This document shows positions 1 through 64,000 of a stretch of 64,000 nucleotides of DNA, piece after piece. Numbering within the stretch: position 1 is the stretch's first letter; each line of letters begins with the position of its first letter. The DNA is from Candidatus Hydrogenedentota bacterium (GTDB lineage Bacteria > Hydrogenedentota > Hydrogenedentia > Hydrogenedentales > CAITNO01). The position numbers were made by a program, and so were the translations under genes. Below the pieces are notes generated by a model. It saw only the letters and a list, made by a program, of their open reading frames with translations, searched no databases and was not told the origin of the DNA. The stretch lies in NCBI GenBank assembly GCA_903893795.1, contig CAITNO010000102.1, forward strand, positions 1-64,000, in the 5' to 3' direction.

Positions 1-1
1 C

Positions 2-274
2 ATCAAGGCTGTACTCCAGGACCCAATTATAAAGGGAGTAAGCGAAGACCTACAGAAAGAGGATTCCAGTTTTCAGAACATATTCGCTTCTTGCACAAGT
101 ATCAAGACTGTGCCAGATGCTCGGAGGGCTATGAGAATTCTGATTCTTCTGAAGAACAGCCTTCCACAACTACTCTCAGAAGTATATGGAGACCGTCCTT
201 TTAAGGAAAAGGGCATTGTAATCAGCAGTGGTAGCGGTTTTGGCTTCGGAACCATTAGGTCTTTTTTCAAGTAG
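2..274 (+). CDS. C-terminal fragment of a hypothetical protein, cut by the window edge
   Basis: Open plus frame from position 2 to TAG at 272-274 (IKAVLQDPIIKGVSEDLQKEDSSFQNIF...GTIRSFFK*). Confidence 0.5.
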   Translation: MKAVLQDPIIKGVSEDLQKEDSSFQNIFASCTSIKTVPDARRAMRILILLKNSLPQLLSEVYGDRPFKEKGIVISSGSGFGFGTIRSFFK

Positions 275-445
275 AAGCATCAAGCCCCGATGTTTTGAAA
301 ATGATTGGCCAGAGTCGTTGCTTAACGTCATCACTGCAAACTAGGAATGACAATCCTGACGGTCTTTTTCATTCCGACGCACATTATCCGCCCTTCTCTG
401 CCTGTTTTGCCCGTACAGACATTCCGCAGTGAATGCAGTTGGACT

Positions 446-973
446 TCATAGAAACCGTATCTCCAAGAATCCAATCCCCTCCATCTCCGCCCAAGATTCC
501 AGGGCAACTTTGCCGTTGGCTACAAGATAGTCAACGGCTTGTTTCACGGCCTCGCTGGATTCTGAAACACCCTCAACGACCAACCACCCCGTTGGCAGTC
601 CGGCTACCCGGCAATAATTCCGAAGTTGCCCATAGATGACAGCAATCCAACCCTTCGCGGCACGGTCAAGGGCTTCAACGTCATCGGGAAATTCGGAACG
701 CAGTTTGTATTCACGGGTCTTGCCGCCGAAACGTTCGTTGGAGTTCCATTGTCCCCAGTATCCCCGCAGGTCACGCAGCACTTCGCTCTGGGCCTTAATC
801 TCACCCACCATCGCCGGGTTCAAACACTCGATGTCCGGGCCGCGTGAACCCCTTGGCTCAATAATGACCGATATGTCGCGCTCTTTGAAGAAGTCGCGGA
901 CTATGGTTTCCAAGTTGATGTAATGGTTTCGAGCCATGTCATGAGCATAACCCAAGGCAGCTTCCAAGTCCAT
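446..973 (-). CDS. hypothetical protein with PD-(D/E)xK nuclease-like signature
   Basis: 175 aa ORF; motif RGPDIECLNPAMVGEIKAQ resembles PD...ExK active site. Confidence 0.6.
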   Translation of the reverse strand: MDLEAALGYAHDMARNHYINLETIVRDFFKERDISVIIEPRGSRGPDIECLNPAMVGEIKAQSEVLRDLRGYWGQWNSNERFGGKTREYKLRSEFPDDVEALDRAAKGWIAVIYGQLRNYCRVAGLPTGWLVVEGVSESSEAVKQAVDYLVANGKVALESWAEMEGIGFLEIRFL

Positions 974-1039
974 GGTGTCGTTTTTCTTTTTCCGCCAACT
1001 GCTGTATCATGTTGGTCAGATACAAAAGCAGGGGATGTC

Positions 1040-2029
1040 ATGCTCGAACCATATCGGACAGGTTACAGGCCTTCGGAGGATTTCAAGAAACGGCTTTCTG
1101 AGGAGTATGACCGTGACTTGACACCCAAAGAGCCAACCACTCCCACCACAGTCATCAATGGGACAGCCGTAGCAAGTCTGGTCTTGGGGATAGCCTCTCT
1201 GATTACCCCAATGTTCATCTTGTTGTGGATTCTTCTTTCAACCACAGGACCCATACTTATTGCGGATTATTCCCCTGCTGCATTGATTGTCTCTGGTGTA
1301 TTGCTGTCCGCACCGGCAGTGTTCATCGGACACCTTTCGATGGAGCGAATTAACCGTGGATTGAAGAAACAGTCTGGAGCCGGGCTCACCATTGGGGGCC
1401 TGAGCACAGGTTACGTTGGGTTGATTCTTTGCATACTCTTGGGGTGCTATTTTGCCTTTCTTCTACCGGCCCAAATGAGGGACTTTGAACGGGGAGTAAA
1501 GGAAGCAGGCGACAAGATAGAACGCGATGCCGATGAGTCGCTAAACAGACTCACGGGGGATATTGAGCGACACGCAAAGAACATACAACCTCCATCCTTC
1601 AATCTGCCAAAGCCATCCCAAAAGCCACTCAAGGTGCCCTCAGTCTTGGTGAACCCTTCTCAACCAGCTCTTCAGCCGGTCCAGCAACCTGTCAGGCAAG
1701 ATTTATCACAGGCCATAAGGGAAAATGAAACGCGAGTTGTAGAAGCACTCAAAGAAATTGTTGCTGCGGAAGAAAGTACGCTTGCCGCCGATGGACGCTA
1801 CGCGGGAAGCCTACAGTCCCTTGCACCCTTGAAGGGCAAAATCACGGGGAATGCCTTCTCTGGTTACAGATTCAGCCTCATGGGTTCATCCAACAAGTTT
1901 CGAGTCAACGCCGCGCCGGAAATTCCTGGAGAAACAGGGCAACGCTACTTCTACGTGGATGAAACGGGCGTCATCCGGAGTAACCCTTCAAGTAAGGCGA
2001 GCAGCTTGGACGGACCGTTAGGGAACTGA
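1040..2029 (+). CDS. DUF4190-like membrane protein with pilin-like C-terminal segment
   Basis: ORF 923..2029, likely start ATG 1040; hydrophobic GTAVASLVLGIASL...GLKKQSGAGLTIGGLSTGYVGLI (DUF4190-like) and RYFYVDETGVIRSNPSS tail. Confidence 0.6.
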   Translation: MLEPYRTGYRPSEDFKKRLSEEYDRDLTPKEPTTPTTVINGTAVASLVLGIASLITPMFILLWILLSTTGPILIADYSPAALIVSGVLLSAPAVFIGHLSMERINRGLKKQSGAGLTIGGLSTGYVGLILCILLGCYFAFLLPAQMRDFERGVKEAGDKIERDADESLNRLTGDIERHAKNIQPPSFNLPKPSQKPLKVPSVLVNPSQPALQPVQQPVRQDLSQAIRENETRVVEALKEIVAAEESTLAADGRYAGSLQSLAPLKGKITGNAFSGYRFSLMGSSNKFRVNAAPEIPGETGQRYFYVDETGVIRSNPSSKASSLDGPLGN

Positions 2030-2788
2030 GGCACATTTCTCCTCGGGCCTTTCGAATTACCTCCTTAATCCAGCACCTGTTCATGTCCACTCAGACAAGT
2101 TACCCGTTGCCAACGGACCTTTCCTGATACACCCTGCTAATTGCCATTTATTGTCAGGAAATGAACGTCCGGCCCGTTCTGGCTCTGAGTTTTGAACGAG
2201 TCAAAATTCGCGACCACAGCTAACCCCCCTCCTTTCAATCTCTTCTATCGCCCTCCATCCTATCCCACCTTTCCACCCAATCAGTCCCTATCCTTTCCGG
2301 TCCATATCTTCACCGCCAATCCAGGTCCAGGTCCATGGGACCAACACCTCCTACCAAGCACTGTCTCTGCCGACACAATAGAAGTTGTTGGCCTGTATAG
2401 CCTCACGGAAAACGCGCGCGGCCATGCACTTGTTTTGCCGTCGTCGAGCAGCAGAAAGTGGTTTTTGTTCTTCGTTTCGTTCAGAGCCCGCTAGTAGTCG
2501 AATAATCTGATGACTCGGGTGTTCGCAGTTTGGTCGCCCTCAAAAAGGCCGACTTTCCAGACAGATATCCGAGTCTGTACCAATGTGACCGCCAAATATT
2601 TTTACAGAAATTCTTTTTTGCCTCAGGATGGCTTTGCTCTTTCACGTTCACCGGACCATTCATGCTTGGAACATACCCGACACTCCCGCCACACACCCGC
2701 CTGAACCATCTCTATATATATAAAACTTCAGCATCAGAAACTTCTTGCCACAGAAACCGAAAAATCAACCAGAAAGGAGCGAAAAATC

Positions 2789-3109
2789 GTGGGTGACTTC
2801 AGTGACATGCGTGACGTAGACCGTTTTATGCGTTGTGAAAACGGCCGCAAACGGCTTGCTGAAATCCAAGCTGCTTTTGTCGGCAAGACCATCGCGAAAG
2901 TCGATTTCACAAACGACGTGGACAGCGTCTTGGTGACCATGTCCTTCGATTCTGGCGAGAGCCTGGAGCTTTTCCTGCCTGAATTGATGCTGGATGCTCT
3001 GAGGGAAACATTCCAGGCTGACATTCAAGAGGAATATTGGCGTGATTACCCGGAACGCAGACCAAACCAAGAGAAAGGAACCGAAAACGATGGAGAAGAT
3101 GAGTCCTGA
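2789..3109 (+). CDS. hypothetical small protein, first gene of small-ORF array
   Basis: GTG start at 2789 preceded by AGAAAGGAG. Confidence 0.6.
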   Translation: MGDFSDMRDVDRFMRCENGRKRLAEIQAAFVGKTIAKVDFTNDVDSVLVTMSFDSGESLELFLPELMLDALRETFQADIQEEYWRDYPERRPNQEKGTENDGEDES

Positions 3110-3521
3110 GCAAGTGGCCGCGGTCCGTCGCCGTGTCCAAATGGCCTTTGGCGAACTTCGGAAAGTGGGCTTTCTCACGAAGTCCAACTTCAGTTGCTGC
3201 ATGAACTGTGCCGTCGCCGAACTGGGCGAAATAGCGGAGAAACGGCGTCGCAACCGTGCCGTGTATTGGCACATACAGGATGAGACGCACTTCCGTAAGG
3301 GAGGCTCGTTGTACATCCGCTTCTGTTATCTGCCGCCCAAGGGAATTGAAGGCGATACCACACGGGTGGAAACCGAAATCGGCGAACAGGTGGCGGCAGC
3401 ATTGCGGAAAGCCGGACTGGAAGTGGATTGGAACGGCAACCCGCACGTCACCATCCAAATTGAAGGTTTAACCAGCCAAGCCACTCCAGAAAAGGCAGGT
3501 CAACATGACGGAACCGCGTGA
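3090..3521 (+). CDS. DUF6891-like protein
   Basis: ATG 3090; FSCCMNCAVAELGEIAEKRR...LYIRFCYLPP...LRKAGLEVDWNGNPHVTIQIEG pattern. Confidence 0.6.
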   Translation: MEKMSPEQVAAVRRRVQMAFGELRKVGFLTKSNFSCCMNCAVAELGEIAEKRRRNRAVYWHIQDETHFRKGGSLYIRFCYLPPKGIEGDTTRVETEIGEQVAAALRKAGLEVDWNGNPHVTIQIEGLTSQATPEKAGQHDGTA

Positions 3522-3792
3522 TTGGAGAGAGGAGGCGAATGAAAAGGCCCGTACAGCGGCCAGAGTCTTGAGCGACTGGGTAAACGACATGGGTCACAAG
3601 AATGAGGTGTTCGTCCAAGCTGTCATGCAGGAACACCGGACCCTTCAACAGCAGATGTTCGAGGTCATGCTTGCCTGCATCGCCGAATGGGCAAAGGCCG
3701 AGCAATACGACGCAAGAAATGCGTTTACCATCTTGAAATGCCGGGAAATCATGTCGCTATTTCCCGGCGGTACAAAAGTGCCACTCATCTGA
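3505..3792 (+). CDS. hypothetical protein
   Basis: 95 aa ORF in the same-strand array, overlaps preceding stop. Confidence 0.55.
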   Translation: MTEPRDWREEANEKARTAARVLSDWVNDMGHKNEVFVQAVMQEHRTLQQQMFEVMLACIAEWAKAEQYDARNAFTILKCREIMSLFPGGTKVPLI

Positions 3793-3819
3793 ACACCAAC
3801 TCAACCGAAAGGGAAGACT

Positions 3820-4116
3820 ATGGCTGAAATACGCTTTGACCTTGGCCCGATTGTCGCCACGCCCGGCGCACTGGAGGCACTGCAACGCAATGGCATGACG
3901 GGTCTGGAACTGTTGGCTCGGCACTGTCGCGGCGATTGGGGTGAATTGGATGATGAGGACAAGCAAGCCAATGCCGATGCCCTTCAAACCGGCGCTCGAA
4001 TCATGTCCGTGTACACATTGCCCGATGGCACCAAGATATGGGTAATAACTGACGCGGAAATTTCCGATGACCATGCACGTCAAGCCACAACGTTCCTCCT
4101 GCCGGATGACTACTGA
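3820..4116 (+). CDS. plasmid-related small protein (FDLGPIVATPGALEAL family)
   Basis: 98 aa; FDLGPIVATPGALEALQRNG...LLARHCRGDWGELD...TKIWVITD..TTFLLPDDY, a recurrent plasmid/ICE protein family. Confidence 0.75.
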   Translation: MAEIRFDLGPIVATPGALEALQRNGMTGLELLARHCRGDWGELDDEDKQANADALQTGARIMSVYTLPDGTKIWVITDAEISDDHARQATTFLLPDDY

Positions 4117-4131
4117 TAAGGGCCATATCGG

Positions 4132-4151
4132 GTGTCGTAACGTTACGACAC
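4132..4151. repeat. 20-bp perfect palindrome GTGTCGTAACGTTACGACAC, copy 1
   Basis: Read directly; core recurs at 9719-9736. Confidence 0.9.
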
Positions 4152-4221
4152 TATTCCGTCTGAATCCAATCACGCCTTTTAGGCTCCTCACCCAGAAACA
4201 CACCGAAAGGAAACTCTGCCT

Positions 4222-4596
4222 ATGCCGGAAGACAAGCCAGCCTACCCGTGTGCCGAGAAGAATCCGAAGAAACTGGTACGAAGCCAACAGGCATTGGTGA
4301 TAAGAGCCATGCGGAGTGAAGTCTCCACCATCCAATCAGCCCTGAACACCGTGCGAAACCGGATAGACCATGCCGTGAAAGCCGCAACCAGAGTCGAGAA
4401 GAACGTTGATGAATTGCAGGCGGCATGGGACCACGAAATAGAACACCGTCACCTGGACCCGACCACCTTCCCGATACCAGACTTCCAAGCCGGTCCTGTT
4501 GAGCAGTGTCACGATGCACTGGTCAGGCTTGAAGAACTACGTTCCCGATACAACGAACTCCGCAAAATCCTCCATGCTCTCTCCAGGAGGAAATAG
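4222..4596 (+). CDS. hypothetical coiled-coil protein
   Basis: 124 aa, preceded by ACCGAAAGGAAA. Confidence 0.55.
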   Translation: MPEDKPAYPCAEKNPKKLVRSQQALVIRAMRSEVSTIQSALNTVRNRIDHAVKAATRVEKNVDELQAAWDHEIEHRHLDPTTFPIPDFQAGPVEQCHDALVRLEELRSRYNELRKILHALSRRK

Positions 4597-4716
4597 ACAA
4601 GGCCAGTTTCCCACCCCTTTGCCTTGTCTCGCCTGAAACCCCCGCCAAGCCCATTGCATGACGGGATAAGTGTGTCTGCACATACCCAAGTAACCATTGA
4701 AAGGAGAAGTGTTTCT

Positions 4717-4941
4717 ATGGCTATCGCCATACCGCAAGCCGTGTACGACGGAATTCTTGCCGTGAGAGATTCCGGCGCGACAAATATGTTGGACCGGCCG
4801 CGCGTCATCCAGATTCTGGACCAGATGGGCCTTGACGAAGCGGCTGAATGGGTCCGCAACAACAAGAGCGAGTATTCGCATGGCATCTTTCAGGGTTTCG
4901 CGATTGAGGAACCCCAGTCCGGGAAGGACGGTGACGCATGA
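4717..4941 (+). CDS. DUF5049-like small protein
   Basis: ATG 4717 after GAAAGGAG; YDGILAVRDSGATNMLDRPRVIQILDQMG. Confidence 0.65.
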   Translation: MAIAIPQAVYDGILAVRDSGATNMLDRPRVIQILDQMGLDEAAEWVRNNKSEYSHGIFQGFAIEEPQSGKDGDA

Positions 4942-5666
4942 GTCATTTCAACGTCATATGCCTGCTGCCTGGGGATACCCCGATGAACAAGGTCGAGAGC
5001 ATTATTGCAAAGCTCATGGCCCCTTTCGACGAAGGGCTCCAAGTCCCCGAGCATTTGGTGCCGTGCTGGTGTGTCGGGAAGAAGGCGCAAGAAGAAGTTG
5101 CCGCTGCCGTTAACGCGGAATTCGACATTGGCCCTCTGCGTGAGCAGTTCTCGGCACTGCCGGATGATGAGCGTACCGAAAGTCGGTGGAAAGCACTTGT
5201 TCAACCCCGCGTGGACAGGTGGAATGAACTGTTGGCCGAACACCCCATGAAAGACAAGCCTGATTCCCAGTGTCAACGATGTGGTGGTATCGGCGAACGT
5301 ATCACCACGTACAGTCCAAACAGCAAATGGGACGGATGGAACATCGGCGGTCGGTGGGATGGTTGGATACATGGTCCTGCCCGAGAAGAGCAATCCCAAG
5401 ACGGGAAAGGCGGCTTCAACTTCGGGGAGGAACACCATCGTCCGGGAAACAACTGCCGGTTCGTACGGGACATTCCGATTGACGACATGTACTACTTGCC
5501 GTTTGCAGTGGTCACGCCCGATGGACAGTGGCATGAACAGGGCAAGATGGGCTGGTGGGCCGTGGTTGCCAATGAGATGGATGTGGGAGTCTGGCATGAC
5601 ACCGTGAAATCCCTCTTTGCCCAACACCCCGACTGTTTGGCCGTTGCCGTGGACTGCCACATCTGA
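4938..5666 (+). CDS. mobile-element protein with SKWDGWNIGGRWDGW motif
   Basis: 242 aa; MSHFNV..., NSKWDGWNIGGRWDGWI resembles a family found on phages and plasmids. Confidence 0.6.
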   Translation: MSHFNVICLLPGDTPMNKVESIIAKLMAPFDEGLQVPEHLVPCWCVGKKAQEEVAAAVNAEFDIGPLREQFSALPDDERTESRWKALVQPRVDRWNELLAEHPMKDKPDSQCQRCGGIGERITTYSPNSKWDGWNIGGRWDGWIHGPAREEQSQDGKGGFNFGEEHHRPGNNCRFVRDIPIDDMYYLPFAVVTPDGQWHEQGKMGWWAVVANEMDVGVWHDTVKSLFAQHPDCLAVAVDCHI

Positions 5667-5678
5667 GGAGCGCACCCA

Positions 5679-5924
5679 ATGGACGATTTGCAGAAACGAA
5701 TCACACGTGCCGCTGGCAATACATGGCAAGCCATTGGCGGGGACATCCTTCAGGTTGCGGAAGCCGATTCTGTGACCCAAGAGGAAGTCATCGAGGCCGT
5801 GATTGATTACATCCAAGACTATGGCCGGGACGAGGAAGCTATAGCGGAGTTCAACCGACTGTCTCTTGAGGATAAGACAGAAATGCTCCGCAAAGCCTTC
5901 CCTCTTGCCCGCTACGGTTGGTAA
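5679..5924 (+). CDS. hypothetical protein
   Basis: 81 aa ORF in array. Confidence 0.5.
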   Translation: MDDLQKRITRAAGNTWQAIGGDILQVAEADSVTQEEVIEAVIDYIQDYGRDEEAIAEFNRLSLEDKTEMLRKAFPLARYGW

Positions 5925-5935
5925 GGAGGTGCCGC

Positions 5936-6169
5936 ATGCCATTCACACCAAGACAACCAACCCGTTCCGAAACAGAATCCGTGGACCTTTGGGTCTTCAT
6001 CGAAGGCGCCATTGGATTTCTGTCAGATGTCACGCACGGCGGCACTCGTCTTATCTTGACCTTTGACGGCAAAGCGCTTGGGTGTGTTGTGTCCATGGAG
6101 GATTACCAGAAACTTCAACAACAGGAGGAACCGAAAGGAGAGACGCCGAATGAGCAAAATCTGCCGTGA
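5936..6169 (+). CDS. Phd/YefM antitoxin-like protein
   Basis: ATG 5936 after AAGGAGG; GGTRLILTFDGKALGCVVSMEDYQKLQ. Confidence 0.55.
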   Translation: MPFTPRQPTRSETESVDLWVFIEGAIGFLSDVTHGGTRLILTFDGKALGCVVSMEDYQKLQQQEEPKGETPNEQNLP

Positions 6170-6365
6170 GTGCCGGAAGGGCATGTTGCGAATCACCGGC
6201 ATGGGCGCTTGGGAGGACACGATTCTCGTCCAATGCCCGGAATGCGGCGAGGAATACGAAGTGGAACCCGATGGCCTCGGAGAGGGAGGCATGGAAATGG
6301 TCCGTGCCTTCGAGATTGAACAGCAACGCCGACAGCAGGAAGAGAAGGAGGACGCCGATGGATAG
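6150..6365 (+). CDS. zinc-ribbon small protein
   Basis: MSKICRECRKG...VQCPECGEEYE; CxxC/CxxC. Confidence 0.6.
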   Translation: MSKICRECRKGMLRITGMGAWEDTILVQCPECGEEYEVEPDGLGEGGMEMVRAFEIEQQRRQQEEKEDADG

Positions 6366-6966
6366 ACACCAGTGGCAACGTCTCAATGAAGTCCTCCTGG
6401 AAGTATCCGCCCAAAACCGACCCATTGACGACCTTGATGAGATTCCCGGCTGGTTTGAGGGAACGGAGGAAGATGTCAGTTCCAAAGCTCAGGAGGTACG
6501 TGGTCTATTTGACGCGGCGTATGACCATGGTCTGGTAAACCGTTGGGTTGACGAACATGCCAACCGTGGCCCTTCAACGAATTGGGATTGGACAACGACG
6601 GCCCATAGGAAGGCCTCGGAACTGAATATGGTCTTAGCCGACCCAATAGGTTATTCAACGCTCTTCGCCAAACCGCCGAACCTCATCACGGCAGCAATCG
6701 AAAGTGTCCTGCCGACCACATTGACGGATTTCGCCGAAGAGCCATTCCAGCACGCCGAAGCCGTGTACGAGCGACAAGTCCGGTTTCTCATCAGCCATGA
6801 AGGTAAGCCGGTGGCCGCGCTCGTGACGTTGGTGGACCTTGAGATGCTGAAAGACTTCCAAACCGAAGTGGACCCCTGTAAGTGGTTGGGACTCGTACAG
6901 GAAGCAAGGCAGCGGCTTGGATGGCCAGCCGTAACATTCAACGACGAGGAGGAACAACCGTGTTGA
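6358..6966 (+). CDS. hypothetical protein with C-terminal Phd/YefM-like segment
   Basis: ATG 6358; AEAVYERQVRFLISHEGKPVAALVTLVDLEMLKDFQ. Confidence 0.55.
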   Translation: MDRHQWQRLNEVLLEVSAQNRPIDDLDEIPGWFEGTEEDVSSKAQEVRGLFDAAYDHGLVNRWVDEHANRGPSTNWDWTTTAHRKASELNMVLADPIGYSTLFAKPPNLITAAIESVLPTTLTDFAEEPFQHAEAVYERQVRFLISHEGKPVAALVTLVDLEMLKDFQTEVDPCKWLGLVQEARQRLGWPAVTFNDEEEQPC

Positions 6967-7154
6967 GATTCTCTGATGGTGTCAACATCGACACCAGTGG
7001 CGAATTGCGAGTCCTGAGCCTGCATGATGGCCTCTATGTTGTCGGGGAAGGAATCTGTTTCCCCGTGGACAGCCAGGAGGAGGCCGAACAAACCATCCGC
7101 GACATGAAAGCGCGGAAAGAGAAAGGGAAGAAGTCCGATGAAGAAAATGCGTGA
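6960..7154 (+). CDS. hypothetical small protein
   Basis: GTG 6960 after GGAGGAACAACC; MLRFSDGVNIDTSGELRVLSLHDGLYVV... Confidence 0.5.
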   Translation: MLRFSDGVNIDTSGELRVLSLHDGLYVVGEGICFPVDSQEEAEQTIRDMKARKEKGKKSDEENA

Positions 7155-7380
7155 AGTAAAGCCTGCGGCCAAACCCGTGAAGCCGGAAGTGAAGCCCAAA
7201 CCCGGCGGCAAGGTTGTCAACCCTTCGGAAAGGCTGGCCCTGTTGCTGCGCAAGGAGTCCATGCTGGCCGTAAAGGTCCGCAAGGCCCAAGACGAGCTGC
7301 GTGCCGCCCAGAAGGAAATCTCCAGCCTGTGGGAGGAACGGCAGGAACTGAACCGGGAACTGGTCGGTGGCGAGGAGTAG
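7138..7380 (+). CDS. hypothetical Lys/Pro-rich coiled-coil protein
   Basis: 80 aa, overlaps preceding gene. Confidence 0.5.
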   Translation: MKKMREVKPAAKPVKPEVKPKPGGKVVNPSERLALLLRKESMLAVKVRKAQDELRAAQKEISSLWEERQELNRELVGGEE

Positions 7381-7382
7381 AC

Positions 7383-7730
7383 ATGCCCCAGCCCATACCA
7401 TCGTTCCAGTACTTGTTCGAGATTCCGCCGAATCTGGTGGCCATGTGGTCTGCAAGGGCCATTTACACCATCAAGCCGGAGCCGTTCATTGACATCCTGC
7501 ATGACAGGCAGTTCATGTACGGGGAGAATCAGAGCCAAGAGGCCAAAGACCTGTGTGCCTGGCTGAATAAGTCCGGTATCAAGGGACTCCAAGCGGTATG
7601 CAAGAAGGTGAGCCTTGGTCCCGATGAATCCCGCATTGTCGAATTCAGCGGTGAGGGGTACATTGTCCGTGGGAATCCCAATTCCAGCTACGGATACCTG
7701 TACATCGTGGCCTACCGCGTTCCTGCCTGA
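7383..7730 (+). CDS. hypothetical protein
   Basis: ATG 7383 immediately after preceding stop. Confidence 0.5.
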   Translation: MPQPIPSFQYLFEIPPNLVAMWSARAIYTIKPEPFIDILHDRQFMYGENQSQEAKDLCAWLNKSGIKGLQAVCKKVSLGPDESRIVEFSGEGYIVRGNPNSSYGYLYIVAYRVPA

Positions 7731-7763
7731 TTTCAGCCAGTAGTTCGTCACTCAAACCAAACC

Positions 7764-7810
7764 GATGAAAGACCCGATAGGGATAGCCATGCCTTGTCGG
7801 GTCTTTCATC
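7764..7810. terminator. 14-bp stem hairpin between small-ORF array and ardC-like gene (terminator or regulatory)
   Basis: GATGAAAGACCCGA - 19 nt - TCGGGTCTTTCATC; only a short T run follows. Confidence 0.5.
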
Positions 7811-7829
7811 ATCTAAGGAGGTGATTCAA

Positions 7830-8660
7830 ATGAAGATGATTGGCCGGGCAACAGACATTGCCCAAAGAATCGTGGATGCGTTCAAGGAGCCGGGAAACCT
7901 GCCAAAAGCGTTGGCGCCCATTTTCATCCGGCGTAATGATGACGTGCCCTGCCGAAAATGGTCTTGGCATAACCAACTGCTCGTTGCCCTGTCCGGCACT
8001 TCCGATGCCCGTGGTATCCGCCAATGGAACACGGTTGGCCGCAAACTGAAGAAAGGCTGCAAGGGCATCTGGATTTTGGCCCCGTGCATCAAGACCATCA
8101 GGGAGAAAGACGATAAGGGAGAGGAGCAAAAGAAAAACCTCGTATATGGTTTCAAGGGCATTCCCGTGTTTGCCGTGGAGGATACGGAGGGCAATCCAGT
8201 TCCCGGCAATGAGCGATATGACGAGTGGGTCCGGAATCTGCCCTTGGTGAAGGTGGCTGAGGGTTGGGGCATCCATGTTGGTACGTATTCCGGCGAGGAT
8301 AGGGATGCACTCGGGTATTTCCAGTTCGGTACGGGCCGCAAGGCAATCATGCTGGGCACGGAGAACCTGAGTACCTGGGCACACGAACTTGTCCATGCTG
8401 CTGACCATCACCTGACCAAACTCATTGATGACCGGAATCTGCTGGAAATCATCGCTGAATTGGGTTCGGCCATCCTGCTTGAGGCAATCGGCCACTCATA
8501 CGAGGCTGATTTGGGTGGTGCCTACGCCTATATCCACCACTACGCGACAGCCGCCGGCAAACCTCCTGTACGGGCCTGTATTGACGTGCTGGACCGAGCA
8601 TGTAGTTGTGTGGCGCTGATTTTGGACATGGCAGAGAAGGCGAAAGAGGACACCCCCTGA
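7830..8660 (+). CDS. ArdC-like antirestriction protein (ssDNA-binding domain + zincin metallopeptidase)
   Basis: ATG 7830 after AAGGAGG; WSWHNQLLVALSGTSDARGIRQWNTVGRKLKKGCKGIWILAP and HELVHAADH (HExxH). Confidence 0.85.
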   Translation: MKMIGRATDIAQRIVDAFKEPGNLPKALAPIFIRRNDDVPCRKWSWHNQLLVALSGTSDARGIRQWNTVGRKLKKGCKGIWILAPCIKTIREKDDKGEEQKKNLVYGFKGIPVFAVEDTEGNPVPGNERYDEWVRNLPLVKVAEGWGIHVGTYSGEDRDALGYFQFGTGRKAIMLGTENLSTWAHELVHAADHHLTKLIDDRNLLEIIAELGSAILLEAIGHSYEADLGGAYAYIHHYATAAGKPPVRACIDVLDRACSCVALILDMAEKAKEDTP

Positions 8661-8666
8661 ACCTCC

Positions 8667-8682
8667 GTGCCACCGGTGGCAC
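8667..8682. repeat. 16-bp palindrome GTGCCACCGGTGGCAC
   Basis: Read directly; identical at 21942-21957. Confidence 0.9.
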
Positions 8683-8706
8683 CGAACATCCAAATCTTAC
8701 TTTTCA

Positions 8707-8733
8707 CACTGTTTTGTACACCACGGAACAGTG
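8707..8733. promoter_or_regulatory. inverted repeat CACTGTT-N13-AACAGTG upstream of serine recombinase
   Basis: CACTGTTTTGTACACCACGGAACAGTG, 65 bp before recombinase start. Confidence 0.45.
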
Positions 8734-8797
8734 ATGTACAGGTTTTCTGCAAATAGGCGTTCAACTTACAGCTTTTTTCGAGCTGGAAAGGAGGAGA

Positions 8798-9514
8798 ATG
8801 ACGAAAAAGGCGGTTTGCTATTTCCGCGTCAGCACCCAAGAGCAAGCTCTCCACGGGGTGAGCCTTAATGCCCAGGAGGAACGGATTGCTGCCTATTGCA
8901 TGATGCAGGGGTTGGAAGTCGTCCAAACGTTCCGGGAAGAGGGTGTATCCGCCAGCAAGGCACTGAACACCCGGCCCAAGGGTATGGAGATGCTGGAACT
9001 GCTGCGGAAGAAGAAGGCCGGGCACATCGTAGCCCTGAAACTGGACCGGCTTTTCCGCAACGCCGAAGACGCTCTACGGCAAACATCGGCTTGGGATACA
9101 GCCGGGGTAACGCTGCATCTGGTGGATATGGGTGGTCAGTCGCTCTGTACCTCCTCAGCCGTTGGCCGGATGATGCTCACGATGATGGCCGCGTTCGCTG
9201 AATTCGAGCGCAACCTGATTTCGGAACGGACTGCGGCCGCATTGCAGCATAAGAAGGTCCATCTTCAACCCTATGCACAACTGCCTTTTGGCTTTGACCG
9301 TCAGGGCGACTTGCTCGTTGTGAACGTTTACGAGTTGGGCATGGTGAGGCAGATGGAGGACTGGCGTGCAACCGGTTGCACGTTACGGGCCATTGCCAGA
9401 TGGTTAAACGAGATGAAGGTTCCGGCCAAGAACAAGGGCCGGTGGTTTGCCTCGACTGTCCGGCAGATTCTAGCAAACCCCATGTATGGGCTAATTGAGG
9501 AGGCTGACCAATGA
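8798..9514 (+). CDS. serine recombinase (resolvase N-terminal domain + short Recombinase domain)
   Basis: CYFRVSTQEQA...GVSLNAQEERIAAYC...LKLDRLFRN...FAEFERNLISERT; RRxxxAIARWLNE.. Confidence 0.85.
   Translation: MTKKAVCYFRVSTQEQALHGVSLNAQEERIAAYCMMQGLEVVQTFREEGVSASKALNTRPKGMEMLELLRKKKAGHIVALKLDRLFRNAEDALRQTSAWDTAGVTLHLVDMGGQSLCTSSAVGRMMLTMMAAFAEFERNLISERTAAALQHKKVHLQPYAQLPFGFDRQGDLLVVNVYELGMVRQMEDWRATGCTLRAIARWLNEMKVPAKNKGRWFASTVRQILANPMYGLIEEADQ
9366..9381. repeat. 16-bp palindrome GTGCAACCGGTTGCAC (inside recombinase CDS)
   Basis: Read directly; identical at 18780-18795. Confidence 0.85.
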
Positions 9515-9726
9515 AGCAATGCAGAAAGTGCCGCTACTCGTCATTCCCACTGAATGAACGACGGTGCCGTATTCGACTGATGCAACGGTGTCGGCATACC
9601 CGTTCTGTCCAAGAGCTGGAATTGGTGCCGGGGCTGTCTTCGGTGTTGAACCCGAATGATGATTGCCCCCTGTTTAAGCCGAGATTCTGGGTTTGGCTCC
9701 GTGGCCTGTTCGGAAAAGTGTCGTAA
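9511..9726 (+). CDS. small Cys-rich protein translationally coupled to recombinase
   Basis: ATGA overlap with recombinase stop; MKQCRKCRYSSFPLNERRCRIRLMQRC...DDCPLF. Confidence 0.6.
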   Translation: MKQCRKCRYSSFPLNERRCRIRLMQRCRHTRSVQELELVPGLSSVLNPNDDCPLFKPRFWVWLRGLFGKVS

Positions 9727-9736
9727 CGTTACGACA
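9719..9736. repeat. 18-bp palindrome TGTCGTAACGTTACGACA, copy 2
   Basis: Read directly; matches core of 4132-4151. Confidence 0.9.
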
Positions 9737-9814
9737 GATTGATTCTCAACTGAGGTGGACTCCCAACACAGGGTTTCCCGCCTCTTTACTTTTCATCGGA
9801 AGGAGTACGTGATA

Positions 9815-10471
9815 ATGATTCCAAGGGTAGGCTGTATGGCTCGTGTTTTCATTGAGGTGGTACTGATACTGGCTTTGATTGCCGGTCTCATCCTGTGGCA
9901 AGGCCAGAGAGACGACGAACCAAAGCCCAAAGATGTTGTCTCTCCGGCGACGAATACCGTCTTGGAGCACATTCGCATGGCCGGGGAGTTTGTGACCGCC
10001 GTAGGTTGTGTCCAAACGGTCGTTCGCAGTTCGGACGTCCGGGAATGGCTCCGGCTCCAGGTCGGCTCCACGGAGCTTCTTTACGTCGGCGTTGGACAGA
10101 TTCGGGCCGGATTGAACTTGATGGAACTGGACGAAAATGCCTTGTCCGTTAGTGGTGACAAGGTGACGGTGACGTTGCCGCCGTGCAAGGTGTTGGACAC
10201 TAAAATCGACGTGGAACGGTCCTACGTTTTCGACGTGAAGAAATCGCTTGTGCTCAGTCCAAAGGCCATTCACCTACAATCGGCTGCCGAAAAAGACGCT
10301 TTGAAAGAGATTCGGGAGGCTGCGGTACAGGCCGGGTTGTTGGAGCAGGCGCAGAAGCAGGCAAAGATGCTGTTGCGGTACTGGTTCGAGGCGGCAGGAT
10401 TCCGAACGGTGGAGTTCCGGGAGACTGGACCTACGGTTGTGGCCGTTCCGGCGGTTACGACTGGCAAGTGA
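9815..10471 (+). CDS. DUF4230-like membrane-anchored protein
   Basis: N-terminal TM; VGVGQIRAGLNLMELDENALSVSGDKVTVTLPPCKVLDTKIDVERS. Confidence 0.65.
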   Translation: MIPRVGCMARVFIEVVLILALIAGLILWQGQRDDEPKPKDVVSPATNTVLEHIRMAGEFVTAVGCVQTVVRSSDVREWLRLQVGSTELLYVGVGQIRAGLNLMELDENALSVSGDKVTVTLPPCKVLDTKIDVERSYVFDVKKSLVLSPKAIHLQSAAEKDALKEIREAAVQAGLLEQAQKQAKMLLRYWFEAAGFRTVEFRETGPTVVAVPAVTTGK

Positions 10472-10608
10472 AGATGACGGATGGGGAAAAGGAACGGCGG
10501 CGGGGACCGTTCTTTTTTTCACATCTTCATCACGGCACAAAACGTACCAACATAGCGTCGTGTGCCAACTGCTTTTGGACGGTGCCGGAAAATGGTGTGA
10601 AACGTTGG

Positions 10609-11391
10609 CTAGGCATGATGACCCCGGATGAGTTCTGCAATTTCCTTTGCAATTTCCTCGACGGTATGGGTGGCTGTACTTCTTGCCAACTTGTCCGCAA
10701 GTGACGGGCTGTACTCAATCACTTCTTGTTTGGAAATGTTGTGCCAAATGGGAAGTAGGACCTGTTCACCCGTTACTGCCTTGGTAATAATCCCATCAAG
10801 CTCATAGTTCGTCCAGCCCTTGGAAATAAACGCATGCGAAAGCACGACCAAACCTGCTCTGCTGTTGGCAAGCCCTTGGTCAATCTTCCTACGCAGGCTA
10901 TCACCAATCCGAAGCTCAAATTCATCGTACCACACCCGCAACCTTTCATTCTGTAAGGCGATTGCCAAAGGCCGTACTATCGATTCCTTGTCTTCGGAGG
11001 CATGAGAAATGAAGACATCGTAATTCCGAAAACGTGGATTAGACGTATCAGGTGGAGAGTCAGGCTGAACCAAGCTTGGCACAGTGGATAACGGTGCTTC
11101 TCTAATTGTTGGTAAGGGGGCAGGCAGTATTCGCGCGGAAGAGCGTACTGTTCCTCGCAATCCCATCATGTCCACTGTAACGTGCCAATGTCCCGAATGA
11201 GGAATTTGAAGGCGTACGGGCGACTGTTTTGCAAGACCACCAATATACCTATGGCGATGTCCATTCCTGTAATTGTTAAAATCACTGTTATCCATGAGAC
11301 GGACGTTTGCAGCACTTCCAGAAAGTGTAATTTCGACCACTTCACCCCCGCCGCGTTGGCCTAAGTCATGATGTACGAACTGCACTGCCAT
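10609..11391 (-). CDS. DUF1883-TIR domain protein
   Basis: MAVQFVHHDLGQRGGGEVVEITLSGSAANVRLMDNSDFNNYRNGHRHRYIGGLAKQSPVRLQIPHSGHWHVTVDM (DUF1883) + YDVFISHASEDK...VWYDEFELRIGDSLRRKIDQGLANS (TIR). Confidence 0.85.
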   Translation of the reverse strand: MAVQFVHHDLGQRGGGEVVEITLSGSAANVRLMDNSDFNNYRNGHRHRYIGGLAKQSPVRLQIPHSGHWHVTVDMMGLRGTVRSSARILPAPLPTIREAPLSTVPSLVQPDSPPDTSNPRFRNYDVFISHASEDKESIVRPLAIALQNERLRVWYDEFELRIGDSLRRKIDQGLANSRAGLVVLSHAFISKGWTNYELDGIITKAVTGEQVLLPIWHNISKQEVIEYSPSLADKLARSTATHTVEEIAKEIAELIRGHHA

Positions 11392-11395
11392 ACAG

Positions 11396-12151
11396 TTAAC
11401 TCCCTTCCCCTCGTTTTGCTTTGAAGGTCGCCACAAAAAACGTGGCCATCGCGCCGGCCAGGTTGACCGCTAGTTCAGCGTGTCTTGGAGCGGGTCTGAT
11501 GGGACGTTTGCCTTGGCCGTGGGCATCGCCCAAACGATTGCGGAGCGAGCCAAGTCCCTCTACAACAGCATGACATCCCCCGAGTATCTGCCTGAACACC
11601 TGTTCGGTATGTTGACTTGGGGCAATATTCAGAGAGGTAGCGGCCTTTGCATACAGCTTCGGCAAGTCATCGTCAGCGTATGCAATGCCGGATTCGTCCA
11701 AGATGCACTTGCAGACGCTTTCCAGAAGGGTTCTCGCTGCTGTAATAGCTCCTTCGGGGTCATCAACACGCCTGTCAAGGCCTTTTGTCCAAAGCTCACG
11801 GATATGTTCGGCGTCGAGGCCGTCTAGCGTTCTTGAGACTATCTCGGCCGCGGGGCCATTTTCTCCAGTCTCAAGAAATGTCAGGACCGTGTCAAATTCT
11901 TCTATGAGAAATGCCCGTCTTTCGGCATAGGTCCCGAACTTCGGCTTGATGAACTGCCAGAATTCATCCGGAGTACGATGTGTTCGTAGCCAAGAGGGTA
12001 GTTTGTGTGCCAACTGCGGTTTGTGGAGCAGTTCCTCACGAAGTCTCTCGTATAATCCAGTCTGATAGCGTCCGCCGGTTGCTCGGGCCATTGCGATATT
12101 CTTGAGACACGTGACTTTCTCCTGGTCAGTCTGTAAGAACTCATCCATCAC
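11396..12151 (-). CDS. abortive-infection (Abi_C) family protein
   Basis: AARTLLESVCKCILDE...DDLPKLYAKAATSLNIAP...ILGGCHAVVEGLGSLRNRLGDAHGQGK...RHAELAVNLAGAMATFF. Confidence 0.8.
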   Translation of the reverse strand: MMDEFLQTDQEKVTCLKNIAMARATGGRYQTGLYERLREELLHKPQLAHKLPSWLRTHRTPDEFWQFIKPKFGTYAERRAFLIEEFDTVLTFLETGENGPAAEIVSRTLDGLDAEHIRELWTKGLDRRVDDPEGAITAARTLLESVCKCILDESGIAYADDDLPKLYAKAATSLNIAPSQHTEQVFRQILGGCHAVVEGLGSLRNRLGDAHGQGKRPIRPAPRHAELAVNLAGAMATFFVATFKAKRGEGS

Positions 12152-13293
12152 AGCTCCCCCTTGAAAGCCTTGTCGAGAATGGACGGGAGCAGGGCATGAA
12201 GGTCAGGTATCGTCGTTTCGTTAATGCTGTCTACCTCCATAAATCCGCGAAGAGCAGTTATGGCTTTTTGTTGATCCTGAAGAGACGGGAATGGGATTAC
12301 CAGTTCCAAGAATTGCTCCGGGCGGGTCCTTTCTCTACGTCCGCCCATACCCCTTGTGAGCCCCTTTAGGCGGTTAAGGAACCATGGTGACTTGAATAGA
12401 TGTGCGAGATACTCAGGAATTGCCTTGCCTTTAACGCAACTGAATGTTCTGTATTCTGGCGACACAAAGAGACCATCGAACTCGGCACCAACTATGTCAA
12501 TCGCGCCTTCCCATCCTTTTACTTGACTGAGAACAACTGCGCCCTTGTAAAGCCGATTGAATGACTTGTAAGCAGTATCTATACCACAAATAGCATCCTT
12601 GGCAAAAAGCCCTCCGCCAAAGCCCCGCAAGCCAGCTTGTGGATAGACGTTTTCGGGACGGACTACTTCTCTCTCCTCTTTCAGTTGGAGAAAGCTGGAG
12701 AGGCGAGACTCATCACCCTTAGCAAGATAATCGTTAAGAGCCGCAGGCACAGCTCCCCGCTCTTCTCGAAGTTCGACTTTCAAACATTCGGCTTCTTTGA
12801 CATTCGCCGCAACCATGTCTATCCGCTTGACAATTCGTTTCTGTTCAAAGAGCGGCGGCAGAGGAATGCAATAATCCATTACATCCTTCGGGCGAATCGC
12901 GGCATAGTTAGTGGAGCCTTGAGCGGTCACCTGTTCAAGGAATGCGTCGGTACGGATGAAGTAATCCAAAAAACGCCTGTCGAGTTTGTTCTCGTCAATC
13001 GTGAATAGAAAGTAGTGGCTACTTACAATCGCGCCATCAAGTTCTTCAGGCACGATGCCAAACCCGCCGACTTTGGCGTCAATTTCTGCAACAAGGAATT
13101 CACCATGCTGACATACTTGCTGGCTTTTCGTCTTGATTTCCGTTCCGTGCACGGTATCTCGGAGAAGAATTCCTCGCGCGTGCAATTGGACACGACACCG
13201 TTTGTATCTTCTGGCGTCGTCAATCTTGATGAGCTCCTTACGTTGCCTTATGGCACCGCCAAGAGGCGTGAACAACCATTTGCTAATTGTCAC
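12148..13293 (-). CDS. hsdS: type I restriction-modification specificity subunit
   Basis: IPLPPLFEQKRIVKRID and two TRD-like halves; 4-bp overlap with hsdM. Confidence 0.85.
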   Translation of the reverse strand: MTISKWLFTPLGGAIRQRKELIKIDDARRYKRCRVQLHARGILLRDTVHGTEIKTKSQQVCQHGEFLVAEIDAKVGGFGIVPEELDGAIVSSHYFLFTIDENKLDRRFLDYFIRTDAFLEQVTAQGSTNYAAIRPKDVMDYCIPLPPLFEQKRIVKRIDMVAANVKEAECLKVELREERGAVPAALNDYLAKGDESRLSSFLQLKEEREVVRPENVYPQAGLRGFGGGLFAKDAICGIDTAYKSFNRLYKGAVVLSQVKGWEGAIDIVGAEFDGLFVSPEYRTFSCVKGKAIPEYLAHLFKSPWFLNRLKGLTRGMGGRRERTRPEQFLELVIPFPSLQDQQKAITALRGFMEVDSINETTIPDLHALLPSILDKAFKGEL

Positions 13294-14837
13294 GACTTGG
13301 TCCTCAACAAGCCCTCAATTTCTTTCACGAGTTCAATGATTCGGGCCTCTTTCTGTAGGATGCTTGTCACCAATTGCTCCGGCGGTAGGTGCTCAAGGTC
13401 GGTCAGGGCATTGGGATTCTTGATGTCGAGGTTATAGCCACCTTCAATGACCGTTTTTGCCGAAACCTTCCAAGCCCGTTTGTTTTCCTTTCTTTTCTTC
13501 CACCAAATGATGCAATCGGCGAAATCATCAAACTGAATAGGATTCGTCTTGGAATAGTTTTTGCGTCCTTCTGGCAGCGGGTGCTCGTAATACCAGATAT
13601 CCTTGGTCGGGCCGGAACGGTCAAAGAAGAGCAGATTTGTGGGGATGCCCGTGTACGGAGCAAAGACGCCATTTGGTAATCGAATCACAGTGTGCAGGTT
13701 AAATGAGGTCAGCAATTCTTCCTTAATACGAGCACAGACACCGTCGCCAAAGAGCGTACCATTAGGTACGACGACTCCGGCCCTGCCACCCTTGTCGGAC
13801 CCACGACCAGGCCGTTTCAGCTTCCGCATAATGAGCTGTAGGAATAATAGGGTTGTTTCGGACGCCTGTTTGTCTTCTGGGAAATTGCCTAAGATACCCC
13901 GCTCTTCCTCGCCGCCAAACGGGGGGTTTGTGAGGATAACATCCACCCGGTCTTTGTCGCCGATTTCGTTGAGCGGATGCCGTAGGCTGTTCAACGGGTC
14001 TATCCGGGGGGATTCCAACCCATGCAGGAGTAGATTCATCTGGCAGAGGAGATACGGCAGGGACTTGGCTTCTCCGCCAATTATTGAGGCTGTTTGCAGA
14101 ATTCGATGGTGTTCAACCGTCTTGCATTGGGCGGCGAGGTGCAAATACGTCTCAACGAGGAATCCACCCGTGCCACATGCCGGGTCCATGACGGTTTCGC
14201 CCAACTTGGGGTCCGTTACCTTTACCATGAACTGTACTACCGGACGGGGCGTGTAGAACTCGCCAGAATCCCCGGCGGCATCACGCATTTCCTTCAGCAT
14301 GGATTCGTATAGATGGCCAAGAGTGTGAATCTCTTCGGATGACGTGAAGTGGATACCGCCAACCTTGTTGATAACGTCCCGAAGCAGGTAGCCGTTTATC
14401 ATCCGGTTAATGGTGCCGCGAAACACAGTGGCGATAACATCCCGCCGGTCGCCGCCATTGTCACTCTGAAGACCCCGTAAGTAGGCAAACAGTCCGGGGC
14501 CTTTTGTTCCGTCCGGGCGTCTGGCTTCGTCGTTGTTGATGAAGGCAATCAATTCGTCACCGGTTATGCCATCTTCTCTTGCGGCCCAATCACGCCACCG
14601 ATACGGCGGCTCGATTGCGGGCCTGAACTTTTTCCCGGCCAATACAGCTTTTTGCTCCCGAATTTGTTCCATATCGTCCAGAAACTTAAGGAACATCACC
14701 CAGGTCAACATCGGCAAACGGTCCAAGTCGCCATTCAGACCCTTGTCCTTGCGCATGATATCGCGGGCGGACTTGACGAGGCCACCGAGTTGTTGAGCAG
14801 TAGTGACACCGACACGTTGTGCGCGATTAATCGCCAT
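13290..14837 (-). CDS. hsdM: type I restriction-modification methyltransferase subunit
   Basis: GEFYTPRPVVQFMVKVTDPKLGETVMDPACGTGGFLVETY; VDVILTNPPFGGEE. Confidence 0.95.
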   Translation of the reverse strand: MAINRAQRVGVTTAQQLGGLVKSARDIMRKDKGLNGDLDRLPMLTWVMFLKFLDDMEQIREQKAVLAGKKFRPAIEPPYRWRDWAAREDGITGDELIAFINNDEARRPDGTKGPGLFAYLRGLQSDNGGDRRDVIATVFRGTINRMINGYLLRDVINKVGGIHFTSSEEIHTLGHLYESMLKEMRDAAGDSGEFYTPRPVVQFMVKVTDPKLGETVMDPACGTGGFLVETYLHLAAQCKTVEHHRILQTASIIGGEAKSLPYLLCQMNLLLHGLESPRIDPLNSLRHPLNEIGDKDRVDVILTNPPFGGEEERGILGNFPEDKQASETTLLFLQLIMRKLKRPGRGSDKGGRAGVVVPNGTLFGDGVCARIKEELLTSFNLHTVIRLPNGVFAPYTGIPTNLLFFDRSGPTKDIWYYEHPLPEGRKNYSKTNPIQFDDFADCIIWWKKRKENKRAWKVSAKTVIEGGYNLDIKNPNALTDLEHLPPEQLVTSILQKEARIIELVKEIEGLLRTKS

Positions 14838-15285
14838 GCGGTACTGGTTCCTCTGTTTTAGCGTCACCTGAAATACTAGGTGGTGCTTTGTCACTCCCAT
14901 GACCCGTATGTGCGCTAAGGGGTTCATCGCAATGGTGAATGATTTCACCCGTCTTTGGGTCGGTAACAGTTTCCTGATAGTGGTCATTTTCGTTATCTAC
15001 ATTACGAATCTTGTGCATCCACTCCTTAGTTTTAATACAGAAGTCATCTCCCGCAATGAATTCGCGAGGATATCGTTTCTTCTTGGATGTCGGCCTTATT
15101 TTTCTTGGTGGTCCAACCTTACCCTCAACTCGGTCATGAAACGTCATGCCACTTTCAACCGTAAGCCCGATTGTTCGCCCTTCAGTAGAACCACAGTTGG
15201 GGCAAGGTGAATTCTCCAATTGAGGATGCTTTTCAACCCATTGTGCCCCACATTGCCAACAAGTTTCAGTTCGGTCCTTTTCCAT
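14827..15285 (-). CDS. Zn-ribbon protein inside type I RM operon
   Basis: ETCWQCGAQW...CPNCGSTEGRTIGL; TDPKTGEIIHHCDEPLSAHTGHGS. Confidence 0.7.
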   Translation of the reverse strand: MEKDRTETCWQCGAQWVEKHPQLENSPCPNCGSTEGRTIGLTVESGMTFHDRVEGKVGPPRKIRPTSKKKRYPREFIAGDDFCIKTKEWMHKIRNVDNENDHYQETVTDPKTGEIIHHCDEPLSAHTGHGSDKAPPSISGDAKTEEPVPHGD

Positions 15286-15296
15286 TATGACTTTCC

Positions 15297-17684
15297 TTAA
15301 GCCGCATATAATAATGACTGTAGTACGCAGACAGCGTCTCTAAGTTTCTCTGCCCCGCCGAACTTCTCGGCAATTTCCATCACATTCCCGTGTACAGAGA
15401 TGGGCGGCACCTGAAGCACTTCGGGCAACTGAAGTTGTTCTGGACCATGAGCGGCGTATTTCTCAAGGAGCTCCTCCAATATGGCCCGTGCTTCCGGCCC
15501 GTATTGGTCAAAGAAGTCCTTTCGGTTCTTCTTCAGCCGTTCGGCCCTTTCCCGGCGTGTTCGCAGCGGAACATTGAAAGCCAGATGGCAAATCATATCG
15601 AGAGGGTCCGCATCAGGTAATTTGGCAACTTCTTGAAGATGCCCGAAGTCTACCCCTCGTTCTGCCAGCATGTCTCTTATGGCCGCCCGTTGTTCGGGGT
15701 TGGCCCATTCCTCTTGAAGAGTATCCGAATCCGAATACAGCGTTCGTACCTGTTCGGCGGCATAGTCCGTGTACTTCACGACACGAAGCTGCTTGCCGGT
15801 ATTTGGGTCCAGTTCATAGACAACTTCTGCGGCAATCTCAACAAGTCCGTCGTCGAAATAGTATTTTCGTCGTGGTTGACCGAAATCGTCACCCAGAATA
15901 GTCTCGGGATAATCCGGTGACTCATCGGATTCCTGAGATGTGTCTTCCGCAACAATCTCGTAGGTGTCGGGAATGGTTTCGCCGTCTTCGTTGATGTCTT
16001 CCTCTGTCAGGAGGGCTGGCGTTCCGTCGAAATCCGGGTCTGCAAAATGGGCCGTTGCGGAACCGGTGTAATCGAGAATACTAAACCAAAGCTTGCCGTA
16101 GTCTTCACGGATACGGGTTCCACGCCCAATAATTTGCTTGAACTCCGTCATCGACCCAACGACACGGGCCAGCACGATATTCTTGCACGTTTGAACGTCC
16201 ACGCCGGTTGTCAGAAGTTGGCTTGTTGTCACGATGACGGGTGTAACCGTCTCAAGTTCTTTGAATCTGTCCAAATAGCCGCGGCCAATTGCCTTTTCAT
16301 CGGATGTGATGCGGCAGACATAATCCGGGTACTGCTGCATAAGGTCGGCATTCAAATTGGAAAGGGCTTCTCGCATTGTGTCGGCATGTTCCTGGTCCAC
16401 GCAGAACACGATGGTCTTGCCGAAGCGGTCTGTTCTCTTGAGAAAGTCGGTAAGATGTTTGGCAATAGCTTGAGTCCTGGCCCGTAACGCAACAGTCCGC
16501 TCAAAGTCCTTCGTATGGTATTCATCATCGGGAATGTCACGTCCATAACGGTCCGTGGTGCCGACATTGGGCCTCCATCCGGCAGCATCCCACTCGGAAA
16601 TCACCCGATGCACACGATAGGGGGCAAGAAAGCCGTCATCAATCCCTTGCTTCAGGCTGTATTGATAAATCGGATTGCCAAAGTAGGCATAAGTGTCAAC
16701 ATTGTCATCACGTTTGGGCGTGGCTGTCATGCCCAGTTGATAGGCCGAATCAAAGAAGTCCAAGATGGCCCGCCAGTTACCTTCGTCGTTGGCACTCCCA
16801 CGGTGGCACTCATCTACAATCACAAGGTCAAAGAAATCGCGACCAAACTCTTTATAGAGTCCGGGCCGCCGTTCGTCCTGGGCAATGGCTTGGTAGATGG
16901 CAAAGTACATCTCCCGGCTCTTGACGATTTCGCCGTTTTCAATCCGGTACCGGGCATCGCCGAAAGGAACGAACATCTTGTCCTTGGGGTCATCAATCAA
17001 GAAATTCCTGTCAGCAAGATACAGGATTCGGGGGCGTCTGTAATCACCGGTTCGATTCCAGCGGGATTCCCATAGCTTCCAACAGACTTGGAAGGCTACG
17101 AAGGTCTTTCCAGTGCCAGTGGCCATTGTCAGGAGCACCCGTTTCTTGCCTTGCAGGACAGCTTGAATGCTCCGGTTAATGGCAATTTCCTGATAGAAAC
17201 GAGGCTTCTTGTCTGACAGTCCGAAGCAGCGGGTGAGCAGACGAGAGGCAACACCCTCATCCGTGATTCCTTGGGCGGCCCGGTAGCGAGTCCAAAGCTC
17301 GTCAGGGGTGGGGAACTCCTTCATACGGGATTCTTGGCCCGTGGCAAAATCGAACTCGACGATTTCCTCGCCGTTGGTTGAGTAGGCGAACTGAAGGCCA
17401 AGCATCAAGGCGTATTCCTTGGCTTGCTGCAAACCGTCCGTGGGCTGTTTGTCAATGGACTTGGCCTCGACAACGGCTATTGTGAAATCCGCCGTATAGC
17501 GGAGGAGATAATCGGGCCGCTTGGGTTGACGCCGTTGGGCCTTATCGCCGACAAGGATGACGCGGCCGTCCGTCACGGCCCGTTGTTCAGCAAGAGAGTG
17601 CGGCTCCACGTCCCAACCTGCGTTCAGCAGTTTAGGCGTAACGAACTTCCTGCATGTATCAGCTTCCGTCAGCATGGCTCCCAT
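15297..17684 (-). CDS. hsdR: type I restriction endonuclease subunit R
   Basis: LLTMATGTGKTFVAFQ, VIVDECHRGS, GMTATPKRDD; start chosen downstream of TTGATG-N17-TATGAT promoter-like sequence (ORF extends to 17876). Confidence 0.9.
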   Translation of the reverse strand: MGAMLTEADTCRKFVTPKLLNAGWDVEPHSLAEQRAVTDGRVILVGDKAQRRQPKRPDYLLRYTADFTIAVVEAKSIDKQPTDGLQQAKEYALMLGLQFAYSTNGEEIVEFDFATGQESRMKEFPTPDELWTRYRAAQGITDEGVASRLLTRCFGLSDKKPRFYQEIAINRSIQAVLQGKKRVLLTMATGTGKTFVAFQVCWKLWESRWNRTGDYRRPRILYLADRNFLIDDPKDKMFVPFGDARYRIENGEIVKSREMYFAIYQAIAQDERRPGLYKEFGRDFFDLVIVDECHRGSANDEGNWRAILDFFDSAYQLGMTATPKRDDNVDTYAYFGNPIYQYSLKQGIDDGFLAPYRVHRVISEWDAAGWRPNVGTTDRYGRDIPDDEYHTKDFERTVALRARTQAIAKHLTDFLKRTDRFGKTIVFCVDQEHADTMREALSNLNADLMQQYPDYVCRITSDEKAIGRGYLDRFKELETVTPVIVTTSQLLTTGVDVQTCKNIVLARVVGSMTEFKQIIGRGTRIREDYGKLWFSILDYTGSATAHFADPDFDGTPALLTEEDINEDGETIPDTYEIVAEDTSQESDESPDYPETILGDDFGQPRRKYYFDDGLVEIAAEVVYELDPNTGKQLRVVKYTDYAAEQVRTLYSDSDTLQEEWANPEQRAAIRDMLAERGVDFGHLQEVAKLPDADPLDMICHLAFNVPLRTRRERAERLKKNRKDFFDQYGPEARAILEELLEKYAAHGPEQLQLPEVLQVPPISVHGNVMEIAEKFGGAEKLRDAVCVLQSLLYAA

Positions 17685-17867
17685 CACGACGTGTTGAGTG
17701 GCGTTCCCCCATAAATTAAGGAACACCTCGCCCAGAACAGGCTTCATCATACCCAAAGTCCGTCTGTGCATCAAAAGGACAAGGGGGTGCTTGAAAAGAG
17801 GGTGATTCGGGTGTATTCTCTGGACACGGGTGGTCGGTGACCGGCAAATCACACGGGAGAGATAATC

Positions 17868-18710
17868 ATGGACCATACTTACGAAGAAATCAGAGATGTT
17901 TCTCTAGATATTCTTGCTGGACGTGAACGCGCATCGCATGAGCCAACACAGTATCAAAGTCTGCTCCTGGGAGTGCTGCAAGTCCTTGATAAACGCAGTT
18001 GCACACAAGAACCCCATTCATTGCCTTGGGGTGGACAGACAAACCGCTCAACACTCGACACTGAAATATTCCTTGAAGTCTTTTGGGACCTCTTTCGCCA
18101 AGGCATAATTACCCTTGGCGTAAATGATTCAAACAGAGAGTTCCCCTGGTTTCGAGTATCCTCATTTGGGAAGAGGATACTCGATTCTCACGACATTTAC
18201 TTCTTCCATGACGTTTCGACGTATGAGAAAGTAATCCTTCAGAACGTACCATCTATGAACCCTGTCACTTTGCTCTATTTAAAGGAATCTATGCAAGCGT
18301 TTCATGCCGGCTGCATCTTGTCGTGCTCGGTAATGTTGGGCGTTGCGGCTGAACACACGTTCTTGCAGTTGATGGAAACAGTCAACACCAATCCCGAAAA
18401 GGCTCTGCTCTTCAAAGAGATTGAAAAAGAGCGAACAATCCTTCGGAAGACGACGAAGTTCAGGAACATAATCCTTCAGCACATCAAAGATTTACCGCCG
18501 GTAGTCGCCGAGGACCTTGATTTGAATGTTTCAGGAATCCAATCAATTATCCGCAACTACCGAAATGAAGCTGGACATCCCACAGGCAAGATTATCGAGC
18601 GTGAACAGGCTTATGTCTTGCTCAACCTTTTCATCCCATACTGCAAGAAAATGTACCAGCTTAAGGAATTCTACGCGAGCACTGTATGCGGTTCTACACC
18701 CGCAGCATAA
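17868..18710 (+). CDS. hypothetical protein with HEPN-like RxxxxH motif
   Basis: 280 aa; C-terminal IIRNYRNEAGHPTGKIIEREQAYVLLNLFIPY. Confidence 0.6.
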   Translation: MDHTYEEIRDVSLDILAGRERASHEPTQYQSLLLGVLQVLDKRSCTQEPHSLPWGGQTNRSTLDTEIFLEVFWDLFRQGIITLGVNDSNREFPWFRVSSFGKRILDSHDIYFFHDVSTYEKVILQNVPSMNPVTLLYLKESMQAFHAGCILSCSVMLGVAAEHTFLQLMETVNTNPEKALLFKEIEKERTILRKTTKFRNIILQHIKDLPPVVAEDLDLNVSGIQSIIRNYRNEAGHPTGKIIEREQAYVLLNLFIPYCKKMYQLKEFYASTVCGSTPAA

Positions 18711-18779
18711 GTTCTTGGTCCTTGTGTTATTCCAACCGTCACCCTTATTGCCGCCAGTTCCCCTGCTAGTCCACCTGAC

Positions 18780-18795
18780 GTGCAACCGGTTGCAC
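18780..18795. repeat. 16-bp palindrome GTGCAACCGGTTGCAC
   Basis: Read directly; identical at 9366-9381. Confidence 0.85.
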
Positions 18796-18989
18796 ATCTA
18801 ATGGCCTCCTCATCTTGAAGCCATCATTGACGGGGGCTAGCCTACAAGTCCCGGTTATCAACTGCAACGTCGTGAATTGACGTTAGGAAGGCTGTAGGGA
18901 GTAGAATCAAGTTGAACGGGGCGAAGTATCCCGTCGAGAAGAGCTAGGGTTTCCAGGCAAAAGCTACGGGTTCAAGGAGAAACGCTACC

Positions 18990-19463
18990 ATGACCAGACC
19001 AAAATACAAGTCTACTGACGACCTGCTTGACCTGCTTTCACATGTGGACCTGCAAAGCAGCGTGGCCGTCTACACGCAGGTCGAAAATTCCATCCAGTAT
19101 GCCATCTCCTCCGGCCGCCTGAAGCCGGGCGACCAACTTCCGGCTGTTCGCGAACTTTCTGAGCGCCTGAAGGTCAACACAAACACCGTTTCCAAATCGT
19201 ACCGCGACCTAGTTGTCATGGGCCTGCTGTACACCCGCCGCGGCATGGGTGTCTTCGTCAGCAAGGACATCGAAGAGAAGTGCAAGGATGACTGCCGACG
19301 CCGGGTCCTCATCCGCCTCAATGAGGTGGTCTGCGAAAGCCGCGCCGCTGGTTTTAACGACAAGGAAGTCGTTGAGATTGTTGAAAAGGTGCTCAAGTTG
19401 AAATCGAACCCGTACGGCACTATGGCGCCCGCGCTGGCTGCGTACCTGCGTAAACGCAAATAG
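18990..19463 (+). CDS. GntR-family regulator (YtrA-like)
   Basis: VYTQVENSIQYAISSGRLKPGDQLPAVRELSERLKVNTNTVSKSYRDLVVMGLLYTRRGMGVFV. Confidence 0.9.
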   Translation: MTRPKYKSTDDLLDLLSHVDLQSSVAVYTQVENSIQYAISSGRLKPGDQLPAVRELSERLKVNTNTVSKSYRDLVVMGLLYTRRGMGVFVSKDIEEKCKDDCRRRVLIRLNEVVCESRAAGFNDKEVVEIVEKVLKLKSNPYGTMAPALAAYLRKRK

Positions 19464-19559
19464 CCTGTCCCCGAAATTCTAGCACTTGTGGATGGGCTTT
19501 GTTCTGTCTGTGAAGGTTCCAAGGCCCTGGACCCAGAAGACTTGGAAGGATAACAAAGC

Positions 19560-20693
19560 ATGAACTACTGGTTAGACCTCTTTACGGGGACCACATGGGA
19601 TGAGTTCAAGAAAAATGGAGCCAAAACCAGCGGCTTCAGTTCCAGAATGCGGAAGCAGGTGGCGGCCATTCAGAAGGGTGACATCTTGATGTGCTATATG
19701 ACGGGGGTCATGCGCTGGGTTGGGGCTCTTGAAGTTCTCGGCACCAGTAGTGACAATTCCGCAATCTGGTCCCTTCGCGAATTCCCTGAACGTCTTAGCG
19801 TGAAACCCGTGGTCATGCTTAGCCCTGAAACAGGTGTGCCCATGAGCGAGCTTGAGGGCCATGTTGCCTTCTATGAAGGACCAACTGACCGAGGAGGTTT
19901 CAAGGGCTTCCTGCGGGGTAGTCCCAAGCTTTTCAAGAGTCCGGCTGACGGTGAATACATAATGCGATTAATGCGGGAGGCAGAGAGAACGCCTGTCGTC
20001 CGGCCAGTTGACCCTGCAAAACTTGCCCGCAAGCCGCTCTTCAAGGTGAGTGCAAAGAAAGGCAAAAGACTCGTTGAGACTCTTGTGAGCGTGCCAGACT
20101 CTGAAGAGAAGAATGGCCAGGTAAGTGAGCCAGAAATCACTGAGTCATCCGCTACACCCACGGAACATACCAGAATCGAGCACCTTCTTCTCACTCTCGG
20201 CAAAGAAATGGGGTTTGACATATGGGTCGCAAAGAACGATAGAAGCAAGGCGTACAACGGAACATTGCTTGGTAGCTTGCCAGGCATGGTGGACGACCTT
20301 CCCACACAGTTCAATGAAGCAACGAACCGGACAATCGAGCTTATAGACGTTCTGTGGCTCAAGGGAAACTCCATTGTCGCGGCTTTTGAGGTGGAATGGA
20401 CGACCGCAATCTACTCAGGCTTATTGCGCATGAGCGACCTTCTTGCGTTGCAGCCTAACCTCAACATCAAGCTCTATATCGTCGCGCCGGACGACCGCGC
20501 ATCGAAGGTACAACAGGAAATCCTCCGGCCAACTTTCACGCTCAGAGAAAGGCCGCTTGCAGAAATGTGCGGTTTTCTTTCCAGTTCTGTCCTTACAGAG
20601 AAGATTGAAGGCGTCCGGAGGCTTGGACTTGCTGCTTCGCTGAAGTCCGATTTTCTGGAACAACTGGCCGAATACTTCGCGGCTGACGAGTAG
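19560..20693 (+). CDS. EVE-domain protein with C-terminal PD-(D/E)xK-like nuclease region
   Basis: N-term MNYWLDLFTGTTWDEF...GDILMCYMTGVMRWVGALEV; C-term ELIDVLWLKGNSIVAAFEVEWTTAIYSGLLRMSDLLALQPNLNIKLYIVAPDD. Confidence 0.75.
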   Translation: MNYWLDLFTGTTWDEFKKNGAKTSGFSSRMRKQVAAIQKGDILMCYMTGVMRWVGALEVLGTSSDNSAIWSLREFPERLSVKPVVMLSPETGVPMSELEGHVAFYEGPTDRGGFKGFLRGSPKLFKSPADGEYIMRLMREAERTPVVRPVDPAKLARKPLFKVSAKKGKRLVETLVSVPDSEEKNGQVSEPEITESSATPTEHTRIEHLLLTLGKEMGFDIWVAKNDRSKAYNGTLLGSLPGMVDDLPTQFNEATNRTIELIDVLWLKGNSIVAAFEVEWTTAIYSGLLRMSDLLALQPNLNIKLYIVAPDDRASKVQQEILRPTFTLRERPLAEMCGFLSSSVLTEKIEGVRRLGLAASLKSDFLEQLAEYFAADE

Positions 20694-20759
20694 TCATTAG
20701 TGATGAACGTGAATGCACATTCCGTTACTTACTCCTTTTCCTGATGTGGGGTACGACTA

Positions 20760-21926
20760 ATGAAATCAAAGGAAGAGATTGATATTACGGAAGTATGGAA
20801 ATGTGCTGTCAGGGATGTGTCGCCAGAGTGGTACAAGGCGGCTCGGTTAGCACAGGAAGGTGTCGAGGCCTTTTTCCCATACGTGTCGTCGTGCCAGTTG
20901 GCTAGCGCGATTCCGGACCACGTACCAATCCAATTGTATACGCGATTTGATGCTGAAGTATTTGCGTCGGGAGCATCGTCATTCTCTGTTGTGAAACGAC
21001 TCTTTGCACGTCCTGGATTGCGTCTTTTCGGACTCGCCGAACTTCATGCGAAGATTCTCCTCGTGGACCGACGGTTTGTATCCGTCGGAAGTCAAAATCT
21101 TACTGTGCGAGGCACCAAGAACCTTGAGGCAACGCTCTTCAGTGATGGTCTTCACAATGCAACAGAGGTCTATGAGAGTACGGCTAACTGGAAATCCAAA
21201 GCGTTCGAAGTCAATAGCGACATGTTGGCAGCAATGGAGGCTGCACTTCCATATCTCAGGAAACTCTACGCCGCCTTTCTGAAGGAAGCTCACAAGTGCA
21301 ATGAACAGGTTCAGTTCCACAGGGAGGAGGCCAGGAGACGGCGAGAAAAGATTGCAAAAGAGAAGGCGCGGGTGGAGCAGCTGCAGACGGAGGCGAGCAC
21401 CGCTTATGTCCTTAAAAGGCGGGAACTGCTACACGCGATTGATGACTTCTGCCCTGACGGTCGAGTGTCTGAGGAGTTTGCCAAGGAATTCATAGAGTAT
21501 TCAGCGTGGACTAAGAATTCCTGGGGGCACGGTCCTCGCCCAGCAGAAGGGGCTGCGAGAAATGTATTTCATGTGCCAGGTCTGGGATGGTGCTGGAACT
21601 GTGGAGCGAATATTAATAGGCACAAATTGGCGGTCAGTTTTGCAATACTTGAATGCAAGCGAATAATTGGTGACATTTGTGATGATTCCACCTACATAGA
21701 AACCCATCCCTATGGGGAAATACTAGAACGACTCAAGAATGCTGTATGGTCATGTGTGGCGGATAGCAATCATCAGTGGAATAAGGATTGGTATAGGTGT
21801 GAAGACAACTGCCTTATGTTTGGTTATCATAAAATAAATCTATGCGACTTCGTGCAAAGAATCCTGGAGTACTTACCAGTAAAAGAGGTTTATGAACGCT
21901 GGAAGTACTTGGTGTCGGTTATGTAA
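20760..21926 (+). CDS. phospholipase D-like domain protein (single HKD motif)
   Basis: LHAKILLVDRRFVSVGSQNLTVRGTKNLEA (HxKx4D..GSxN). Confidence 0.75.
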   Translation: MKSKEEIDITEVWKCAVRDVSPEWYKAARLAQEGVEAFFPYVSSCQLASAIPDHVPIQLYTRFDAEVFASGASSFSVVKRLFARPGLRLFGLAELHAKILLVDRRFVSVGSQNLTVRGTKNLEATLFSDGLHNATEVYESTANWKSKAFEVNSDMLAAMEAALPYLRKLYAAFLKEAHKCNEQVQFHREEARRRREKIAKEKARVEQLQTEASTAYVLKRRELLHAIDDFCPDGRVSEEFAKEFIEYSAWTKNSWGHGPRPAEGAARNVFHVPGLGWCWNCGANINRHKLAVSFAILECKRIIGDICDDSTYIETHPYGEILERLKNAVWSCVADSNHQWNKDWYRCEDNCLMFGYHKINLCDFVQRILEYLPVKEVYERWKYLVSVM

Positions 21927-21941
21927 GAACGGCTATGTGGC

Positions 21942-21957
21942 GTGCCACCGGTGGCAC
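21942..21957. repeat. 16-bp palindrome GTGCCACCGGTGGCAC
   Basis: Read directly; identical to 8667-8682. Confidence 0.9.
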
Positions 21958-22130
21958 GAAGATATTCAACATTCCACACGGTCGCGCAAGTTTGAAAATG
22001 GAATCAACAGGCCAAGACAGCTACAATGAGTAGTCAAAGTTACGGTATTGGCCAGAGCATATGAACTGACCGTTCTTAGGCCAGATATCCTAAGCAGCGA
22101 ATGATTACGACAAAGCAAGGAAAATGTTTA

Positions 22131-22331
22131 ATGTCTACGCCTGTATGGGGTTCTTCTGATGGCGGCATTGAAATATGCCCCAAGTGTGGTGCGAAGTACC
22201 GGGTAACATTAACAAGATTGCCGTGCCGAGATAAGGACAGTTTTCACTGTAATAACTGTGGAGAATTAATAAGTGAGTGGAATGATACCGAATTTCCCAG
22301 CTATTCACCCATTGAAGAGGACAGCAAGTAG
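22131..22331 (+). CDS. zinc-ribbon small protein
   Basis: EICPKCGAKYRVTLTRLPCRDKDSFHCNNCGELISEWNDTEFPSY. Confidence 0.65.
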   Translation: MSTPVWGSSDGGIEICPKCGAKYRVTLTRLPCRDKDSFHCNNCGELISEWNDTEFPSYSPIEEDSK

Positions 22332-22582
22332 GTCGAACTGTCATTTATGATATACGCCTTAACCACAGTCTATGCGCCGTGGAAGAGATAACCATAATCG
22401 CAGCGGGTAGCAGGATTCTCGATAGGCCCATCGTGGCAAAAACAGACAGTGATAGAATCTTTGAAATAGACCTTGCTTAACTGCAATCGCTAATATTGTT
22501 GTAGTGCAAGTGCAATCCGACTGTTGAGAATGTGACATGTCGGAAGTCGCTCACCTACATCGACTATGTTGGATGGTATTGT

Positions 22583-22640
22583 CATCCAGCCTTGGCCACA
22601 TCCCTCATCCCCAGCAACCGTCTACCGTCGCGAGACGCCG
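22583..22640 (-). pseudogene. remnant of ParB-like gene 3' end, copy A (RRLLGMRDVAKAG*)
   Basis: Minus translation ...GRRLLGMRDVAKAG*; compare 25233-25568 ...ERLLGMRGMAKAG*. Confidence 0.6.
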
Positions 22641-22648
22641 CCAACCCC

Positions 22649-22664
22649 GTGCCACCGGTAGCAC
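22649..22664. repeat. 16-bp near-palindrome GTGCCACCGGTAGCAC (one mismatch)
   Basis: One base differs from 8667-8682. Confidence 0.75.
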
Positions 22665-22694
22665 CACAATCAAGGAATGGCCGAAGTTACACCG

Positions 22695-24008
22695 TCACAC
22701 CCGAGCAATGGGCAGTTCATCCCAGCGGGTGGTAAATCGCCGGGAGAGACTGCGCTGTTGCATCTTCCACGGACGTTCGATACCGGCTGCGGCAAAGACC
22801 ATAGTGTTTCGGCCCCATTCCCCGTTGATGCCGTCCACAACCTGCATGAGCCGTTTCGACTTGGGATTCTCTTCGGCAAACAGGTCCGTTTGGACAAGAT
22901 GGTCTGGCACAATCTCAGCCAACATCACCCCGACACGTTTGTAACGGTATCCACCTTGGTATATCTCCTTCAGTCCATCAGTTGCTGCCTGAATCAACGC
23001 CGGAGTGTGGGATATGGGCAGGGGAAGCATTCGTACCGCATTGTTGGCATATTGCGGTTGGTCGTTATGGAAGGGATTGGTCATCAGGAACACCTGCACC
23101 ATCCGTGCCAATAAGTGTTCCTTCCGTAATTTCTCTGCCGCCACCGATGTATAGGCGCAAATAGCCTCGCGCAGGACCGCATACTCTGACACATCTGCGC
23201 CAAAGGTCCGTGAACAGACCACGGTTTGCCGGGGTACAGGACTATCTCCGAGCGGATAACAGGCCGTGCCACCCAGCTCCATTACCGTCCGCATTACGCA
23301 CACACTGAAATGTCGCCGCATGCGCTGTGGGTCACTACGCATTAGGTCCAGTGCCGTATGTATTCCCATAGAGCCCAGTGACCGACCCAACCGGCTTCCA
23401 ATACCCCAAACGTCCTTCACGTTGAGGGTTCCCAACAGTTCTTCCGGCACGGATTCCTCCAGCCAATTCATCACACCGCCAAGGTCCGGACTACGTTTCG
23501 CCAGTCTGTTGCTTACCTTGGCCAGCGTCTTGGTGGGGCCTATTCCTATGCTTATCGGTATGCCCGTCCAACGGAACACCATATTGCTCAGAGTCCGCAT
23601 CCGGTCAGTAAGGCCCTTTGAGGGAAAAGACGAAAGGTTGAGGAACGCCTCATCCACAGAGTACACCTCTATCATGGGCACGTTTTGGGCCAGAACACGC
23701 ATGACTCGATGCGACATGTCCCCGTACAGCGGGTAGTTTGAGGAACGTACACATACCCTGTTGCGACGGATGAACGGCTCCCATTCGTGATAGGGGACAC
23801 CCATTGGAATTCCCAGTGCCTTGGCTTCACTGGACCGTGCCACAATGCAGCCATCGTTGTTCGACAGCACCACCACCGGACGGCCGCAAAGTGAGGGGTC
23901 GAATGCTCGTTCGCATGAGGCGTAGAAATTGTTGCAGTCGGCCAGTGCATAGACCGGCCCGCACACCCTAGAGTCATCAGACGGCATGGATGACATAGGT
24001 GACCACAC
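22695..24008 (-). CDS. umuC: Y-family DNA polymerase V catalytic subunit
   Basis: YALADCNNFYASCERAFDPSLCGRPVVVLSNNDGCIVARSSEAKALGI; YSVDEAFLNL. Confidence 0.95.
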   Translation of the reverse strand: MWSPMSSMPSDDSRVCGPVYALADCNNFYASCERAFDPSLCGRPVVVLSNNDGCIVARSSEAKALGIPMGVPYHEWEPFIRRNRVCVRSSNYPLYGDMSHRVMRVLAQNVPMIEVYSVDEAFLNLSSFPSKGLTDRMRTLSNMVFRWTGIPISIGIGPTKTLAKVSNRLAKRSPDLGGVMNWLEESVPEELLGTLNVKDVWGIGSRLGRSLGSMGIHTALDLMRSDPQRMRRHFSVCVMRTVMELGGTACYPLGDSPVPRQTVVCSRTFGADVSEYAVLREAICAYTSVAAEKLRKEHLLARMVQVFLMTNPFHNDQPQYANNAVRMLPLPISHTPALIQAATDGLKEIYQGGYRYKRVGVMLAEIVPDHLVQTDLFAEENPKSKRLMQVVDGINGEWGRNTMVFAAAGIERPWKMQQRSLSRRFTTRWDELPIARV

Positions 24009-24405
24009 CCCACACTTGGAAGTCCTGTTCCGGTGTCACGGGGATGGGGGAGAACTTTCGGTTCGCGGGCAACAGCGTCACCCGGCCATTTCGGTAATGA
24101 AGCTGTTTCACGGTAAACTCGCCGTCCAGCACAGCCACCACTACCTGGCCATCTCGTGCCTCCAACGAGCGGTCCACGACCAAGATGTCCCCTGACCTCA
24201 AGTCTGCCCCTTCCATTGAATCACCCTTCACCCGCACGAAGAAGGTCGCCTCGGGCCGCTTTACCATCAGTTCGTTCAAGTCCAATGGGCGTTCAACATA
24301 ATCGTCTGCCGGTGATGGAAACCCTGCCTCCACCGGCACCGCAGCCAGTAGGCAGGATAAGTCCGGCACGTTTTCCGAACAGGACCACCGTTCCGTCACC
24401 ACCAT
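23977..24405 (-). CDS. umuD: UmuD-like S24 peptidase
   Basis: EAGFPSPADDYVERPLDLNELMVKRPEATFFVRVKGDSM..GDILVVDRS; overlaps umuC. Confidence 0.9.
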   Translation of the reverse strand: MVVTERWSCSENVPDLSCLLAAVPVEAGFPSPADDYVERPLDLNELMVKRPEATFFVRVKGDSMEGADLRSGDILVVDRSLEARDGQVVVAVLDGEFTVKQLHYRNGRVTLLPANRKFSPIPVTPEQDFQVWGVVTYVIHAV

Positions 24406-24461
24406 GGTATTGAACCTTTTTCAGTTGCCGTATTGACCCGTTCCAGAGAGCATCCCCCAAG

Positions 24462-24490
24462 AGTATAATACTGAAAGAGTGTTCAGTCAA
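24462..24490 (-). promoter_or_regulatory. sigma70-type promoter of umuDC with possible LexA-like dyad in the spacer
   Basis: Minus strand TTGACT-N17-TATACT; spacer starts GAACACTCTTTC. Confidence 0.6.
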
Positions 24491-24524
24491 TAGACATAGG
24501 TCTTCGCTTGCTGTTGAACAGGAA

Positions 24525-24630
24525 TCACCCGGCCTTGGCCATTCCCCTGGCCCCCAACAATCGTCCAAACTCTACCCGCATCACCGCAGGTTCCATCCCC
24601 TGTGAAGCCTTCGGAACCGGCGGGTTAGCA
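24525..24630 (-). pseudogene. remnant of ParB-like gene 3' end, copy B (GRLLGARGMAKAG*)
   Basis: Minus translation MEPAVMRVEFGRLLGARGMAKAG*. Confidence 0.55.
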
Positions 24631-25077
24631 AAATATTCTGTTGTGTTGCATCCAGTATTGGCCAACGGATTTTACGACGGCTTTGAAATCGCTGAAACTC
24701 AACGGTTTCATGATGTAACTGTTAGCACCGCAGCGATAGCTTTTTTCTATGTTGCGGGTGTCTTGGGAGTCGCTAAAGATGACAACGGGGGTGAGGGTCA
24801 GTGTGTTTTCAGCATCGAGTGACCGTATTTGGCCGAGTATAGAGAAGCCGTCCGCGCCTGGCAGCGCCAAATCCAGCAGAATCAGCCTGGGGGGCTCCGC
24901 CCCAACACGAGCAGTCCAGTCGCCCCGTGCAAAAAGAAAGTCCAGTGCCTCTGTGCCATCGCAAACGGCGACAACATTGACATCGGGGATAGAGGCTCGC
25001 AGTATCTCCACGATGGAGGCCCGTTCGTTCTCGCCGTCTTCCACCACAAGTATATCCACCGGTTCATCGTTCCACAT
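24625..25077 (-). CDS. response regulator (Rcp1-like single REC domain)
   Basis: VDILVVEDGENERASIVEIL...PRLILLDLALPGADGFSIL...PVVIFSDSQDTRNIEKSYRCGANSYIMKPL. Confidence 0.85.
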   Translation of the reverse strand: MWNDEPVDILVVEDGENERASIVEILRASIPDVNVVAVCDGTEALDFLFARGDWTARVGAEPPRLILLDLALPGADGFSILGQIRSLDAENTLTLTPVVIFSDSQDTRNIEKSYRCGANSYIMKPLSFSDFKAVVKSVGQYWMQHNRIFC

Positions 25078-25232
25078 AAAAGGGCCTCCATGCCACAAGA
25101 GTGCTGAATCGGGACGCATTTACAAAAGAATTTAACCAGATGCACGGAAAGTTCCGGCAAAGAAACCGTAAAGATTCGGTAAAGATTTCAACCCGTTTGG
25201 CATACAAGGTGGCTGGATAGCCCTTGTGTACC

Positions 25233-25568
25233 TCACCCGGCCTTCGCCATCCCCCTCATCCCCAGCAACCGCTCAACCGCCATCCTCATGCCCATCGAGT
25301 CCATCTGGACAAAGGGCCGTAACAGGCGTTCGGTCAAATCTGGTCTGCCGGTAATTTTCTTCCGTAAATTCGCCGGTATCCGCAAGAGACTGAGGAACTG
25401 AAATGCCCTGGTCCGCGAGATTCCAAGTTGTCCAGCCAGGGTGACCACTGCCGTTTCCCTGCTGGGTCCGTTCTTGGGCAGAAGCTCTTCAATCCATTCT
25501 GCAATCTGGATGTGGTGGAACCGTAAGACGTTATCTGGTAACATGTTATCGCTGAAGTTGAAGACCAA
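25233..25568 (-). CDS. ParB-like HTH fragment (no N-terminal ParB nuclease domain)
   Basis: AVVTLAGQLGISRTRAFQFLSLLRIPANLRKKI...ERLLGMRGMAKAG; apparent TTG start. Confidence 0.6.
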   Translation of the reverse strand: MVFNFSDNMLPDNVLRFHHIQIAEWIEELLPKNGPSRETAVVTLAGQLGISRTRAFQFLSLLRIPANLRKKITGRPDLTERLLRPFVQMDSMGMRMAVERLLGMRGMAKAG

Positions 25569-25612
25569 TGAAGAGTTATATTCATGTATACCGACGGGCT
25601 GCCAGTCAATTC

Positions 25613-25645
25613 AAGGCCTCACGAAGTAATTCGTGAGGCCTTTTT
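25613..25645 (+). terminator. rho-independent terminator
   Basis: AAGGCCTCACGAA-GTAA-TTCGTGAGGCCTTTTT. Confidence 0.85.
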
Positions 25646-25757
25646 CGTGGTTGTACGGGGTGGGTTGCTGGCGACATTTGTGTGGCTCCTGCCCTAAACA
25701 GTAGTTTATCCCTTACTTATCACAGCCAGCAGCAAGGACCTCCAGTCCCCGCCCAAC

Positions 25758-25830
25758 TCACCCCGCCTTCGCCATCCCCATCTTCCCCAACAACTGTTTA
25801 AGCAACAGCCTCAATCGCGGTCCGCCGATG
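25758..25830 (-). pseudogene. remnant of ParB-like gene 3' end, copy D (LLLKQLLGKMGMAKAG*)
   Basis: Minus translation GGPRLRLLLKQLLGKMGMAKAG* with upstream stop. Confidence 0.6.
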
Positions 25831-26076
25831 CGCTGGCATCAGCCTCACTAATCTGACAATGAGCCAGAGGCATTCGGGAAGATATTTGCCGACAGGTGGA
25901 ATAGCCCCCGAAATATTCCTGTTTCGTCTTATATCTGCGACGTATTGGAGGCGATAGGAGGTAAAGTTTGAATGCTTTTAGAGGCGCTAAACTCCGAACC
26001 GTGAGTAGGTTCGAAGTAGACAGGTTACAGGCTGCATTGCGTATTTGAGGCATTGACCTCGTAAAGGATTTTTTCC

Positions 26077-27063
26077 ATGAACAAGAAGACTTATGCAGGC
26101 GCTACAATCGTCGCCCTCATGATTCTGAGTTTTACGTGCTTTGGAGCATCAGCGCAGGCTCAAGCATCATTTCAAGTGCAAATAGCCAACCCCGGTGAAG
26201 CACCACAGGTCATCACAGATGCGATCGAGCTCCAGATTGATGACATCGTTCTAGACTACCAAGCCGTTGCGGAGCCGCCACTAGGCGCTCCCCCTGATAT
26301 GGCGGCGGTCGCTAAAGCGGGTTTCCGACTTTACAGCCCCGGTCAGGCACATTGGGGCAACGCCCACCTGACTCTTGCGCCAAGGCCGGAGGCGGATGCC
26401 CTCTATAATTGGTTTTCGACAGCGAAGCAAGGAAAGACCGAGCGCAGGAGTATCAGTGTAATTTTTCACAATGATGCCGGCGAGGAAGCGGGCCGGTACA
26501 ACTTTTTTGAATGTTGGCCAGTGGGGTATAAACCACCAACGCTGTCAAACGGTGTGGCAAGCGACGGGGGGACGCTGGAGGTCGGAATTGGAAACATCGA
26601 GCTCTTGCCCGGGATCGAAGGCACCCCGAAGACGTCGGGCAGCATTTCGCTCGCGATCCTAAATGCCAGAAGTGCAGCAAATTTCAATCCGGTGTGGGAC
26701 ACATGGTCAGGCGGAGAATTGGCTCTCCTGAGTTCGTTGCCGTATGTTGGAGCCAACTTTCGGACCGACACGCCGGGGCATCTAGCTTTTGAACCGCTGG
26801 TGCTGCAGGGGCACATGACGGGCAATCGCAAAGATATGCTCCAGTGGATCCAGAATGCTGTTGATGGCGAACCGTGGCAGCCGGCCATCAGCCTGCGGGA
26901 GAGTCCCAGTCTTCCACCACGAGGAAAACCAGGCAACAATCGTGTCTTCACGTTTTACGACTGTTTCCCGACGCGGTATGTATTCCCCCAATTCAACGCG
27001 AAGAAATCGAGCCGTCCCTCAGAAAGTATTACGATTGCGTTCCAGAAAATTGAGTTCAAGTAG
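26077..27063 (+). CDS. secreted protein with two phage tail-tube (gp19-like) repeats
   Basis: Signal peptide MNKKTYAGATIVALMILSFTCFGASAQA; repeat 1 EADALYNWFSTAKQGKTERRSISVIFHNDAGEEAGRYNFFECWPVGYKPPTLS; repeat 2 KDMLQWIQNAV...RVFTFYDCFPTRYVFPQFNAKKSSRPSESITIAFQKIEF. Confidence 0.65.
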   Translation: MNKKTYAGATIVALMILSFTCFGASAQAQASFQVQIANPGEAPQVITDAIELQIDDIVLDYQAVAEPPLGAPPDMAAVAKAGFRLYSPGQAHWGNAHLTLAPRPEADALYNWFSTAKQGKTERRSISVIFHNDAGEEAGRYNFFECWPVGYKPPTLSNGVASDGGTLEVGIGNIELLPGIEGTPKTSGSISLAILNARSAANFNPVWDTWSGGELALLSSLPYVGANFRTDTPGHLAFEPLVLQGHMTGNRKDMLQWIQNAVDGEPWQPAISLRESPSLPPRGKPGNNRVFTFYDCFPTRYVFPQFNAKKSSRPSESITIAFQKIEFK

Positions 27064-27473
27064 GCATAAGCTGGGAGGCGGGACCATGCGATGAGTGGTT
27101 CCGACGCTATGTATTTAGAAGTGCTGTGTTTCCTTTTGCTCTCTACGCATCAGGCCTTTTAAGTTAGCCGCCACCGCCAGCGTAGTACGGTCTCACGCAA
27201 GCCGCCTTGTATCATACTCGTTCAGATCGACCATCCCCCTGAGTTTGGCTGTCGTCTCGACGGCCAATCCCGCCAGCACCAAGAAACATTTCAGCCCTCG
27301 TCCGACTCTAACTTACGAACTGTTACAGGTCAGTCCTGCATATTACTGAATGCTCCTCGGCGGACCCGATTTCTAAAGCGGTCTGCCTTCATGCAGAATA
27401 GCTTTGGGAATATTCAGGTTTCCCCTTACAGCAACGCCGTATTGGAGGCGATAGAAGGTAAGGAGGATTTACC

Positions 27474-27746
27474 ATGAACAAGAAAACTTATGCGGGCGCG
27501 ACAATAGCCGTCCTTTCGATTCTGTTCTTTGCTTCACCCATCGTGTCGGCACAAGGAACAACTTGGTTTAACGTAGAAATAGTCGCTCCGGGAGAAACTT
27601 GCACGCTGCGTCCCCGGTCCTCCTGCCGCCCCCTCCAAGGTGCGGGGGACGACAGCGATTTGCTATATTCCTTTTCGACAGGATTACTGGGCATTGCGGT
27701 GCCGGTAAGGGCGAATACGCAACCAACAACGGAATACAGGAGATAG
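27474..27746 (+). pseudogene. truncated paralogue of 26077-27063
   Basis: Same N-terminus MNKKTYAGATIAVLSILFF...FNVEIVAPGE, then unrelated sequence; similar upstream leader. Confidence 0.65.
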
Positions 27747-27752
27747 CAGCAC

Positions 27753-28043
27753 ATGTCCGCATTTACCATAGTGGCAGAGATAGTGGCGAAACCGGATTCT
27801 GTGGACGCCGTCCTGAGCGAACTGCTCAAGATCATCGAGCCGACACGAAACGAGGAGGGGTGCATTTCGTACCACCTGCACCAGGACACCGAAAAGCCCA
27901 ACCTGTTCGTCTTTATAGAAAACTGGAAAAACACCCAGGCCTTCGAGGCCCATTTGGCCACGCCCCACTTCATCGCCCTCGTGGCCGCCATCAACAATAT
28001 TAACGATGGAATCACCATCAAGAAACTGACACCCGTGGCTTGA
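27753..28043 (+). CDS. putative quinol monooxygenase (ABM domain)
   Basis: FTIVAEIVAKPDSVDAVLSELLKIIEPTRNEEGCISYHLHQDTEKPNLFVFIENWKN. Confidence 0.9.
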   Translation: MSAFTIVAEIVAKPDSVDAVLSELLKIIEPTRNEEGCISYHLHQDTEKPNLFVFIENWKNTQAFEAHLATPHFIALVAAINNINDGITIKKLTPVA

Positions 28044-28279
28044 ATTCGCCGCTTCGCTCCTGAAGGCAATGCTCCTTCTGCGCACAGTCCTGATGTTGTG
28101 CCTCCTCCAGACCGTTTGCCAACAGTGGGGGAGAGGCGACATGCGGGGTCAAGAGTCATTTTCCTGCCACTTCATGCTATGCTTAAACTGCGTACTGACC
28201 GGTTAATCGGGGAACGCGGCATAATGGGAGTGCCTTCCCCCGTTCCTTCCCCTGCAATATCAATGGAGCGCCGAATCCG

Positions 28280-29062
28280 ATGGAAGCGTGCATGAGTCTG
28301 GCCTTGGGTGATTTCGACAGGTCCGTTTTGCGGCGATACCTGGCCGTGGTCAGCGCGCTCTACTGGTCCTTGATTCTGGGCGCGTTGTACCTGTTTCCGG
28401 AGCACAAGTTCTCCATCATGTCGAACACCTACAGCGCCCTCGGCAGCTACGACCAAAACAACAATCCCCAGTGGTGGTGGCTGTTCTCCATCGCAATGAC
28501 CTTCTGGGGCATCGCCATGGTACCCGTCGTGTTCTACAACTACCGGCGCATCGCGTCCATCTCCTCCCGCGGAGCCGGCGTGGGGGCTTTCTTTCTGATG
28601 CTCGGGGGGATTGGCATCTCCCTGGTCGGCATTTTTCCCGATGCGGCAGGCATGACCTCCGGCAACCACGAAATCCGGGAGATTCACAAGTACGTGGCCC
28701 TCATCGGTGCCGGTGGATACCTCCTGAGTGCCATCTGGTTCGGGGTGCTGCTCGTCGCTGACGCGCTAAAGAATCCGTACAGCGACTTCGACCACAAACT
28801 CTTCCTTCCCCCTTATGTCATCCTGGGAGGCGTTTTTGGAACCGGTGTCTTTTTCCTCCTCCAATGGGAAACGGTCTACGAAAACCTGAAAGCCGCCGCC
28901 ATCGCCGCCGGACAGCCCGTTCCCGGACATTTCGGCGCGGCCCTCAACACCCGCTATTCCTTCCCGCTATGGGAAAATCTCACCATCTGGTCGCTCTTCC
29001 TCTTCATCGTCTGGTTCGCCCTCGCGTTGCCCGAAGACGTCCCCAACGGCAATGGCTACTGA
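28280..29062 (+). CDS. DUF998-like multipass membrane protein
   Basis: Several TM segments; FSIMSNTYSALGS, GIFPDAAG. Confidence 0.6.
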   Translation: MEACMSLALGDFDRSVLRRYLAVVSALYWSLILGALYLFPEHKFSIMSNTYSALGSYDQNNNPQWWWLFSIAMTFWGIAMVPVVFYNYRRIASISSRGAGVGAFFLMLGGIGISLVGIFPDAAGMTSGNHEIREIHKYVALIGAGGYLLSAIWFGVLLVADALKNPYSDFDHKLFLPPYVILGGVFGTGVFFLLQWETVYENLKAAAIAAGQPVPGHFGAALNTRYSFPLWENLTIWSLFLFIVWFALALPEDVPNGNGY

Positions 29063-29226
29063 GACGCAGCGAGTACCGATGCGCCCATGCCATCCGACCT
29101 CCCCTGTAAGAGCTACAACCGAAAGCCGGTTCTCCCGATTCAAACCCTCGCTGAAAACAGGCAAGGCACTCTTGGCCCCGAAGGGGGCGAACAGGGCCGG
29201 GACCGCGCGCCGCCATCGGAACACCC

Positions 29227-31338
29227 TCACTCCTGCCTCTCTGCACCGGCCAACCGCGCATACACAATCACCGCCGCCGACGGCCTCTCGCCCAGCGTCA
29301 CCGTCAACCCATCCTCCAACAATTCCCGGCCCGTTCGGGTCACCTTGCCACCGTCCAGATTCTCCACTGCATAGGTCGCCTGCGCGTCGAGTCCGCGCAA
29401 CTTGAAGCTCATGGTGCTCTCACCGCTGTCCGGTCGGCGGAACGCCTGCACAACCCCTGAACCCGCCTCCGGCAGATCATATTGCCATGCCAGCCAACTG
29501 TCATTCGAAAGGCTGTACGGCGTCAGCGGATAAAATTCCCCGAGGTAGTTCGGGCCCAACTGTTTCAATTGGCCAAACAGCCGTTCCGCCAACCTGAAAT
29601 TCAGATCAGTCCGGCGCATGTCATAACACAGCGTCAGGCTGGGCGACATGTTCGCCCGAAACGCATAGGAATCGATGTCCGGCTGACCATTTTGTCCTAT
29701 GGCGGATTTCCCCGTTACATAGCCCGCACCGTGGTACGGAATCCACGATGCAAAGGCGTAGTGATGGTTCTGCTGGCTCGTCGGCTCGAAAAGGTGGTCG
29801 CTGCGAATCAGCGGCACCGCACGGCGCAGCGTTTCAAGGTCATCCCGGCGCCCGCCCGAAGCGCAGGAGTCAATCCGCAAATCGGGATGCCGCTCGCGCA
29901 ACGCGTCCCAGTATCCCAGATAGCCCTGCACATACAGGTTCTCCGTCATGCCCTGCCGATCCGGTGAGTCGGCGCCCCTCCAAAAAGGAAGCGGGTCCAT
30001 GTTGAAGTCCTGGCGGTACAGGTCAATGCCCTGCTCAGTTAGGGTCCGGTCCACATGGTCAATAAGCCACTTGCGCGCTTCGTCGTTCCCAAGATTCAGC
30101 AGGCCGCCCGGTCCGCTGCCAAAGTTCCCGCCATGGGGGGCGGGGGGCGTCTCCGCCTTCTTGTACAGCACCCATTCGGGATGTTCCATCGCAATCCAGG
30201 AATCGGGGTCACCCACCCGTTCCGGCTCAAACCAGACAATGGTCTTGATGACTTTGGCCCGCGCATGGTCGCTGACGGCTCGGAGGCCATTGGGAAAACG
30301 CGTCCGGTCCGGCTCCCAAGTCCCCGTGTTCGGCCACTCTCCCTTGCACGGATACCATCCGGCGTCCATCCACCAATAGTCCAATTGCATCCCCTCTTCC
30401 AGATATCGATCAATAAAATATTTTTGGTTCTCCTCGTTCGCCTGGGTCATCTCTTTGAACTGGTGCGAACTGCACGCCACAATCTGCGTTGGCGGCAGTT
30501 TCCCGTCCGCCGTGCGCGGCACGTTGTGCGCAACCATCCAGCTCCGCCACAGATTCTGCGCCCGCACCACGTCCATCCCGCGCCAGAACACCAGCACGAT
30601 AAGCGGCGACCGGATTTCCTCGCCCGGTTTCAGGGATGCTTTCAAAAGCTCCTGTCCCGCCGTAATCCGCAATCCCCGCCCCTGGTCCCGCACAAAGGAA
30701 CTCGCCCATTGCCCCGGCCACCCGATGGCCAGCAGCAGGCCCCCGCCGGGAGATTGAAGGTTGTAATAGGGAAACGCCGCGTTGGTGGGCCGTCCGCCGA
30801 AGGGCGCAAAACGTTCTGTTGTTCCCGGTTCCAGTTTCTTGTCAGTAGGCTCGAAACTGTCCGGAGCGCACCAATCTCCCTTGGTGCTGTGCAGCACGAA
30901 CTCATCACCCGCTTCCCGTTCGAATGGAACATCCAGTGCCCGAAAATCCTTCAGCAGGGGAGAGGCATCCTTGCCTTCGTTCTTGAAATAGATCGTCCAC
31001 TCCACGGCGGGGAAATCATTGTATTCAACGGCCACACAACGCACCCGAAGCCCCGAACGGGCATCCCGCCATGTAAACGTGCGCTCCGTTCTCGCCTTGT
31101 CCAGTTCCCGGCTGTCCGATTGCACCTCCCACTGCGGCAGCAGTTCAGAGGACGCCTTGTCGCCGTACACAAATGAAAAGGGAAGTGCGGCCGTGGGTGA
31201 CCCCAGGTGGTCCGTCGTCCACTGCCGGGCAACACCCAGTTCATCAGAGGTTGGCGCAGCAGCCGTCGCGATGGGCGTCGCGAGGCTCAATGCGAATAGC
31301 GCCAACAAAACACGGCCTGAAATATTCTCAATGGTCAT
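29227..31338 (-). CDS. alpha-galactosidase-like glycoside hydrolase (GH36)
   Basis: YWWMDAGWYPCKGEWPNTGTWEPDRTRFPNGLRAVSDHA; IDSCASGGRRDDLETLRRAVPLIRSD. Confidence 0.85.
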   Translation of the reverse strand: MTIENISGRVLLALFALSLATPIATAAAPTSDELGVARQWTTDHLGSPTAALPFSFVYGDKASSELLPQWEVQSDSRELDKARTERTFTWRDARSGLRVRCVAVEYNDFPAVEWTIYFKNEGKDASPLLKDFRALDVPFEREAGDEFVLHSTKGDWCAPDSFEPTDKKLEPGTTERFAPFGGRPTNAAFPYYNLQSPGGGLLLAIGWPGQWASSFVRDQGRGLRITAGQELLKASLKPGEEIRSPLIVLVFWRGMDVVRAQNLWRSWMVAHNVPRTADGKLPPTQIVACSSHQFKEMTQANEENQKYFIDRYLEEGMQLDYWWMDAGWYPCKGEWPNTGTWEPDRTRFPNGLRAVSDHARAKVIKTIVWFEPERVGDPDSWIAMEHPEWVLYKKAETPPAPHGGNFGSGPGGLLNLGNDEARKWLIDHVDRTLTEQGIDLYRQDFNMDPLPFWRGADSPDRQGMTENLYVQGYLGYWDALRERHPDLRIDSCASGGRRDDLETLRRAVPLIRSDHLFEPTSQQNHHYAFASWIPYHGAGYVTGKSAIGQNGQPDIDSYAFRANMSPSLTLCYDMRRTDLNFRLAERLFGQLKQLGPNYLGEFYPLTPYSLSNDSWLAWQYDLPEAGSGVVQAFRRPDSGESTMSFKLRGLDAQATYAVENLDGGKVTRTGRELLEDGLTVTLGERPSAAVIVYARLAGAERQE

Positions 31339-31572
31339 AACAGCTCCGCAGTTATTGTCCCTATGGTTCATCGGACACACCTTTTATGTCAGCGTTTCAT
31401 CCAACTACATTGAGCGCTGGGCGCGGCGGCCTTCATCGATGACAGGGCTGAAATCCGCCCATTTCGTTTTTCATGGTGTGGAAACCGCCGAATTTTATCA
31501 GAGCTGCATGGCTTTGCCGGGCATCAGTCACAAGCGCTGGTTCTTTTCCCGCTGCGCGTCCAGCGCGCAAAT

Positions 31573-31845
31573 CTAAACCAAGCCCCGCAGTTTGGCGATT
31601 GCCAGCGGTGTGAAAAACAAAGCCAGCATCCCAAGGCCAAGCATGCGCTCCATCTGGCTGGAAGGGCCAATTCATGGAACGGAAAACCAGCCAATGGCAA
31701 GGATGATAAGGGTCCCCGAAAACACGGCCACACGGCGCGCCCTGCGGTCCCCAATCCACCGGTTCAGCGTTCTCATGCGCACAATGCCCTGCAGCTTTTC
31801 CGCCACAGCAATAAGCACCCACACAAGCAGTGCTTCCAGCAACAT
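31573..31845 (-). pseudogene. frameshifted/deleted membrane protein gene
   Basis: Start MLLEALLVWVLIAVAEKLQGIVRMRTLNRWIGDRRARRVAVFSGTLIILAIGWFSVP* and, in another frame, SQMERMLGLGMLALFFTPLAIAKLRGLV*. Confidence 0.5.
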
Positions 31846-31913
31846 GTCCAATTCTCTTGCACCGTGCGGGTCCTGCAAGTGGACACCGCAAATGGATCCC
31901 TGGCCGCTTTCAG

Positions 31914-32813
31914 CTATGCGCTGCGATTCTTGCCCACTTCCTTCTCAATCCAATGAAGATTCCGAACGGCCGAGTCGAATGGATTCCGGTCTTCCGGCTC
32001 ATCCTCCCAGGAATACCAGCCGCTGTACCCGCCTGCCTTTAATGCAGCGATGCAGTCCGCCACCTGGGCAACGCCCTCGCCCAGCAAACAGGTCAGGTGT
32101 GTGCCCGCAGCCTTCACATCCTTGACGTGGGTGTGGCGCACCAGCGGGCCGCAGGCCCGAATGACCTCCGGTCCTGACACCCCCTGTGTGCCCAGCCAGC
32201 CCATGTCGATGCACACCCCCAGCCATTCGTTGCCGCCACCGATCACCTTGAACAGCTCTTCGGCAGTCTTCTGCGGGTGATTCTCAATATTGAAACGCAC
32301 GCCCGTTTCCTTGCACAGCGCCGTCGCCTGCTCGGGCGTGTTGTCGCCTATCCATCCATTGATCTGCGGCACCTCAAGCCATTGGCAGATCTCTGCCGTC
32401 TTGCGGCTCAATCCGCCGCCATAACCCACAGCCTTAAGTCCATGGTCATCCATAATGGACTTCCACGTCGCGCAGCGTTTTTTGTCCATCACTTCCGGCG
32501 CCGCGTGGGCCTCCCAAAGCTCCACCGCCTTGTACCCGTGCGCGGCTATTTCCCCGCAAATGGCACGCCAGGCGGCCGCGTCGGTGACCGCGACTGTCTT
32601 CTTGTGCTGGTCGCCCCAGTGCGCCAGTTCAAAACGGTAGCCCGTCACCTGGCCAACCAGATTCGCTGTGACAAAAGAAATCTTGGCGCCACCCCGCGCA
32701 TGGTCTTTCAAATGCGCACAGCCCGCCGTGCCCACCGTCAAAGCCGCGCCAGAAACAACCGTAGCCGCCAGAAAACGTCGTCTTGAAACTTCTTTTCCTT
32801 CGTTCATGGCCAT
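31914..32813 (-). CDS. sugar phosphate isomerase/epimerase (TIM barrel, Tat signal)
   Basis: RRRFLAATVVSGAALTVGTAG; HTHVKDVKAAG. Confidence 0.8.
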   Translation of the reverse strand: MAMNEGKEVSRRRFLAATVVSGAALTVGTAGCAHLKDHARGGAKISFVTANLVGQVTGYRFELAHWGDQHKKTVAVTDAAAWRAICGEIAAHGYKAVELWEAHAAPEVMDKKRCATWKSIMDDHGLKAVGYGGGLSRKTAEICQWLEVPQINGWIGDNTPEQATALCKETGVRFNIENHPQKTAEELFKVIGGGNEWLGVCIDMGWLGTQGVSGPEVIRACGPLVRHTHVKDVKAAGTHLTCLLGEGVAQVADCIAALKAGGYSGWYSWEDEPEDRNPFDSAVRNLHWIEKEVGKNRSA

Positions 32814-32817
32814 ATCC

Positions 32818-33732
32818 TTACCGGTCCTGGCCAGGGGCATTGAGCAGCAGACCTGTGCCATTCATGGGAAACTCGCCCGAGATGTTGTTCCATTTTATAA
32901 AGTCAACGTGACCGTCCATGTACAGAACATTGCCGCCACCAGGCACATGGTTGAACAGGCTGGGATCCACGTTGACGGTGTCATGCATGATGACAATCTG
33001 GGACTGCGCCTGCGTGCTGCCGGCCGGATTGTTGATGTCGGTGATAAAGAACCGCTCCACCCCTTCCTTCAGCCGGGGCACCGAATTGTACGGACCCACG
33101 GGGGTGTCGAAAGTGAAATCCGCATCGACCGAGGCGGGATTGCCGGCCGTGCGGCGCGCCATATCGCCCGTCTCTTCAAGCAAGGCAGCCCTGTCTGCGT
33201 CATTGCTGCACATTTGGGACGGGAACGCCCATCCGTAATAATAATAGGGCATGGCGTTGACTTCGCAGGGTTCCACCTTCCCATTGTTCGAGAAATTCTG
33301 AATTGGAGCCCAGTTTGTGTAGGCCGTTCCGCCCGCGCTGTTCAGCGTGCCCACCCTGTATCCCGTCTGCCCCCGGTCAAACTGCGCCAAGGCATCCTTG
33401 CCGAAGGCGTTGCTGGGACAAATCAGGATGTTCCAATCCGTAAGGTATTCCGGATAAATGGTGATGGGGTCGGGCGTCTGGTTCCAGATGGTTGGCACAC
33501 CCGCACAGTCGCGCATTTTCATATGCGGAAACAGGTCTTTGCTCTCACCCGAATACATCTTGACAACCAGACCCATCTGCTTGAGATTGTTTGCGCAGCT
33601 CGACCGTCTGGCCGACTCCCGCGCTCGCGCCAGCGCGGGAAGCAGGATTGCCGCCAGAATACCGATGATACCGATGACAACCAACAGTTCAATCAGCGTA
33701 AACCCGCCTCGGTCATGATGCCTTGCGTACAT
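32818..33732 (-). CDS. DUF1559-type pseudopilin
   Basis: [61 protein letters not shown]. Confidence 0.9.
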
Positions 33733-33849
33733 GGTAAGTCTCCTTAGAGTATTAAGTCCCATACCGTGAATATGCAAAAACCTCGGTCTGGTTCCATATC
33801 AGCCTAAAATACTGCCCCGGCGGAGGGTAAACCAGCGGCCTTGCGGCCG

Positions 33850-33957
33850 TTCATTTCAGACACGTATAAGGCGAAAGGACTTATTGCGGCCAATGGCTTG
33901 CCTGCCTTTCCCGCCTAACATCCTCTTCGGAATCCGCTTGATGACCGCGTACTTGCG
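33850..33957 (-). pseudogene. decayed fragment resembling the C-terminus of the neighbouring Gfo/Idh/MocA gene
   Basis: Minus translation YAVIKRIPKRMLGGKG vs NHAVIKWNPRKMCFAKGSG. Confidence 0.4.
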
Positions 33958-34800
33958 TCATCTTCCCTTGCGCATTTCGCTCTCAAGGCCCCGGTAGGGC
34001 TCGTCGCTTTCCTGCAACTTGCGCTTGGACGTAACGGCATCAAGCTGGCTCTCGACCATCGCCCGAATCTCATCTTTGCTGTCTACCGGGTCGTGGCCGT
34101 GCCCAGTATAAACCCAATCCAAGTCCAGCGCGAGAATCTTTTTCAGGGAGATCTGCCAGTCGATGGTGCTGGACCGGTTGAGCAGAGAATAATACCCGGC
34201 GATGGAATCGCCGCAGAACGCGATTTTCTTTCCGGCAATCTGGGCAACGACCACAATGGATCCGGGCGTGTGCCCCGGCGTGTGAACGATGTGAAAATCG
34301 GTGTTGCCGACGGTCACCGTGTCGTTGTCGAGAAGAATGCGGTCCACCTTGACCGGGGCCGATTCAACGCCCTTGTACAGCGGTTCGGCGCAGGAGAACA
34401 CCCGATCGTCATGAATCACAAACTGCGCGTCACCGGCATGGATGGCAAACTTGACGGACGGAAAGTCCTTTTGAAAGAGCGCCATCGCATCCATATGGTC
34501 CCAATGCCCGTGGGTGGCAATAACCCAGCGCACATCCCCCGGGCTAAAGCCGAGCAGCTTGAGATTGCCCACAAGCTGGTCCCAACCGACCCGGGACCCG
34601 CAGTCAATCAGCACCGGCTCCGGTGTGAGCACGCAGTAAACATTGCCCACGTCGCCGCCGCGCCCCGCAACCTTGTACAGCCCCGGAAGCTGCTCGATTT
34701 CCTTCTTGTCCACGGCCGGTTTAGGCGCCCCTTCATCAGAGAGAGCGGCAGCCTGAACGAACAGACACACTAGGGCTCCAACAAACAATGTCGCACGCAT
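33958..34800 (-). CDS. secreted MBL-fold metallohydrolase
   Basis: THGHWDHMDA, HTPGHTPGSIVV, FCGDS. Confidence 0.9.
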   Translation of the reverse strand: MRATLFVGALVCLFVQAAALSDEGAPKPAVDKKEIEQLPGLYKVAGRGGDVGNVYCVLTPEPVLIDCGSRVGWDQLVGNLKLLGFSPGDVRWVIATHGHWDHMDAMALFQKDFPSVKFAIHAGDAQFVIHDDRVFSCAEPLYKGVESAPVKVDRILLDNDTVTVGNTDFHIVHTPGHTPGSIVVVAQIAGKKIAFCGDSIAGYYSLLNRSSTIDWQISLKKILALDLDWVYTGHGHDPVDSKDEIRAMVESQLDAVTSKRKLQESDEPYRGLESEMRKGR

Positions 34801-34888
34801 TGTGATGCTCCTTTGAATGTTCTCACGTATGAATCGCCGCGCTGCCTGCTCCCGCGCTTTGCCCAAGCCATGGGAGGGACCCCGGCGT

Positions 34889-36223
34889 TTACACGCTCCA
34901 GGGACTGCGGTAGTCGCGTGTCAGCCACTTCGGATCGCCGCTGCCTTTCGCGAAACACATCTTCCTCGGATTCCATTTGATGACCGCGTGGTTATAATAC
35001 GCCTGGTTGAGCAGATGGCAGCAGGTGGCGCTCCGCGCGCCCACTTCCTCGTTCGTGATCGGCCGTTTGCGCGACACAACACACTCCAGAAAGTCGCGAA
35101 TGTGGTCCTTGCTCTCGTAGAGTCTGACCCTCGCCTTCTGCAGGTATTCCTTCTGCACCAGCGTCAGCGCCGAACTCAGCGACCCGCCGTCCTCCCGCTT
35201 GGTGAATCCCGCAATCTTCTTGCCGTTGAGCCAGAACTCAAACTGCCCCCGGTTCACCTTCACCTCGCCGTCTTTTCCAAAGAAGTGGGCCCCAAATCCG
35301 TTCGTGTGGATAACACGGACACCCTTGGCGTAATGCAGCACCGCGCCGTTCTGCGCCTTCGGGTCTTCCGGAGGACGCACCTCCTCGGGACCGCTCTCGT
35401 CCATGCCAAGGCCCCATTGGGCGATATCCACATGGTGCGCGCCCCAGTCGCACACCATGCCCCCGCCGTATTCCTTATACAGCCGCCAGTTCGGATAATG
35501 GTCATGCACGCCGCGCGGACTGAGCACCGAATTGTACGCCCGCATCGGGCCGGGACCGACCCAGAAATTCCAGTCCAAACCGGGCTCCATCGCCTCCTCC
35601 GGCAGGTCGCAGGGAATTCCCGGAGGGCCAAAACTGCATTCCACCCGGTCTATCGTGCCGATCGCGCCGTTGCGCACCAGCTCGCAGGCCACGCGGAATT
35701 CCTCCATCGAACGCTGCATCGAACCGGTCTGAAGCACCCGCTTGTGCTTTCTCACCGCATTCATCACCGTGATGGCTTCGTGGATGTTATGGGTCAGCGG
35801 CTTTTCGCAATACACATCCTTGCCGCTTTCCAGCGCCGCCAGGGTCGGAATGGCATGCCAGTGGTCCGGCGTGGCGACGCACACCGCATCGATGTCACTG
35901 CGTCCGATGATCTCCCGGAAATCGCCATAGGCCTTGCACTCCGGAATGCTGATGTCCGGGTGGGATTTGTAGTGTTCCGTCACCTGCTGCTGCGCCGCGT
36001 TTCGCCGCGTCGTGTCCACATCGCACACCGCCAGCACACGCACCTGCTTGCGCTGCAAGAAAGACTCCAGCAGGTAGCGGTTTTGCTTCCCCATGCCGAT
36101 GAACCCCATGGAGATGAGGTCATTTGGCTTCTTCTTGGCCGCCCACACCCCCGAAGGTAGAATAAAGGGCACGGCGGAAAGGACGGTTACCTGTTTGAGG
36201 AAGTCTCGGCGGCTGCTGTTCAT
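34889..36223 (-). CDS. Gfo/Idh/MocA-family oxidoreductase (Tat signal)
   Basis: SRRDFLKQVTVLSA; VATPDHWHAIPTLAALESGKDVYCEKPLTHNI. Confidence 0.95.
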   Translation of the reverse strand: MNSSRRDFLKQVTVLSAVPFILPSGVWAAKKKPNDLISMGFIGMGKQNRYLLESFLQRKQVRVLAVCDVDTTRRNAAQQQVTEHYKSHPDISIPECKAYGDFREIIGRSDIDAVCVATPDHWHAIPTLAALESGKDVYCEKPLTHNIHEAITVMNAVRKHKRVLQTGSMQRSMEEFRVACELVRNGAIGTIDRVECSFGPPGIPCDLPEEAMEPGLDWNFWVGPGPMRAYNSVLSPRGVHDHYPNWRLYKEYGGGMVCDWGAHHVDIAQWGLGMDESGPEEVRPPEDPKAQNGAVLHYAKGVRVIHTNGFGAHFFGKDGEVKVNRGQFEFWLNGKKIAGFTKREDGGSLSSALTLVQKEYLQKARVRLYESKDHIRDFLECVVSRKRPITNEEVGARSATCCHLLNQAYYNHAVIKWNPRKMCFAKGSGDPKWLTRDYRSPWSV

Positions 36224-36508
36224 CGTCAACTCCTTGCGCATTGCGCTTGACGGTTTCACACGAACCTCTCACCTTCCGAAAAGTTCCCGCACAGCTTCCC
36301 ATGACCACGTTTTTCATTGTAGCATCTCCGCCCGCCCATCGCCACCCAGAATTCTTGGGCGTCTTTCCATTTTTTTTCCCGCATACATGGGGAATGGAGG
36401 GCAATGATTTCAATGGAGTGGGGGAGGGGGAGGGTTGAAACACTTCAAGAAAAACGTGACGACGCAGTAATGGCTATTGCCGGTGGAGAAGGGAACGAAG
36501 TGGCTGCT

Positions 36509-37327
36509 TCAACATCCCGCGAGGCGATTGGCGATAATCCGGTAGGCCGCGGCATTCCAAACCAGGCCGATGTGCGTGCCTTCCACCTCATAATCAGACT
36601 TGGGATTTCCGCTCAGACAGGTTTCCCAATCGACAACACCGTCATTCTTGCAATAGACCGCCGTCTGCCGGATCCGCAGGGGAAACTTCGACTGGAGCGC
36701 GGTCGGAAACGCGCAATGGCAGTCGGAGGAAAAACAGTCAATTTGGGGGCACTCGCGCCGTTTTGCGATATGCGCGCGCACATGGGACAGCGCCTGGCTC
36801 ACAAACGGGTTCACCCGAACTCCCTGAATCGGCGACGCCAGCGTGATCACAGAGGCCACCTTGTCCGGAAGCAGCGCAGCCACACCCCGGGCAATCAGCC
36901 CTCCCAGGCTGTGCCCGATGAGATGAACTTTCCCTCCGTGCTTGTCACAGGCACGGTCTACGGTTTTCAGAAGACGCCCGGCGAGTATGTCCGGGCATTC
37001 GGCATTGATTCCGATCCGCGAACGTTCGGCGTTGTAGCCTATCCGGCCCAACCAAAGCCGCATTTCAAGCAGGTAGACGTCACAGGCAAGTAGACCCGGA
37101 ACCACTACAACGGGGGCACCCTTCCCATGCGGCACTCCCCAACCATAATAGACCGGCGACGCCTTGAGCCGAACACTCTCCATCCAGCAAAAGGCCTCTC
37201 GCCAAAGCGGCAAATAGACAAGCTGCGGCTCCTCTAATAACGCAACGGCAATGCCTTCTTTCATTCGTGGCGGAGAACTCGCTATACCGAATTGCGTCAT
37301 AGAGAATGCATTCCTTATTGCTACCAA
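36509..37327 (-). CDS. alpha/beta hydrolase (lipase-like)
   Basis: PVVVVPGLLACDVYLLEMRLWL; VHLIGHSLGGLIARG. Confidence 0.8.
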   Translation of the reverse strand: MVAIRNAFSMTQFGIASSPPRMKEGIAVALLEEPQLVYLPLWREAFCWMESVRLKASPVYYGWGVPHGKGAPVVVVPGLLACDVYLLEMRLWLGRIGYNAERSRIGINAECPDILAGRLLKTVDRACDKHGGKVHLIGHSLGGLIARGVAALLPDKVASVITLASPIQGVRVNPFVSQALSHVRAHIAKRRECPQIDCFSSDCHCAFPTALQSKFPLRIRQTAVYCKNDGVVDWETCLSGNPKSDYEVEGTHIGLVWNAAAYRIIANRLAGC

Positions 37328-37496
37328 TAACTGTTAAGACTTTACCATAAATCATTCGCTATGGCATCCGTGAAATAAAGCAGATTATCAGTAACATAGC
37401 GGAAGAAATTATCAAGTAACTATGTTAGTAATGGTGTGCTCAGTTGTAATCGGCTATAATGAGAAGAGGCGCTCACCTTAAAAGAAGGTAAAACAG

Positions 37497-39095
37497 ATGT
37501 CGGAAAACGAGTTGAAGCGGCGCATGACGCCTATGGACGCTTTCTTTCTTTATGCGGAGACTGAAACGGCGCCCATGCACGTAGGGGGAACATGCATCTT
37601 TAACGGAAAACTTTCCTTCTCCAAGTTTCGAACACACTTGGCCTCCCGCTTGAACCAAGTGCCACGTTACAGACAGCGCGCGGTGTTTGTCCCCTTCAAC
37701 GTGAGCCATCCCACATGGGAAGACGACCCAGACTTCGACTTGGACAATCACTTGTTTCGGATAAAGCTCGACAAGCCGGGTTCCGAGGAGCAGCTTCAGC
37801 AACTCACCGGCCAGATATTCACCGGAACTCTGGATAGAAACAAGCCCCTCTGGGAAATCTACATCGTCGAGGGCTTGGCTGGAAACTGCACCGGGCTGAT
37901 AATGAAGGTGCATCACTGCATGGTGGACGGGGTGGCCGGCATAAGCCTGGCCTACACCTTCCTGGATGTGACCCCCGCATTGCCGCCAAAATCGAAAAAA
38001 GTGCCGTTCAAACCCAAACCGTTGCCTAATATAAAGGCGAGGATTTACGATGCCGTCTGGGACAACATGGTGGACAGCATCGTCCACTGGGTGCGCTTCA
38101 GCGCCAACATGGCCGATTTTTCATCCCTCGTCAACGGCAACGGCGTCAAGCAAGCCATTGGAAAATTCGCAACCACTCTCGGAAACTTCCTCCTGCCGTT
38201 GAAGAAGATGCCGTTCAATGGCCCCTTTTCGGGGGAGCGTCTGCATGTCTGGCGCGAATACACCGACTCCGACATCCGAATCATCCGCGCCGTTTCCGGT
38301 GCCACTAACAACGACGTCATTCTCGCAACCCTCGCCTTGGCCACCCGCAAATATCTTGCAGACCATCCCGAGGCTGAAGTTTCGGGATTCTCGGCCTTGC
38401 GCGCTCTTGTCCCCGTCAATGTCCGTAGGGCGCGCGAAAAGGCGGCCCTTGGCAACCGGATAAGTTTTCTCCCCATCGACCTGCCGCTCAACATCCCCGA
38501 CCCCATTGAACTGCTCAACGCCATACACGAGCAGATGCGCGAGCAAAAGTCGTACCGCGTGGCCGATTCAATCAGTCTCATGTTCGACGCGCTCCAGGGC
38601 ACCTCTGTCGCGGCCCAGGCATCGTTGCTGAGTGCCGTCGCCAATCCCGTCACCCAGCAGTTTCTCGGACCCGCGGTGGAACTTACCCCGGCCAATCTCA
38701 TATGCACCAATGTTCCCGGCCCGCAGATTCCCCTCTACGCCCTGGGACATCGCCTGTTATCCGTACACGGGGTGGTTCCGACCTGTTTGGGAATGGGCGT
38801 AAACTGCTGCGTAATCACCTACGACCAGAAGGTCTCCGTATCCATCGTCGGAGACCGCATGGCCGCAGGCGACGGCGTTCGTCAGATCATGGCAAATTAC
38901 GACGAAAAGTTCAGGGAATTGCTTGCCGCGGCGCGGGCCAAGGGTGAAAAGTACGTCGAAATACGCAATGTCCTCCTGCACGAGCAGCATTCACCCTGGG
39001 ATAATCCAAAGAAGGCAACCGAAAAGCCCGCAAATAGCCCGCGCAAGAAAGCGCTGAACATTACCGCGCCGAGTGAATTTGCCCCGTCAAACTGA
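37497..39095 (+). CDS. wax ester synthase/diacylglycerol acyltransferase family protein
   Basis: MKVHHCMVDGVAGISL (HHxxxDG); N-terminal RRMTPMDAFFLYAETETAPMHVGG. Confidence 0.9.
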   Translation: MSENELKRRMTPMDAFFLYAETETAPMHVGGTCIFNGKLSFSKFRTHLASRLNQVPRYRQRAVFVPFNVSHPTWEDDPDFDLDNHLFRIKLDKPGSEEQLQQLTGQIFTGTLDRNKPLWEIYIVEGLAGNCTGLIMKVHHCMVDGVAGISLAYTFLDVTPALPPKSKKVPFKPKPLPNIKARIYDAVWDNMVDSIVHWVRFSANMADFSSLVNGNGVKQAIGKFATTLGNFLLPLKKMPFNGPFSGERLHVWREYTDSDIRIIRAVSGATNNDVILATLALATRKYLADHPEAEVSGFSALRALVPVNVRRAREKAALGNRISFLPIDLPLNIPDPIELLNAIHEQMREQKSYRVADSISLMFDALQGTSVAAQASLLSAVANPVTQQFLGPAVELTPANLICTNVPGPQIPLYALGHRLLSVHGVVPTCLGMGVNCCVITYDQKVSVSIVGDRMAAGDGVRQIMANYDEKFRELLAAARAKGEKYVEIRNVLLHEQHSPWDNPKKATEKPANSPRKKALNITAPSEFAPSN

Positions 39096-39111
39096 TTTCA
39101 ACAAGACATGC

Positions 39112-39681
39112 TCAGCAGGGATCGTCACGAAGGCGATGCGCCATAACGATGAGGTCATGCATTCCCCCGTCAACGTCCATAAGCCAGTCCGTCAGCAGGG
39201 CTTCCGAGGTGAACCCCTTCTTCTCCAGCATCATCCGGATATGTGGCGTGTCCCGGGGAACGTTAATCTTGATGAGAAACGGATTCTGCTCCTCTGCAAC
39301 GAGGCTGATCTCATCGGCCAACTGCTTGCCGACGCCCGTGCTGCGATACTGCCTGCTAACGAATAGCCGCATCTCCACCTGATGCCGCCCCCAGGAGTTC
39401 TCGTTGCGGTATAAACTCGCATAGCCCACAATCTGTCCTATCGAATTAAAGGCAAGCAGCACAAAGGCATGTCCCCGACCCAGATGGGTAATCCACTCGT
39501 CGATTACTTCAGGCTTGGTAATATCACTCTGAAGAAAGAGAATGTCCGCGTGCGACAGCCCGGCAGTGAAGGCTGCGGTTATATCCCGGTCCTCGGCAGT
39601 CATCGGACGAAAAGTGAACTTCTTTCCGTGAATTTCAGCGGTCCATGGGTATTTGCGCTTTGTTGCAATTTTCCCGAACAT
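39112..39681 (-). CDS. GNAT-family acetyltransferase
   Basis: MRLFVSRQYRSTGVGKQLADEISLVAEEQ. Confidence 0.85.
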   Translation of the reverse strand: MFGKIATKRKYPWTAEIHGKKFTFRPMTAEDRDITAAFTAGLSHADILFLQSDITKPEVIDEWITHLGRGHAFVLLAFNSIGQIVGYASLYRNENSWGRHQVEMRLFVSRQYRSTGVGKQLADEISLVAEEQNPFLIKINVPRDTPHIRMMLEKKGFTSEALLTDWLMDVDGGMHDLIVMAHRLRDDPC

Positions 39682-39786
39682 GACACCTCCTCACACCTTG
39701 GTATCGACCCTGACATCCTATAATAATTCATCCCGTCTCGGCTGATGATCACACTGTCCGCCGGGACGGAATAAACAGTCAATCCC

Positions 39787-39833
39787 CCCCTCAAACCGCC
39801 GACTCGTCCGAAGGTCGCCGACGGTTTGAGGGG
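39787..39833. terminator. long hairpin downstream of phasin-like gene
   Basis: CCCCTCAAACCG...CGGTTTGAGGGG; no clear T run. Confidence 0.5.
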
Positions 39834-39845
39834 TGAATCGCAAAC

Positions 39846-40430
39846 TCACACGGCGACAGCCGTGGTGCTTGCCCGCTTGGCCTTCGTCGCGCCCTTCGCC
39901 TTCGTCGTACCCTTGGCCTTGCCCGCAACCGCGGGCTTGGCGGCACTCTTTGCCTTGGAGGCGACCGTCGAAGCCTTGCTGACAACCTTCTTCTTGCCTC
40001 CGGAACTCTGCTCCTTGCGCACGCGTTCGAGGTAGTCCTTCAGCAGGTCGTAGCTCTTGTCGATCGTCTTCTGGAATTCCACACGCCCATCGTTAAGCAT
40101 GCCGCTCCATTCCTTGACAATGTCCTTGCCCTCGCTCGGCAGCCACTCCGCGCCCTGGATGTGCTTCTTCACCAGCTTGTCGCTGTACTTCTGAAGCCGC
40201 GCAAGCACCTTGAAGGAACGGTCAAAAAGGGAGCGCTGCAGTTTGAGTACCGAGATGGTCACGTCCACGCTGCGCACTTTCGCCGCCGCGCCGGAATCGT
40301 GAACATTGCTGGCGACCTGCTCGCGCACTTTCGCCGCAGTCGCCTGAATGCCGTCCGCGATCTTCTGGATGCGCGATTCATCCGATGGACGGACCGCTGC
40401 CTTCTTGGAGGTCTTGCTTGCTGTTGCCAT
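39846..40430 (-). CDS. phasin-like protein with Lys/Ala-rich histone-H1-like tail
   Basis: Amphipathic helical core; tail SKAKSAAKPAVAGKAKGTTKAKGATKAKRAS. Confidence 0.55.
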   Translation of the reverse strand: MATASKTSKKAAVRPSDESRIQKIADGIQATAAKVREQVASNVHDSGAAAKVRSVDVTISVLKLQRSLFDRSFKVLARLQKYSDKLVKKHIQGAEWLPSEGKDIVKEWSGMLNDGRVEFQKTIDKSYDLLKDYLERVRKEQSSGGKKKVVSKASTVASKAKSAAKPAVAGKAKGTTKAKGATKAKRASTTAVAV

Positions 40431-40645
40431 GACGTCTGCTCTCCTTTCTTTGAACGCCTTAGGCGTTCAGTTCTGAAAACCATGCGGATTCGTCAAGGGG
40501 CTGACTCCACGACAGTATAATACAACACTGCCGCACGCTTGCGCCATGAATCCACGCTTGCCTATCGCAACCCATCTGAGGCGCTATAACCGCCGGAGAT
40601 GGGACCCTTGTTATCAATATGCCGGCGTCTACCCAATGCCGGACC

Positions 40646-42184
40646 CTACCGGTTTCGACCGTACTGCTCGTGGCTGGACACCCAGTCCAGCGATGAAATG
40701 GCCGCCGCCAGCGAGATTTCCCCTGCCAGGGCAACGCCGCAGACGATCTCCGCCAGGCGCCGCACCTTGCCTTCCCCGTGGCACCCGAGCAACTCCAGGC
40801 ACTCGCGCTGGGTGGCGAGGCCCGTCCCGCCCCCGTAGGTGGCCACGATCAGCGAGGGAATCGTCAGCGACATGTACAGGTCCCCATCGGGGGTCAGTTC
40901 CACGTACAGAAGGCCCGCCGAAGACTCCGCCACATTGGCCACATCCTGCCCCGTGGCTATGAACATCGCCGCAATCCCGTTGGCCGAATGCAGCCCGTTA
41001 TTCGTGGCCCCCGCAAGCATCGCCCCCACATTGGCGACGTTGTAGTGACGAAACAGGGATTCAGGGTCCACCCGAAGATGCTCCATCAGCACCTCTCGCT
41101 TCAATGTCGCCTCGGCCACCACCCGTTTCCCGCGGGTGTGCATCAGGTTCACCTGCGACGCCTTCTTGTCCGTCGCCAGATTTGACTCCAGGTAATGGTG
41201 CCGAATGCCCGCATGGTTGGACAATATCCAGTTGCAGGCCACAAACGTGGCCTTGCCCACCATGTTCTGGCCGGCCGCGTCACCCGTGGTGAAATTGAAA
41301 CGCAGGAAGGCAAGCTTGCTCGCCTGATAATAGTCTATATATGTCAGTCGGGCCACCTTGGAACTGGCCTCCGCCTGTCGCCGTATCTCCTCCTCATTGG
41401 CACGGCACCACGCGATGAAATCACGCGCGTGACGCGCGTCGTCAAACACAAACACAGGGGCCCGTTGCATCGCGTCCTCGACGACGCTCACCTTCACCCC
41501 GCCGCACAGGTTCAGCACCTTCATGCCTCGGCTGTAGGAGGCAACCAGCGTCCCCTCGGTCGTCGCAAGCGGTATGATGAATTCGCCCACCGCGTGCTCT
41601 CCGTTGATCTGGAGCGGGCCCGCGAAACCCAGGGGAACCTGCGCAATCCCTGTGAAATTCTCTATGTTGCAGGCGGTGATATGCGGGTCGAAACTGAAAT
41701 GGGACACGTGCTTGAGCGTGGTGCCCGCGTTCTGCTCTACAAACTGCTGCCGGGCGGAAACGGCAGGCCCGGAATGATTGTCCATATTGTCCCGCGGAAT
41801 CTTAAGCTCTCCGCCGCTCTTCCCTGCCACGGGCGCGGCCTCAAGAGCAATCCGGCCGAACGGTTCCACCGTGACGACCATCCCTATGTGCTTTATCCCG
41901 TCCGAAAGCGGCGGCATGGCGGAGACAATCTTGAGGTCTCGGAGCCACGGCGGATTGACCCCTCTCGCCTCGATGTCGTCCGGATGAACGCGAAGGCCGT
42001 CGCCCAGATCCAGTTCGATATCCCCCCGCGGCACCTCTACACCATTAAACGATACGCTTTCCACCTCGGTCAGTCTGGCGTTTCCAAAAGTACTCCTCAA
42101 CGAAAAACACGCTGTCCCCTTGCCGCTCATCGGGCATCCCTGTACTTGAGGTAAATTCACAATTTCGCAGTTACAATCCATCAA
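40646..42184 (-). CDS. hydroxymethylglutaryl-CoA reductase with N-terminal extension
   Basis: IENFTGIAQVPLGFAGPLQINGEHAVGEFIIPLATTEGTLVASYSRGMK; GQNMVGKATF; DKKASQVNLMHTRGKRVVAEA; GGGTGLATQRECLELLGC. Confidence 0.9.
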   Translation of the reverse strand: MMDCNCEIVNLPQVQGCPMSGKGTACFSLRSTFGNARLTEVESVSFNGVEVPRGDIELDLGDGLRVHPDDIEARGVNPPWLRDLKIVSAMPPLSDGIKHIGMVVTVEPFGRIALEAAPVAGKSGGELKIPRDNMDNHSGPAVSARQQFVEQNAGTTLKHVSHFSFDPHITACNIENFTGIAQVPLGFAGPLQINGEHAVGEFIIPLATTEGTLVASYSRGMKVLNLCGGVKVSVVEDAMQRAPVFVFDDARHARDFIAWCRANEEEIRRQAEASSKVARLTYIDYYQASKLAFLRFNFTTGDAAGQNMVGKATFVACNWILSNHAGIRHHYLESNLATDKKASQVNLMHTRGKRVVAEATLKREVLMEHLRVDPESLFRHYNVANVGAMLAGATNNGLHSANGIAAMFIATGQDVANVAESSAGLLYVELTPDGDLYMSLTIPSLIVATYGGGTGLATQRECLELLGCHGEGKVRRLAEIVCGVALAGEISLAAAISSLDWVSSHEQYGRNR

Positions 42185-42665
42185 CGCAACCTCCTTGAAC
42201 TTGCGGGATATTGTTTTCCATCACATTACGGGATTCACAATGTTCCATCGTTTCGAACAACAATTATCCAGCCAATATTTCCATTTTGGAACCACTTTTG
42301 GACTCGTTCGTTGTACCATGCTAACTCTTTGTTTTACTAATAGTTACTGTTCTTATTTGTGATGGGATTATCGCGTTGCGCGTGCGTTTTCTGGCATTGA
42401 ATCAATGCTTGGCGAGTGTATCCCAGACATCAATACCAGGAGACATTTTTTTGCTGATAAAGCCCATTGCCGCCGGGCACAATCGCGCATCCGCTCCGCT
42501 GGGTTTTCAAGCACTCCACCGACCGCCAGGCATGAATATCGCAGCGGGAAGTAATTATAAGTATAATATGTTAACCTGATTCCGAGTGGGAAGCATTATA
42601 AGTGTGTCTCCCCCGCGCTGAAAGCGCGCTTGTCATGGCTTGATGCATGGGAGCCCGTTATAAAG

Positions 42666-43475
42666 ATGAGCGAGAAAAAGAACCAACTGGAAACTGCCAT
42701 AATTGAGTTTTATCGCGATGAAATTCGGCAGCGATACCAGTTGGAAAGCCTCCGCCTTTTTTCTGAATTCGGAACCGTTCCCGATAAGATGCTCATAGCG
42801 CTGCGTGACTTCTTTCTCGAAAGCCTCTACCCCCCGCCCCCTGTCCGCATTCGAATGGACGAGGCCTTTGATGACCTCGTGCTTCTCCTGCGCTCACCAG
42901 CGCGGCTCACGCCGCTCATGGGCGCCGCCCTCAGTTCCATGTTTCGCCTGAGTTTCCATCTCCCGGCCATCGTCAACACTGGGCTTGCCACCATCGATGC
43001 CATTCGGGAAACACGTCAGCTCGAAGCCTGTCTGATGTCCGTTGCCGAAACGATACGGCCCGAACTGGAGGCGGCGCTCGCAGGCAAGTCCACAGCGCCC
43101 AAATACCGCCGCGCCATGCTGAAGGTGATAGCAGGCGTTCCCGAAACCAACGTTCGCGCCCTGATCGCCAACGTCATCCGCCTTTTTGGCGCATTGTCCG
43201 ATATAAAAATGCTCTCGGGCATGGTCTTGCTCGTGGAGAAGTGTGTGGTGGTCATGGAATCGCGCACCGATGTCTACTCCGACAAGGACCGCGAGAGTTT
43301 GAAACTCTGCCTCGATGTTCTGCGCCAGGGGCACAACCTCTATCTGCAGCTGAAGCCCAAGGATTTTCCCCAGCTCTTGAAGGGCATCAACCGGGTCGAG
43401 ACAACCTGGTACGAGGGCATTGCGGAACAGTTGAAAACCTCTGGAAGAAAGAAAACCCCGCCTGAAAACGGATGA
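42666..43475 (+). CDS. hypothetical helical protein
   Basis: 270 aa ORF, ATG 42666. Confidence 0.5.
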   Translation: MSEKKNQLETAIIEFYRDEIRQRYQLESLRLFSEFGTVPDKMLIALRDFFLESLYPPPPVRIRMDEAFDDLVLLLRSPARLTPLMGAALSSMFRLSFHLPAIVNTGLATIDAIRETRQLEACLMSVAETIRPELEAALAGKSTAPKYRRAMLKVIAGVPETNVRALIANVIRLFGALSDIKMLSGMVLLVEKCVVVMESRTDVYSDKDRESLKLCLDVLRQGHNLYLQLKPKDFPQLLKGINRVETTWYEGIAEQLKTSGRKKTPPENG

Positions 43476-43508
43476 CATCTCCCGAACCACCATGGAAAGG
43501 AACGACAC

Positions 43509-44015
43509 ATGGCCTTCATTGCGAGCGTGGAACTAAAAAAGCGTCTTGAAGTGAAATGTCCCTATGACCGGGCCTTTGACCTGCTGGCCGATGTGCCCGC
43601 CTCGGTCAGCCATTTCCCCAATGTGGAGGAATTGGTGGACCTTGGGGGCAACGCCTACCGCTGGGAAATGCAAAAGATCGGGGTAGACCGCTTTTCCATC
43701 CAGACCATTTACGGCTGCAAATATGTGGATGACCGAGAGAAAGGCATCATCAAGTGGACCCCGGTAAAGGGGGAAGGCAACGGCACCGTCAAGGGAAAGT
43801 GGACCCTCAAGGCGATTGACGCCGAGAACACACGCATCGACCTCAGCACCACTGGCGACCTCGAAATACCGCTGCCAGGCCTGGTCAAGTTCCTCGTCGC
43901 CCCCGTGGTAGCCCGCCAGTTTGAGCAAATGGTGGACACCTACGTCGAGAATCTCAGCAAGACGCTCAACGCACCACCCAAAAAGAAAGCCGCGTCAAAA
44001 AAGAAATCCTCCTGA
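43509..44015 (+). CDS. SRPBCC-family protein with Lys-rich tail
   Basis: CPYDRAFDLLADVPASVSHFPNVEELVDLGGNAYRWEM...LSKTLN. Confidence 0.75.
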   Translation: MAFIASVELKKRLEVKCPYDRAFDLLADVPASVSHFPNVEELVDLGGNAYRWEMQKIGVDRFSIQTIYGCKYVDDREKGIIKWTPVKGEGNGTVKGKWTLKAIDAENTRIDLSTTGDLEIPLPGLVKFLVAPVVARQFEQMVDTYVENLSKTLNAPPKKKAASKKKSS

Positions 44016-44034
44016 ACTGATTGCCGGGCCTGAC

Positions 44035-44403
44035 CTAGTCCTCCGACTTCTGTCCCGTAAACCGGTCCTTCTCATCCCGGAATAGAAGATTAAACGTTGT
44101 CAGGCTGCCATAGGCCCGGCTGATAAGTGTTTGCAGTTCAGCCTTGTCCTCATACGAGAGGCTCGCGTGATTGTTCAACTTCTGCTCCAGCACGCGCAGC
44201 TTCTCGCGCACCGAGGTGATCTTCTTGAAGAAAACCTCCATAGGAATCTCTTTCGACTGCATCGTGTCGTCCGTGGGCTTCAGGATAAGCTTGCCGCCCT
44301 CCCATTTCCGCGCAATATTGCAGCGCCCGGCGCCCATTTCCTCCTCAAGCACCTCCCGCAGCGCGGCCTTCATTTCCTGCCACGATTGAAAAGACAGTTC
44401 CAT
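44035..44403 (-). CDS. conserved hypothetical protein
   Basis: 122 aa ORF, convergent with the SRPBCC gene. Confidence 0.5.
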   Translation of the reverse strand: MELSFQSWQEMKAALREVLEEEMGAGRCNIARKWEGGKLILKPTDDTMQSKEIPMEVFFKKITSVREKLRVLEQKLNNHASLSYEDKAELQTLISRAYGSLTTFNLLFRDEKDRFTGQKSED

Positions 44404-44632
44404 TTGCGTACCTCCGTTTCGGCACCATCGCCATGTCCGCCTATTCTATCAGCAGACTTTTGAAAAGTGAAATGCGGCTGAACAGGACGTCGGGACTGTG
44501 TGAACTTCGTTGCTGTTGATATTCCTGCGCTGCTTCCTGTCAAATGGGCTACGGGTTGGTCCATGTTGAACATGTCAGATGCAGCTTTCGGCTGAGTCCC
44601 TGCCGACAGTCACCCCTGAGGAGAGAATATCC

Positions 44633-64000: not shown

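Follow-up and report, generated by a model that had tools for sequence, protein, structure and literature searches.

A widespread EVE–nuclease fusion predicted to act as a stand-alone, modification-dependent restriction endonuclease

The window, that is the whole stretch of 64,000 nucleotides analysed here, contains an intact open reading frame (ORF) with an ATG start and, just 5′ of it, a GGAAGGA-like ribosome-binding site (19544-19550). Its product is a fusion of an N-terminal EVE domain to a C-terminal nuclease domain (Table 1), and both terminal peptides cited by the original prediction are found in it. As a single sequence the protein returned no Pfam match and no PDB sequence match, whereas family profiles succeeded. 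The AlphaFold model of the whole protein has a mean pLDDT of 87, and its linker comprises a short beta hairpin (residues 161-176) followed by a disordered segment with pLDDT below 50 (residues 176-197).

Table 1 Features of the EVE–nuclease gene in the window.
Feature	Coordinates	Strand	Basis
Whole EVE–nuclease gene, 377 aa	19560..20693	+	ORF; full-length relatives in many phyla
EVE domain, residues about 1-143	19560..19988	+	Family profile, Pfam, Foldseek, pLDDT mostly >90
Linker, residues 144-198	19989..20153	+	AlphaFold model
Nuclease domain, residues 199-377, PD-(D/E)XK-like topology	20154..20690	+	pLDDT 92, pTM 0.89
D263, predicted metal-binding aspartate	20346..20348	+	Invariant 50/50; 24/24 across architectures
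E277-V278-E279, predicted ExE replacing (D/E)xK	20388..20396	+	Both glutamates invariant
D227, NDR motif	20238..20240	+	Invariant
R290, helix after ExE	20427..20429	+	R or K in every architecture
E207 in window protein; Q in 48/50 members	20178..20180	+	Alignment

A GntR-family gene lies upstream (18990-19463; Pfam GntR, 2.7e-16), as had been claimed; however, no GntR-like gene adjoins the EVE–nuclease gene in the relatives fetched, so this neighbour looks accidental. Further upstream, on the minus strand, is an EcoAI-type type I restriction-modification system with its own HsdR and HsdM genes (12148-17876), placing a type I adenine methylase gene (13290-14987) a few kb from the EVE–nuclease gene; a 152-aa zinc-ribbon-like ORF (14827-15285) is found between hsdM and hsdR. 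The next gene downstream (20760-21926, plus strand, 388 aa) carries one PLD-type motif around residues 93-129 and is weakly DrmC-like, the likeness lying in its N-terminus. Other ORFs of the window, judged from sequence alone, resemble a TIR-domain protein (10609-11436, minus strand), an ArdC-type antirestriction protein (7794-8660, plus strand) and a serine recombinase (8798-9514, plus strand), the last two (7794-9514) suggesting a mobile island. The G+C content is 52% over 8.7-24.4 kb versus 58% over 28-64 kb, and the 8.7-24.4 kb stretch is consistent with an acquired island. Location of the EVE–nuclease gene in a defence-rich island is supported. Across 126 flanking genes from about 80 loci of relatives, we found no recurrent partner, no fixed methyltransferase and no conserved operon, as expected of a stand-alone type IV enzyme. 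Scattered defence genes flank the relatives, at few loci each: MmeI-like IIG, D12 methylases, GajA, AAA_21 and Mrr.

An EVE domain of the PUA superfamily forms the N-terminal half, bearing out the EVE/PUA-like assignment originally made. A profile of 50 family members matched the EVE structures MJECL36 (2p5d, 7.8e-10) and PH1033 (1wmm, 8.8e-9) over residues 3-137, and 41 of the 50 members scanned matched Pfam EVE individually, the related DCD model also being matched by four; in the window protein an EVE-like NCBIfam model gave a weak match to residues 1-86. Foldseek searches with the reader placed PH1033 first (E 2.4e-8) and MJECL36 next, followed by a long series of YTH domains, while VcaM4I, THYN1 and 2eve were absent from its top 50 neighbours. 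YTH models, by contrast, were matched by none of the 50 members in the sequence profile scan. Residues W13, F16, G25, C45, R78, R119 and S121 of the reader are invariant or near-invariant, and T12 and E15 nearly so. In VcaM4I, T11 and E15 contact the Watson-Crick edge of the base that is read (PMC7897488); T12 and E15 of the present reader may correspond to this pair, a likeness between unaligned domains that is suggestive only.

For the nuclease half, the PADLOC model REase_II (PDLC03534) matches residues 202-326 of the window protein (5.2e-14) and was matched by all 50 relatives. The D...ExE pattern pointed out in the original prediction corresponds to D263, E277 and E279, and is not a chance pattern, being invariant in 50/50 full-length sequences and kept in 24/24 sequences covering eight architectures of this nuclease. 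The D and D/E metal ligands of a classical PD-(D/E)XK site are present as the invariant D263 and E277, whereas the motif lysine, two residues past the second acid, is a glutamate (E279) in every sequence; the conserved R or K at position 290, which is present in all architectures, may substitute for it. When the nuclease was modelled alone, its elements ran in the order helix-strand-(insert)-strand-strand-helix-strand, with the aspartate immediately preceding a strand and ExE closing the following one: in the model, this order and the placement of D263 and E277-x-E279 fit the PD-(D/E)XK core pattern. No Foldseek match of the nuclease fell under E 0.001, and its weak matches were enriched in PD-(D/E)XK enzymes (Cdn1, BsaWI, EcoT38I, Card1, Can2, BbvCI and FAAP24) and included, among viral models, restriction endonuclease, MmcB and Mrr-like proteins. 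Topology and residues agree with the proposed fold, with structural searches contributing an enrichment among weak matches, and the model makes a PD-(D/E)XK assignment of the C-terminal half probable. No Pfam or PADLOC match to an HNH nuclease was obtained for the window protein or the members scanned, and in the proteins tested the nuclease domain lies outside every Pfam and NCBIfam model.

When GTDB genomes were scanned with an alignment of three sequences, 176 related stretches were confirmed. The top 80 of these are mostly full length, with 39-67% identity, and among them the fusion spans at least 18 named bacterial and archaeal phyla. Mapping 18 phyla onto the family tree required 30 changes versus a minimum possible of 17, a distribution that suggests, without proving, horizontal transfer of the EVE–nuclease fusion between phyla. 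Of 68 genomes from the window's phylum, 4 match, one of them the window's own, and no relative was found in phage records or viral contigs.

The nuclease domain recurs with other N-termini on 174 plasmid records and in genomes sampled from other groups. The plasmid relatives carry an alpha-rich N-terminus of ~250 aa and adjoin copper-resistance genes in all seven loci opened (L005, L006, L007, L008, L009, L010 and L011, Enterococcus plasmids included). A helix-hairpin-helix or glycosylase-like label considered for this N-terminal half (GLGPAxANxLYF) was dropped because Pfam returned nothing and the PDB profile gave only chance, heptad-like matches to viral spike coiled coils. Elsewhere the nuclease is preceded by a second N-terminus of similar length (~250 aa; L104, L110, L112), one that resembles a PUA domain (L105, L124), one of about 130-150 aa (L113, L114), a winged-helix-looking one of about 85 aa (L115, L118, L125) or a divergent EVE domain (L126; hhalign to the EVE profile, probability 95%). 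Fusions to winged helices are known to read 6mA (PMC11037411). Type II restriction endonucleases (REases) proper also end in this domain, D...ExE included (profile E 5e-26 to 2e-24 or better), and directly adjoin a C5-cytosine methyltransferase at each of five loci (L102, L107 at 1078-3730, L108, L109 and L119 at 1498-4068), with Vsr in two; L102 is truncated and holds the REase N-terminus only. By association, then, the domain is a restriction nuclease.

When the eight architecture labels were mapped on the nuclease-domain tree, seven changes were required, the minimum possible, which suggests that each fusion arose about once in the sampled sequences, on a tree with many weakly supported deep forks. 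We see an even chance that this nuclease is an exchangeable cutting module that became joined, about once in each case, to at least seven N-termini, from type II REase to EVE and putative readers, with a lysine-free D...ExE throughout. If so, the shared module would link type II and type IV restriction directly in evolution. What is new here is a nuclease module, with no entry in Pfam or NCBIfam, that is common to type II REases and at least six other N-termini, and we regard it as the most interesting by-product of the analysis.

The fusion and the conservation of its residues are firm; nuclease activity, dependence on modified DNA and an anti-phage role are inferred. Our preferred reading, to which we assign a probability of about 0.72, is that the gene encodes a stand-alone modification-dependent (type IV) restriction endonuclease. 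The EVE domain would flip a modified base of invading DNA into its own pocket, and the flexible linker would let the PD-(D/E)XK-like domain cut close by with metal ions bound by D263, E277 and E279. Since one domain nicks one strand, the enzyme would probably work as a dimer or act on paired sites. The original prediction is partly supported: a reader is joined to a restriction-type nuclease, the architecture is conserved over many phyla, a dedicated methyltransferase is lacking and the gene lies in a defence-rich island. The modified-cytosine target that it proposed is not established: the reader fold is nearest to PH1033 and MJECL36 and then to YTH, and 23/50 carrier genomes have a C5 methyltransferase.

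The methylases of the carriers bear on which base would be read. PF00145 (C5-cytosine methyltransferase) was found in those 23/50 carriers versus 112/195 genomes in a draw from a single phylum (Fisher p 0.155), so that with 50 carriers and a one-phylum control no avoidance was detected, and an N6_Mtase-family gene is present in 46/50 carriers, 27 of them with strong matches; these counts favour neither blanket 5mC nor blanket 6mA reading. That the reader recognises 5mC in any context has a precedent in VcaM4I, which reads 5mC/5hmC (PMC7897488), and would suit the window's own genome (88% complete), in which no C5 methyltransferase gene was found, yet with no avoidance detectable among carriers we consider it unlikely. 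An enzyme of the same type with a YTH-like reader of N6-methyladenine seems to us distinctly unlikely, even though the reader's structural neighbours beyond PH1033 and MJECL36 are almost all YTH domains, YTH-like domains hardly separable from EVE are fused to PD(D/E)XK nucleases (Bell et al., PMC7641849), and, according to that paper, the McrB-fused YTH domain of Thermococcus gammatolerans reads 6mA in DNA. Sequence searches return EVE and never YTH, the likeness between the two folds is general, and unrestricted 6mA reading would be self-toxic given the adenine methylases of the window and of the carriers. A base foreign to the host, such as a hypermodified phage base, or else one methylated within a narrow sequence context, would fit best as the target of the type IV enzyme.

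Two further explanations depart from type IV restriction altogether. The protein might be an ordinary type II enzyme, with its methyltransferase elsewhere and EVE as a plain DNA-binding domain, and its nuclease module does truly belong to type II REases at other loci; but those REases carry another N-terminus and sit directly beside a C5 methyltransferase at all five loci, whereas no methyltransferase is a constant neighbour of the EVE family and the window genome lacks a C5 enzyme, making this very improbable. Alternatively, the function might not be DNA restriction, the protein being an RNA-modification reader with an RNA-acting nuclease, or carrying a regulatory or inactive nuclease fold. 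EVE domains are also found in RNA-related proteins, modified RNA is a frequent ligand of both EVE and YTH domains, and ExE lacks the lysine. Against this, the three acidic residues are invariant in every architecture, type II REases included, and BamHI, which has D...ExE, is known to be active, so we give such a role only a slight chance.

EVE-PD(D/E)XK proteins were predicted as a class of type IV endonucleases by Bell, Wolf and Koonin in 2020 (PMC7641849), the only paper naming this class in the literature searched, and the window protein is most likely a member. It shares with that class an EVE reader, a probable PD-(D/E)XK-type nuclease and the predicted stand-alone restriction of modified DNA; the main text of that paper gives the class without naming the window's family, whose nuclease clade is set apart by D...ExE and by having no Pfam model. 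Such enzymes are predicted yet uncharacterised in the literature searched, in which we found no biochemically characterised member of this EVE–nuclease family. Being widespread, compact and self-contained, the family is well suited to testing what readers of this kind recognise.

VcaM4I, in which an EVE domain reading 5mC/5hmC lies within a nuclease fusion, and the EVE-HNH group (PMC7897488) likewise combine an N-terminal EVE with a C-terminal nuclease and no methyltransferase. Their nuclease is HNH, unlike that of the window protein, whose reader is nearer the PH1033/MJECL36 branch than VcaM4I, with S24/T24 aligned in the family to the pocket-region tryptophan of PH1033 (VWG motif). YTH-McrB of Thermococcus gammatolerans, cited in PMC7641849 and PMC7897488, also joins a PUA-superfamily reader to a restriction protein; it has a GTPase motor and a separate McrC nuclease and reads 6mA, unlike the window protein. 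The type II REases matching PDLC03534 (L107, L108, L109, L119 and the truncated L102) have the same nuclease domain with D...ExE, and differ from the window gene in their other N-terminal half and adjoining methyltransferase. Since the nuclease is common to both, a comparison of the two kinds of enzyme would show how a sequence-specific cutter turns modification-dependent.
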